Source: Alistipes sp.
GTDB lineage: Bacteria; Bacteroidota; Bacteroidia; Bacteroidales; Rikenellaceae
DNA: 49,260 bases
Assembly: GCA_017629145.1 (NCBI GenBank)
Contig: JAGBXR010000014.1
Coordinates: 1 to 49,260, forward strand
Direction: 5' to 3'
The notes under the pieces were generated by a model. The model made no database searches. It saw only the letters and a program-made list of their open reading frames with translations, and was not told the origin of the DNA. The position numbers and the translations under genes were made by a program. Positions 1 through 49,260 of this stretch are shown one piece after another (position 1 is the first letter of the stretch; every line of letters begins with the position of its first letter).

Positions 1-3
1 ACA

Positions 4-132
4 AATTTCTTGTCAGAAGGGCGCCGAGTGCTACACTCGGCAAAAATGGCGACGATGGGTAGTACTTGATGTACGTCCCATTGTCGCCATTTTTTGTTAG
101 GGGCCGCAATCGGCCCCTTATCACAAGAAATT
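4..132. repeat. Nested inverted-repeat cluster at operon end
   Basis: Four inverted repeats are stacked here. An outer 10-bp perfect pair (4-13 with 123-132) encloses three hairpins: 23-41 (8-bp stem, CTA loop), 42-94 (18-bp arms, one G.T pair, 17-nt loop) and 100-117 (7-bp stem, CAAT loop). The right outer arm covers the stop codon of the minus-strand phosphatase gene. The A and T tracts flanking the middle hairpin would let it end transcription in either direction. I read this as a terminator cluster; a structured small RNA is possible, but no promoter for one is seen. Confidence 0.7.
42..95. terminator. Bidirectional intrinsic terminator hairpin
   Basis: The left arm is 42-59 and the right arm 77-94, complementary over 18 bp with a single G.T pair. 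Five A at the left base and six T at the right give a U-tract whichever strand is read. It lies just downstream of the seven-gene minus-strand operon that ends at 131. Confidence 0.65.
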
Positions 133-667
133 ATCTTGAGGGTGTGCCTAATACACCCTGCAAATTCTTCGCCCATCGTCCCTGAACACGCAGTACCTGC
201 TCGACAATGTCGCGGACAGCACCTCTACCGCCGTCATACTCTGACACATAACGAGAGGCCTCGATAACCTCCATACAAGCATCGGCAGGACATACGGGGA
301 TGTCGACAAGACGCATACACTCCAGGTCGGGAATGTCGTCGCCCATATAGATAACCTCCTCGGGCGAGAGGTCGTAGTCGGCCATAAACTCCTTGATAGC
401 ATTGATCTTGTCCATACAGTCGAGGTACATACGCTCGACACCAAGCATCTCCAGACGGCGGCGAAGCATCTCGCCACGACCTCCCGAGATGACACAAATC
501 TTGTACCCTTCGCGGATGGCGTAGGCTATGGCGTAGCCGTCCTTGGCGTAGTAGCGACGGATGAAGTCGCCATCGGGTGTGGGTATGATACCTCCGTCGG
601 TCATCACACCATCGACATCAAAGACAAATGCTCTGACGCGCGCTATATCTTCTTTGAAATTTCCCAT
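131..667 (-). CDS. KdsC-like HAD phosphatase (3-deoxy-D-manno-octulosonate-8-P phosphatase family)
   Basis: A 178-residue protein with the compact HAD layout of KdsC. The nucleophile motif FDVDGVMTDG lies at residues 16-25, with Asp17 and Asp19 as nucleophile and acid/base. The Ser61 SGG motif II follows, and the metal motif GDDIPD is at 109-114. Known KdsC enzymes dephosphorylate KDO-8-P in the cytoplasm to give KDO for lipopolysaccharide, working as tetramers without a cap domain, and the length fits. The ATG at 667 overlaps the upstream DUF2520 gene by 25 bp, so translation is probably coupled. It is the last gene of the minus-strand operon, and its stop codon sits in an inverted repeat. 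Related HAD enzymes act on other sugar phosphates, so the substrate is inferred from the family. Confidence 0.88.
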   Translation of the reverse strand: MGNFKEDIARVRAFVFDVDGVMTDGGIIPTPDGDFIRRYYAKDGYAIAYAIREGYKICVISGGRGEMLRRRLEMLGVERMYLDCMDKINAIKEFMADYDLSPEEVIYMGDDIPDLECMRLVDIPVCPADACMEVIEASRYVSEYDGGRGAVRDIVEQVLRVQGRWAKNLQGVLGTPSR

Positions 668-1446
668 ATGCTTTCTGTTATCACGTTATAAATTCGTTGT
701 AGGTCGGGGTAGTGAACAAGAAGCTCGATATGCTTGTCGCACACCGCCCTGTCACCACGTATAGCAGGGCCTGTCTGCACGCTATGCGGATTGCCACTCG
801 CGATGGCCTTGCTCGCTGTCTCGGCAACCAATGGCGCGAGGAGCGAGAAGTCGAAGCCCTCGCCAGAGAGCATCTCGCCACCAAGCGTGTATAGGTGATT
901 TGTGAAATTGTTGACGATGACACCTGCAAGGTGCACCATACGTCGTCGCTCGGAGTTGGCTACAAGCACCCTTGAGGAGAGACGCGAAGCAAACTCCAGC
1001 AAGCGCTGCTCGAGGGTATCGTTGTCGGCCTCGACAAATATCGGTATGTCGGCAAAGCAAATATCGCGCCCTTTGCTGAAACTCTGAAAGGCGTAGAGCA
1101 CACCGCGTCGGTTCTCACGGTCGGCAATGACATCCATCGCCACACTGCCTGCCGTATGCACCACGATAGCCTCGGAGGGGAGGCGTAATTCACCACATAC
1201 CTCACCAATAGCTCTATCGCTTACGGCTACGATATAGAGGTCGGCAACAGCAAGTTCGCCATCAGCGCCACACCACTCCACGCCAGCAAGCTTGGCGAGA
1301 TCACGGCCACGAGCCTCATTACGCGCATATATCTGCACGAGTTCTATGCCCTCGGCTGCAGGTAACGCACGCGCATAGGCCTCGGCAACATTTCCCGAGC
1401 CCACAATCACGACACGCCACAAGGGTTGCTTCTTTGAGTTCATCAT
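643..1446 (-). CDS. Rossmann-fold and DUF2520 domain protein (putative NADP-dependent oxidoreductase)
   Basis: A 267-residue protein with a nucleotide-binding GSGNVA motif at residues 16-21, VSDRAI at 75-80 and HTAGS at 97-101. A helical C-terminal half carries the conserved QTGPAIRGD stretch. This is the layout of the Rossmann-like plus DUF2520 family, which resembles ketopantoate and pyrroline-5-carboxylate reductases. No substrate is established for the family to my knowledge. In Bacteroidota it is typically found beside KdsC-like phosphatases, as here. The first two codons are both ATG (1444-1446 and 1441-1443), and the start lies 1 bp beyond the stop of the methyltransferase gene, so the operon is tight. 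Cytoplasmic: no signal peptide or membrane segment. Confidence 0.85.
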   Translation of the reverse strand: MMNSKKQPLWRVVIVGSGNVAEAYARALPAAEGIELVQIYARNEARGRDLAKLAGVEWCGADGELAVADLYIVAVSDRAIGEVCGELRLPSEAIVVHTAGSVAMDVIADRENRRGVLYAFQSFSKGRDICFADIPIFVEADNDTLEQRLLEFASRLSSRVLVANSERRRMVHLAGVIVNNFTNHLYTLGGEMLSGEGFDFSLLAPLVAETASKAIASGNPHSVQTGPAIRGDRAVCDKHIELLVHYPDLQRIYNVITESIWEISKKI

Positions 1447-1447
1447 C

Positions 1448-2617
1448 CTATTCGGTTATGGGTGCGGCATCGAGCTCGACGACCCAGTTTTTGTTATCTA
1501 TTGTTGTTATAGCCACCATAGCCTCGCCACCGGGCTTCATACCCGAAGCCTTGCGCACAGCATCTATCGCAAGGCGACAGTCGCGCTTAAGAAGCTCGAC
1601 GCCAACGCCCTTGAAACGACGTTTCAGCTCGCGTGGATTGTATTGCTCGATGGCCTTTATGCGGTATGCGCGCACTGGGAGTGCCACATCGGGCATCTCG
1701 CGAGCAAAGGCATATCCGTTGTTGCTCCATATCGAGGCGTAGTCGCGTAGTGCCGCGATAGCTACACGTGCCTTCTGTAACGCCACATCGGGGATAAGCA
1801 TATAGCGCCACTCACCAGCCTCGAAGCTACCAGTCGAGGGTGCAGCCGCCATAGCTTCGGGCGCGAACTCCCACTCGCCAACACCCACCATAGCGATACG
1901 CAACAGATTGCGCTCGGCGGAGGTGTAGATGTTGACCTCCTTGCACTCGCCAGCAACCGACACCACCTCGACCTCGGCAGGCGAGCATAGGCGGAAAGCC
2001 TCGTCGCAGTCGAATAGTGGCGAGAGCTTCATCGCCACACGCTTAGACATAGTCCGAAGATGTGGGAGCAGCGAGAGCATATCGGGCGAACAATCCTCCA
2101 GACACACCATCTTACGACCATCCGACGAGCGGCGGTCGGGGTCTGCAAAGACCCAGTCGAAGTGCTCGTTGCTCGAAGCTACATACTCCTCCGAAGAGGC
2201 CGTAACAACCTCGACATTGTCGATACCGAGCAGCGACATATTGTAGCGCACTACCTCGGCGAGCACCTCATCGCGCTCGATGGCCACAACGCGCTCGAAT
2301 CTTCGCGATAGCGCCATAGCATCGATACCGAGGCCACAGGTTAGATCGAGCACCGAGCCGCCCGAGATGTGTTTACGCTCGGCACAATCCTCGCTCGAGC
2401 ACTGCTCGAAAGCGCGCGGAGGTATGATGCACCTCACGGCATAGAGGCTCGGCAGCTTGCGGCGTGCACGCTGCAGATACTTCACCTGTGTGGCTACAAG
2501 CGAGGCGCGCGGCACACGCTTATCGAGAGCTACGACCGAAGGGTCGCGCTCTATATTCTCGTCGATAGCACGGCGGACATCGTCGCTGCTCAATATGTCA
2601 AGCTCTTCAATTGTCAT
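1448..2617 (-). CDS. Class I SAM-dependent methyltransferase with THUMP-like/ferredoxin-like C-terminus (PG_1098 type)
   Basis: A 389-residue protein. SAM-binding motif I is DLTCGLGIDA at residues 91-100, the acidic end of the second strand is around 114-117, and a catalytic-type FADPDRR lies at 157-163. The N-terminal ~80 residues are helical and the C-terminal ~130 residues match the THUMP-like or ferredoxin-like part of the Porphyromonas PG_1098 group. The open frame extends further upstream, but that extension lies inside comEC and does not look like protein; ATG 2617 gives the family N-terminus and an 11-bp overlap with the comEC stop. Nucleic-acid (tRNA or rRNA) methylation is a reasonable guess from the fold, but the target is unknown. 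Confidence 0.82.
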   Translation of the reverse strand: MTIEELDILSSDDVRRAIDENIERDPSVVALDKRVPRASLVATQVKYLQRARRKLPSLYAVRCIIPPRAFEQCSSEDCAERKHISGGSVLDLTCGLGIDAMALSRRFERVVAIERDEVLAEVVRYNMSLLGIDNVEVVTASSEEYVASSNEHFDWVFADPDRRSSDGRKMVCLEDCSPDMLSLLPHLRTMSKRVAMKLSPLFDCDEAFRLCSPAEVEVVSVAGECKEVNIYTSAERNLLRIAMVGVGEWEFAPEAMAAAPSTGSFEAGEWRYMLIPDVALQKARVAIAALRDYASIWSNNGYAFAREMPDVALPVRAYRIKAIEQYNPRELKRRFKGVGVELLKRDCRLAIDAVRKASGMKPGGEAMVAITTIDNKNWVVELDAAPITE

Positions 2618-4136
2618 AACTACGAGACAAAGATACTCTTTTTTTTCGTTCTTTAGACCACACAACGAGGGTAATTGCTCCATAAAGCGCATAACATAGC
2701 GCAACACCCATATCATCGAGGCGGTACTCCATCGAGCACCACGCAGGTGCGGCAGCCAACTCGACGAGCCGGTTCTGCACGGCAGCAGCATAGTGCGCAA
2801 CGGTCATAAGCGGTGCGGCAAGCAGCGATGGAGGGAGCAGAGCAAGGATGCCACAGCTCACGATGATGTATGCAGTAAGGAGTGCCAGCGGTGTGATAGC
2901 AACACCGATGATGGGCACATTTCCAAAGCTATTGGAAATCAACGGCATAGTCCATAGCGTAGCGACAATGCCAACAACCATCGATGTGAACAGCATCGTA
3001 AGAGGGCCTCTGCCGAGAGCCACATATCTCACAATTGGCACAGCCCATAGCAGGATGCCGAAGACTGCCGCCGCAGAGAGCTGAAAACTTATATCGTGGA
3101 GGTAGTCGGGGTTGACCACAAGCATTGTGAAGATGGTGAATGCCAGAGCATTTATCGAGTTGTAGCGCGACGATGTGGCGCGCGACAGCTGGAGTATGGT
3201 CAGCATAATGGCGGCACGAATAACCGAGGGCGACATACCGCTCACAGCGGCATAAAGCCACAACACCGCAACAATGAGCAAGTTGGCTACGATATGTCCG
3301 CGATGTATAAGGCCGAGAGGTCTAAATAGCGTCATAGCCAACAGCACCACGATGCCGAGATGCAGACCCGAGACAGCCATAAGGTGTGCAAGGCCTGTTC
3401 GTGAATAGGCCTCGCGGAGTTCCGTCGAGAGCATCGAGCGCGAGCCGGCAACCATAGCCTCGATGGTGGCATAGGAGGTTGTATCTGCCACATAGCGGCG
3501 CAGCTTCTCGATAGCGCGCAGATGTAAACCTCGTGGTGTGTGGTGTTCGAGCGCTGAGATGTTGTAGTCGCCTATGCCGACACCTCCGCGATAGCCTCGG
3601 CGGTGCATAAGCTCATCGTACTCAACACTATGCGACAATCGTGACACAACAGGTGCCATAGCCTCGAAACTATCTCCCATAGCGACACTATCGCTCCTCA
3701 CCCACAGACGTACACGCTCATCGACACGATACCACTCTCCGCCATCCCTCCAGGCTATAACGCGGCCATCGGCAACGCGGTAACCATCGCGCTCGGCAAG
3801 TTCGCTCACGACCTCACCACGCAGTTCTATCGGTCTGTCGCAGGGCACATCGCACTCGTGGTAGTGTAGCTCGGCAACAACATAGCCAAGAAGCACGAGC
3901 GCAACAGCAGCATAACCCCACGCCACACCTCGCGGCAATAGTATCCACGCCACGATGCTCAACACCAAAAGCGCAGCGAGAGCCACGCCCAAGGGCATAA
4001 CGAAGCTATCGGCAACAAGGATACCCAGAAGAAAAGGGATGAGCACAACGAGCATAGGTACAGCGCGCAGACGCTGACCCAGTGCTGTTGTGCCCAGCCT
4101 CGTAGACCAACTATGCCAACGGACGGATGCGGACAT
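2607..4136 (-). CDS. comEC: ComEC/Rec2 family competence protein, short form without the metallo-beta-lactamase domain
   Basis: A 509-residue polytopic membrane protein. Two or three membrane segments lie at about 28-90, followed by a soluble OB-like DUF4131 section at about 100-220. The Competence domain carries the signature AVSGLHLG near residue 255 and a run of helices to about 490. ComEC forms the channel that passes single-stranded DNA into the cytoplasm. Many ComEC proteins carry a C-terminal metallo-beta-lactamase nuclease domain; this one ends right after the membrane helices with a basic tail. Short forms are common in Bacteroidota. The ATG at 4136 overlaps the neighbouring metallo-hydrolase gene by 26 bp; Met28 is another possible start. 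Natural competence is not demonstrated by this gene alone. Confidence 0.87.
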   Translation of the reverse strand: MSASVRWHSWSTRLGTTALGQRLRAVPMLVVLIPFLLGILVADSFVMPLGVALAALLVLSIVAWILLPRGVAWGYAAVALVLLGYVVAELHYHECDVPCDRPIELRGEVVSELAERDGYRVADGRVIAWRDGGEWYRVDERVRLWVRSDSVAMGDSFEAMAPVVSRLSHSVEYDELMHRRGYRGGVGIGDYNISALEHHTPRGLHLRAIEKLRRYVADTTSYATIEAMVAGSRSMLSTELREAYSRTGLAHLMAVSGLHLGIVVLLAMTLFRPLGLIHRGHIVANLLIVAVLWLYAAVSGMSPSVIRAAIMLTILQLSRATSSRYNSINALAFTIFTMLVVNPDYLHDISFQLSAAAVFGILLWAVPIVRYVALGRGPLTMLFTSMVVGIVATLWTMPLISNSFGNVPIIGVAITPLALLTAYIIVSCGILALLPPSLLAAPLMTVAHYAAAVQNRLVELAAAPAWCSMEYRLDDMGVALCYALYGAITLVVWSKERKKRVSLSRSYDN

Positions 4137-4836
4137 CGCACACCGACTTCAGACGCTCGGCCAAAGCCTCAACATCGGTAGGCTCCTCGACCTGGCCATA
4201 GTGATAGGGGTAGTAGATTTGTGGGCGGAGTGTCTCGACAGCCTCGACAGCCTCGTCGGGGGTCATCGTATATGGCTGATTAACACACACAAAGGCGATA
4301 TCGATACCCTTCAGCGCACGAAGCTCATCAGTTGGCTCGGTATCACCCGAGATGTAGATGCGCACATCGCCACCGAGCGTTACGACATAACCGCAATCTT
4401 CCCTCTCCTTGGGGTGGAACTGAAGCTGATGCTCCGAGGTGTTGTACGCAGCGACAGCATCGACACGAATGTCGGTAAATGGCTCGGCAACAGCACCAGG
4501 AAGCATCGTGTAGCAGTCGCCAGCAAAGTTCTCAGCCGAGGTCTTATCGCAGAGAATACGCGTATCGGCCTTCTGTAATGCCTCGATCGCTGCCATATCG
4601 AAATGGTCGTAATGCGAATGGGTAACCAGAATCATATCGGCCTTGGGGAGTTTTTCGTACTCGGCGTGACCCACAACGGGATCGACATAAATGAAGCGCT
4701 CCTCGAACTCGATAGCTATAGATGCGTGAGCAAAGAAATATAGGCGTAGCTTACGGCCATTAATAGTGAGTTCGTCACACGCATATTGAGGTGTTGCACT
4801 GCGTTTGCAACCGAAAAGTTTTGATAGAAATGACAT
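4111..4836 (-). CDS. MBL-fold metallo-hydrolase (UlaG-like)
   Basis: A 241-residue protein with the metal-binding motif THSHYDHFD at residues 72-80 (HxHxDH), a later SGDTEP metal ligand and a C-terminal YPYHYGQ histidine region. This order matches the UlaG-like group of the metallo-beta-lactamase fold, which hydrolyses varied phosphate and lactone esters; the substrate cannot be told. ATG 4836 begins the family-like sequence and lies 13 bp after the hydrolase stop, whereas the frame upstream is inside that gene. The N-terminus reads as LFGC at residues 7-10, which faintly resembles a lipobox, but Phe at -2 and a very short n-region argue against it. It sits directly upstream of a comEC that lacks its own MBL domain. 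Confidence 0.82.
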   Translation of the reverse strand: MSFLSKLFGCKRSATPQYACDELTINGRKLRLYFFAHASIAIEFEERFIYVDPVVGHAEYEKLPKADMILVTHSHYDHFDMAAIEALQKADTRILCDKTSAENFAGDCYTMLPGAVAEPFTDIRVDAVAAYNTSEHQLQFHPKEREDCGYVVTLGGDVRIYISGDTEPTDELRALKGIDIAFVCVNQPYTMTPDEAVEAVETLRPQIYYPYHYGQVEEPTDVEALAERLKSVCDVRIRPLA

Positions 4837-4849
4837 AGATATAAGGGCT

Positions 4850-5809
4850 TTATAAGTTAGTAATAAATTCCGAAATTTCATCCGCAAGTCCCTCGGTAAG
4901 AGGCATATTCTGATTGGTGTAGACACTCATAAGCTGTTCTACCCTATCGCTCGACGGAGCATCCTTGAGCACGTGACACATTTTCTCGAAGTTGCGATAA
5001 CGCACGCTCTTCATTGCATCAACAAGACGTTCGCCATTATCCACCGAGACCTGCACATCGCGACCTCCCGTCACCACAAACGTAGGAAGCGATGAGCGCG
5101 CAGCAACCTCCACCGGAATAAACTGCATACTGCTGATGAGGTAGGGCTGCACCGAGGGGTGGAAGAGCGACATAAGCTCCCTGGGAACACGATCCTCGGC
5201 CACAAGCACACCGCGCTTAAGCTGGTTGATGATGTTCGTAGCGGTGATCATAAGTCCCATATAGCTGGGCATAAGCTGTGCCGAGAGCTGCGTGATAAGT
5301 ATCTCATCCATAGCGTATCCAGGAGCGCAGAGCAACACAAGGCCGTCGACGGCAATATCCTCCCTGTGCTCCAGGGCCTGGGCAATGCTTCCGCCCTCGC
5401 TGTGTCCAGCGACCACCACACGTTCGTAGCCTCTGTCGCGCAGATAGGCAACACAAGCCGCAGCATCGTCGACCATATCGCCAAAGAGCACATCGTTGGG
5501 CGAGCCGCTGTTCAGCGTGCTGGCCGCTATGCCTCGTTTATCGTAGCGTAGCACAGCATAGCCACGCTCGACAAGCTCGTCCGAGAGCATCTTGTAGCAG
5601 TAGGTAACAAGACCAAGACCCGAGTTACCGTTGCGGTCGGTTGGGCCCGAGCCAGCGATGATTAGCACCGCCGTAGAGCTTCCGCCCTCGGGCTGCGCAA
5701 GCGTAGCCGCGAGCTTACCCCACTCGCGCTCAATAGTCACCTCCTCGCTTGCGGCAAAGGCCGATAGTGAGGCGAACATAAGGAACAAAACCAAACAAAG
5801 CTTTTTCAT
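4850..5809 (-). CDS. Secreted alpha/beta hydrolase
   Basis: A 319-residue protein with a clear signal peptide (MKK, hydrophobic core, Ala-X-Ala cleavage near residues 18-21), so it is probably periplasmic. The nucleophile elbow GHSEGG places Ser137, the oxyanion strand carries GSGPTDRNGN at 53-62, the acid is in GGRDVQV and the histidine in MCHVLKD. This is the canonical order of the serine hydrolase (S9/DLH-like) fold. The substrate is unknown; esterases and acyl hydrolases of this type are common in gut Bacteroidota. ATG 5809 is 12 bp after the xerD stop, so it is the second gene of the minus-strand operon. Confidence 0.85.
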   Translation of the reverse strand: MKKLCLVLFLMFASLSAFAASEEVTIEREWGKLAATLAQPEGGSSTAVLIIAGSGPTDRNGNSGLGLVTYCYKMLSDELVERGYAVLRYDKRGIAASTLNSGSPNDVLFGDMVDDAAACVAYLRDRGYERVVVAGHSEGGSIAQALEHREDIAVDGLVLLCAPGYAMDEILITQLSAQLMPSYMGLMITATNIINQLKRGVLVAEDRVPRELMSLFHPSVQPYLISSMQFIPVEVAARSSLPTFVVTGGRDVQVSVDNGERLVDAMKSVRYRNFEKMCHVLKDAPSSDRVEQLMSVYTNQNMPLTEGLADEISEFITNL

Positions 5810-5821
5810 ATTACCCGATTT

Positions 5822-6727
5822 TTATATTTCCAAATCCGAAAATCCATCCTCGACAACACGTCTTAAATGCGTACGGTCGAGATGCGTGTATACCTCGGTT
5901 GTCGAGATACTCTCGTGGCCGAGCAGCTCCTGCACCTGACGGATATTGGCCCCACCCTCGAGCAGATGCGTGGCATAGGAGTGGCGCAGCGTATGGGGAC
6001 TTATCTGCTTGTCGACACCGGCCTCGAGTGCCGCACGTTTGATGATGTTGAAGACCATAACACGCGTAAGAGGTTTGCCTCGGTTGTTGAGGAAGAGCAC
6101 CGCCTCGGAGGGTCGACAGGGACGGCGAAACTCCATATAGAGTTGTATCTTGTCGCGCGCTGCCGAGCTTATAGGCACTATACGCTGCTTGTCGCCCTTA
6201 CCCACAATGCGTATGACACCCTCGCCAAAGAAGAGGTTGTCGACACGCAACGACGTAAGCTCCGAGACACGTAGACCGCAAGAATAGAGCACCTCGACGA
6301 TAGCACTATCGCGACAACCCTTCGACGTGGTGATGTCGAACGTCGCAAGCATCGCATCGATATCCTCGAGCGAAAGCGTATCAGGAAGCAGGCGCTGCGC
6401 CTTGGGCGAAGAGACAAACTCGGTGGGAAGTTGCTCGACACGATCTTCAAAGAGGAGGAAGTTGTAGAAGCTCTTTATGCCACTCAAACGGCGCGCCTGC
6501 GAGGCGCTGCTGCGCTTAAGAGTGTAGAGCCACTCCATAAATCGCTCGATCATAAGCTGGTCGACAGCCTCGGGAGCAACATCGAACTTGCGCAGTATGA
6601 AGTGCGTAAACTCCTCCAAATCACGCATATATGCCGCAATAGTATTATCCGACAGGCGCTTCTCCAAAGATATGTATCTATGATAGCGGGCTTTAATTTT
6701 ATCCCACTTTTTAGCATTATCTGTCAT
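5822..6727 (-). CDS. xerD: Tyrosine recombinase XerD
   Basis: A 301-residue site-specific recombinase. The SAM-like core-binding domain covers about 1-100 and the catalytic domain 115-301. The catalytic set is visible: Arg153 in GLRVSEL, the lysine of GKGDKQR near 177, His245 and Arg248 in HTLRHSYATHLL, His271 in LGHES, and nucleophile Tyr280 in TTEVYTH. XerD with XerC resolves chromosome dimers at dif. The length and lack of nearby integrase-type cargo favour the housekeeping enzyme over a mobile integrase. An in-frame extension to 6811 exists, but ATG 6727 gives the usual N-terminus. First gene of the seven-gene operon; no dif-like site was recognised in the window. Confidence 0.9.
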   Translation of the reverse strand: MTDNAKKWDKIKARYHRYISLEKRLSDNTIAAYMRDLEEFTHFILRKFDVAPEAVDQLMIERFMEWLYTLKRSSASQARRLSGIKSFYNFLLFEDRVEQLPTEFVSSPKAQRLLPDTLSLEDIDAMLATFDITTSKGCRDSAIVEVLYSCGLRVSELTSLRVDNLFFGEGVIRIVGKGDKQRIVPISSAARDKIQLYMEFRRPCRPSEAVLFLNNRGKPLTRVMVFNIIKRAALEAGVDKQISPHTLRHSYATHLLEGGANIRQVQELLGHESISTTEVYTHLDRTHLRRVVEDGFSDLEI

Positions 6728-6735
6728 ATTATCGT

Positions 6736-6743
6736 TATCTTTG
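6736..6743 (+). promoter_or_regulatory. Candidate -7 element upstream of prmA
   Basis: TATCTTTG matches the Bacteroidota TAnnTTTG box exactly and lies 85 bp before the prmA start. No good TTTG is seen 19-20 bp upstream (only a T-run near 6708-6712). The 100-bp gap is shared with the divergent xerD operon, for which a poorer box (TATCTTTA, minus strand, 6747-6754) exists. Confidence 0.4.
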
Positions 6744-6828
6744 TGGTAAAGATACAAAAATTTTACATAATATCGTCCTGTCAAGAGATATTTCTCTTTA
6801 CAACACGACAATATTTATTCAGAGAGCT

Positions 6829-7674
6829 ATGAAGCGATATACCGAACTTACGCTACACTGCCCCAACGAGGAGGCAACCGAGATTGCAACAGCCTTCCTG
6901 GGCGACTACCCATTCGAGACCTTCGATACGGAGGCGAGCGACGACGAGTGGATACTCCACGGCTACATACTTAGCAACGAGTGGCCCGAGATACGCGACG
7001 AGGCATTAGCACTTGTCGAGGAGTATGCCACAGCTATCGAGGAGCGCGAGATCGAGGATCGCAACTGGAATGCCGAGTGGGAGGCATCGAGCCTTGTGTG
7101 TGTCGACGTCGAGGGACTTATGGTCATCCGACCTGCACACTGCCCTCCACCTGCAGACAGCAACATTATCGACATTGTGGTGGCTCCACAGATGTCGTTC
7201 GGCTCGGGACAGCACCACACGACACGTCTTATGTGCCGACTCATACACACCCATACCGAGGGTGGTCGTATGCTCGACGTGGGATGCGGAACGGGCGTTC
7301 TGTCAATCGCAGCACTTAAGTGTGGCGCCGAGCACGCCACAGCCGTAGATATCGACCCCTGGTCGGTAGAGAGCACTCGCAATGCCGCACAACTCAACAA
7401 CCTCGAGAGCCACATCGAGCCTGTGCTCGGTACGGTAGAGGCTATCGAAGGCGAGAGTTATAGGCTCATCGCGGCCAACATTATGCGCAACATCCTCATC
7501 CAGGATATGTCGCGCTACAACGCTGCGCTACTCCCCGGAGGCAAGCTACTTCTGAGTGGTTTCTTGGAGGAGGATCACGCCGCAGTGCGTGCCGCAGCCG
7601 AGGAGCAGGGGCTCTGCGAGATTGAGGTATTGAACAGCGGAGGCTGGGTAGCCTCGGCATATATTAAGAAGTAG
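6829..7674 (+). CDS. prmA: Ribosomal protein L11 methyltransferase
   Basis: A 281-residue SAM-dependent enzyme. The N-terminal ~90 residues form the substrate-recognition domain, then MSFGSGQHHTT at 122-132, motif I LDVGCGTG at 149-156, an acidic VDIDPW and the NIMRNIL motif. This order is characteristic of PrmA, which trimethylates lysines and the N-terminus of ribosomal protein L11 in the cytoplasm. The usual family form reads GTGxHxTT; here it is GSGQHHTT, still within family variation. ATG 6829 is divergent from xerD, and the stop is followed after 3 bp by the WbqC-like gene. Confidence 0.93.
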   Translation: MKRYTELTLHCPNEEATEIATAFLGDYPFETFDTEASDDEWILHGYILSNEWPEIRDEALALVEEYATAIEEREIEDRNWNAEWEASSLVCVDVEGLMVIRPAHCPPPADSNIIDIVVAPQMSFGSGQHHTTRLMCRLIHTHTEGGRMLDVGCGTGVLSIAALKCGAEHATAVDIDPWSVESTRNAAQLNNLESHIEPVLGTVEAIEGESYRLIAANIMRNILIQDMSRYNAALLPGGKLLLSGFLEEDHAAVRAAAEEQGLCEIEVLNSGGWVASAYIKK

Positions 7675-7677
7675 TCT

Positions 7678-8283
7678 ATGAAGTGGATTTTACCATTGCA
7701 GTATTTTGGCTCGACGGAGTATTGGGCAGCCATCGTTCAGGGTGGTGAGAATGTGGTCATCGACCTCGGCGAGAACTACGTGAAGCGCTCGGAGCGTAAC
7801 CGCACAACGATTCTTGCTTCGGAGGGCACGTTGCAACTATCCGTACAGCTTGCCCACGCCAACCGTCCACGCCAGCCTATGCGCTCGATGCTTATCGACT
7901 ACTCGAAACGCTGGCAGCATCAGCACCGCATAGCCATCGAGTCGGCATACCGCTCATCGCCCTACTACGACCACTATGCACACCTCATCGAGTCGCTATA
8001 TACCGAGCCGTGGGAGCGACTCATCGAGCTCAATCTTGCAACGCTCAAGGCTGTTTGCAAAGCGCTGAAGATTAGCCCACCACAAATTTCGGAGGAGTAT
8101 GTAAAAGCAAGCGACGAGGATATCGACCTGCGCGATAAAAAAAGAGGCTCGACATTTGTTGCCGAGCCCTATATTCAGGTATTTTGTGACCGTCTGCCCT
8201 TCGAGCCAAACCTCTCGATTCTCGATCTGCTGATGTGCGAAGGCCCCGAGGCTATCAACGTATTACGTCGCTCGAAACTCTAA
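7678..8283 (+). CDS. WbqC-like family protein
   Basis: A 201-residue protein whose start (LPLQYFGSTEYWAAI) and the segment from about 40 to 140 (MRSMLIDYSKRWQHQH, RSSPYYDHY) match the WbqC-like family. Members occur in O-antigen clusters and widely in Bacteroidota; some are proposed to act in amino-sugar acylation, but no activity can be claimed here. It starts 3 bp after prmA, so the two are probably one transcript. The last 29 bp overlap the convergent GH2 gene, and no terminator separates them. Confidence 0.8.
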   Translation: MKWILPLQYFGSTEYWAAIVQGGENVVIDLGENYVKRSERNRTTILASEGTLQLSVQLAHANRPRQPMRSMLIDYSKRWQHQHRIAIESAYRSSPYYDHYAHLIESLYTEPWERLIELNLATLKAVCKALKISPPQISEEYVKASDEDIDLRDKKRGSTFVAEPYIQVFCDRLPFEPNLSILDLLMCEGPEAINVLRRSKL

Positions 8284-10297
8284 ATCGGATAGAGTCGCGG
8301 AGTGCTCGGCACTCATCCACCGCACGCACCACAACATCACCTCTAACGACAACCGAGTCGGCACGCCACTGCGCAGGAGCAACCTTGCGTATCGAGAGTG
8401 TGTCCTCTCCACGAAGCAGCAGCGGTGTTGCACCCTCGCTGCAATAGACATCGATATACTGCAACGTATCGCGGCGATCTCGCCACGCCTTATTGGCGAT
8501 ATGAAGCGTGGGAGACTCCTCGTTCCACAACGCACGATATAGGTAGTAGGCATCCTTCGCCTCGCGATGGTCATAGTCGACAACGCCCGAGTGGTTTACA
8601 CCATAGGCGCGTCGTGACGATGCGTAGTCGAACATCGTCTCGAGCCATACGCCCCAAAAAATTCCGCTCTCCGAAATATTTGCGATGTAACGCTCGTGGA
8701 GATAGCTCTGACGGCGCTCTGGCAATCGTCGCTCGCTACGTGTCGAACGCTCAATGCGCTCGCTAAAATGGTTGCGCACACCCTCCTCGCCATAGCATAC
8801 ACCAAAGTGGAGCTGCCCCCACATCTTGTTTGAGGCAAGCTGTCGACACCACACCGCAACATCGTCGGGATGGCCCTTGCTCCAGCCCACATTCTGACGG
8901 AATACAATCAGGTCGGTGATGAAGTTTATCGCACCATCTGCATTGCTGCATCCCACCGTAAGACGCGAATTATCGAGCTTATGCGCCAACGCATTCAACT
9001 CCTCGACATATGACACAGGGTCGTCGCCACGCTGCGATACGAGCGAGAATAAACCCCACATAACGACCGATGGGTGATTGTAGTTTTGCGCGATGATCTC
9101 GCGTAGCTGCTCGAAGCCGTTGTCGCGGAACGCCACCGATGGATAGTAGCACACATCGGCAAGCGACAAAGGCGAACGCGTGAACGGAACATCGATCCAT
9201 ACCAGTATACCGTCTCTGTCGGTACGGTCGTAGAGCGCATCGACGTGAGGGCCCCACAACGAACGAATAGCATTAGCACCCATATCCTTGACACGCATAT
9301 AATCCTCCAGAAGCATCTGCTGTGTGATTGCCGTACCATAGCCATCGCGGTCGTGACCCAAGCCAACACCTCGGACATCTACCTCCTCACCATTGATACA
9401 CAAGCGATTAGTGTCGTTAACCGATATCGAGCGCAAGCCCGTTGCGACACTCACCCTATCCTGACACACGCCATCTTCGAAAAGGCTTACCTCGTACCTG
9501 TAGAGTACCGCATTAGATGGGCTCCATAGCTCGGGATTGGGTATATCGTATGATATCTCGACGCCCGATGTTTCGTTGTACTTTGCCACACGCACCGTAC
9601 GACTGCTTACCTCGTATCCCCAAGGGTCTACGATGCGCAATTGCAACGAGAGGTGTGCGTAGTCGGTAGCCGAGAGATATACGCGCACCACACCCGATGC
9701 CTGCTCGGGAGTTGTGTGGCGCTGCTCGACAAATAGGCCCTCCGAAGCGTAGTGCAGAGGCGATATGGCATTGCGAGATGTGCAGATAAGCTCGACACCT
9801 CGATAGAGACCACCCGCAAGGTCGGCATCCGACGAGGTAGGCAACGTGTCGCTACGACGCTCGTTCGAGACCTCGACACGCACAAGGTTATCGCCCGGCA
9901 TAACATAGTCCGTAATCTCGAAGCAGAATGCTGTATATCCGCCACGATGCTCGCCAACGTAGCGACCATTAACAAAGAGTGTAGCGACACTCTGCGCACC
10001 GCCAAAGCGCAAGAATAGACGTTTATCTGCCTCATCACGAGAGATATACAACGAGCGGAGATAGTTGTAGGTATCGTGCTTGAAGCCACCCTCCGAGGCG
10101 GTAGGATTCCAGGTATGGGGCAGAGATACGTATCCGGCATCGTCGCTGTCGAAATCGTCAGCCGAGAATATCTGCCAGTGGTCATTAAGCTCGACAATAG
10201 AGCGCGTGGGCTGCTCTGCACGTAGAGCATTCACGCTGATATTCATTGTAAAGAGGGCAACGAGTGCCACCATTATTGTTCGGTTGAATCTTCTCAT
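8255..10297 (-). CDS. Secreted glycoside hydrolase family 2-like protein, probable loss of catalytic residues
   Basis: A 680-residue protein with a signal peptide (MRRFNRT start, cleavage near residue 27). A sugar-binding jelly-roll domain follows (about 35-180; SLPHTWNPTASEGG, then NGRYVGEHRGGYTAF), an Ig-like domain (about 185-290) and a TIM barrel (about 295-590). This is the GH2 (beta-galactosidase/glucuronidase) plan. Where active members read WGLFNE, this one reads WGLFSLVSQ (about 414-422), so the Asn and the acid/base Glu are gone. Where SEYG carries the nucleophile, it reads GVCYGEE near 499-505. It may be inactive, or use displaced acids. ATG 10297 was chosen because the longer frame begins with TTG and would lie within about 12 bp of a promoter-like box. 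Confidence 0.78.
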   Translation of the reverse strand: MRRFNRTIMVALVALFTMNISVNALRAEQPTRSIVELNDHWQIFSADDFDSDDAGYVSLPHTWNPTASEGGFKHDTYNYLRSLYISRDEADKRLFLRFGGAQSVATLFVNGRYVGEHRGGYTAFCFEITDYVMPGDNLVRVEVSNERRSDTLPTSSDADLAGGLYRGVELICTSRNAISPLHYASEGLFVEQRHTTPEQASGVVRVYLSATDYAHLSLQLRIVDPWGYEVSSRTVRVAKYNETSGVEISYDIPNPELWSPSNAVLYRYEVSLFEDGVCQDRVSVATGLRSISVNDTNRLCINGEEVDVRGVGLGHDRDGYGTAITQQMLLEDYMRVKDMGANAIRSLWGPHVDALYDRTDRDGILVWIDVPFTRSPLSLADVCYYPSVAFRDNGFEQLREIIAQNYNHPSVVMWGLFSLVSQRGDDPVSYVEELNALAHKLDNSRLTVGCSNADGAINFITDLIVFRQNVGWSKGHPDDVAVWCRQLASNKMWGQLHFGVCYGEEGVRNHFSERIERSTRSERRLPERRQSYLHERYIANISESGIFWGVWLETMFDYASSRRAYGVNHSGVVDYDHREAKDAYYLYRALWNEESPTLHIANKAWRDRRDTLQYIDVYCSEGATPLLLRGEDTLSIRKVAPAQWRADSVVVRGDVVVRAVDECRALRDSIRFRVSSDVIR

Positions 10298-10317
10298 AAC
10301 ATACAATTAGTTGCGTG

Positions 10318-10325
10318 CAAATATA
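10318..10325 (-). promoter_or_regulatory. Candidate -7 element for the GH2-like gene
   Basis: On the minus strand TATATTTG matches TAnnTTTG and lies 20 bp before ATG 10297. No TTTG is found at the usual 19-20 bp spacing, so the promoter is only half supported. Confidence 0.4.
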
Positions 10326-10393
10326 CGAAAAACAAAAAATAATTACTACCTTCGTGCAAAATATATTTATAATATAGTAAGTCTCGAGGATTT

Positions 10394-11071
10394 ATGATTA
10401 TAGACATTCTTGTTTTGATATTTGCGATTTGGGCCTTTGTGCTCGGCCTCAAGCGAGGTCTTATCGTGCAGCTATGCCACTTTATCGGATTATATGTCGC
10501 AGTGCTTCTTGCACCGAAATATGCCCTTGAGGTGGGTTCCATCATCTTTGACGATCCGGGCAACGCCTACATTACGGGCTTTGCACTGATTATCGTTGCG
10601 ACCATTCTTCTTGTGTGGATTGTCGCACCACTGCTTCGATACATCATCATATGGCAACCTATACGTTTTCTGGACGTACTGCTGGGCGGTGCTCTCAACC
10701 TCGCAACAATGGTCATCATCACCGCGGTGCTCTTCTCCGTTTTTGATCAGATTAATCTCGGTCAGGAGATACGCCAGGATATGCTCATCGAGCTTATGGA
10801 TGAGTACGAGGGCGAGGAGGATCAGCTCAAGGAGCGTATCGCATCGCTTGGCGAAAGGCAGAAGGATGACTATATGCGCAAATATCTAAACCACAGATAC
10901 ATAAGTTTCGAAACCCTCAACGAGTCACGCTGCTTCTTCCCACTTGCTGATCTGGGCAAAAGTCTTGTTCCTACGCTCCGTGACGTCGACACACAGATAC
11001 GAGGAGAGGTCGACGGAATGGTTAACGACGTACTCGAGGATATTGACCAAAAGGATATAGATCTATGGTAG
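10394..11071 (+). CDS. CvpA family membrane protein
   Basis: A 225-residue protein with four predicted membrane helices in the first ~125 residues, starting MIIDILVLIFAIWAFVLGLK and including the GLKRG turn typical of CvpA. An acidic cytoplasmic region follows (DEYEGEEDQLKERI) and a C-terminal segment of about 60 residues. CvpA proteins affect colicin V export, envelope stress and bile tolerance in enterobacteria; the molecular role is not settled. It overlaps rsgA by 7 bp and heads a cvpA-rsgA-trmH unit. The 88-bp gap to the GH2-like gene must hold divergent promoters, but only a weak box (TACCTTCG, 10347-10354) is visible on the plus strand. Confidence 0.85.
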   Translation: MIIDILVLIFAIWAFVLGLKRGLIVQLCHFIGLYVAVLLAPKYALEVGSIIFDDPGNAYITGFALIIVATILLVWIVAPLLRYIIIWQPIRFLDVLLGGALNLATMVIITAVLFSVFDQINLGQEIRQDMLIELMDEYEGEEDQLKERIASLGERQKDDYMRKYLNHRYISFETLNESRCFFPLADLGKSLVPTLRDVDTQIRGEVDGMVNDVLEDIDQKDIDLW

Positions 11072-11991
11072 TGGAGAGAGTTGAAGGAACCGTAATCAGC
11101 GCTACGGGTAGCTGGTACGAGGTGGCGACCGCCGAGGAGGTGCTCCGCTGTCGCATACGTGGCCGTCTGCGTCTTAAGGGTGTGCGCTCGACAAATCCGG
11201 TGGTCGTTGGCGACCGCGTAGTGGTCGAGCCCGATGGCGAGAGTAGTGTGATTGTCGAGATCGTTCCGCGTCGCAACTACGTCATACGTCGCGCATCGAA
11301 CCTCTCAAAAGAGTCGCATATCATCGCTGCAAACATCGACCGCGCGCTGCTGCTTGTGACACTCCACTCGCCTACAACACCGCGCGAGTTTGTCGACCGC
11401 TTTCTGATTACGTGCGAGGCCTACAAGGTCCCCGTAACCATCGTGTTGGGCAAGGCCGATATGCTTGTTGAGGAGTATGCCGCCGAGGCCGAGGAGTTCG
11501 AGGCGATATATGGCGATGCCGGATACGAGGTGATGCGCCTGTCGTCGCTTACGGGCGATGGCGTCGAGGAGATTCGCGCCCTGCTACACGGCCACACGAC
11601 ACTCGTGGCTGGCAACTCGGGCGTGGGTAAGTCGACACTCGTAGGCAGCATAGACCCTACGCTTGATATACGCACCGGCGAGATTTCGGATAGCCACCAC
11701 AAGGGCAAGCACACCACAACATTCTCGACAATGTACCCAATCGAGGAGGGATATATCATTGATACCCCAGGTATTAAGGGCTTCGGATTGATAGATATCG
11801 ACGACAGAGAGCTGTGCCGTTACTTCCCCGAGATGATGCGTCTTGCACCCGACTGTCGCTTCTACAACTGCACCCATACACACGAGCCTGGATGCGCCGT
11901 ACGCGAGGCTGTCGAGCAGGGTATGGTGGCGTGGTCGAGATATGAGAGTTACCTGAAAATTTTGGATGAAGATGACAAATATCGCAAGTAG
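11065..11991 (+). CDS. rsgA: Small ribosomal subunit biogenesis GTPase RsgA
   Basis: A 308-residue circularly permuted GTPase. An N-terminal OB domain (about 1-70) is followed by LGKAD at 128-132 (G4), the P-loop GNSGVGKST at 183-191 (G1) and DTPG at 233-236 (G3). The zinc knuckle reads C264-x4-C269-x-H271-x5-C277. The order G4-G1-G3 and the C-x4-C-x-H-x5-C knuckle are diagnostic for RsgA/YjeQ, which checks late 30S assembly near the decoding centre. It overlaps cvpA by 7 bp and trmH by 26 bp. Confidence 0.95.
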   Translation: MVVERVEGTVISATGSWYEVATAEEVLRCRIRGRLRLKGVRSTNPVVVGDRVVVEPDGESSVIVEIVPRRNYVIRRASNLSKESHIIAANIDRALLLVTLHSPTTPREFVDRFLITCEAYKVPVTIVLGKADMLVEEYAAEAEEFEAIYGDAGYEVMRLSSLTGDGVEEIRALLHGHTTLVAGNSGVGKSTLVGSIDPTLDIRTGEISDSHHKGKHTTTFSTMYPIEEGYIIDTPGIKGFGLIDIDDRELCRYFPEMMRLAPDCRFYNCTHTHEPGCAVREAVEQGMVAWSRYESYLKILDEDDKYRK

Positions 11992-12694
11992 ACTACGTAC
12001 CGAGGAGCATAGCAATGCCTGGTTTCGCGAGCGCCTCAACTATATGACCCAATTTATTACGGACGAGAGACGCGAGGTGCTGTACAAAACCGCAGCACAG
12101 CGCACTCACTATATGCGCATCTTGACCGAGAATATGTTCCATCCACAGAACGCCAGCGCTATTATGCGCCACTGCGAGGCGTTCGGCATACAGCAGATTC
12201 ATACGGTTGAGGATAAGTGCAAGTTCGACCCCAGCGTGAATATCGTACGAGGCACACAGAAGTGGGTCGACGTGGAGCACCACGCAACTACAGCCGAGGC
12301 ACTCGAGACGCTCAAGTCGGAGGGCTATCGCATCGTGGCAACAACACCCCACCGCTGTAGCGCAACACCCGAAAGCTTCGATGTTACGAAGGGTAAGTTT
12401 GCACTGGTTTTCGGCACGGAGCACGCCGGAATCTCGGATGAGGTTATCGAGGCTGCAGATGAGTTTTTGATGATCCCGATGTGCGGTATGGTCGAGAGTC
12501 TTAACGTATCGGCATCGGCCGCTATTCTGATATATATGCTCTCGGAACGCATACGCCAAAGCACTGAAGGCTGGCAACTTACACCCGAACAGGAGCTACG
12601 CCTGCTGACACGCTGGACGATGTCGTCGGTGCGCGATTACGAGGCTATACTCCGCAAGGCAGAACGCAATGGTCTGCTCTCGGTGGAGTGGTAG
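11966..12694 (+). CDS. trmH: TrmH/SpoU family tRNA (guanosine-2'-O)-methyltransferase
   Basis: A 242-residue SPOUT methyltransferase. An N-terminal helical extension is followed by a motif 1 region FHPQNASAIMRHCEAFG near 53-69 (usually HNxGAxxR; the Asn is kept). Motif 2 is LVFGTEHAGIS near 148-158 and motif 3 is NVSASAAILIY near 178-188. The deep trefoil-knot pattern and the extended ends fit TrmH (Gm18 of tRNA) better than the 23S enzyme RlmB, though the target is inferred. ATG 11966 overlaps rsgA by 26 bp; the in-frame ATG at 11972 is equally possible. A terminator follows at 12718. Confidence 0.85.
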   Translation: MKMTNIASRLRTEEHSNAWFRERLNYMTQFITDERREVLYKTAAQRTHYMRILTENMFHPQNASAIMRHCEAFGIQQIHTVEDKCKFDPSVNIVRGTQKWVDVEHHATTAEALETLKSEGYRIVATTPHRCSATPESFDVTKGKFALVFGTEHAGISDEVIEAADEFLMIPMCGMVESLNVSASAAILIYMLSERIRQSTEGWQLTPEQELRLLTRWTMSSVRDYEAILRKAERNGLLSVEW

Positions 12695-12717
12695 AAGAGA
12701 GCACCGAATTACTGCAC

Positions 12718-12748
12718 GCTCGGCCCGCTGGGTCGGGCGTTTTTTTTT
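12718..12748 (+). terminator. Intrinsic terminator of cvpA-rsgA-trmH
   Basis: A 9-bp stem (12718-12726 with 12730-12738, two G.T pairs) with a GCT loop is followed by G and nine T. It lies 23 bp after the trmH stop. Confidence 0.88.
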
Positions 12749-12777
12749 GGAGGTTAGAGAGGTTAGGGGGAGTAGGG

Positions 12778-12813
12778 AGATTAAGGAGTTTAAGGAATTT
12801 AAGGAGATTAATG
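12778..12813. repeat. 9-bp tandem repeat, four imperfect copies
   Basis: Four consecutive 9-mers read AGATTAAGG, AGTTTAAGG, AATTTAAGG and AGATTAATG. A looser purine-rich G/A/T prelude occupies 12749-12777. It is non-coding and sits between a terminator and the hairpin-repeat array. A repeat of this kind can change copy number by slippage; no function is visible. Confidence 0.7.
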
Positions 12814-12821
12814 TGGTGAAG

Positions 12822-13229
12822 AAAAGTCGTAGAATTGGGTTAGTTTTAGGCTTGCGAAGGATGTGAAACCGCAGCATACTTGAGGTATGTGAGGATTTCA
12901 CAGACGAGCATAACGCCAAAATAACCAATACCGCAAGAACGCAATACCTTCGGAAGCGAGCATAAAAAGTCGTAGAATTGGGTTAGTTTTAGGCTTGCGA
13001 AGGATGCGAAACCGCAGCATACTGGTGGTATGTGAGGATTTCACAGACAAGCATAACGCCAAAATAACCAATACTGCAAGAACGCAATACCCTCGGAAGC
13101 GAGCATAAAAAGTCGTAGAATTGGGTTAGTTTTAGGCTTGCGAAGGATGTGAAACCGCAGCATACTGGTGGTATGTGAGGATTTCACAGACGAGCATAAC
13201 GCCAAAATAACCCAATTATACGGCTTTTT
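12822..13229. repeat. Array of a 143-bp hairpin-forming repeat, 2.85 copies
   Basis: Copies begin at 12822, 12965 and 13108 with exactly 143-bp spacing; the third stops after about 122 bp. Copies differ at only a few bases. Each unit carries nested inverted repeats. In copy 3 AATTGGGTTA pairs with TAACCCAATT, TTTT with AAAA, GGC with GCC, GTGAAA with TTTCAC and CATAC with GTATG around a small loop, and it ends in CTTTTTATTT. The last copy could therefore work as a long terminator. Units 1 and 2 share a linker rich in CGCAAGAACGCAATACC. It fills the 604-bp gap between trmH and the flippase gene. No transposase is present. I read it as a REP- or MITE-like element or a terminator array. Confidence 0.85.
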
Positions 13230-13230
13230 A

Positions 13231-13262
13231 TTTGGGGGTTAGTATAAAATATACTAACTTTG
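13231..13262 (+). promoter_or_regulatory. Promoter with an internal palindrome, upstream of the flippase-holB operon
   Basis: TTTG at 13231-13234 and TAACTTTG at 13255-13262 are separated by 20 bp, an excellent match to the Bacteroidota housekeeping promoter. A perfect 9-bp inverted repeat with a 3-nt centre (13238-13246 and 13250-13258) fills the spacer and enters the -7 box. A repressor bound there would cover the promoter; a cruciform or early RNA hairpin is excluded for the transcript because the palindrome is upstream of the start point. Confidence 0.8.
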
Positions 13263-13298
13263 TCGCGTTGTGCGTATCTGTAAAAGGTATGCAAAAAG

Positions 13299-14786
13299 AT
13301 GATTATGTTAGAGAAACTCGCCAAACAAACAGCTATATACGGTATCAGCACGATAGTGGTCAGATTCCTGAACTATCTGCTCACACCCTACTACACCCGA
13401 ATTTTCGACCAAGGTGAGTATGGCGTTGTAACTGACATATACGCACTTATACCTTTCGCGCTGGTAATTCTCTCGATGGGTATGGAGTCGAGCTACTTCC
13501 GCTTCTCGACACGCGCCGAAGAGGAGGGTGGCAATGTCGAGGATGGTAAGCGAAGAGTATTCGCAACAACGTGGGGCGTGACGATGTTAGCCGCTACGCT
13601 CTTCTTTGTGGGCGTATTGCTCTTTGTCGAGCCAATTTCGCGCATTATGGGCGAGGTATACGCAGCACACCCTTCGTACGTGGCGATAGTGGCGGCAATC
13701 ATCCTCTTCGATGTGTGGACAATGGTGCCCTTCTCGCGCTTAAGAGAGCAGGGTCGTGCTCTTCACTTCGTAGCGCTCAAGGCCCTCAACGTGCTCCTCA
13801 ACGTCACGCTTGCTATAGGCTTTGGCGTGGCTGGGTTGTATGCTACAGAGTTTGGCGTGGGTTGGGTATTTGTTGCAAACCTCGTGGCAAGCATCACAAC
13901 ACTCGCTCTGCTGCTGCCTACGACACGTGGCACAGCACCGCGCATCGACCGAGCGTTGCTCCGAAAGATATTGCTCTACTCGCTGCCGCTGCTTATCAGT
14001 GGTGTGGCAGGCACAGCAAATGAGTTCATCGACCGCCAGATGATCAAGTATCTCACGCCTGGAGGCGAGGCCGAGGCACTTGCCGAGCTGGGTGTATATG
14101 GTGCAATTGTGAAGATTGCCGTGGTGATGACGCTCTTCACGCAGATGTACCGCCTGGCTGCCGAGCCATTCTTCCTCTCGGGATTCAAAAAGGAGGAGTT
14201 CAAAGAGGCCAACGCGGCTGCTATGCGCTACTTTGTGATGGCCTCAATGTTGATATTTTTGGGTATCGTGCTCTTCCGCGACCTCTTCGCACTTATCGTT
14301 GGCGAGAAGTTCCGCGAGGGTATCGACATTTTACCTTTGGTGCTTGCGGCAAATGTGCTGGCAGGCGTATGGCTCAACCTATCGTTCTGGTATAAGCGAG
14401 AGGAGAAGACCAAGTATGCGGCATATATCACATTCCTCGGCTTAGGCATAACCATCGGCTTGAGCTTTGTGCTTGTACCTGCGTGGGGCTATCGAGGTGC
14501 CGCGTGGGTGCGTCTTGTGGCCGAAGCGGCAATGGTAGTATGGAGCTTCATACTCTGCCATAAGCACTATCCACTGCCGTTCAACTATGGCCGTATGGCG
14601 GAGTATGTAGTGGTAGCGGCAGCGATATACGCACTCTCGGAGGTTGCTGCTACACAGCTAAACCACACAGCGTGGGTGGCACTCAACGGCGTGTTATTCC
14701 TCGCGGCGGTGCTCTTCGCCATCAAGCGCGAGAGGATTGATGTTGCGGCTCTTTGCAAAGCAGCGGTTAAAAAGTTTGTACGATGA
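13299..14786 (+). CDS. Oligosaccharide flippase family protein (MOP superfamily)
   Basis: A 495-residue membrane protein with about 14 hydrophobic helices. The start MLEKLAKQTAIYGISTIVVR and RFLNYLLTPYYTR match the polysaccharide biosynthesis (Wzx/RfbX-like) branch of the MOP superfamily. Such proteins flip lipid-linked glycans across the inner membrane. It is outside the capsule locus and 4 bp overlapped with holB (ATGA), an arrangement that suggests a conserved housekeeping role rather than a capsule role; that is inference. ATG 13299 and ATG 13305 are both possible starts. A strong promoter lies about 37 bp upstream. Confidence 0.85.
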   Translation: MIMLEKLAKQTAIYGISTIVVRFLNYLLTPYYTRIFDQGEYGVVTDIYALIPFALVILSMGMESSYFRFSTRAEEEGGNVEDGKRRVFATTWGVTMLAATLFFVGVLLFVEPISRIMGEVYAAHPSYVAIVAAIILFDVWTMVPFSRLREQGRALHFVALKALNVLLNVTLAIGFGVAGLYATEFGVGWVFVANLVASITTLALLLPTTRGTAPRIDRALLRKILLYSLPLLISGVAGTANEFIDRQMIKYLTPGGEAEALAELGVYGAIVKIAVVMTLFTQMYRLAAEPFFLSGFKKEEFKEANAAAMRYFVMASMLIFLGIVLFRDLFALIVGEKFREGIDILPLVLAANVLAGVWLNLSFWYKREEKTKYAAYITFLGLGITIGLSFVLVPAWGYRGAAWVRLVAEAAMVVWSFILCHKHYPLPFNYGRMAEYVVVAAAIYALSEVAATQLNHTAWVALNGVLFLAAVLFAIKRERIDVAALCKAAVKKFVR

Positions 14787-15925
14787 AGTTTAGCGATATA
14801 ATAGGACACGACGAGCTCAAGCGTCGCCTCGCCCAGCAAATCGACACGGGACGAGTCAGCCACGCGCAGCTCTTCACCGGACTTGCAGGCTACGGCTCGT
14901 TGCCGATGGCTCTTGCATATACGCAGTATCTGTTCTGCCCCAACCGCAAGGATGGCGACTCGTGTGGCGTATGCCCATCGTGTCAACAGGTGACAGCTCT
15001 CGCACACCCCGACCTGCATATGGTGTATCCTGTGAACAAGAAGGAGAAGAAGTCTGGTGAGGTGATTACCAGCGATATGTTCATCAAGGAGTGGCGAGAG
15101 ATATGGCAGCAGAAGCGCGGCATATTCACCACCGAAGAGTGGTACGACCGCCTCGACCTGGGTAAGACGATGAAGGGTCTTATTACAACGAAGGAGTCGG
15201 ATGAGATTATCCGCAAGCTATCGTTCAAGAGCTTCTCATCGAAGTACAAGATGATGATTATCTGGCAGCCCGAGGCGATGAATGCCGAGGCTGCGAACAA
15301 GATTCTCAAGATTCTGGAGGAGCCTTGGGAGAATACGATATTTCTGCTCGTCTCGGAGCACCCCGAGCTGTTGCTGCCGACCATCAAGTCGCGAACACAG
15401 GAGGTGAACATCGGCCGTATCGACATAGCTTCGCTCGAGGCTATGGCCATAGCCGAGGGTCGTTCAGCGCAAGAGGCCAATATCATAGCACGTCTTGCAG
15501 GCGGCTCGCTTGTAGAGTTTGGCGAGCTTATGCGTGGCGAGGTAGATGAGGCACGCAAGCAATATTTCGAGCTCTTCTGCCGTCTTATGCGTTTGAGCTA
15601 TAACGACCGCCACCTGGAGCTCTTCGAGTGGGCAGACGAGATGACCACACTCACAAGAGAGGGTCAGCGTCAATTCTTCTTGCACTCGGTGCGACTGCTC
15701 CGCGAGAGCTATATGATGCACGCTGGACTCGGCTCGATAAGCTATCTTTGGGGCGAGGAGCGAGATTTTTGCACGAGGTTCGCACCATTCATCGGCAACC
15801 AGAATATCGAGATTCTCATCGCCGAGATTGAGAGCGCAATGGCGCAGATTGCGCAGAATGGCTCGCCACGAATCATCTTCACGCACTTCTCGCTTAAGGT
15901 GAGCAAACTCATAAACAGACTGTAG
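14783..15925 (+). CDS. holB: DNA polymerase III delta' subunit (HolB-like)
   Basis: A 380-residue AAA+ clamp-loader protein. It has IIGHDELKRRL near the start, a degenerate Walker A (GLAGYGSLPMA, no GKT/S) and a zinc cluster Cys52-Cys61-Cys64-Cys67. The sensor region NKILKILEEP lies near 173 and SRTQE replaces the usual SRC arginine-finger motif. Loss of ATP binding with retention of zinc and arginine finger is the delta' pattern, against DnaX, which would keep Walker A. It helps load the sliding clamp. The ATG overlaps the flippase stop by 4 bp. Confidence 0.88.
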   Translation: MKFSDIIGHDELKRRLAQQIDTGRVSHAQLFTGLAGYGSLPMALAYTQYLFCPNRKDGDSCGVCPSCQQVTALAHPDLHMVYPVNKKEKKSGEVITSDMFIKEWREIWQQKRGIFTTEEWYDRLDLGKTMKGLITTKESDEIIRKLSFKSFSSKYKMMIIWQPEAMNAEAANKILKILEEPWENTIFLLVSEHPELLLPTIKSRTQEVNIGRIDIASLEAMAIAEGRSAQEANIIARLAGGSLVEFGELMRGEVDEARKQYFELFCRLMRLSYNDRHLELFEWADEMTTLTREGQRQFFLHSVRLLRESYMMHAGLGSISYLWGEERDFCTRFAPFIGNQNIEILIAEIESAMAQIAQNGSPRIIFTHFSLKVSKLINRL

Positions 15926-15934
15926 GGGGCTATT

Positions 15935-16441
15935 ATGGAGAAGGGTACAATAGAGAAGAGCGTTGTGTTGCTCCTCGGGTCGAACGACGAGGCGGCAGCA
16001 GAGATTATCGCACGAGCACTCGAGATTATATCTCTGGCCGTAGGTCGCAGAGTGCGAACCTCGGCAGAGTATCGTAGCGAGGCCTTTGGCTTCAGTTCGG
16101 AGCGAGAGTTCATCAACCGTGCAACGGAGATAATGACCACGTGTGACGCCTATGAGGTGTTGCGCCGCATAAATCTTATCGAGGCGCTGCTTGGCCGCGA
16201 TAGAGATGAGGAGGCGAGGGTACGCAGCGTGAGGGGCGAGGCCTATGCATCCCGTCCGATAGATATAGACATAGTGTTCTATGGCGACGAGACATTCGAC
16301 GACAGCCGACTCACCATCCCCTACCACTTTCTCGACGAGAGGGTCTACGCCTTGCGCCCCGTAGCCGAGATTGCAGCCGAGAGACGACATCCGGCACTTA
16401 AGCAAACACCCTCGGAGATGCTTGCCAAATACGACAAATAA
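15935..16441 (+). CDS. folK: 2-amino-4-hydroxy-6-hydroxymethyldihydropteridine pyrophosphokinase
   Basis: A 168-residue protein with LLLGSN near residue 12, a YRSEAFGF-like loop near 47, the catalytic segment RPIDIDI near 107 and the late IPYHFLDERVYALRPVAEIA region. These are the ordered signatures of HPPK, which transfers pyrophosphate from ATP to the pterin in folate synthesis. The usual substrate motif IPHP is here IPYH, a modest change. It begins 10 bp after holB. Confidence 0.9.
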   Translation: MEKGTIEKSVVLLLGSNDEAAAEIIARALEIISLAVGRRVRTSAEYRSEAFGFSSEREFINRATEIMTTCDAYEVLRRINLIEALLGRDRDEEARVRSVRGEAYASRPIDIDIVFYGDETFDDSRLTIPYHFLDERVYALRPVAEIAAERRHPALKQTPSEMLAKYDK

Positions 16442-16456
16442 CAGAACGTAGAGAGT

Positions 16457-16984
16457 ATGAGACTGATAACTAAAATAGCGTTATGCGTAGCGGTAATGGC
16501 TACACTCGTGGGCTGCTTCAAGGATGAGAAGCAGGGCACGGCAATGCGCATTGCTGTATATTCGCAGAATGTCGAAAGCGACCCCATAATGAAGGCTACC
16601 GACATAGAGGCATACGCCTTCTGGGTGCAGAAGAACGACAACTGGGTGGTGAGTAGCTGGGAGGATGCCCTCGCACGCCGCATTTCGAACAAGGATAACT
16701 CCTCGATTACGCGCAACGACCCCGACGAAATCGGACTCTTCGACCCCGAGGCGGAGTATCAGGTGACGCTGGAGCTATGGTCGATGTACACCTTTGCAGT
16801 AGTTGTCGACAAGGCAAACCGTATATATGCCTACCGCCAGTACGAGACACCGATGAACCTCCCCGAGGTATTCACGCAACTACACCTCTACGCTTGGCGC
16901 AAGAGCGGCACAGCCAACGGCTGGAACGTAGTGAACCAGTTCCCCGATGAGCCACGCGAGCCACTTGTACCAACCGAGGAGTAG
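16457..16984 (+). CDS. Predicted lipoprotein, unknown function
   Basis: A 175-residue protein with a lipoprotein signal: basic start, hydrophobic stretch and lipobox LVGC with Cys20. The mature part is rich in aromatic residues (AYAFWVQKNDNWVVSSWED, YTFAVVVDKANRIYAYRQYE), looks like a single beta-sandwich domain and ends in a Pro/Glu-rich tail. I recognise the type from Bacteroidota but not a named function. It lies 16 bp after folK and 55 bp before another envelope lipoprotein, so a shared envelope role is plausible. Confidence 0.75.
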   Translation: MRLITKIALCVAVMATLVGCFKDEKQGTAMRIAVYSQNVESDPIMKATDIEAYAFWVQKNDNWVVSSWEDALARRISNKDNSSITRNDPDEIGLFDPEAEYQVTLELWSMYTFAVVVDKANRIYAYRQYETPMNLPEVFTQLHLYAWRKSGTANGWNVVNQFPDEPREPLVPTEE

Positions 16985-17039
16985 AGCCCGGAACATAGAG
17001 AGGGCATAACAAACGACATTAAGCCAGAGAAGAGAGCAA

Positions 17040-19148
17040 ATGAGAGTAAAGAGTAACATAAAGCGAGTAACGTCGGCATTCAGCACAGCCGTAGCACTAC
17101 TTTTCGGTGCGGCACTGCTCACGAAGTGCGCCTCGACAATGACACCTACAGGAGGACCAAAGGATACGCTGCCTCCAGTGATTGTACATATGGAGCCGAA
17201 CAACTTCACGACGATGGTCGATACGCTCCATCCACCAAAGTTCTATATCGAGTTCAACGAGTATGTGCAGATCAAGGATCAGCAAAAGGAGCTCTACACA
17301 TCGCCAGCGATGAAGAAGAAGCCTACGGTATCACGTCGCGGCAAGGGTATCGTCGTGCAGATTAAAGATACGTTGCGCCCGAATACGACCTACGCCATAA
17401 ACTTCGGCTCGTCGATTCTGGACAACAACGAGGGTAACCCACTGCACTCGATGCGCTATGTGTTCTCGACAGGCCCCGAGATCGACTCGATGATTGTGTC
17501 GGGCTATACGGCCGACTCCTACGAGGCCGACTCGGTGAGCAAGACGTTTATCTACTTCTTCATTGCCGACTCTGTAGAGCGCAACCAAGAGTGGGATTCG
17601 ACGATGTTCAAGTATAAGCCCGATGTCATTGCACGTGCCGAGAACAACGGTATCTTCATCGCGCAAAACCTCAAGCCTGTACCCTATCGTATCTATGCGT
17701 TCGAGGATACGAACAACAATATGGAGTATGAGCCATCCGTAGACCAGATCGGCTTCCTCGACACGACATACAACCCTGCTGAGATGCCAGGCTTTACCAT
17801 ATGGTACGACTCGTTGCGTCACTACCCATCGGCCGAGCCACAGCTCTACTTCCGTATGTTTATGGACCGCCGCTTCACGCGCCAGACACTCAGCGGTCAG
17901 GAGCGCCTCAACCGTCATAAGGCAATGCTCTACTTCGGTGCTCAGAATCCCGAGGTGGTGAAGATTGAACTCGACTCGATACCCGAGGATAAGGTTATCT
18001 ACGACCCACAGACCATAGGCAAGGATACCGTAGCCTTGTGGTTCAACCTCCCTGCCGAGGAGCTTCCCGACACCATCAAGGGACAGATCACCTACTTCAA
18101 GCACGACTCTATCAACAACCTTGTGGAGTCGAGCGACAAGCTACGCCTTGCGTGGGTGAAGACCGAGACGAAGGAGGAGAAGCAGGAGCGCGAAAAGCAG
18201 GAGAAGGAGCGCGAAAAGGCCGAGAAGGCTGGCGAGGAGTATGTTCCACCTACGCCACCCAACCCCTTCAAGGTGACGATGAGCACATCTGGCGAACTGA
18301 ACAAGGATAAGAACCTCGATATGGAGTTCGACTATCCGCTGACACGCTTCGACTCTGCGGCCATCACACTGCGTATGGTACGCGATGGCGAGAGCGACAC
18401 CACAAATGTCGATTTCCACTTCGTGCAGGACACCCTCAACCGCCGCAAGTATCAGTTGCGCGCCGAGTGGGTGAGCAAGGCCAAGTATACGCTGACGATG
18501 CCCGCAGGCGTATTTGCCAACATCGCGCAGGAGCAGAACGACTCGATGTCGTATAACTACACCGGTTCGGATCCCGAGCAGTACGCTATCGTGAGGGTCA
18601 ACGTCAAGAGTTCGCACCCCAAAACGCGCTATATCCTACAGCTTACAAATGCCCAGGGACGCACGCAGAAGCAGATATTCGACGTCAAGAGCGGCGACTA
18701 CATCTTCGAGTATGTATCGCCAGGCGATGTTATGCTCCGCGTTGTCGAGGACAAGAACGGCAACGGCAAGTGGGATACAGGCGATATGGTGGCTATGCGC
18801 CAGCCCGAACGCACCGAGATTTACAAGAATGAGGAGGGCGTGGAGCTTATCACCACCAAGGCAAACTGGGAGTTCGACATCGCAGTCAATATGGACCAGC
18901 TCTTCGCACCAGTTACGATGGAGAGCGTCATCAAGATGATTGACGACAGAGAGGATGCACGCCTCAAGAAGCTCACCGAGGAGAGAGCCAAGAAGCAGAA
19001 GCAGGGCAACAAGAACAACTCTAACGGTATGGGTGGCTTCGGAGGTTTCGGCGGTCTTGGCGGTATGACGGGCGGCTCGGGAATGGGCGGCTCGGGAATG
19101 GGCGGTGGCTCGGGTGCTGGAGGTATGCGTACTAACACAGGCTTTTAG
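17040..19148 (+). CDS. Ig-like domain lipoprotein with Gly/Met-rich tail
   Basis: A 702-residue protein. It starts with a long basic n-region, a hydrophobic helix and a likely lipidated Cys30 (LLTKCAS). The stretch STMTPTGGPKDTLPP is the hallmark opening of a Bacteroidota family with an N-terminal bacterial Ig-like domain (NFGSSILDNNEGNPLHSMRY). Several beta domains follow. A highly charged Lys/Glu segment at about 376-401 looks helical, and the last ~45 residues are Gly/Met/Ser-rich repeats after a lysine-rich stretch. Probably anchored in the outer membrane, facing the periplasm; the role is unknown. The low-complexity tail is unusual for the family as far as I know. The next gene starts 3 bp later. 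Confidence 0.78.
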   Translation: MRVKSNIKRVTSAFSTAVALLFGAALLTKCASTMTPTGGPKDTLPPVIVHMEPNNFTTMVDTLHPPKFYIEFNEYVQIKDQQKELYTSPAMKKKPTVSRRGKGIVVQIKDTLRPNTTYAINFGSSILDNNEGNPLHSMRYVFSTGPEIDSMIVSGYTADSYEADSVSKTFIYFFIADSVERNQEWDSTMFKYKPDVIARAENNGIFIAQNLKPVPYRIYAFEDTNNNMEYEPSVDQIGFLDTTYNPAEMPGFTIWYDSLRHYPSAEPQLYFRMFMDRRFTRQTLSGQERLNRHKAMLYFGAQNPEVVKIELDSIPEDKVIYDPQTIGKDTVALWFNLPAEELPDTIKGQITYFKHDSINNLVESSDKLRLAWVKTETKEEKQEREKQEKEREKAEKAGEEYVPPTPPNPFKVTMSTSGELNKDKNLDMEFDYPLTRFDSAAITLRMVRDGESDTTNVDFHFVQDTLNRRKYQLRAEWVSKAKYTLTMPAGVFANIAQEQNDSMSYNYTGSDPEQYAIVRVNVKSSHPKTRYILQLTNAQGRTQKQIFDVKSGDYIFEYVSPGDVMLRVVEDKNGNGKWDTGDMVAMRQPERTEIYKNEEGVELITTKANWEFDIAVNMDQLFAPVTMESVIKMIDDREDARLKKLTEERAKKQKQGNKNNSNGMGGFGGFGGLGGMTGGSGMGGSGMGGGSGAGGMRTNTGF

Positions 19149-19150
19149 AG

Positions 19151-20014
19151 ATGAAACAGAGATATTCAATACTTTTTACGACATTGGCATTCGCGGTGCT
19201 GATGTTGGCAGCGACACCTGCCAGAGCGCAGCACACACTCACTCTGAATGCCGGCTCGGGTGTCTCTACAGCACGATTCTACCCTGCCGAGGAGACAAAG
19301 TGGATGTGGGGCTCGGAGTGTGTGGGCCTCTCGTGGCGCTACTATAGCGACAGACCTCGCTTTGTGGGCGCTGTGGGTATCGACTTGGAGTACCTCGAGA
19401 GAGGCTTCTGTATGGGATATACCTACACCTCGGAGTTCAAGGACGACAAGGAGATACGCCACTACAAGTACTACACGCGAAATGTCAACTCGATAATGCT
19501 GCCACTTGTATGGCAACCCCACTTCTACCTCGCCAAGAATCGTCTTCGACTATTCCTCGAGGCGGCAGTGGTCTTTGCCTTCAACCTCACTTCGAACTAC
19601 AGCTACGAGGATGACCGCTACCCTGCAGGCGACTACGAGTGGAAAGTACCACGCGACAACCGCTTTGGTTATGGTCTCTCGGGAGGTGTCGGCTTCTCGG
19701 TGCTTCTCGGACAGGTCGAGATTGGTATCAAGGGTCGCTACACCTTCGGATACTCCGACATTCTGAAGAACCGCAACAAGTACTACTCCAACACGACCGA
19801 CGGCCGCGAAAACCCATTCTACTACTCGCCACTGCGCTCACCACTCGACAACATCAACGTGATGTTCACAGTCGGCTGGCGCTTTAACAAGCGAGGCTTC
19901 GACGAGTGGTTTGTAGTCCGACAGAAGAAGTCGAAGAATAAGACAGGTTTCAACTTCTCGGAGCAGAGCGGCTCGAATCAGTCGGGAGGCAGCAGTTCAC
20001 GTACGCGACGCTAA
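19151..20014 (+). CDS. Outer-membrane beta-barrel protein, porin-like family
   Basis: A 287-residue protein with a signal peptide (cleavage after ARA, about residue 26) and alternating hydrophobic beta strands such as RLRLFLEAAVVFAFNL, GYGLSGGVGFSVLLG and VEIGIKGRYTFGY. The barrel ends with INVMFTVGWRF, followed by a polar Ser/Gly/Arg tail of about 35 residues. This fits a small eight- to ten-stranded barrel. Its gene is only 3 bp after the Ig-like lipoprotein gene, which suggests partners in the outer membrane. Function unknown. Confidence 0.78.
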   Translation: MKQRYSILFTTLAFAVLMLAATPARAQHTLTLNAGSGVSTARFYPAEETKWMWGSECVGLSWRYYSDRPRFVGAVGIDLEYLERGFCMGYTYTSEFKDDKEIRHYKYYTRNVNSIMLPLVWQPHFYLAKNRLRLFLEAAVVFAFNLTSNYSYEDDRYPAGDYEWKVPRDNRFGYGLSGGVGFSVLLGQVEIGIKGRYTFGYSDILKNRNKYYSNTTDGRENPFYYSPLRSPLDNINVMFTVGWRFNKRGFDEWFVVRQKKSKNKTGFNFSEQSGSNQSGGSSSRTRR

Positions 20015-20058
20015 AGACACATTATCAGCAAATTAACGTAACAGAAAAATACAATAGT

Positions 20059-20397
20059 ATGGATTCAACAAGACAGCAGAAGATTGCACGACAGATTCAG
20101 CGCGACATCGCCGAGATTCTCCAGAAGGATATGGCCGACACTATTCGCGGTTCGTTGGTTACGGTAACTACCGTACGCGTTTCGCCCGACTTAGCATACG
20201 CGAAGATCTATGTCAGCATCTTCCCATTCGACCGCAGCGAGGCTTTGCTCGAGGCTATCAAGGAGCGTGGCTGGCAGATTCGCAAACTCCTCGGAGCACG
20301 TATCCGCAACCAGCTCAAGATTGTTCCCGAGCTGGAGTTCTTCGTGGATGACTCGTTGGAGTATATCGACAATATCGACAACCTCTTGAGCAAGTAA
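20059..20397 (+). CDS. rbfA: 30S ribosome-binding factor RbfA
   Basis: A 112-residue single KH-like domain protein. RQQKIARQIQRDIAEIL at the start, VTVTTVRVSPDLAYAKIYVS in the middle, and LGARIRNQLKIVPELEFFVDDSLEY at the end are the family signatures. RbfA helps mature the 5' end of 16S rRNA during 30S assembly. The rbfA-permease pair is frequent in Bacteroidota. ATG 20059 follows a 44-bp gap. Confidence 0.93.
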   Translation: MDSTRQQKIARQIQRDIAEILQKDMADTIRGSLVTVTTVRVSPDLAYAKIYVSIFPFDRSEALLEAIKERGWQIRKLLGARIRNQLKIVPELEFFVDDSLEYIDNIDNLLSK

Positions 20398-20433
20398 TCG
20401 AGCCGCAGCTCGCCATTAAACGCCGTCGCCGAT

Positions 20434-21627
20434 ATGCTATGGTTTAAGTTTGCACGCAGGTATATGTTCTCGCCGAAGTCACACTCGGTGATCAACATCA
20501 TCGCCTCGGTGAGTGTCATCGCCGTGGCCGTACCTACGGCTGCTATGACCATACTGCTGGCTATGTTCGGCGGTCTGGGCAACACCATAGCCGACATATA
20601 CTCGGCCGTAGATGCCGATATGGAGCTTGTGGCAACGCGCGGACAGACATTCCGTTGCGAGGATATCGACACCGAGGCACTCGCCGCAGTTGAGGGTGTC
20701 GAGCATATCGCAACTTATATCGAGCAGGAGGTGATGGCCACAGCCAATGGCCGCCGCACGACATTTGTGCTACGTGGCATCGAGGAAGAGTACACACAGG
20801 TGCTGCCTATCGATAGTTACGTGGCGCGTGGCAACACGCAGTCGATAGCCCAGGGACGCATTGTACTGGGTTATGGCATAGCCTCCGAGCTTCAGGCTGT
20901 GGGGCTGGGCAGCGAGATAGAGCTCTATGCCCTCAACCGCCGCACACTCTCGACACTGCTGCCCTTGAGCGGCATATCGCGCGAGAAGGTGACGCTGGGC
21001 GCTCTGGTGCTTTCCAACTCCGATATCAACGCCTCGCTGGCACTTGCCGACATAGCCCTCGTGCAGCGACTTCTCAACCATCAGGGACGACTCTCGGGCG
21101 TGGCGATAAAGCTGCGCGACGGAGCCGACATCCTCGCCGCGGAGCGTAAAATAGAGAGCCTCGCAGGTGAGGGTTTCGAGGTGCGCACACGCGAGGAGAA
21201 GAACGCCTCGATGAATGCAATACTGCGTATGGAGAAGTCGGTAATTGCACTCATCGGCGTGCTCATAGCCCTTGTCGCCACCTTTGCCATCGTAGGCTCG
21301 GTGGTGATGCTCATCACCGATAAGCGCCGCGACATAGCAACACTTCGCGCTATGGGCGCATCTCACCGCCTTGTACACCACATCTTCGTGGGCGAGGGCG
21401 TGCTACTCACCGCCTCGGGATGCATCCTCGGACTCCTCTTCGGCCTGGGATTCTGCCTCGGCCAGCAGAGGTTCGGATGGATAGCGATGCCCGGAGCATC
21501 GATGCTCGACAGCTACCCTGTGGAGATATCGCTTGGCGACACGCTGCTCGTAGCCGCCATTATTGTAGCTTTGGGTGTGGCTATATCGCACCTCACGGTA
21601 CGCAAAACACTCGACAAAAACCTTTAA
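20434..21627 (+). CDS. FtsX/LolC-LolE-type ABC transporter permease
   Basis: A 397-residue membrane protein with one N-terminal helix (about 20-48). A periplasmic MacB-like domain follows (about 50-260), then three C-terminal helices in an FtsX domain (TDKRRDIATLRAMGAS coupling-helix region near 297-312). This topology is that of LolC/LolE and related MacB permeases, which extract lipoproteins or substrates from the inner membrane. No ATPase gene is adjacent, so it presumably pairs with a LolD-like subunit encoded elsewhere. A lipoprotein gene follows 6 bp later. Confidence 0.87.
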   Translation: MLWFKFARRYMFSPKSHSVINIIASVSVIAVAVPTAAMTILLAMFGGLGNTIADIYSAVDADMELVATRGQTFRCEDIDTEALAAVEGVEHIATYIEQEVMATANGRRTTFVLRGIEEEYTQVLPIDSYVARGNTQSIAQGRIVLGYGIASELQAVGLGSEIELYALNRRTLSTLLPLSGISREKVTLGALVLSNSDINASLALADIALVQRLLNHQGRLSGVAIKLRDGADILAAERKIESLAGEGFEVRTREEKNASMNAILRMEKSVIALIGVLIALVATFAIVGSVVMLITDKRRDIATLRAMGASHRLVHHIFVGEGVLLTASGCILGLLFGLGFCLGQQRFGWIAMPGASMLDSYPVEISLGDTLLVAAIIVALGVAISHLTVRKTLDKNL

Positions 21628-21633
21628 GATAGT

Positions 21634-22548
21634 ATGAAGATATTCAGAAATAGCCTCGCGGTATGTATCGCACTTGCAGCCGTTGTGCTGGGCGGTTGCA
21701 ACAGACCCCAGACAATATCGGACAACGAGCTGATAGATATATTCCACGACGCCTACCTCGCAAATGCCTACCTCAACAGCACCTTTGAGGAGTACGACTC
21801 GGTGCTCGTCTACGAGCCTATACTCGAGCGATATGGCTATACGATAGAGGATTTGCAGCATAGCATACAGACATTCTCGGAGCGCAAGAGTGCACTGCTC
21901 AGCGACCTTGTGGCGAAGACCTACCGCCGTCTCGATGAGGAGTCAAAAGCAGAGGCGCGCAAGGTGGTAATCCTCGACACGCTCGACCGCGTGGCACAGC
22001 GCACATATACGCGTATGATATATGCCGACTCGCTCATCGTAGTCAAGGAGTTGCGCGACACCTCGAAGCTGCGCATCACCATAGATAGCCTCGTGCCTGG
22101 CGAGTACAACGTATCGTTTAGCTATCTTATCGACTCGCTCGATGAGAACCGCAACTCGCGCGTCGAGGCATATGTGCTTTGCAGCGACTCGGCACGCACT
22201 ATGCGCCATACGACGATGCTCAGCCGTTACCGCGAGAGCAACTACTCACGTAAGTTCACGGTAGATACGCAGCATCGTCAGCTATATATAAATATGTACT
22301 ACCACCCAAGCAACGAGATATCGAAGCAGCCCGACATTACCATCCGCGACCTGGAGGTGGAGCGTGTGCTTCCTGCCGAGGTGTCGGTAGACAGCTTGTA
22401 CCACCAGCAGCTCAACGTGCGAATCTTCAACCACGCACTTATGAGCCGCTTCACAGCCGATACGATATATATCCCCGAGCCTATTATCGAACCAGACAGC
22501 ATAGCAAGCTATGAAGAGGCGGATAGCAGCGCACTACGCACTTATTAA
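21634..22548 (+). CDS. DUF4296 domain lipoprotein
   Basis: A 304-residue protein with lipobox LGGC (Cys22). The helical DUF4296 region lies at about 28-110 (ISDNELIDIFHDAYLANAYL, YGYTIEDLQHSIQTFSERK), followed by a beta-rich domain of about 150 residues with many Arg/Tyr. DUF4296 proteins are small Bacteroidota lipoproteins of unknown function; most are shorter, so the C-terminal beta region is an extension. The last 38 bp overlap the amidohydrolase gene in another frame. Confidence 0.8.
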   Translation: MKIFRNSLAVCIALAAVVLGGCNRPQTISDNELIDIFHDAYLANAYLNSTFEEYDSVLVYEPILERYGYTIEDLQHSIQTFSERKSALLSDLVAKTYRRLDEESKAEARKVVILDTLDRVAQRTYTRMIYADSLIVVKELRDTSKLRITIDSLVPGEYNVSFSYLIDSLDENRNSRVEAYVLCSDSARTMRHTTMLSRYRESNYSRKFTVDTQHRQLYINMYYHPSNEISKQPDITIRDLEVERVLPAEVSVDSLYHQQLNVRIFNHALMSRFTADTIYIPEPIIEPDSIASYEEADSSALRTY

Positions 22549-23641
22549 CGGACGACTTGAACGCAACATCGTAATCACAACCGATGCTGAAGGCACGATA
22601 GTCGCTATCGAGCAGCCCGAGGCGCTGGATAGTTGCGCGAGTGTCGAGTTCTACCCGGGTATCATCATACCGGGTATGGTCAACGCACACTGCCACCTCG
22701 AGCTATCATACCTCGGTGGCGCAATTGCCGAGGGGCAGGGCTTCGCGGGCTTTGCTCGCGAGATAGGCCGCGTGCGCGGAGGATTCAGCGATGCGGAGCG
22801 CCGACACGCTGCCGATATGGCAGATGCGCTAATGTGGGCAGAGGGAGTACAGGCCGTAGCCGACATCGCGAACGATGCGCTGCTAATGGATATCAAGAAA
22901 GGGTCAAACATCGAGTACACAACCCTCTTCGAGCACTTCGGACTCAACAACCTCTCGACCGAGTCAATATGCGCTATGGCCGAGCAACACGACGCTGCAG
23001 CCACCCCACACTCGACATACTCGGTGCAGGATGCGCCATTCAGGGAGCTATGCCACTACGGCAAGGCTCCGCTATCGGTGCACTTCCTCGAATCGCCCTC
23101 CGAGGCGGAGCTGTATCGCGGTTGCGGAGGACTCAAGGAGTGGTACGACCGTATGGGCTGGGAGTGCGACTTTCTGCACTACACAACACCTGCGCGACGC
23201 ATTACGGAGAGTGTGCCCAACGGCCGAAACTTGCTTCTTGTACACTGCTGCGAGGCTACGCCAAGCGACGTGGAGCTGATAAACAGAGAGCTCGGCGACA
23301 GGGTGACGTGGGTGCTTTGTCCCGAATCCAACCGCTATATATCCTCAGTTAAGCCACCCGTAGAGATGCTTCGCGAGATGGGCTGCTCGATAGCTATCGG
23401 CACCGACTCGAAGGCTTCGGCACGCCATCTGTCGATGGTCGAGAATATGCGATTGTTGGGCAATGTAGGACTCGAAGAGTTGCTATGCTGGGCAACGATA
23501 AATGGAGCAAAAGCGCTTGGCGTAGAGAACAGATTAGGCAGTATCGAGGTGGGCAAACGCCCAGGATTGGTGCTTATCGAGGGTGCCGACCTGCACGAAA
23601 TGCGACTTACAGAAGAGTGCAGATCACGCCGTCTGATATAG
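22511..23641 (+). CDS. Amidohydrolase-superfamily deaminase
   Basis: A 376-residue metal-dependent hydrolase. It has an N-terminal urease-like beta sandwich, HxH metal ligands in NAHCHLEL (His60, His62), PHSTYS near 141, a third metal histidine in SVHFLES and a further histidine in LLVHCCE. The metal Asp lies in GTDSKAS near 299-305, and the C-terminal strand GSIEVGKRPGLVLIEGADL is typical. The pattern fits the ATZ/TRZ and aminodeoxyfutalosine/S-adenosylhomocysteine deaminase group. A role in futalosine-type menaquinone synthesis is possible, but no other gene of that pathway is present. Its start is inside the DUF4296 gene (38-bp overlap). A terminator follows 20 bp after the stop. Confidence 0.82.
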   Translation: MKRRIAAHYALINGRLERNIVITTDAEGTIVAIEQPEALDSCASVEFYPGIIIPGMVNAHCHLELSYLGGAIAEGQGFAGFAREIGRVRGGFSDAERRHAADMADALMWAEGVQAVADIANDALLMDIKKGSNIEYTTLFEHFGLNNLSTESICAMAEQHDAAATPHSTYSVQDAPFRELCHYGKAPLSVHFLESPSEAELYRGCGGLKEWYDRMGWECDFLHYTTPARRITESVPNGRNLLLVHCCEATPSDVELINRELGDRVTWVLCPESNRYISSVKPPVEMLREMGCSIAIGTDSKASARHLSMVENMRLLGNVGLEELLCWATINGAKALGVENRLGSIEVGKRPGLVLIEGADLHEMRLTEECRSRRLI

Positions 23642-23660
23642 TTTTAAGCAGTATACTTTT

Positions 23661-23710
23661 AGTCCACTTTTTGACGATTAGAGAAATCGCAGAGAGTGGA
23701 CTTTTTATTT
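23661..23710 (+). terminator. Intrinsic terminator after the amidohydrolase gene
   Basis: An 8-bp perfect stem (23661-23668 with 23695-23702) closes a 26-nt loop that itself holds a small hairpin (CGATT/AATCG). TTTTATTTT follows. It closes the operon that began at 13299. Confidence 0.85.
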
Positions 23711-23797
23711 TGTATCCGCTACATTTCGGGGGTTTAATACATAGCCATATTACTCGCTAATAAAGCGATATATCAACGACTAGCAAAACTGAATCAG

Positions 23798-23824
23798 CAC
23801 CCCAAAATAGATCTAAAAGGGGTG
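23798..23824. promoter_or_regulatory. Palindromic candidate operator upstream of the capsule promoter
   Basis: CACCCC (23798-23803) and GGGGTG (23819-23824) form a 6-bp inverted repeat around an A-rich centre that itself contains the palindrome TAGATCTA. It lies about 80 bp upstream of the -33 box. A regulator site is a guess. Confidence 0.4.
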
Positions 23825-23873
23825 AAATATCCGAAAAACATAGGCAAATTTTGGACGAATTAGAGTTTTGCTA

Positions 23874-23887
23874 TTAGCTATAGCTAA
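23874..23887. promoter_or_regulatory. 14-bp perfect palindrome TTAGCTATAGCTAA
   Basis: A gapless perfect palindrome ends 18 bp before the -33 element of the capsule promoter. Position and symmetry suit an activator or repressor dimer; no adjacent regulator gene other than upxY is present. Confidence 0.5.
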
Positions 23888-23905
23888 AAAATCAAAGTTC
23901 TACGC

Positions 23906-23936
23906 TTTGCCACTCCCATAATTTTTTATACATTTG
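23906..23936 (+). promoter_or_regulatory. Consensus promoter of the capsule locus
   Basis: TTTG at 23906-23909 and TACATTTG at 23929-23936 are separated by 19 bp, an exact match to TTTG-N19-TAnnTTTG. Transcription would begin near 23943, giving a leader of about 395 nt before upxY. Many Bacteroides capsule promoters are invertible; I found no inverted repeat pair flanking this one, so it is probably fixed. Confidence 0.82.
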
Positions 23937-23942
23937 CGAAGT

Positions 23943-24337
23943 TATTGGTTTGGGCAGCATAGCCTGCCACAGACCGAGGATTCGCGGCGCGATGTGCGGA
24001 GTCGTAATGATCGGCCGTATAAGTGGTTTGGCAGCGAACTATGTTTTTTGCAAAGATGCAAATTTTTGTTCGCCACAATTTAGTCTCCTTTCGAGCAACA
24101 ATCGGCGTAGCAACGCACAGCCTCAAGCGAGCACGAAAGCCAAACCTCGAGAATCTGATCTACTGCGTGGGAGAGCAATGCGCTCAACCTACGGGTGAGG
24201 AGAGAGTATGCCCCTATGTGAAGTGATGCGTAGTGAAGGTGTGGCGCGAGAGTTGGGGCAACAAGATCGGTGAGAGGTCAGAGCACGGAGACGCAACCGA
24301 AGAGCAAAAAAACAGAAGTATAAAGTCGAGGTAAGCA
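23943..24337 (+). promoter_or_regulatory. Long structured 5' leader of the capsule transcript
   Basis: About 395 nt without a convincing gene. It contains an early hairpin (GGCAG 23953-23957 with CTGCC 23964-23968) and a terminator-like hairpin TTTGCA-AAGA-TGCAAA (24047-24062) followed by TTTTTG. By analogy with UpxY-controlled loci, the leader is where a NusG-like antiterminator would load to prevent early stop. A 61-codon frame from ATG 24041 to 24226 overlaps that hairpin; it has no recognisable features and I do not call it. Confidence 0.55.
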
Positions 24338-24859
24338 ATGAGCGAGATAGAGGAGTTGAACTGGTATGCACTGCGCATCTTCCGCAACAAGACATCGCTG
24401 GTGTGGTCGCTCGCCGAGAAGGATGGCATAGAGTGCTACACACCGATACGCGAGGTCGAGGAGCTGCACAACGGCATCGTCCACATCCGCGAGACGAGAA
24501 TAATGCCCTCGCTGATATTTATGCGAACGACACCCGACTATATCCTCCGCCTGCGCAGTCTGACCGAGGACAACATCTACCCCTACTGCGAGCCACGCAG
24601 CAACAAGCCCAAGAGCATTCCCAACGAAGAGATGGAACTCTTCCGCTTCATAGCTCGCACTGCGTCACGCGAAGTGGAGCTCATAGACTACGAGCCACAG
24701 ATGGGCGACAAAGTGCGTATCACAGGTGGCGTGTTCGAGGGCGCCGAGGGTTACATACGACGAGTACACGGAACAAAGCGTTTTGTGGTCTGTATCGAAG
24801 GAGTTGCAGCAATAGCAACGACATACATCCCACGACAATATATCGAAAAACTTGGATAG
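24338..24859 (+). CDS. UpxY family NusG-like transcription antiterminator
   Basis: A 173-residue protein. A NusG N-terminal domain (about 7-105; LNWYALRIFRNKTSLVWSLAEKDGI, RIMPSLIFMRTT) is followed by a KOW motif (about 120-150; MGDKVRITGGVFEGAEGYIRRV). In Bacteroides fragilis, UpxY proteins act on the 5' leader of their own capsule operon and keep RNA polymerase elongating. Its place as first gene after a long leader fits exactly. The usual companion UpxZ, which blocks UpxY of other loci, is not seen here. It starts about 395 nt downstream of the promoter. Confidence 0.9.
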   Translation: MSEIEELNWYALRIFRNKTSLVWSLAEKDGIECYTPIREVEELHNGIVHIRETRIMPSLIFMRTTPDYILRLRSLTEDNIYPYCEPRSNKPKSIPNEEMELFRFIARTASREVELIDYEPQMGDKVRITGGVFEGAEGYIRRVHGTKRFVVCIEGVAAIATTYIPRQYIEKLG

Positions 24860-24882
24860 AAACATAAAAACAGAATAGATAG

Positions 24883-26040
24883 ATGAATACAAGTGTTATT
24901 TTGGCTTTTGCCGCTTCATTGATAGCAACATTTGCAGTGCATCCTTATTTGGTAAGAATCGCCCTTGCCAAAAATATCGTAGACAATCCCGATGCACGCA
25001 AGTTGCAGAAGAGACCAATCCCCGTACTTGGAGGAGCTGCGATTTTCCTTGGAATCATCATTGGCACTGGTGTTAGCGGTCTGCACATAGATTGCTCGTC
25101 ATTGATGATCATCATATCGGCAATGGTCGTGATGCTCTACATTGGTATGATTGACGATATATTGGGACTCTCGCCTATGTTGAGATTTGTGCTTGAGATT
25201 TTGCTGGTATGCCTACTCATCGGCTACAGCGGACTATCAATCGACAATTTCCACGGACTGTTGCATATCAACAGTATACCTATGTGGGTGGCATTTCCGC
25301 TGACTGTCATCGCCACTGTCGGCATTATAAACTCAATAAACCTCATCGATGGTGTTGATGGTCTATCGTCGGGCTATTGTATGTTGGCTTGCTCGGTATT
25401 TGGCTACTATTTTGGTCTGTCGGGACAGCACGATATGCTGATTTTAGCATCAGCATCGGTAGGCTCGATGCTGCCATTCTTCCTGCATAACGTATTCGGC
25501 CAAAGCTCGAAGATGTTTATTGGCGACGGCGGTACACTGACTATGGGTATCGTGCTTTCGACATTTGTGGTACATACTCTCTCCGACGCATCCAACGCCC
25601 CCACAAGTTTGGATCCATCATTCGGCCTCATACCATTTTCGTTGGCAGTGATGTCGATACCCGTCTTCGACACTCTGCGAGTTATGCTTGCACGCATTAT
25701 GCGCGGCACATCGCCCTTCCACCCCGACAAGACGCACCTCCACCACCTATTCATCGAGATGCGCTTCTCGCACGCTGGTGCCGCAGTATCAATCATATTC
25801 CTCAATGCAATGGTTATTGCAGCACAGCTACTCACCTGGAAGCTCGGAGGCTCAATAAATATGCAGATGCTTGTTGTTGTTGTCGTCTCACTTTTGTGCA
25901 CAATCGGACTATACTACACGATGCACCACATCTCCGAGAAAAACATCCTAAAGAGAGCAATGTACCGCATCGGCCTTGCGACGCGATTCGAGCGCAAAGG
26001 AGTATTCTCCTTGCTACAGCACCTGGTAGACAAGCTATAA
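24883..26040 (+). CDS. MraY/WecA family undecaprenyl-phosphate sugar-1-phosphate transferase
   Basis: A 385-residue membrane protein with about 10-11 helices. It has [14 protein letters not shown] at 38-51, the catalytic Asp pair in IDD at 90-92, [12 protein letters not shown] at 153-164, FIGDGG near 217 and the histidine-rich [10 protein letters not shown] loop. This order defines the WecA/TagO branch, which moves GlcNAc-1-phosphate or a related sugar phosphate to undecaprenyl phosphate on the cytoplasmic face. It is the only initiating transferase in the locus, so it probably starts the repeat unit. The sugar cannot be told from sequence. Confidence 0.9.
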
Positions 26041-26062
26041 TCAACCGATAGTTTTACAATCT

Positions 26063-27307
26063 ATGAAAATCGCAGTTGCAGGAACAGGCTACGTGGGTTT
26101 GAGCATCGCCACGCTCCTCGCACAACACAACGATGTTGTAGCGGTGGATGTCGTTGCCGAGCGCGTCGACAAGATTAACCGTGGCGAGTCGCCGCTTATG
26201 GGCGAGGATATCTCGGCATTCTGGAGCAGGCACAACCTACGTCTTCGAGCTACGACTGTTAGCCGCGAAGCGTATAGCGGAGCTCGCTTCGTGGCAATTG
26301 CCGTTCCTACGAACTACGACCCTATACTCAACTTCTTCGACACCCACATTATCGAGGAGGTCATCGACGAGGTTGTCGAGGTCAACCCCTCGGCCGCAAT
26401 CGTCATCAAGTCGACGGTGCCTGTTGGTTACTGCGACACACTCGTGGCACGCTACCGCGAGAGGGGCGTTGAGCTGAATCTGATCTTCATCCCGGAGTTT
26501 CTGCGCGAGAGCGTAGCGCTGGAGGATTGCCTCAACCCCTCGCGCATAGTCATCGGCGTGGAGCAGAACAACGAGAGGTTGCTTGAGGCGGCACGTAGCT
26601 TCGCCTCGCTACTCGAGCAAGGTGCTACAAAGCGCGATATCGCCGTGCTCTATATGGGTATGAAGGAGGCGGAGGCTGTTAAGCTCTTCGCCAACACCTA
26701 CCTGGCACTGCGAGTAAGCTACTTCAACGAGCTGGATACCTATGCCGAGATGAAGGGTCTCGACTCACGCGCAATCATCGAGGGCGTGGGACTCGATCCA
26801 CGCATCGGCACACACTACAACAACCCATCGTTCGGCTACGGTGGCTATTGCCTGCCAAAGGACACCAAGCAGCTTTTAGCAAACTATGCCGACGTGCCGC
26901 AGAATATGATGACGGCCATCGTCGAGAGCAACCGTACACGCAAGGACTATATCGCCGATCAGGTATTGCAGAAGGCTGGCTACTACGTAGGTTCGAGCTC
27001 GTGGGATGCGAGCAAGGAGCGCGAGGTGATTGTGGGCGTATACCGCCTGACGATGAAGACCAATTCGGATAACTTCCGCCACAGTTCCATCCAGGGCGTT
27101 ATGAAGCGCATCAAGGCCAAGGGCGCGAAGATTATCATCTACGAACCCACGCTCGACAACGGCACAATGTTCTTTGGCTCGGAGGTTGTCAACGACATAG
27201 AGCGTTTCAAGCGCGAGAGCCAGTCGATAATTGCCAACCGCTACGATGCGATCCTCGACGATGTTCAGGAGAAGGTCTACACACGAGATATCTTTAGAAG
27301 GGATTAA
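26063..27307 (+). CDS. UDP-glucose/nucleotide-sugar 6-dehydrogenase
   Basis: A 414-residue protein with NAD-binding GTGYVGLS at residues 7-14, [15 protein letters not shown], the [20 protein letters not shown] helix with its catalytic lysine, and the nucleophile Cys263 in [10 protein letters not shown]. The short Cys-containing form with KDTKQL fits UDP-glucose 6-dehydrogenase, which makes UDP-glucuronate; other UDP-hexoses are possible. It implies an acidic sugar in the polymer. The stop is directly followed by the ATG of the next gene. Confidence 0.9.
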
Positions 27308-28594
27308 ATGAGTTCGCTTCGCACCATATACAAACGACTTCGCTCGATTGCTGCACGATGGTATCATTGTGCCGAATTTTGCCTGATACGCATCAAGCAA
27401 CAACGAAGAGTTCGACGTATTGAGTACAGCAACGATAGAGTGCGTGTAGTATTCTTTGCGATGAATGTTTCGATGTGGAGATATCAGGCGTTGTGCGAGG
27501 CATTAGCTCGCAACAACCATTTCGACGTAAATGTGGTACTCTCTCCCTGTGCAACATACTCCATTGAGCAACAACGCAAGGATATTGCAGCACTTAAGGA
27601 GTACTTTGCAAAGCATCAAACACCCTACATCGACCACAACTTCGAAGCAGCCGAATCCTATGACGTGCGTCAAGAGATAGACCCCGATATACTCTTCTAT
27701 CCACAACCATACCCCAATATTCTCTGTGCAAAGCACGACATCTCCAATTTCGAGGATAGACTTCTCTGCTACTACCCATACGCCTTTTGGACTGCCTACG
27801 GCTCTTGGTCATACGACACACGTTTTCACAATATAGCGTGGAAGCTATACTACTCTACGAAGCTCCACCTGAAGGATGCACAACGCCTCGCTCTCAACCG
27901 AGGTCGCAATGTTGTTGTAGTAGGATATCCCAATGCCGACAATTTTCTCCATACACCAACTGTCGATGTATGGAAGTCGCAACCAAAGGCCAAGAAGCGC
28001 ATCATCTGGGCTCCACATTTTACCATATCCAAGGAGCGCAGCCTTGTTGCTCACTCGAGTTTTTTGTGGATGGCAGACCTTATGCTTGAGATTGCCGAGC
28101 AATATCGCGATTCGATACAAATAGCATTCAAACCCCATCCACGTCTGCTCACTGAACTATGTCTACATCCAGAGTGGGGCGAGGAGAGGGCCATCAACTA
28201 CTATCAGAAATGGCGCGATATGGCTAATGGTCAGCTTGAAGATGGTGAGTTCAAGGATTTGTTTATGACCTCAGATGCGATGATTCACGATAGTAGCTCC
28301 TTTACCGTTGAGTATCACTATAGTCTCAAGCCAGTGATATATGTTCAGGAGGATGTCGAGGCGTATGCCTCAACACTCTCGGAGTTCGGGCGACTTGCGC
28401 TCGATGCTCACTACAAGGGCAAAAATCGCGAAGATATCATCGACTTTGTGGAGCGCATAGTTTTAGGCAACGAGGACGAAATGCTCGCCCAACGACAAGC
28501 ATTTTATGAAGATTACCTATTACCACCATATGGGCATACGGTATGCGAAAATACGGTTATCGACCTATTAAAATCGCTAAAACGATATGAGTAG
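27308..28594 (+). CDS. CDP-glycerol glycerophosphotransferase (TagF-like) family protein
   Basis: A 428-residue protein with the TagF signatures WAPHFT near residue 235, KPHPR near 275 and DSSSFTVEYHYSLKPVIYV near 328-346. Family members transfer glycerol- or ribitol-phosphate from the CDP form to a lipid-linked acceptor at the membrane. Together with the cytidylyltransferase fusion (37007) and LicD (39096), it predicts phospho-polyol in the repeat unit. The start abuts the preceding stop, and the end overlaps the flippase gene by 8 bp. From here to about 36260 the genes look more A/T-rich than the flanks, suggesting separate acquisition. Confidence 0.83.
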   Translation: MSSLRTIYKRLRSIAARWYHCAEFCLIRIKQQRRVRRIEYSNDRVRVVFFAMNVSMWRYQALCEALARNNHFDVNVVLSPCATYSIEQQRKDIAALKEYFAKHQTPYIDHNFEAAESYDVRQEIDPDILFYPQPYPNILCAKHDISNFEDRLLCYYPYAFWTAYGSWSYDTRFHNIAWKLYYSTKLHLKDAQRLALNRGRNVVVVGYPNADNFLHTPTVDVWKSQPKAKKRIIWAPHFTISKERSLVAHSSFLWMADLMLEIAEQYRDSIQIAFKPHPRLLTELCLHPEWGEERAINYYQKWRDMANGQLEDGEFKDLFMTSDAMIHDSSSFTVEYHYSLKPVIYVQEDVEAYASTLSEFGRLALDAHYKGKNREDIIDFVERIVLGNEDEMLAQRQAFYEDYLLPPYGHTVCENTVIDLLKSLKRYE

Positions 28595-30023
28595 CAATAT
28601 CAAAACACAAACCATTAGAGGTGTTATTTGGAGTTCCATTGAACGCTTCTCGATGCAAGGCGTGCAGTTTGTCTTGAGCATAATTATGGCACGCCTGCTC
28701 ACACCAGATGACTATGGACTCATCGGTATGATTCTCGTGTTTATGTCGATATCACAGGTGTTTATCGATGGCGGATTTGCCAATGCCCTGATACAAAAGC
28801 AGGACCGAAGCGATGCAGACTACTCGACAGTTTTCTACATCAACTTAGGTATAAGCGTATTATTCTACTTGATGCTATATGCTACTGCACCGCTTATCGC
28901 ATCATTCTACAATCAGCCGCTGCTTACCGACATCACGCGAGTCTACTCCATAACACTGATTCTCAATGCACTGACAGCTATAAACAAGACAAAGTTGGTC
29001 ATTGCCGTAGATTTCAAGACACAAACCAAGATATCGTTTATCGCAGCTTTGCTCTCGGGAGCTATAGGCGTTTACTGCGCATTTACAGGATACGGTGTTT
29101 GGTCGCTGGTCATACAGTCTATATCATCGTCCATATTCAACATCTTGCTTAGCTACTACTATGTAAGGTGGTTTCCGTCGTGGGTCTTCTCTACCGACTC
29201 CTTTAAACGACTCTTTGCGTTTGGCTCTAAACTATTGGTCGCCAACTTAATTAGTAGTGTATACACCAATCTATACACCTTTGTTATCGGCAAGAAATTC
29301 TCGACAACAAGTTTAGGCCTTTACACACGTGCCGACCACTTTGCTCAATTTGCAAGTTCCAATCTCGGAAGCATACTGCTGCGCGTAGCATTCCCGATAT
29401 TTAGTCAGATTCAAGATGACGACGAGCGACTTATACGTGCCTACCGCAAATACATAACAATGTCGGCACTCATCGTATTTCCTCTAATCCTTGGATTGTG
29501 CGGTGTCGCCAAACCATTGGTGCTACTTCTTCTCTCTGACAAATGGCTCGACTGCGTGATACTTCTGCAGATATTATGCTTCTCGTACTTGTGGAACTGC
29601 ATCGTCACCATTAACATAAATCTTCTAAATGTCAAAGGCCGTAGCGACCTGGTGCTAAAACTTGAGATTGCCAAGAAGAGCGTAGCCTTCACCATACTCT
29701 TTATTTCATTGTATTTCGACCTTATAGGAGTATGTATGGGTTTGGCTATTTACTCGCTCATTGCTTTTTATATGAACACATACTACACGAAGAGACTCCT
29801 GAACTACGGCTTTAGGCAGCAATTCTCGGAGATTCTTCCATACTTGGCATCGGCATTATTTATTATGGGAGAGGCTTTACTTATCAGTACGTATATCGAG
29901 ACTCCACTGCTTTCGCTATGCACGTCACTGATAGTCTGCTCAATGAGCTATGCAGCCATATGCTACCTATTTAAGCTCGAGGCTGCTATGGAGTTTCTCA
30001 AGATCCTAAAACTGAAGAAATAG
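28587..30023 (+). CDS. Lipopolysaccharide/capsule flippase (Wzx, WzxC-like)
   Basis: A 478-residue membrane protein with about 12-14 helices. The opening MSSNIKTQTIRGVIWSSIER and the LLTPDDYGLIGMI motif are typical of the WzxC/Polysacc_synt_3 branch of the MOP superfamily. It should flip the completed lipid-linked repeat unit to the periplasmic side, and it is the second flippase gene of the window. It overlaps the previous gene by 8 bp. Confidence 0.88.
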   Translation: MSSNIKTQTIRGVIWSSIERFSMQGVQFVLSIIMARLLTPDDYGLIGMILVFMSISQVFIDGGFANALIQKQDRSDADYSTVFYINLGISVLFYLMLYATAPLIASFYNQPLLTDITRVYSITLILNALTAINKTKLVIAVDFKTQTKISFIAALLSGAIGVYCAFTGYGVWSLVIQSISSSIFNILLSYYYVRWFPSWVFSTDSFKRLFAFGSKLLVANLISSVYTNLYTFVIGKKFSTTSLGLYTRADHFAQFASSNLGSILLRVAFPIFSQIQDDDERLIRAYRKYITMSALIVFPLILGLCGVAKPLVLLLLSDKWLDCVILLQILCFSYLWNCIVTININLLNVKGRSDLVLKLEIAKKSVAFTILFISLYFDLIGVCMGLAIYSLIAFYMNTYYTKRLLNYGFRQQFSEILPYLASALFIMGEALLISTYIETPLLSLCTSLIVCSMSYAAICYLFKLEAAMEFLKILKLKK

Positions 30024-30024
30024 T

Positions 30025-31071
30025 ATGAACTCTCAGACACACAAGCCTCTGCGCGACTCAAATATGGAGCTACTGCGAATCATCGCTATGCTGTTGGTTA
30101 TGGTCGTACACGCCAATTTTAGAGCTCTACCCGTACCCTCGGTCGATGAGTGTCATACGGATGTGTCCTCGAGCATACTTCGCTTTGCCACCGAGAGCAT
30201 TTCGATAATCTGCGTAAACCTATTCGTGATACTATCGGGTTGGTATGGGATAAAATTCAAGGTAAGTCGCCTTACCGAATTTCTATTCCAAGTACTCTTC
30301 TTCTCGGTAGTATGTTGCGCTCTCTACTATGCATTAAACCCTTCAGGAGGTAGCATAGTATCGGACGTGGCTAACATACTGCTACTCAAGCAAAGCAACT
30401 ATTGGTTTGTTAAGGCATATTTGGGACTCTATATCTTCGCTCCAGTGCTCAATGCTTTTGTTGATAGAGCTGCAAAAAGAGAGTTTAGACTCTTTCTTGT
30501 ATCGTTCTTTGTGCTACAGAGCCTCTACGGATGGATCTCACCTAATGCAGCACCATACTTCGAGAGTGGTTACTCGGCGATATCCTTTATCGGACTATAT
30601 ATGCTTGGTCGCTACGCCAAGCTCTACCCCGAGCGCGTATGGAGTCTTAACAAAAGCCTCGATATGTGCATATACGCAGGTATTGCACTCTTTACAACAA
30701 TTGCCGTCTTTGTTGCTCAACGTCTCGGCATTGATGTAGTGTGGCGATTCTACATCTACACCTCGCCATTGGTTATCATTGCAGCGCTCCACTTCTTGCT
30801 ATTTTTCAGCAAGATACACTTCGCAAGTCGTCTGATCAATTGGGTTGCGGCATCCTGCTTTGGCGTATATCTTTTGCACTCGAATAGCTACCTTGCCAAA
30901 CCCTACTACGATAACATTATCCTGGCTTGGTTCGAAGAGGCAGAACGCGGAGCATTCGTCGCACGTAGCGCAGTGTTTGTAGCTACGGTGTTTGTAGCTG
31001 CCATTCTCATAGATAAGCTTCGAGCATATCTCTGGGAACGCATTACAACATTATTTCCAAAATCTAACTAA
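30025..31071 (+). CDS. Acyltransferase family protein (acyltransferase 3)
   Basis: A 348-residue membrane protein with about 10 helices. RDSNMELLRIIAMLLVMVVHA at the start holds the membrane-embedded catalytic histidine of the family; SGWYGIKFK near 70 and GVYLLHSNSY near 285 are also characteristic. Such proteins add O-acetyl or similar groups to surface glycans. It follows the flippase by 1 bp. Confidence 0.87.
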   Translation: MNSQTHKPLRDSNMELLRIIAMLLVMVVHANFRALPVPSVDECHTDVSSSILRFATESISIICVNLFVILSGWYGIKFKVSRLTEFLFQVLFFSVVCCALYYALNPSGGSIVSDVANILLLKQSNYWFVKAYLGLYIFAPVLNAFVDRAAKREFRLFLVSFFVLQSLYGWISPNAAPYFESGYSAISFIGLYMLGRYAKLYPERVWSLNKSLDMCIYAGIALFTTIAVFVAQRLGIDVVWRFYIYTSPLVIIAALHFLLFFSKIHFASRLINWVAASCFGVYLLHSNSYLAKPYYDNIILAWFEEAERGAFVARSAVFVATVFVAAILIDKLRAYLWERITTLFPKSN

Positions 31072-31082
31072 CATAGTGAGTT

Positions 31083-32084
31083 ATGGAGCTACAGAGTACA
31101 CACAATAATACAAGAGCCAAGGTCAGCGTTATCGTTCCAATATATGGTGTTGAGCGATACATCGAGCAGTGCGCTATAAGCCTTTTCGAGCAGATACTCG
31201 ACGACGTAGAGTATATATTCGTTAACGACTGTACGAAGGATCGCTCGATAGAGATTCTTCGCGCTGTTGCAGAGCGTTATCCTAACCGTAAATCGCGCAT
31301 AAGAGTCATCGATATGGAGCAGAACAGTGGTCAAGCCGCCGTTCGCAAGCGAGGTATCGAAGCAGCAACAGGTGAGTTCATAATTCACTGCGACAGTGAC
31401 GATACAATCGAGCGCGATATGCTCTACAAACTATACACCACTGCAACGAATGAGGAGTGCGATGTGGTAATTTGCGACTTTAACATTGTCAAGGGTGAAA
31501 GTTGCTGTCATAGAGAACAATCTATACCACGTGAGCAAATGGAGCTCCTTCGAGATATACTACGCGAACGTGTTCACGGTTCGCTATGCAATAAGTTGGT
31601 CAGTAAGAATCTATACGACAAGATATTATACTTTCCGGAAGATAATCTTTTGGAGGACTTTACCATCGTCGTTCAGCTTATAGCCAATAGCCGTAAGCAC
31701 GCACATATCAACGAGGCATTATATAACTATTATCAGCATCCCGAATCGATCACCAATAGCCAAGATAGTAGCACGATGGTTAATCGAGCGCTACAGTCAC
31801 TAAACAACACAAAACTCATACTCAAATACCTTGACAAGATGGCTCTTACGCAACGCTTTCACACCGAGATAGTGCGTCTGAAGTATACAATGAAGACTCG
31901 TATGCGCCACATATGCCTTTGTTCGGGTGGTTTTGGCGAATGGCGACGTATTTTTCCCGAGCTTAAACCTCTTAAAGTGCTGTCTACCGAGCTTTCGCGT
32001 TCAAATAAGATTGTCTATCTGATTACGTGTATAGGGCTCTATCCTCTATTTATCAAGATTAAGAGAACTATGCAGCAAAGGTAG
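31083..32084 (+). CDS. Glycosyltransferase family 2
   Basis: A 333-residue GT-A enzyme. KVSVIVPIYGVERYIEQC starts the nucleotide-binding fold and DSDD at residues 104-107 is the metal-binding DxD motif. The C-terminal ~130 residues are basic and helical and probably contact the membrane. Donor and acceptor sugars are unknown. The 11-bp gap to the acyltransferase gene keeps it in the operon. Confidence 0.88.
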   Translation: MELQSTHNNTRAKVSVIVPIYGVERYIEQCAISLFEQILDDVEYIFVNDCTKDRSIEILRAVAERYPNRKSRIRVIDMEQNSGQAAVRKRGIEAATGEFIIHCDSDDTIERDMLYKLYTTATNEECDVVICDFNIVKGESCCHREQSIPREQMELLRDILRERVHGSLCNKLVSKNLYDKILYFPEDNLLEDFTIVVQLIANSRKHAHINEALYNYYQHPESITNSQDSSTMVNRALQSLNNTKLILKYLDKMALTQRFHTEIVRLKYTMKTRMRHICLCSGGFGEWRRIFPELKPLKVLSTELSRSNKIVYLITCIGLYPLFIKIKRTMQQR

Positions 32085-32113
32085 TACTCGCTATAAATAG
32101 TCAATAGAAAAGT

Positions 32114-33067
32114 ATGAAACTATCCATCATAATTCCAGTATTCAAGGTAGAACCGTTCATCGAGAAGTGCCTCTTATCGTGCCTCGAGCAGGATATAGCG
32201 CACTCCGACTACGAGATTATCGTGGTCAATGATGGCACGCCCGACAACAGTATGACAATTGTCGAGCGCATAGCCGCACAATACGACAATATACATATCC
32301 TCAACCAGGAGAATCAGGGACTTAGCGCAGCACGTAACAATGGTCTGGCTATCGCACAGGGCGACTACATTTGGTTTGTCGACTCGGATGACTGGATCGA
32401 GCCACGCTGTCTGGCACGTATATGCACACAGCTATGCGATAACCTCGATATTCTGCAACTCCAGTTCCGATACACGTACGACGATACGACACTCAACCGC
32501 GATGCTACGCCAACAATCATCGAGGGAAGAGCAAGTGGCGTAGAGCAAACCATACGCGGTGGCGTACCAGCCCCAGCGCAGTTCTCGATATATCGTCGTG
32601 AGTTCCTCGCAGCAAAGGGTCTGTCATTCGTGCGAGGCATCTACCACGAAGATTCGGAGTTCAAGCCTCGCGCTATATACCTCGCCGAGAGTATCGCGTC
32701 GGATAGTGGCGTAGCCTACAACTACTACCAGCGTACGTCGGGAAGTATAACCTCGTCGTTCAATATCAAACGCGCCAAGGATCTGATATTCATCTGCAAG
32801 AGTCTCGACGACTTCTGCCACAACGTAGTCCCCGAAGCGCGCGCAAGCATAAACAGCAAGATAGCTCTCAACTTCAACACTCTACTCAACGGCTTCGACA
32901 AGCTAAATCATAAGGAGCAGCGCGAGGTGAGAGCTATGGTCAAGGGGGAGCGACAAATATTCAGAGCTATGCTCAACGCCGACCATACGAAGTACCGCAT
33001 CGAGGGTATGTGCTTCCTGCTTGGCTTCTCTCTTGGACTTGCTCTGTATGGTCTGATACGCAGATAA
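32114..33067 (+). CDS. Glycosyltransferase family 2
   Basis: A 317-residue GT-A enzyme with IIIPVFKVEPFIEKCL at the start, NQGLSAARNNGLA near 75 and VDSDDW with the DxD at 90-93. One hydrophobic helix lies near the C-terminus (MCFLLGFSLGLALYGL), a likely membrane tether. It is one of four GT2 enzymes here, so with the initiating transferase a repeat unit of about five sugars would be expected. Confidence 0.88.
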   Translation: MKLSIIIPVFKVEPFIEKCLLSCLEQDIAHSDYEIIVVNDGTPDNSMTIVERIAAQYDNIHILNQENQGLSAARNNGLAIAQGDYIWFVDSDDWIEPRCLARICTQLCDNLDILQLQFRYTYDDTTLNRDATPTIIEGRASGVEQTIRGGVPAPAQFSIYRREFLAAKGLSFVRGIYHEDSEFKPRAIYLAESIASDSGVAYNYYQRTSGSITSSFNIKRAKDLIFICKSLDDFCHNVVPEARASINSKIALNFNTLLNGFDKLNHKEQREVRAMVKGERQIFRAMLNADHTKYRIEGMCFLLGFSLGLALYGLIRR

Positions 33068-33115
33068 ACACTAACATTGCCCAACACACAAAACGAAGAA
33101 TATCAATTAGATAAT

Positions 33116-34234
33116 ATGTTACAAACATTTGTCCCCTACATTCTCATATACCTGCTGACGATATTTTTTGCATATCGCGCACAGGCAGTCACCACCAAGA
33201 GAAATAAGTCGCTGGACTCCTCGCTGCACTTCTACATTGCAGCTATATCGTTTGCTCTGATTGTAGGTCTGCGATGGAACGTCGGTGTCGACTACCCCGC
33301 CTACTACGACCTGATTATGGGTAACCACACCTACGACTCGGAGCTTGGCCGACTGGAGCTTATTCCGCGACTCTCGATTGCCATCATCAGCGAGAATGGC
33401 TACCAGTTCTATCTGTGGTTCATATTTATGGCCTTCATACAGATATTCTTCCTTCTCAAGGCCTTTAAAGGAGATCTGAAGGTGTTTGTCATATGGGGCG
33501 TATTCTTCTACCTTACCAACCATCTGGAGCACTCGATGAATATCATCCGTCAGGAGGCCGCGATGTCCATCATCCTCTATGCCTACACTCTTCTGATCAA
33601 GGGTAAAATTAAACAGTATGTTGGTTGGATATTATTTGCATCGCTCTTCCACTTCTCATCGATAATATGTTTGCCGTTCATATTACTTAGCAAGATACAA
33701 CTTAAGCTCCCGGTATATGCCCAGCTGATGATATATGCGCTGATATTCATCTATGGTAACGACATTATATCGTTCATTCTCGACACGCTGCTTGGTGGAT
33801 TCGGTAATTTCAGCTATATCTCAAAACTTGAGGCAATCGAGAACGATGAATTTGACATTCAGTCGGGTTCGGGTTTGGGCGTGTTGTTTATCAACTTCAA
33901 GTATATCCTGCTCATACTCTTCTCGCGAGTGCTGTCAAAAGAGTATCGACAGCACGGTTTCGACATCATATATACCATCACGTTTATCGGTATGTGCTTC
34001 TATCGAGTATCGATGAACAACCAGATTTTGTCGCGTATTATGATGTTCTTCACCATCGGTTTTGTCATCTGCTACGCTATGATGCTGATGTACATCGCTA
34101 CGAAGACCAACAAGACGATTGGTATTCCGTTTGCCATAGGTTTGGTTATGGCCGAGATTATCATCGTGCTCTACAAGATATACACAGGCGAGCCATACCA
34201 GTTTATATGGGATGTTCCCAACTTGAATCTATAG
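33116..34234 (+). CDS. EpsG/Wzy-like polysaccharide polymerase
   Basis: A 372-residue membrane protein with about 10-12 helices and the loop RWNVGVDYPAYYD near 53-65, which matches the R-x-x-VGxDY signature of the EpsG family. NIIRQEAAMSI near 141-151 is the second conserved patch. EpsG-like proteins serve as Wzy polymerases that join repeat units at the periplasmic face. An upstream in-frame TTG (33077) is possible, but ATG 33116 gives the family start. Confidence 0.82.
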   Translation: MLQTFVPYILIYLLTIFFAYRAQAVTTKRNKSLDSSLHFYIAAISFALIVGLRWNVGVDYPAYYDLIMGNHTYDSELGRLELIPRLSIAIISENGYQFYLWFIFMAFIQIFFLLKAFKGDLKVFVIWGVFFYLTNHLEHSMNIIRQEAAMSIILYAYTLLIKGKIKQYVGWILFASLFHFSSIICLPFILLSKIQLKLPVYAQLMIYALIFIYGNDIISFILDTLLGGFGNFSYISKLEAIENDEFDIQSGSGLGVLFINFKYILLILFSRVLSKEYRQHGFDIIYTITFIGMCFYRVSMNNQILSRIMMFFTIGFVICYAMMLMYIATKTNKTIGIPFAIGLVMAEIIIVLYKIYTGEPYQFIWDVPNLNL

Positions 34235-34240
34235 CGAGAT

Positions 34241-35059
34241 ATGAAGATATCGATAGTCATACCTACATACAAGCCACAGAGCTACATCTGGGAGTGTCTG
34301 CACTCGATTGTTGCGCAGAGCTTTCCGCGCGAAGAGTTCGAGGTTATCATCGTGCTTAATGGGTGCTGCTCTCCCTGGCGCGAGGAGATAGAGGGTTTCA
34401 TCGCCACACATATGCAGGGCCTCAACGTGCGCTTCATTCAGACCGACGAGGGCGGCGTGTCGAATGCCCGAAATATCGCTCTGGACAATGCCTCGGGCGA
34501 ATATGTCACCTTCCTGGATGACGACGACTACATCTCGCCCCGATATCTTGAGGAGTTGTATACAAAAGCCTCACCCGATACGGTATCCGTATGCTACCCC
34601 TACGCCTTCAACGATGGTCACGCCGAGATTCAGCTACAAAACTACGGTCTGAATCACGTCTACGAGCATTTTCACCATCAGACGCAGAACAGCATCTCTT
34701 CTGCGGCAAGAAGATACTTTTCGGGCCCTTGTATGAAGTTGATATCTAGAGATATCATCCTCGACAGACGATTCGACAAGCGCTTCAAGAATGGCGAGGA
34801 TAGCATATATATGTTTTTGATAAGCGACAAGATAGAAAATATCGTATTCACATCGAAGGAGGCGGTATATTACAGAAGATATAGAGAGAACAGTGCTGTG
34901 ATGCAAACGCGAAAAAGAGGCGATCGCATCCGAAATAATATCAACTGCATAATCGAATATACGAAGATATATTTTAGCGGTCGTTACAATACGCTTTTCT
35001 ACTTCTCGCGAATTGCCGCAGAGTTAAGATGTATATGTTATGCCATACTTAAGCGATAG
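34241..35059 (+). CDS. Glycosyltransferase family 2
   Basis: A 272-residue GT-A enzyme. KISIVIPTYKPQSYIWECL opens the fold, GGVSNARNIALDNASGEYV follows near 71-89, and DDDDY at 93-97 is the metal site. It begins 6 bp after the polymerase gene. The sugars are unknown. Confidence 0.87.
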   Translation: MKISIVIPTYKPQSYIWECLHSIVAQSFPREEFEVIIVLNGCCSPWREEIEGFIATHMQGLNVRFIQTDEGGVSNARNIALDNASGEYVTFLDDDDYISPRYLEELYTKASPDTVSVCYPYAFNDGHAEIQLQNYGLNHVYEHFHHQTQNSISSAARRYFSGPCMKLISRDIILDRRFDKRFKNGEDSIYMFLISDKIENIVFTSKEAVYYRRYRENSAVMQTRKRGDRIRNNINCIIEYTKIYFSGRYNTLFYFSRIAAELRCICYAILKR

Positions 35060-35064
35060 ATCCT

Positions 35065-36264
35065 ATGGTCACGATGATAAAGCATAAAGTAATCATTTGG
35101 GGAGGAGACGATTTCAATACGTTGGGTCTGCTCCGAGAGTTGAGCAAACCAGAGATCGATTTATTCTTTCTGATTCGAGGTAAGCGCTCGTATGCATCAA
35201 AAAGCAAATACTGCATCAAGAGCCACACAGCACTAAATTTGGATGAGGGGTTAAAGTTTCTGCTCGACACATTCTCGAATGAGCCTTACAAGCCTATCAT
35301 CATAACCTCGGGAGATGGTGTCATTACATACATAGACCAGCACAGAGAGCTTCTCGAGCCCTACTTCATACTGCCAGGCACCTCCGAAGCTGGATTGATA
35401 ACGAGATATATTGATAAGGTCACGATGACAGAACTTGCCAAAAAGCACGGTTTTCTGACACCTGTGTCCTGCTCTGCAAAGTGGGATGCCGATATATCAA
35501 TGGTCAAATATCCCTGTATCATCAAACCAAGTCACGAACAAGCAGGATACTATAATGAGTTTAAGTTTAAGATCTGCAAGAAGCCAAAGAAACTTAAGCG
35601 CATACTTGGTAACGTACGAAAGAATTCGGAGTTTATCATTCAGCAATATGTCGAGAAGGAGTTGGATCTCTTGGTCTATGGTGCGCGCCTGAAGAGCGGT
35701 GAAACCATCTTTGCAGGAGCTTTCATACGCGATCGTTGGGCAGATAGCGGTTCATCCTCGCACGGATATTTGACCGACAATATCCCAGCTGGCGCAAATA
35801 TCGAGGGTATACGGAGTATGCTGACCGAAATCGACTACTATGGTCCTTTTAGCTTTGAGTATGGACTCGTAGGCGACGAGACCTACTTCTTCGAGGTTAA
35901 CTTCCGCAACGACGGAACATCGCACTACTTCTATCAGGCAGGGGCCAACATTCCGTTGGCCTATGTCTACAGTTGCGCAAATGAGGATTATGCGACAATA
36001 GCTACAACGGTAAGAGCCGGCAAGCAATATTTTATAGATGAGCTATTCGACGTAGAGAATATACTGCATAGAAAGCTATCAATGGGCAGATACAGACAAG
36101 AGAAAAAGGAGGCTACCATATATAAATATTACGATGCAGAGGATGTAGCCCCCTGGGAGCAGGTGCGCAAACATCGTATTAAGCAGATTATTCAGGACAT
36201 AATTCTGAAAAAGTATCGTTTGTACATAGTTCGTGTACTTGAGAAATTTGGACTAAAGAAATGA
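35065..36264 (+). CDS. ATP-grasp domain protein
   Basis: A 399-residue protein. An N-terminal pre-ATP-grasp Rossmann region (VIIWGGDDFNTLGLLREL) is followed by a lysine-containing IIKPSHEQAGY near 152-162, EFIIQQYVEKELDLLVYG near 191-208 and metal ligands in FEVNFRNDGTSHYF near 286-299. This is the carboxylate-amine/thiol ligase fold, which forms amide bonds through acyl phosphates. In a glycan locus it could attach an amino acid to a sugar amine or acid. It overlaps the deacetylase gene by 4 bp. ATG 35065 or ATG 35074 may be the start. Confidence 0.83.
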   Translation: MVTMIKHKVIIWGGDDFNTLGLLRELSKPEIDLFFLIRGKRSYASKSKYCIKSHTALNLDEGLKFLLDTFSNEPYKPIIITSGDGVITYIDQHRELLEPYFILPGTSEAGLITRYIDKVTMTELAKKHGFLTPVSCSAKWDADISMVKYPCIIKPSHEQAGYYNEFKFKICKKPKKLKRILGNVRKNSEFIIQQYVEKELDLLVYGARLKSGETIFAGAFIRDRWADSGSSSHGYLTDNIPAGANIEGIRSMLTEIDYYGPFSFEYGLVGDETYFFEVNFRNDGTSHYFYQAGANIPLAYVYSCANEDYATIATTVRAGKQYFIDELFDVENILHRKLSMGRYRQEKKEATIYKYYDAEDVAPWEQVRKHRIKQIIQDIILKKYRLYIVRVLEKFGLKK

Positions 36265-37010
36265 GCAAGATAGTACTAATGTACCACGATGTATATCGCG
36301 ACAGCGAGACCGAGAGCGGTTTCCAGTTCCCTACATCGTATCCATACAAGGTGAGTGCTGCCGAGTTCGAGAAGCACGTACGCCTCGCCTACGACTACTG
36401 CCACGAGCACGGTATCGCACAGAGCAGCGTGGAGTTCTCGTTCGACGATGGCGGCGAGTCGTTCTATAGCGTTGCTGCACCCATACTCGAGAAGTATGGC
36501 TTCAGAGGCATCTTCTTTATCAGCACCTCGTATCTCGCAAGCGATAAGTTTATGACCGCCGAGCAGGTACGCGAGTTGCACGAGCGTGGCCACATCATAG
36601 CCTCACACTCGCACTCACATCCGCGCAATATGACCCGACTCGGTGTCGAGGAGCTGCGCAATGAGTGGTGCACATCGCTACGCATACTCAGCGAGATTGT
36701 GGGCGAGCCTGTCCGCACAGCATCGATACCCTCAGGCTTCAACTCCAAAGAGGTTATCGCCACAGCGAAAGAGGCCGGTATCACAACGCTATACACCTCG
36801 GCGCCATCAGACCGCGTGCGCAACTACGAGGGTATGACCATCATCGGTCGATATGTAGTGTTGTGCAACACCTCCACCTCGGCGGTGCACAGCATCATCT
36901 CAAGCCGCTGTCGACGCCTCCGTCTGAGCCTGAGAGCCCAGCTTCTGGCACTGGCCAAGAAGGTGCTCGGCGCGAACTATAACAGGATTAAAACAAAGAT
37001 TGTACGATGA
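36261..37010 (+). CDS. Polysaccharide deacetylase family protein (NodB homology), no signal peptide
   Basis: A 249-residue protein. Motif 1 is FSFDDGGES near 59-67 (usually TFDDG) with the catalytic Asp and metal Asp, and motif 2 is ASHSHSHP near 114-121 with the two metal histidines. Motif 3 is changed to ASIPSGFNS where RxPxG is usual. No signal peptide or membrane anchor is visible, so it acts in the cytoplasm on an activated or lipid-linked sugar rather than on finished polymer. It is joined by ATGA 4-bp overlaps to both the ATP-grasp gene and the cytidylyltransferase fusion gene. Confidence 0.83.
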   Translation: MSKIVLMYHDVYRDSETESGFQFPTSYPYKVSAAEFEKHVRLAYDYCHEHGIAQSSVEFSFDDGGESFYSVAAPILEKYGFRGIFFISTSYLASDKFMTAEQVRELHERGHIIASHSHSHPRNMTRLGVEELRNEWCTSLRILSEIVGEPVRTASIPSGFNSKEVIATAKEAGITTLYTSAPSDRVRNYEGMTIIGRYVVLCNTSTSAVHSIISSRCRRLRLSLRAQLLALAKKVLGANYNRIKTKIVR

Positions 37011-38353
37011 AAAAGGTTATTACGTACGGCACATATGACCTTCTGCACGAAGGACACATAAATCTGCTCCGACGCGCCAAGGAACTTGGCGATTATCTGA
37101 TTGTCGGTGTTACGAGCGACAGCTTCGACCGAGGTCGCGGCAAGCTCAACGTCTGCAACAATGTTCTGGAGCGTATCGAGGCGGTACGCCGAACGGGCTA
37201 TGCCGACGAGATTGTCATCGAGGACTATGTAGGCCAGAAGATCGACGACATACAGCGCTACGATGTCGACACATTTGCCATCGGCTCGGACTGGGAGGGT
37301 AAGTTCGACTACCTTAAGGAGTACTGCGAGGTTGTCTACCTACCACGCACCGAGGGTATATCCTCGACTATGCTCCGCGATGAGAAGCAGCGTATCATAC
37401 GCGTGGGTATCGCAGGTTGCGGAAGCATCGCACGACGCTTCGTCCCCGAGAGCAGCTTCGTGAGCGGTGTTACCATTACCGGCATATACGATACAGAGCC
37501 ATCGGCTGCCGAGAGCTTTGTCCAAAACCTCAACACGGGCCACATCTTCGACTCGTACGAGGCGTTGCTCGAGGGTGTCGATGCTGTATATATTGCAACG
37601 CCACACCTCAGCCACTACAGACTCGCCAAGCAGGCTATCGTAGCACGCAAGCACGTACTCTGCGAGATACCCCTCACTCTCAACCGCGAGGAGGCTGCGG
37701 AGCTCTACGCTCTTGCCGAGCAGAATGGTGTAGTGCTTATGGAGGCACACAAGACGGCACACTGCCCAGCCTTCAACCACCTTATGGTGATGATCAAGAG
37801 TGGCGTTATCGGCGAGGTTGTCGACGTCGAGGCTTCGCTATCGCGTCTCCTTCCGGACAAAACACGCCGCGAGTTCGATGCCACACAGGCCGGAGGCTCG
37901 CTCTACGAGTCGGGCTCCTATCCGCTGCTGCCCATCTTCCGACTCTTAGGCACCAAGTACGAAAACCTGAACCTCTATTCGCGTATGGAGAATGGCGTGG
38001 ATATCTTCACCAAGGGTGTCATCCGCTATCCGCGTGCCGTATGTTCGTTCAAGCTGGGTCTGGGTGTTAAGACCGAGGGTAACCTTATCATCTCTGGCAC
38101 GAAGGGATATGCCTATGTCGAGGCTCCCTGGTGGAAGACCGACTACTTCGAGCTACGCTACGAAGACCAAAACCAGAACAAGAAGTTCTTCTACAAGTGG
38201 GACGGCGATGGTCTGCGCTACGAGATCCAGGAGTGGATATCGTGCATACTAAACAGTCGCCTCACAAGCTCACGTCTGCGCCGTCAGGAGAGCATCGCAA
38301 TGGCCGGCGTTATGCAACAATTCACCGAACGTAAAAACTTCATCGAGATATGA
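37007..38353 (+). CDS. Fusion: TagD-like cytidylyltransferase + Gfo/Idh/MocA oxidoreductase
   Basis: A 448-residue two-domain protein. Residues 1-130 are a glycerol-3-phosphate cytidylyltransferase-like domain with HEGH at 14-17 (HxGH) and RTEGISST at 114-121. Residues 131-448 are a Gfo/Idh/MocA protein with the NAD motif VGIAGCGSIA at 133-142. The usual EKP motif reads EIP at 220-222, so the conserved lysine is missing. The cytidylyltransferase would make a CDP-polyol; the second domain could form or modify the polyol, or be non-catalytic. 4-bp ATGA overlaps on both sides couple it to the deacetylase and SDR genes. The reading frame is continuous, so the fusion is real in this sequence. Confidence 0.85.
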   Translation: MKKVITYGTYDLLHEGHINLLRRAKELGDYLIVGVTSDSFDRGRGKLNVCNNVLERIEAVRRTGYADEIVIEDYVGQKIDDIQRYDVDTFAIGSDWEGKFDYLKEYCEVVYLPRTEGISSTMLRDEKQRIIRVGIAGCGSIARRFVPESSFVSGVTITGIYDTEPSAAESFVQNLNTGHIFDSYEALLEGVDAVYIATPHLSHYRLAKQAIVARKHVLCEIPLTLNREEAAELYALAEQNGVVLMEAHKTAHCPAFNHLMVMIKSGVIGEVVDVEASLSRLLPDKTRREFDATQAGGSLYESGSYPLLPIFRLLGTKYENLNLYSRMENGVDIFTKGVIRYPRAVCSFKLGLGVKTEGNLIISGTKGYAYVEAPWWKTDYFELRYEDQNQNKKFFYKWDGDGLRYEIQEWISCILNSRLTSSRLRRQESIAMAGVMQQFTERKNFIEI

Positions 38354-39084
38354 GCCGAGCATTAGTTGTCGGAGGTGCCAACGGCATAGGCCTCTCAATT
38401 GCTACCGAGCTTGCCAAGCGCGACGACTACGACAAGGTATATATCGTCGACCGCTCGGCAATAGCTGCCGAACACCAACACCCGAAGTTCGAGCAGCGCG
38501 AGTTTGACCTGCTCAACGAGGACTACTCCATTTTTGATGGATATAGCGATGTAGACACGCTGATGATAACTGCTGGCTTTGGCCGTCTCGCCCTCTTCGA
38601 GAATCTCGACGAACAGCATATCATCAACCTTATGAATGTGAACACCACAGCTACGCTGCGCATCATACACCACTTCTACCCAAAGATTCGTGCGTGCGAG
38701 GATTTCTATTGTGGCGTGATGGTCAGCATCGCAGGATTCATCTCCTCGCCCTTCTTCTCGGTATACGGAGCAAGCAAGGCGGCACTCAAGATATTTATCG
38801 AGAGTGTAAACGTCGAGCTCGAGAAGGGTGGCACGACAAATCGCATTCTCAACGTCTCGCCAGGCTCTATCAAGGGTACGAGCTTCAACCAGGGAGCTAC
38901 CGAGCTGGAAACAACAGCTCCGTTAGCCAACGAGATAATCGACCATCTGCTCCACAAGGACGACCTCTTTATACCGCAGTACGACGAGATCTTCAAGCAC
39001 GTACTTGAGCGTTACAATCGCGACTTCCGTGAGGAGGGCAGACACAGCTACGAATATAAGTTAAACAGCGGCCGCATAAAATAA
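38350..39084 (+). CDS. Short-chain dehydrogenase/reductase
   Basis: A 244-residue Rossmann enzyme with GGANGIGLSIA near 8-18 (TGxxxGIG), the catalytic YGASK near 139-143 and a preceding serine in SIAGF near 127. The NAD(P)-binding and Tyr-Lys pair are intact, so it should be active. Its coupling to the cytidylyltransferase fusion (4-bp overlap) suggests it reduces or oxidises the polyol precursor, as the SDR partners do in CDP-ribitol and CDP-arabinitol pathways. The exact substrate is inference. LicD follows 11 bp later. Confidence 0.87.
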   Translation: MSRALVVGGANGIGLSIATELAKRDDYDKVYIVDRSAIAAEHQHPKFEQREFDLLNEDYSIFDGYSDVDTLMITAGFGRLALFENLDEQHIINLMNVNTTATLRIIHHFYPKIRACEDFYCGVMVSIAGFISSPFFSVYGASKAALKIFIESVNVELEKGGTTNRILNVSPGSIKGTSFNQGATELETTAPLANEIIDHLLHKDDLFIPQYDEIFKHVLERYNRDFREEGRHSYEYKLNSGRIK

Positions 39085-39095
39085 AGATAACGACT

Positions 39096-39890
39096 ATGAA
39101 CGCAACAAACAGACACTTACAGGAGGTGATACTCTCTATTGCGAAGGATGTCGACGCACTCTGCAAGGCTAACGATATAAAATACTACCTATTGGGAGGT
39201 TCGGCAATCGGTGCAATACGCCACAAGGGTTTCATTCCGTGGGATGACGACCTCGATATCATTATGGACAGCAAGAACTACGAGAAGTTTATCGAGGTGT
39301 GTCGCACAAAGCTCGATAGCGAGAAGTTCTACTTCCAGGAGGGTGTCAAGGATTGGCCACTACCCTTCAGCAAGCTAAAGCTCCGCGGCACACATCTCAA
39401 GGAGTACGAGGGTACGGACAGCGCCGAGACTGATGGTATCTATATCGATATTTTCAAGATGGACAACGTCTCGAACAACAAGTTTATGGCGCACTGGCAG
39501 TACTTCTGCGGCAAGCTCTACCTCGCCTACCAGCTATCTATTCGCACCTACAAGAGCGCATCACTCAAGAAGCGCCTCGTGATGCTCCTCGCCGCACCTC
39601 TCAAGTGGCGCGTACTCCGCGAGTGGATATACTCACAGACCACCAAGTACAACAATACCGAGACCGACTACTACGGTTTCTTCTTCGGTCGCACACGCTA
39701 CCACAACGCCGTAGTGCGTAAGGATCTATTTGGCGAGCCTACGTACGTGCCATTCGAGGATACGATGCTACCTGTAGCCCAGGAGTATCATAAGTATCTT
39801 ACCCATATGTTTGGCGACTATATGAAGCTTCCACCCGAGGAGCAGCGCAAGGGTTTACACCTCATAAGTGTAGATTTCGGAAAGTATTAG
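39096..39890 (+). CDS. LicD family phosphotransferase
   Basis: A 264-residue protein with the LicD core LLGGSAIGAIRHKGFIPWDD near 32-51, then DLDIIM; the Asp cluster is the metal/nucleotide site. LicD-type proteins transfer phosphocholine or phospho-polyol from CDP donors to glycans. Directly after the cytidylyltransferase fusion and the SDR, it is the likely transferase for their CDP product. No choline kinase or choline cytidylyltransferase of the LicA/LicC type is present, so phospho-polyol is favoured over phosphocholine. Confidence 0.86.
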   Translation: MNATNRHLQEVILSIAKDVDALCKANDIKYYLLGGSAIGAIRHKGFIPWDDDLDIIMDSKNYEKFIEVCRTKLDSEKFYFQEGVKDWPLPFSKLKLRGTHLKEYEGTDSAETDGIYIDIFKMDNVSNNKFMAHWQYFCGKLYLAYQLSIRTYKSASLKKRLVMLLAAPLKWRVLREWIYSQTTKYNNTETDYYGFFFGRTRYHNAVVRKDLFGEPTYVPFEDTMLPVAQEYHKYLTHMFGDYMKLPPEEQRKGLHLISVDFGKY

Positions 39891-39922
39891 GATTGGCTCA
39901 CACGAAACGAAAATACCGAACT

Positions 39923-40732
39923 ATGAAGACTCCATTGGTATCGATTATCATCCCGACATACAACATCGAAAAGTATATCGACCAGACCATACAGTGCGTT
40001 CTCGACCAGACATTTACAGATTGGGAGCTGGTCATTACGGACGACTGCTCGCAGGACTCCACTGTAGAGATTCTTCGACGCTATGCTGCCCAGGATGAGC
40101 GCATCAGGATATATGTTTTGGAGCAGAACTCTGGAGCTGCTGCTGCGCGCAACAACTCTATCGAGAAGGCTTCGGGTCGCTACATCGCATTTCTCGACAG
40201 CGACGACTGGTGGTATCCCACGAAGCTCGAGAAGCAGATGGCATTCATCCACGAGACGGGTTGCGAGTTCTGCTTCACAGCCTTCGAGTATGCCGACAAG
40301 GATTTGCGCGTTACGGGCGTATCGCACAAGCCAGCGAAGATCAGCTACTCGAGTATGAAGCTCGGCTGCAACATTGGCACTCCTGGTGTGGTATACGACA
40401 CACGCCGCATTGGCAAGATGTATATGCCCAATATGCGACGCAGCGAGGACTGGAGCTTGTGGATAATGATCTCGGAGCGCACTGGCGCAGCATACTCCAT
40501 CAACGAGCCGCTGTGGAAATACCGCATTCTGCCTAACACCCTGTCGAGAAGCAAGCTAAAACTCGTACAATCCAACCTGAAGGTCTACGAGAATATACTC
40601 CACTACTCGAAGTTCCGCGCCTTGCTCACCTTCTGCTTCCTCTTCGCACCGAAGCACATCTGCAAGATGATATACAACAAGGTGGACAGCATACTCTACC
40701 TACGAAAACTTGCGAAAACCAATGCCCAGTAG
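39923..40732 (+). CDS. Glycosyltransferase family 2
   Basis: A 269-residue GT-A enzyme. LVSIIIPTYNIEKYIDQTIQ opens the fold, NSGAAAARNNSIEKASGRYI follows and LDSDDWW places the DxD at residues 92-95. The frame extends back to a TTG at 39893, but ATG 39923 gives the normal GT2 start. It is the fourth GT2 of the locus. Confidence 0.88.
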   Translation: MKTPLVSIIIPTYNIEKYIDQTIQCVLDQTFTDWELVITDDCSQDSTVEILRRYAAQDERIRIYVLEQNSGAAAARNNSIEKASGRYIAFLDSDDWWYPTKLEKQMAFIHETGCEFCFTAFEYADKDLRVTGVSHKPAKISYSSMKLGCNIGTPGVVYDTRRIGKMYMPNMRRSEDWSLWIMISERTGAAYSINEPLWKYRILPNTLSRSKLKLVQSNLKVYENILHYSKFRALLTFCFLFAPKHICKMIYNKVDSILYLRKLAKTNAQ

Positions 40733-40735
40733 CAT

Positions 40736-41854
40736 ATGACAATAGTCGAGATTTTACGTCGCGCAATTGCCACAGAGACCCCTTCCGAGAGCCTTGCGCC
40801 TATTGCGGTGGAGAACTGGGGCGAGATATACAAGGCAGCAGCCAAGCAGGGCGTCTTTGCCATAGTGTATGATTATGTGAAGTCGCTCCCCACAGCCGAG
40901 CAGCCACCCAAAGGGCTAAAGCTGCAGTGGGCACTCAACGCCGAGCGCATCGAGAAACGCTACCACAAGCAGAGCGCATTGGCAGGCGAGCTCGCCGAGA
41001 TATATGCCTCGGAGAACATCACCACGCTTGTTCTCAAGGGTTTGGCAATCAGCAAGTACTACCCCATAGCCGAACACCGCGAGTGTGGCGACCTCGATTG
41101 CTTCCTCGCCAAAAGTGACAGCAATCAGCCATACGGCATAGCCTTGCGCGAGAATGGCATTCCACAGAGTTGCTACGCGGCTGGCAACACGATAGCCAAG
41201 CAAGCAGGCGCGAAGGTCGAGATCGGCTTTTACAAACACTCGCACATCAACTTTCGTGGCTTGGTTGTCGAGAATCACGCATTCTGCACCGCTGTGCGCG
41301 GCTCGCGCAACAACAAACGCTTCGAGCGACACTTGCAGCAGCTCCTCGCAACGCGCCCCACAACCCCTATCGGCCAGAGTAGGCTGTTGAGTCCCTGCGC
41401 CGACTTCAACGCGCTATTCCTGACGGCTCACAGCTTCCAGCACTTCATCACCGAGGGTATCAAGCTACGCCACGTTTTAGACTGGGCACTATTGCTACGT
41501 GTCGAGCAGCACAACATCGACTGGCAGAGCTTCTACGAGTGGTGCGACACGATGCACTTTACGAAGTTTGCCGACGCAATGACAGCCATTGCTGTCGATA
41601 AGCTCGGCATTGAGATTAGCAACCCTGATATCCGCACCTCAAGTAAGTTACGCGACAAGGTCCTTGACGACATACTCTACAGCGAGAAGAAGGTAAGCGG
41701 CACGAAGGGCTCGAAGTTCACAAAACGACTCAAGATCATCCGCAACCGACTGCTCGGCGGGTGGAAATACAAAGAGCTCTACGAGCGCTCTGCATTTGTA
41801 GATACTATGCAGATGGTTGTTGCGTTCTTTATAGAGCGCAACCCAAAGATTTAA
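40736..41854 (+). CDS. Nucleotidyltransferase-fold protein (PF14907-like)
   Basis: A 372-residue protein. VLKGLAISKYYP at 99-110 and ECGDLDCFL at 116-124 give the KG-x(n)-GDxD pattern of the uncharacterised nucleotidyltransferase family often found in capsule loci. A helical C-terminal part follows (HSFQHFITEGIKLRHVLDWALLL). The DxD is present as D119 and D121, so metal binding looks possible. No substrate is known to me. It starts 3 bp after the last GT2 and 30 bp before rfbA. Confidence 0.78.
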   Translation: MTIVEILRRAIATETPSESLAPIAVENWGEIYKAAAKQGVFAIVYDYVKSLPTAEQPPKGLKLQWALNAERIEKRYHKQSALAGELAEIYASENITTLVLKGLAISKYYPIAEHRECGDLDCFLAKSDSNQPYGIALRENGIPQSCYAAGNTIAKQAGAKVEIGFYKHSHINFRGLVVENHAFCTAVRGSRNNKRFERHLQQLLATRPTTPIGQSRLLSPCADFNALFLTAHSFQHFITEGIKLRHVLDWALLLRVEQHNIDWQSFYEWCDTMHFTKFADAMTAIAVDKLGIEISNPDIRTSSKLRDKVLDDILYSEKKVSGTKGSKFTKRLKIIRNRLLGGWKYKELYERSAFVDTMQMVVAFFIERNPKI

Positions 41855-41884
41855 CAACCATACAAGACTAATACTACGAAGATT

Positions 41885-42763
41885 ATGAAAGGCATAATTT
41901 TGGCTGGCGGCAGCGGATCGCGTCTCTACCCCATCACCAAGGGTATCAGTAAGCAGCTACTCCCCGTCTACGACAAGCCGATGATATACTACCCTATCTC
42001 GGTGCTTATGCTTGCAGGTATTCGAGATATTCTGATTATCTCGACACCCTACGACCTGCCCTCGTTCCGCCGTCTGCTGGGCGATGGCTCGGACTATGGT
42101 GTACACTTCGAGTATGCCGAGCAGCCCTCTCCCGATGGTCTTGCCCAGGCATTTATCATTGGCGAGAAGTTCATCGGCGACGACTCGGCGTGTCTTGTGC
42201 TTGGCGACAACATCTTCTACGGTCAGGGCTTTACAGGTATGCTCCAGAAGGCCGTCGAGACTGCCGAGAAGGATAAGAAGGCTACCGTATTCGGCTATCA
42301 GGTGCAGGATCCCGAGCGTTTCGGTGTTGCCGAGATTGACGCCGAGGGTAACGTCTTAAGCATCGAGGAGAAGCCCACAGCCCCAAAGTCTAACTATGCC
42401 GTTGTCGGCCTCTATTTCTACCCCAACAAGGTGGTCGAGGTTGCTAAGAGCATCAAGCCTTCGGCACGCGGCGAGCTCGAAATTACCACCGTTAATGATT
42501 GGTTTCGTCGCGACGGCGAGCTCAAGCTTCAGGTTCTCGGCCGCGGCTTCGCGTGGCTCGACACAGGTACTCAGGAGTCGCTGTTCGATGCCTCGCGCTT
42601 CGTCGAGGTCATCGAGACACGTCAGGGTGTGCAGGTGGCTTGCCTCGAGGAGATTGCGTGGCGCAAGGGCTGGATTACGGATGAGGATATGCTCCGCCTG
42701 GCTGAACCTATGAAGAAGAACAGCTACGGAGAGTATATGATTAACCTCGTAAAGCGTAAGTAG
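41885..42763 (+). CDS. rfbA: Glucose-1-phosphate thymidylyltransferase
   Basis: A 292-residue enzyme with [17 protein letters not shown] at the start, [21 protein letters not shown] near 103-108 and the EKP-containing [19 protein letters not shown]. These are diagnostic for RfbA/RmlA, which makes dTDP-glucose, the first step to dTDP-L-rhamnose. It is followed 3 bp later by rfbC. The four rfb genes are in the order A-C-D-B. Confidence 0.96.
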
Positions 42764-42766
42764 CCT

Positions 42767-43342
42767 ATGGCAGTTATCAAGACCGCTATCGAGGGCGTTG
42801 TGATTATAGAGCCTACGATCTATGGTGACGAGCGCGGCTACTTCTTCGAGAGCTTCAACGAGGAGCGCTTCCTAAACGAGGTGGGCGTAAACACGCGCTT
42901 CGTACAGGACAACGAGAGTAAGTCGAAGCGTGGTGTGCTACGAGGTCTACACTTCCAGAAGCCACCCTACGCCCAGAGCAAGCTTGTGCGTGTTGTCAAG
43001 GGTCGCGTGTTGGACGTAGCGGTAGATATCCGCAAGGGAAGCCCCACGTATGGCAAGTACGTAGCCGTGGAGCTCACGGAGGATAACCACCGCCAGTTGT
43101 TCCTACCTCGTGGTATGGCACACGGCTTTGTGGTGTTGAGCGACGAGGCTATCTTCCAGTATAAGTGCGACAACCTCTACCACCCCGAGAGCGAGGGCTC
43201 CGTGGCGTGGAACGATGCCACGATAGGCATCGACTGGGGCATTGACCCCGAGAGCGTCATTCTCTCGGAGAGAGATAAGGGGAATAGGCCTCTTGCCGAC
43301 CTTGAGGAGGTATTTAAATATGGGGAGGAGTACTATGCATAA
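42767..43342 (+). CDS. rfbC: dTDP-4-dehydrorhamnose 3,5-epimerase
   Basis: A 191-residue cupin with GDERGYFFESFNEERF near 21-36, VLRGLHFQKPPYAQSKLVRV near 56-75 (catalytic His62) and MAHGFVVLSDEAIFQYKCDN near 117-136. It fits RfbC/RmlC, the double epimerase of the rhamnose pathway. It overlaps rfbD by 8 bp. Confidence 0.95.
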   Translation: MAVIKTAIEGVVIIEPTIYGDERGYFFESFNEERFLNEVGVNTRFVQDNESKSKRGVLRGLHFQKPPYAQSKLVRVVKGRVLDVAVDIRKGSPTYGKYVAVELTEDNHRQLFLPRGMAHGFVVLSDEAIFQYKCDNLYHPESEGSVAWNDATIGIDWGIDPESVILSERDKGNRPLADLEEVFKYGEEYYA

Positions 43343-44204
43343 CATTCTCATCACGGGCGCAAACGGTCAGCTTGGCAATGAGATGCGATTGCTTGGTGCC
43401 ACCTCGTCGAACAACTATATCTATACCGACGTTGCGGAGCTCGACATCACCGACCGCACGGCGGTAGAGCTATTCATCAAGGAGCATCACATCAACTACA
43501 TCGTTAATTGCGCAGCCTACACCAACGTCGACAAGGCCGAGGATGATTACGACACTGCCGAGCTACTCAACGCTACGGCTGTCGAGAACCTCGCCATAGC
43601 TGCCAAGGCCAACGATGCGGTACTTGTTCACATCTCTACGGACTATGTCTTTGGTGGCAATGTGCAGAATACGCCTTGCAACGAGGAACTCGCCACAGCA
43701 CCTACGGGTGTATATGGTCTCACGAAGCTCCACGGCGAGGAGGCGATACTACGCACAGGTTGTCGCCACATCATCATCCGTACGGCGTGGCTCTACTCCA
43801 TCTATGGCAACAACTTCCTTAAGACTATGTTGCGTCTTACGGCCGAGCGTCCCTCGCTCAATGTAGTCTACGACCAGGTGGGTACGCCAACCTATGCTGC
43901 CGACCTTGCCGCAGCTATCTTCGACATCGTCGAGGGCGATAAGGCCGCAGGCAACGATGGCATCTACCACTTCTCGAACGAGGGTGTGTGTAGCTGGTAC
44001 GACTTCGCTAAAGAGATTGCGCGTCAGGCGGGCCACGATGGTTGCTGCATCAGCCCCTGCCGCAGCTCGGAGTTTGTGAGCAAAGTGGTGCGTCCAGCCT
44101 ACTCCGTTCTGGATAAGAGCAAGATGAAGCGCACGTTCGGCACCGTAGTTCCATACTGGAGCGAGGCCGTAGCGCGCTGCCTTAACAAACTTAAAAAGGA
44201 ATAG
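43335..44204 (+). CDS. rfbD: dTDP-4-dehydrorhamnose reductase
   Basis: A 289-residue extended-SDR enzyme. NILITGANGQLGNEMRLL gives the NADP site, STDYVFGG near 101, and YGLTKLHGE near 126-134 carries the catalytic Tyr and Lys. A longer frame reaching back into rfbC exists, but ATG 43335 matches the family start and leaves an 8-bp overlap. It catalyses the last step to dTDP-L-rhamnose. Confidence 0.94.
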   Translation: MHNILITGANGQLGNEMRLLGATSSNNYIYTDVAELDITDRTAVELFIKEHHINYIVNCAAYTNVDKAEDDYDTAELLNATAVENLAIAAKANDAVLVHISTDYVFGGNVQNTPCNEELATAPTGVYGLTKLHGEEAILRTGCRHIIIRTAWLYSIYGNNFLKTMLRLTAERPSLNVVYDQVGTPTYAADLAAAIFDIVEGDKAAGNDGIYHFSNEGVCSWYDFAKEIARQAGHDGCCISPCRSSEFVSKVVRPAYSVLDKSKMKRTFGTVVPYWSEAVARCLNKLKKE

Positions 44205-44208
44205 CTTA

Positions 44209-45336
44209 ATGAAAAATATAGTAATCACAGGCGGTGCTGGCTTTATCGGTAGCCACGTAGTGCGCCTATTTGTAAATAAGTACCCCGAGTACAATATCAT
44301 CAACCTCGACAAGCTCACCTACGCGGGTAACCTCGCAAACCTTAAGGACGTAGAGGGTAAGCCTAACTACAAGTTCGTGAAGATGGATATCTGCAACTTC
44401 GAGGCCTTCTACCAGCTTATGCAGGATGAGAAGATCGACGGCATCATCCATCTTGCTGCCGAGAGCCACGTAGACCGCTCTATCAAGGATCCATTCACCT
44501 TTGCACGTACCAACGTGATGGGTACATTGTCGCTACTTCAGGCTGCGAAGCTCTATTGGGAGTCGTTGCCCGAGGGATACGAGGGTAAGCGCTTCTACCA
44601 CATCTCTACGGATGAGGTCTACGGTGCTTTGTCGATGAACCACCCCGAGGGTATCGAGCCACCATTTAAGACCGTAGCATCGTCGGAGGGTCACAAGGCA
44701 TACGGCGACGACTTCTTCTATGAGACTACGAAGTATAACCCACACTCGCCCTATTCGGCAGCTAAAGCTTCGAGCGACCACTTCGTGCGTGCATATCACG
44801 ACACCTATGCTATGCCTACAATTGTCACGAACTGCTCGAACAACTACGGTCCTTATCAGTTCCCCGAGAAGCTGATTCCTTTGTTCATCAACAATATACG
44901 TTTGGGAAAACCGCTGCCAGTATATGGTCGTGGCGAGAACGTACGCGACTGGCTCTATGTCGAGGATCACGCGCGCGCTATCGACCTCATCTTCCATAAG
45001 GGACGCGTTGCCGAGACCTACAATATCGGAGGTTTCAACGAGTGGAAGAACATCGACCTTATCAAGGTAATGATCAAGACCGTAGACCGCATACTGGGCA
45101 ATCCCGAAGGACATTCGCTCGGCCTTATAACCTACGTCACCGACCGCCTCGGTCACGATGCTCGCTACGCTATCGACTCTACAAAGCTACAGCGCGAGCT
45201 GGGCTGGGAGCCATCGTTGCAGTTCGAGGAGGGCATCGAGAAGACGGTGCGCTGGTATTTGGATAATCAGGCGTGGATAGATAGCGTCACAAGCGGAGAG
45301 TACGAACGCTACTACGACGAGATGTACAACAGATAG
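44209..45336 (+). CDS. rfbB: dTDP-glucose 4,6-dehydratase
   Basis: A 375-residue extended-SDR enzyme with ITGGAGFIGSHVVRLF, HLAAESHVDRSI near 83-94, STDEVYG near 135-141 (Asp-Glu catalytic pair) and YSAAKASSDH near 182-191. A small insertion of about 20 residues after the STDEVYG motif is seen (GIEPPFKTVASSEGHK region), as in other Bacteroidota RfbB. It is the last gene of the locus, followed after 25 bp by a strong terminator. Confidence 0.95.
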   Translation: MKNIVITGGAGFIGSHVVRLFVNKYPEYNIINLDKLTYAGNLANLKDVEGKPNYKFVKMDICNFEAFYQLMQDEKIDGIIHLAAESHVDRSIKDPFTFARTNVMGTLSLLQAAKLYWESLPEGYEGKRFYHISTDEVYGALSMNHPEGIEPPFKTVASSEGHKAYGDDFFYETTKYNPHSPYSAAKASSDHFVRAYHDTYAMPTIVTNCSNNYGPYQFPEKLIPLFINNIRLGKPLPVYGRGENVRDWLYVEDHARAIDLIFHKGRVAETYNIGGFNEWKNIDLIKVMIKTVDRILGNPEGHSLGLITYVTDRLGHDARYAIDSTKLQRELGWEPSLQFEEGIEKTVRWYLDNQAWIDSVTSGEYERYYDEMYNR

Positions 45337-45361
45337 TCACGATCAGGAGTCGGATTAACAG

Positions 45362-45408
45362 GCTGTCCAGCAAGCAGATACGAAGCTTGCCGGACAGCAC
45401 TTTTTTTA
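45362..45408 (+). terminator. Strong intrinsic terminator closing the capsule locus
   Basis: GCTGTCC (45362-45368) pairs with GGACAGC (45392-45398), and GCAAGC (45370-45375) with GCTTGC (45385-45390); a single A/C mismatch separates the two. A 9-nt loop closes it and seven T follow at 45401-45407. It separates the capsule genes from the VWA pair. Confidence 0.93.
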
Positions 45409-45488
45409 CCTTAAAATGAGAGGCGACTCGACTATTAGAACAAAGTGGAAGCCTATAACACCAAAAAATGAGTTGCTAAAGGAAGAGT

Positions 45489-46370
45489 ATGTATTCACAA
45501 CAGATTAACCGACAGAGTCGCGGAGCATTCATCGTAATGGTCGATTGCTCGGCATCGATGAGGGCTATGACAAGGTTCAACAACACCGAGATGCCCAAAG
45601 CCGAAGTCGTAGCCCTTATGTGCAATCTCATCATCGATGAGCTTATCGAGCGTGCAACACGCCACCACGTGGTGCGCAACTACTACGACATAGCCGTCAT
45701 CGGCTATCAGCACAATAGCATCTTCTCACTTCTTGCCAAGCCGCTTGGCGAGGGCTTTAGCAACGTTGAGCTTCTCTCGAAATTCGCACCCTCGTACGAG
45801 GTATTCAATCTCAAGCAGCAACTCGACAACGGCCTTGAGATAAACATTCCGTTCAGCTATCGACCCTGGATTATGCCACGCGCATCGGGTAAAACACCTA
45901 TGTACGAAGCATTTATCACCGTGCGCGATATGATTGCCGAGTGGTGCTCACGCCCCGAAAACCGACGCAACTTTCCGCCCATAGTAATAAACATCACCGA
46001 TGGCGAGTGCAACGATGCTACACCCGAGGAGCTTGTTGCCATAGCCCAGGATATAGATAAATGCGCAACGGAGGATGGCCACACACTGCTTATCAACGTG
46101 CACCTCTCGGCATTGGATGGCGACACGTGCAGACGACTATTTCCAAGCGAAAGACGCTTCACGACCGAGAGCAACTACTGCAAGATGCTCTTCGATATGT
46201 CGAGCAGCATACCCCCTTGCCTCGAGCCACTTATCGACGAGATAATCCAACTCGAGGGTCGCGGCCCCTACCGCGCTATGGCGTTTAACGCCTCGCCTAT
46301 GGAGCTCTTTGCAGTGATGAACATTGGCTCGGAGAGTGTGCGCAGCAACTTCCGAATCGAAAAAGAGTAG
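45489..46370 (+). CDS. VWA domain protein (TerY-like)
   Basis: A 293-residue protein that is essentially one von Willebrand A domain. MIDAS is complete: DCSAS at 19-23 (DxSxS), the threonine in SGKTPMYEAF near 136 and the Asp in NITDGECND near 163-170. The C-terminal ~60 residues continue as a helix-rich tail. The single-domain cytoplasmic form resembles TerY-like VWA proteins, which elsewhere work with a kinase and a PP2C phosphatase. Its stop is 3 bp before the kinase-like/WG gene. No promoter of the usual type was found in the 80 bp after the capsule terminator. Confidence 0.85.
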   Translation: MYSQQINRQSRGAFIVMVDCSASMRAMTRFNNTEMPKAEVVALMCNLIIDELIERATRHHVVRNYYDIAVIGYQHNSIFSLLAKPLGEGFSNVELLSKFAPSYEVFNLKQQLDNGLEINIPFSYRPWIMPRASGKTPMYEAFITVRDMIAEWCSRPENRRNFPPIVINITDGECNDATPEELVAIAQDIDKCATEDGHTLLINVHLSALDGDTCRRLFPSERRFTTESNYCKMLFDMSSSIPPCLEPLIDEIIQLEGRGPYRAMAFNASPMELFAVMNIGSESVRSNFRIEKE

Positions 46371-46373
46371 AGT

Positions 46374-47348
46374 ATGAGCATATGTACAATAGGTGCGTTC
46401 CGCACCGCAATGCAATTCTCCGACCAATATATATCCTCACCAAGAGGTATACGCGCAAACATCGCAACTATCACACGCACAAAGCATTTCGCCGAGTGCG
46501 AGGCGACAATAGGCTACCGCCAGGCGATGATCTATGCACCTTTGAGCAACGATGCTGTGCGTATGATAATGTCGACAAATCGTGCCGTCGGCCGCGCACG
46601 CGGAGATATTATCGCTATGGAGGTGGGCTACAATGCGCTGCACACCGATTTTCCACAGAGCGTCAGCTGTCCGATAGTTGTCGAGTATCTCCCCGAGAGC
46701 TACACTCCGCTCCGCGAGGCACTATACCTCACACGTCGCACGACACTCTTGCGCGGTCTCGAGGAACTTCGCGCGAAACTTATCGAGTACGACTTCTCGC
46801 ACAACAACCTGCATATCGACAATATAGTGCTCGACGAAAATGGCACGTGGTATCCCATACGCCTATACTACTCGACACAGGGCGCAGGCGGCGATGAAGC
46901 AGCATTCGATGCACTGCGTATCGCTATAGCCGACAGCGCGATGAGCGACGATATTAGTGAAACACTGCTCTATGAGGAGCTCTCTGGCTATACGGCAGAG
47001 GAGGCCACAGACCAGGAACCACTCATAGAAAACCGCCGCCGATATGCTACGGAGCGCGGATATGGATATACGGATGAGAGGGGAGCTGTAGTCATCGAGG
47101 CGCAGTACTCCTATGCCGAAAACTTCACAGAGGGTCGCGCCGTAGTGCGCAACGCCGAGCATCGGGCAGGAGTTATAGATCGCCGAGGCAAGGAGATAGT
47201 CGCACTGTGCTACGACGAGGCTATATTCGACGTGGAGAGCGCGACGATATGGGTATCACTCGATGGCCGTTGGAGCGAATTCGACTACAATGGTATAGCT
47301 ACTGGTGAGTGGCGCGATAGTGCACCACTATGTGCAGAGGAGAGTTAA
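46374..47348 (+). CDS. Kinase-like (degenerate) protein with C-terminal WG repeats
   Basis: A 324-residue protein. Residues ~100-160 resemble the hinge and catalytic loop of a protein kinase: VVEYLPESYTPLREAL (hinge and helix D), then FSHNNLHIDNIVLD at 141-154. Aligned to HRDLKPxN, His143 and Asn150 are kept but the catalytic Asp is Asn145. No DFG is visible where YPIRLYYS stands. Residues ~222-310 hold two to three WG-type beta repeats (GYGYTDERGAVVIEAQYSYA, then AGVIDRRGKEIVALCYDEA). It is cytoplasmic. I infer a pseudokinase-like scaffold that works with the VWA protein; the kinase relation is a motif-level reading and is the weakest part. The TAA stop shares bases with the stop of the convergent MFS gene. 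Confidence 0.72.
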   Translation: MSICTIGAFRTAMQFSDQYISSPRGIRANIATITRTKHFAECEATIGYRQAMIYAPLSNDAVRMIMSTNRAVGRARGDIIAMEVGYNALHTDFPQSVSCPIVVEYLPESYTPLREALYLTRRTTLLRGLEELRAKLIEYDFSHNNLHIDNIVLDENGTWYPIRLYYSTQGAGGDEAAFDALRIAIADSAMSDDISETLLYEELSGYTAEEATDQEPLIENRRRYATERGYGYTDERGAVVIEAQYSYAENFTEGRAVVRNAEHRAGVIDRRGKEIVALCYDEAIFDVESATIWVSLDGRWSEFDYNGIATGEWRDSAPLCAEES

Positions 47349-48556
47349 CGTATCCTGAAGCGATGGAAATGAGGCGTTACCACACGCACGAAGAAGAGTA
47401 GCGCCACAAGCACAAGAGCTGCGCCAAACATATAGCAATAGGCATAATCTACCTCGGCAATATATCCACCAAAGAGCATACCGCAACCTATACCCACATC
47501 CCAGCCAGTGAGATATGTGGCGTTGGCCGTTGCTCGTCGTGAGTTCGGCGCAAGGTTGATAAATAGCGTGTTATAGGCAGGAAACATCGTGCCGTAGCCA
47601 TAGCCGAAGAGGAAGGCCGTAAGGAAATAGGCAGCATAGGCATAGCCAATGCCGAAGCTTGCAACGCCACTCAACGCAGCCTCGCCAAGCGCACCAACCA
47701 GAGCGATGACAATACCGCGCGATATGGTCTCGGTGATAAATCCACGATCTACCTGCTTGCCCGAGTGCAGACGCGAGGAGATGAGTCCGGCAGCCATAAC
47801 CGTGAAGAAGAGACCAGTGTTATGCGTAATACCCACCTCGCGAGCATAGAGAGCTATGTAGCTGGTAGTCATACCATAAGGTATGGCGAGAAGGAAGAAT
47901 GCGATGCAGGCACGAATGCCCTCCTTGAGGAAGAAGCGATCTGCCGAGAACTTAAACTCCACCTTATCAGTCTGCTCCTTACGAGGCGCACGCACCAACG
48001 AGGCACACACTAAACCGACCATACCAGTGATGAGCGACGTGGCAAAGAGTATGTCGTAGTCACCAAGACCTACGATAAAGAGTCCAGCCATAGGGCCAAA
48101 GGCCATCGCGAGGTTGTTCGTAACACCATAGTAGCCGAGTCCCTCACCTCGACGAGACGAGGGCATAACATCTATGACAAGCGTGTTACCTGCCGTTGTG
48201 AGCATACCGAAGCTGAAGCCGTGAAATATGCGCAGAAGGATGAAAAGCAGCAACGTCTGGGTTATGAAGAAGTAACCGAGGAACGATGCTACGAATATGG
48301 AGTAGGCAGTAACGTAGACCAACTTACGCGGAAAAGTGTCGGCAACGAATCCAGCTAACGGCCTCACACTCAATACCGCAATGACGTAGCACGACAATAC
48401 AAAACCAACTAATCCCTGACCAATATCGAACGTATCACGCAGATATAACGGCAACGTCGGCACAAGGATAAAGAACGAGAACGACATCATAAATGCCGAT
48501 AGACACACGAGAATATAATCCCTTGTAAAGAGTCGATCACCAGCCATCTGCTTCAT
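47345..48556 (-). CDS. MFS transporter
   Basis: A 403-residue protein with 12 hydrophobic helices. The A-like motif between helices 2 and 3 reads RPLAGFVADTFPRKLV and the middle loop is cytoplasmic and charged (RAPRKEQTDKVEF). It belongs to the sugar or drug efflux branch of the major facilitator superfamily; the substrate is unknown. Met at 48556 was chosen: a longer frame to 48613 begins with TTG and its ATG at 48607 falls at the probable transcription start, since a TAnnTTTG box lies at 48611-48618. ATG 48547 is another option. The stop overlaps the convergent WG gene by 4 bp (shared TTAA). Confidence 0.87.
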   Translation of the reverse strand: MKQMAGDRLFTRDYILVCLSAFMMSFSFFILVPTLPLYLRDTFDIGQGLVGFVLSCYVIAVLSVRPLAGFVADTFPRKLVYVTAYSIFVASFLGYFFITQTLLLFILLRIFHGFSFGMLTTAGNTLVIDVMPSSRRGEGLGYYGVTNNLAMAFGPMAGLFIVGLGDYDILFATSLITGMVGLVCASLVRAPRKEQTDKVEFKFSADRFFLKEGIRACIAFFLLAIPYGMTTSYIALYAREVGITHNTGLFFTVMAAGLISSRLHSGKQVDRGFITETISRGIVIALVGALGEAALSGVASFGIGYAYAAYFLTAFLFGYGYGTMFPAYNTLFINLAPNSRRATANATYLTGWDVGIGCGMLFGGYIAEVDYAYCYMFGAALVLVALLFFVRVVTPHFHRFRIR

Positions 48557-48610
48557 AATCTTGCACAATTTTATATAGCAGGCCCGCACAAGACGCAGCC
48601 TCCGCATATG

Positions 48611-48618
48611 CAAAGTTA
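48611..48618 (-). promoter_or_regulatory. -7 promoter element of the MFS gene
   Basis: On the minus strand TAACTTTG is an exact TAnnTTTG match, 55 bp before ATG 48556. No TTTG at 19-20 bp upstream is evident, so the -33 part is weak. Confidence 0.5.
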
Positions 48619-48631
48619 ACGCAAAAGCCCT

Positions 48632-48663
48632 CTCGCTATCCTCCGATAGCGAGATTTTTTTTT
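48632..48663 (+). terminator. Intrinsic terminator for plus-strand transcripts
   Basis: CTCGCTATC (48632-48640) pairs perfectly with GATAGCGAG (48645-48653) around CTCC, followed by A and nine T. No plus-strand gene lies nearer than the WG gene, which ends at 47348. It would therefore stop transcripts that have crossed the MFS gene in antisense. Confidence 0.88.
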
Positions 48664-48760
48664 ACCATTACGCACAATTGATAGCAACAAATAGAGAGCA
48701 CACGACCAATAAGTCAGGATTGTTACGAGAAAAGATATTTCTGATACGCCAAATAAGCCC

Positions 48761-48779
48761 TAATTATTTAACATAATTA
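48761..48779. promoter_or_regulatory. A/T-rich 7-bp inverted repeat, candidate operator
   Basis: TAATTAT (48761-48767) and ATAATTA (48773-48779) around TTAAC. It lies in the otherwise featureless stretch 48664-48878, in which I find no gene, and about 150 bp upstream of the MFS promoter box. Function is speculative. Confidence 0.35.
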
Positions 48780-48878
48780 ATCACTCTCCAGAGCTGCATA
48801 ACTATGCCAAACGCAACAACACACACAAAGTTCAGAAACCACAAGTAGAGCAATCAGAGCTTCGGCCTTGTGCAAAAC

Positions 48879-49260
48879 AAAAAGCCTCCATTGGTCAAAG
48901 GGAGGTTTGGAGGGAATGTAAATATGAATGGCGGCACAGCCGCCTCTTCAAGACAGAATCCTGAGTTCGGCTATAATAAAAAAAGCAGACAATCTAATCT
49001 ATACCTAAAGGCTCAACGGCAAGAGTAAAAAGCCTCCCTTTGTCAAAGGGAGGTTTGGTGGGAATGGAAATATGAGCGGCACAGCCGCCTCTTCAAGACA
49101 AATCCGTGGATTCGGCTATAATAAAAAACTACACAGTAATCAGGTGATCCGTAATCTCTAACCAAAGGCTCAATAGCAAGACAAAAAGCCCCCCTTTGTC
49201 AAAGGGAGGTTTGGAGGGTATGTAAATATATGTGGCGGCAAATAGCCGCCTCTTCAAGTC
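48879..49260. repeat. Second hairpin-repeat family, at least three units, running off the window
   Basis: Units start at 48879, 49027 and 49183 (spacing 148 and 156 bp). Each has AAAAAGCC followed by a first hairpin (CCTCCCTTT/AAAGGGAGG in unit 2), then GGTTTGGAGGG- or GGTGGG-type sequence and a G/C hairpin (GGCGGC/GCCGCC). The first two units then show TCTTCAAGACA, a small AATCC/GGATT-type hairpin and GGCTATAATAAAAA; unit 3 is cut by the window edge. Linkers differ in sequence but keep an AAAGGCTCAA-type stretch. Read on the minus strand the first hairpin with its trailing T-run is a good terminator. No coding frame is supported. Confidence 0.85.

Follow-up and report, generated by a model that had tools for sequence, protein, structure and literature searches.

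A VWA and Pseudokinase-WG Gene Pair as the Probable Core of a TerY-P Relative without a Linked PP2C Phosphatase

Introduction

The window analyzed here, a stretch of 49,260 nucleotides from Alistipes sp., carries two adjoining genes, the first for a VWA protein and the second for a kinase-like protein with a degenerate catalytic loop followed by WG repeats. The question raised by this locus is to which kind of system such a pair belongs, and whether it works alone. The nearest known arrangement is TerY-P, described in the available text of PMC11090510 as a TerY-like VWA protein with a PP2C phosphatase and a zinc-ribbon kinase and reported there as a stand-alone defense; the versions with an OB-fold were shown to be anti-phage by Gao et al. 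2020, as cited in that text. Activity of TerY-P against T7-like phages (Gao et al. 2020) is summarized in the available part of PMC7699616, and both sources, in the parts available, hypothesize that TerY-P is a metal-sensing phosphorylation switch.

Results

Gene pair and surroundings

Both open reading frames were confirmed at the positions given by the initial annotation, with 293 and 324 codons (Table 1). They lie on the same strand separated by 3 nt, and GGAAGAG precedes the start codon of the VWA gene. The genes before the pair, named by eye, are presumably dTDP-sugar (rfb-like) genes. Folding of the terminator-like hairpin (45350-45412) gave -25.1 kcal/mol; the consensus terminator scan, whose loop limit is 8, did not report it. 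In the close relatives L047 and L048, a gene that ends a few bases 5' of the VWA gene is found instead of the hairpin.

Table 1: Features of the gene pair, in positions of the window.
Feature	Position	Strand	Description	Basis
Terminator-like hairpin and T-run	45361..45407	+	between the preceding, presumed dTDP-sugar genes and the pair	sequence, fold
VWA gene	45489..46370	+	TerY-like VWA protein, 293 aa, ATG 45489	PADLOC, 27-row alignment, family census
MIDAS DxSxS, residues 19-23	45543..45557	+	D19, S21, S23 identical in 27/27 aligned same-genus proteins	
MIDAS Thr136	45894..45896	+	T in 24, S in 2, A in 1 (n=27 same-genus)	
MIDAS Asp171	45999..46001	+	D in 27/27 same-genus proteins	
Pseudokinase-WG gene	46374..47348	+	324 aa, ATG 46374	kinase-derived domain and WG repeats
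Kinase-derived part, residues 1-219	46374..47030	+	N-lobe, hinge, catalytic-loop region, truncated C-lobe	hhalign, PDB kinase profile matches
Tyr54	46533..46535	+	paired with the beta-3 Lys of active paralogues	hhalign
Degenerate catalytic loop HNNLHIDN, residues 143-150	46800..46823	+		
Arg163	46860..46862	+	at the DFG metal-binding Asp position	hhalign
WG repeat, best Pfam stretch, residues 230-259	47061..47150	+		PF14903

The neighbors of the pair in the window, also named by eye, are genes that we take to be of polysaccharide type and an MFS-like transporter. The neighbors seen at loci of the pair look ordinary: NTP_transf_5, glycosyltransferase and amidohydrolase genes by Pfam, and FKBP-like and DUF4954-like genes by eye. 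A nucleotidyltransferase gene (PF14907, window 40736-41854) stands upstream of the pair with other sugar genes intervening, and the PF14907 gene is directly upstream of the pair in L047 (4029-5144) and L048 (9207-10325); the downstream MFS-like gene is common to the window and L051 (9497-10756), with 80% identity. The window, L047, L048 and L051 are partly syntenic here, where a polysaccharide locus ends. A functional tie to the polysaccharide genes was considered and not adopted, since the NTP_transf_5 or MFS gene is common to only some of the close relatives (L047, L048, L050; L051) and the others have an amidohydrolase or different neighbors. It is also noted that the contig end (48872-49240) holds three copies of a repeat of about 150 nt with a CCTCCCTTTGTCAAAGGGAGG-like inverted repeat; its 26-nt core pattern occurs 3 times with at most 3 mismatches, against 0 in 100 shuffles.

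VWA protein

The PADLOC TerY model matches the VWA protein at 1.8e-45 over almost its full length, and the Pfam VWA model barely detects it (0.13). The intact MIDAS read by the initial annotation was sustained by the alignment of same-genus proteins, in which, of the MIDAS residues, only Thr136 shows any replacement (Table 1). With this match and this census, the protein corresponds to the TerY-like, MIDAS-bearing VWA component of TerY-P. Its mean column identity was 55% (27 rows), versus 31% for the kinase-derived part of the pseudokinase (29 rows).

Pseudokinase-WG protein

Using the single downstream protein, neither Pfam, NCBIfam nor phmmer against the PDB detected a kinase; the kinase is detected by profiles alone. 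A profile of 29 proteins (A1) matched Ser/Thr kinases of the PDB (phosphorylase kinase, E 1.1e-4, CaMKII and others), with H-n-N-L-k-e-e-N in register with the kinase H-R-D-L-K-P-E-N, so that the reading of HNNLHIDN as a kinase loop with Asn145 in place of the catalytic Asp was upheld. The profile with the WG part removed (A5) matched the same kinases at 2.8e-4, a result available as ranges, and the WG-free hhalign comparison with the active paralogues described below gave a probability of 99.4 and an E-value of 5.3e-22, pairing HNNLHIDN with their HGDLKPSN. The segment VVEYLPES, previously called hinge-like, was located by hhalign in the stretch read as the hinge. Matches to APH were weak (4/29 genus members, best 0.023). 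Since its profile matches kinases with the catalytic loops aligned to each other, the protein belongs by descent to the protein kinase superfamily.

The residues of an active kinase are replaced at all three positions: Tyr54 stands at the beta-3 Lys, Asn145 at the HRD Asp and Arg163 at the DFG Asp. Among the 29 genus proteins the column of residue 54 never holds Lys or Arg (Y 11, A 6, C 5, S 4, L 1, F 1, V 1), and it is followed closely by a proline, Pro56, which is invariant (29/29). At the HRD Asp, 27 of these proteins have N, one G and one R; at the DFG Asp, 27 have R, one H and one C.

The WG repeats announced after the kinase-like part were recovered as two PF14903 stretches (whole-protein E 1.4e-11; 44.6 bits, above the curated cut-off of 25.6) and were matched in 29/29 aligned genus proteins. 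With short or weak early WG matches left out, the loop and the main WG repeat of the window protein are 86 residues apart, and the distance is 76-90 in each of the 12 genus proteins examined (of 29); in other genera it is 157-192 in 17/19 proteins and 127 in L137, with no WG match in L133. Judging by sequence, the genus of the window lacks the greater part of the C-lobe, and the complete C-lobe of a kinase fold is not seen there. The L133 pseudokinase (L133:2661-3614, G290) is an ORF of 318 aa without the WG match of its relatives, and may represent a frameshift or a WG-less form.

An active kinase elsewhere in the genome

A kinase gene was found upstream of the VWA gene in the same-genus genomes G015, G033, G002, G014 and G012 and in the sister genus g26 (G249, G149); the two are separated by another gene in G002, and the gap in G012 could hold one. 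In the alignment of these seven upstream kinases the HGDLKPxN loop and the Asp of the DFG position are present in 7/7, and the beta-3 residue is Lys or Arg. A search with this alignment found a kinase in the genome of the window (G000), on another contig (C14:629-1417, E 1.6e-72). Its ORF (C14:614-1639) keeps LKCYY, AHGDLKPSN and IDWDA intact, and its best PADLOC match is STK_OB (2.1e-16), a model also matched by the kinase of L045 and by those of L044 and L046, two loci that have TerY and PP2C. The STK-type Ser/Thr kinase of TerY-P, with its catalytic residues, is thus encoded in trans and not adjoining the pair.

In a quick tree of VWA sequences, that of the window falls into one clade with L002-L008 (99), and in all eight members examined the kinase is detached and located on other contigs. 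The single operon of TerY-P is therefore not found in G000, and clusters of kinase, VWA and pseudokinase genes do occur in other genomes of the family. The description of the pair as an isolated cassette holds locally; it does not extend to the genome, where the matching kinase lies on another contig, nor to the family, where the pair is a conserved trait.

A C-terminal HTH-like segment was seen by eye in 4/9 kinases (the eight of this clade and L116). Pfam gave several HTH matches on the G000 kinase, weak and below the cut-off (best 9.8e-5); two other kinases that were scanned also had weak matches of HTH type. When an OB-fold or zinc ribbon was sought at the kinase C-terminus, Pfam returned HTH or WG matches, all of them weak. 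In detached kinases of this clade (L098:1530-1639, L099, L100 and, by eye only, L103) an HTH or Myb-like C-terminus was observed to replace or follow a WG-like part.

Family census and linkage

The census covered 200 genomes of the family in 22 genera. The VWA gene was found in 183/200 genomes and 22/22 genera, and a catalytically intact kinase of TerY-P type in 179/200 (E up to 1e-8). The pseudokinase-domain profile matched 173/200, a count that is not firm because the profile also matches the active kinase and cross-matches are included. By hand count, 174 of the 200 genomes have both VWA and kinase, 9 only VWA, 5 only kinase and 12 neither (Fisher p 2.4e-10, uncorrected for kinship); one of the 174, G028, has a weak kinase match (8e-9). 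Six of the nine VWA genomes without kinase belong to the genus of the window and have a diverged VWA (E 1e-60 to 1e-66). Also among the nine is G372 (C10:17702-19198), a 98% complete genome of this genus, which has VWA and pseudokinase genes adjacent and no kinase match, with 12/21 kinase candidates scored.

In a draw across the order, VWA was found in 8/247 genomes and the pseudokinase profile matched 7/247, 3 of them in each case being of the window's family. Of the other profile matches, those of G241 and G225 fall within or close to a locus where a kinase stands beside VWA and PP2C genes and the VWA is fused to DarT (by Pfam in G241, by eye in G225), and those of G039 and G221 align around the loop only. 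A search of genome contigs for related loci returned one locus, which matched the WG part only, and a search of viral contigs returned no related locus.

The gene-neighborhood survey that had been proposed for the pair confirmed the linkage. Among the matches listed there are 150 VWA genomes, 123 of which also have a listed pseudokinase, and the latter is directly downstream of VWA on the same strand in 118/123. The first tally was 116/121, with a median gap of 14 nt, to which G288 and G390 were added; the exceptions are G422, G424, G444, G409 and G408. Also among the matches listed, the kinase is upstream of VWA in 95/131 genomes, directly in 48 and within 6 kb in 47, and apart in 36/131, some of which may be due to contig breaks (the first tally for these classes was 42, 46 and 32). 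When the kinase is apart, 32/36 of these genomes have a listed pseudokinase, which adjoins VWA in 31/32. Since the adjacency of the pair persists and the position of the kinase varies, the pair can be regarded as the fixed core and the kinase as the movable part. Because the pair recurs across the genus and the family, it is not a chance find. On the other hand, the notion of a pair standing alone is not supported, with an active kinase in trans in G000 and the kinase upstream in most of the listed genomes.

Within the same listed matches, 27/150 VWA genomes have no pseudokinase row; in genus g177, G285, G305, G319 and G334 have VWA and kinase and no listed pseudokinase beside VWA. The third gene, the pseudokinase, is demonstrated less widely than VWA and kinase.

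Catalytic residues and common descent

A further 20 loci from 11 other genera, selected by their listed pseudokinase match, were tallied by hand. The upstream kinase keeps the catalytic Asp (HGD) in 16/16 loci whose stretch includes its gene, and this Asp is absent from the downstream protein in 20/20 (Asn 10, Ala 5, Arg 4, Gly 1), as in the 29/29 proteins of the genus. In a tree of 47 selected kinase-derived domains, 23 pseudokinases form one clade (95/98), 20 active kinases form one clade with weak support (74/25) and four TerY-P-type kinases fall outside. Given this topology, the data fit one duplication of the kinase gene early in the family, after which catalysis would have been lost in one copy. 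Pairs from the same genus mostly cluster in the trees; L136 and L146 of g26 are among the exceptions.

Search for a phosphatase

A PP2C profile (A4) was made from five TerY-P-type PP2C proteins, each of which was found again in leave-one-out runs (E-values from 5.7e-54 to 7.2e-8). Over the ORFs of at least 80 codons in 146 loci, A4 matched solely outside the family of the window and never beside the pair, and in 61 genomes (37 of the genus, G000 included) it gave 0 matches. PF13672 was found in 29/200 family genomes, the controls being positive in 7/14 control genomes, and in the 24 of 29 positive genomes checked it was never on the VWA contig. A4 is taken as the better test, because PF13672 misses the PP2C of L044. 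In G000, which is 76% complete, neither A4 nor PF13672 found a PP2C. The PP2C component of TerY-P is therefore lacking beside the pair at the family loci scanned, although an unlinked phosphatase of another kind may exist. As the initial annotation had proposed, the locus joins VWA and pseudokinase-WG genes without a linked phosphatase, and the TerY and STK_OB matches of PADLOC relate the set to TerY-P.

It was also possible to see that G003, G028, G029, G395, G416 and G418 (L106-L108), members of the same genus with a divergent VWA and no clear kinase, have the strongest PP2C_2 matches of the genus (about 1e-30 to 1e-33); in G003, G028 and G029 these lie on contigs other than that of VWA.

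Discussion

Proposed module and alternative explanations

We consider it probable that the two genes form the fixed core of a TerY-P relative that lacks a phosphatase, is composed of kinase, VWA protein and pseudokinase, and has been passed on vertically as a core trait of the family. What the sequences support are the linkage, the co-occurrence, the loss of the catalytic residues, the common descent of kinase and pseudokinase, and the lack of a PP2C beside the pair.

It is possible, though unlikely, that the pair and its detached kinase are a reduced TerY-P and still a defense module. TerY and STK_OB are indeed PADLOC defense models, and the available texts report TerY-P as anti-T7-like (PMC7699616) and as a stand-alone defense (PMC11090510); against this, the VWA gene is present in 183/200 genomes of one family, its neighbors look ordinary, no PP2C lies beside the pair and, exceptions such as L136 and L146 of g26 aside, most genus pairs group in the trees, unlike patchy mobile defense genes. 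Distinctly unlikely, in our estimation, is an assembly or adaptor complex of VWA protein and pseudokinase that works independently of the kinase. The adjacency in 31/32 listed genomes with the kinase apart and the nine VWA genomes without a kinase match could be read in that way, but a kinase is present in 174/183 VWA-positive genomes, it stands upstream of VWA in 95/131 of those listed, and 6/9 of the genomes without a kinase match belong to the genus of the window and have a diverged VWA.

The nature of the second protein leaves still less room. That its gene is the decaying relic of a kinase agrees with its fast evolution (31% mean column identity versus 55% for VWA) and with the truncation of the C-lobe in the genus, and is very improbable given that the gene is kept beside the VWA gene in the 12 genera inspected and that new residues are conserved in the genus (P56 29/29, N145 27/29, R163 27/29). 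A chance motif match in a protein of another fold seems extremely improbable: the matches to PDB Ser/Thr kinases (1e-4, loop in register; 2.8e-4 without WG), the hhalign result with the WG part excluded (5.3e-22) and the longer pseudokinases of other genera, which bridge the window protein and the active kinases, outweigh the lack of a Pfam or phmmer-PDB kinase hit for the single protein, the weakness of APH (4/29 members, best 0.023) and the truncated C-lobe.

Returning to the trio with the pair as its core, a TerY-P-type kinase gene would have been duplicated early in the family, with one copy remaining catalytically intact and the second, which stayed beside the VWA gene, losing the beta-3 Lys, the HRD Asp and the DFG Asp; in the clade of the window, the active kinase is encoded elsewhere in the genome. 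The VWA protein may act as a MIDAS-dependent hub or as substrate of the active kinase. The pseudokinase may be permanently bound to it and may control the access of the active kinase to the VWA protein, or its activity on it, with the WG repeats as a putative sensor or docking part. With no dedicated phosphatase in the set, the dead copy would likely be the negative arm. Some detached kinases, that of G000 included, end in an HTH-like segment, which suggests a transcriptional output in those cases. Taking a further and tentative step, an anti-phage-type switch of VWA, kinase and phosphatase could have been domesticated as core regulation of the family, the kinase being duplicated and its dead copy replacing the phosphatase as the opposing arm; we hold this as a conjecture worth stating and not as the expected outcome.

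If these proposals are true, a module of anti-phage type would be linked to ordinary cell physiology, and a bacterial kinase would be kept together with its own dead paralogue and a VWA protein (the pseudokinase was inspected in 12 genera). With no phosphatase linked to it, the TerY-P-like system of this family would also be a natural setting for direct tests of the role of VWA, and the WG repeats would gain a signaling context.

Relation to known systems

A trio of kinase, VWA protein and pseudokinase was not found in our searches of the open literature. WG (KWG) proteins (PF14903) resemble the second protein by the Pfam match of 1.4e-11, and it differs from them in the fusion to a kinase-derived domain and in the linkage to a VWA gene. 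Among bacterial pseudokinases with Asn in place of the HRD Asp, ActPs2, in the available part of the review PMC12599244, likewise has lost the beta-3 Lys, has Asn for the HRD Asp and has lost the DFG; it differs in having Arg at the beta-3 Lys, where the window protein has Tyr and the genus never has Lys or Arg (29/29). The text of that review contains none of the terms VWA, von Willebrand, Bacteroid or KWG.

In other families, the closest VWA homologues (L043:1566-7759, L044:2091-7664, L042:1-4131) are accompanied at their loci by PP2C and by a small protein matching PF22075 (DUF6939, 9.4e-78 in L044). The VWA of L044 is joined in one protein to a DarT ADP-ribosyltransferase domain (PF14487, 1.4e-35), and that of L043 likewise by eye; in L042 a DarT-like stretch, seen by eye, comes after a PP2C-like protein. 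A kinase is also present in L044, where Pfam shows Sel1 repeats on it, and in L043, where its repeats look LRR-like by eye.

The CoCoNuT-associated TerY-P, as described in the available text of PMC11090510, is similar in having a TerY-like VWA with a kinase; it has a zinc-ribbon kinase, PP2C and nuclease operons, whereas the neighbors in the window, by eye, are of polysaccharide type and MFS-like. With the TerY-P triad, the present set has in common the TerY-like MIDAS VWA and a kinase of the same type in the genome, for which STK_OB is the best PADLOC match. It differs in that no PP2C adjoins it and a dead, WG-bearing paralogue of the kinase is the third component, in that the kinase is detached in the clade of the window, and in being near-universal in one family. 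Because the PP2C and the single operon are lacking, we do not file the set as TerY-P; it is a variant related to TerY-P through the descent of its VWA protein and kinase.
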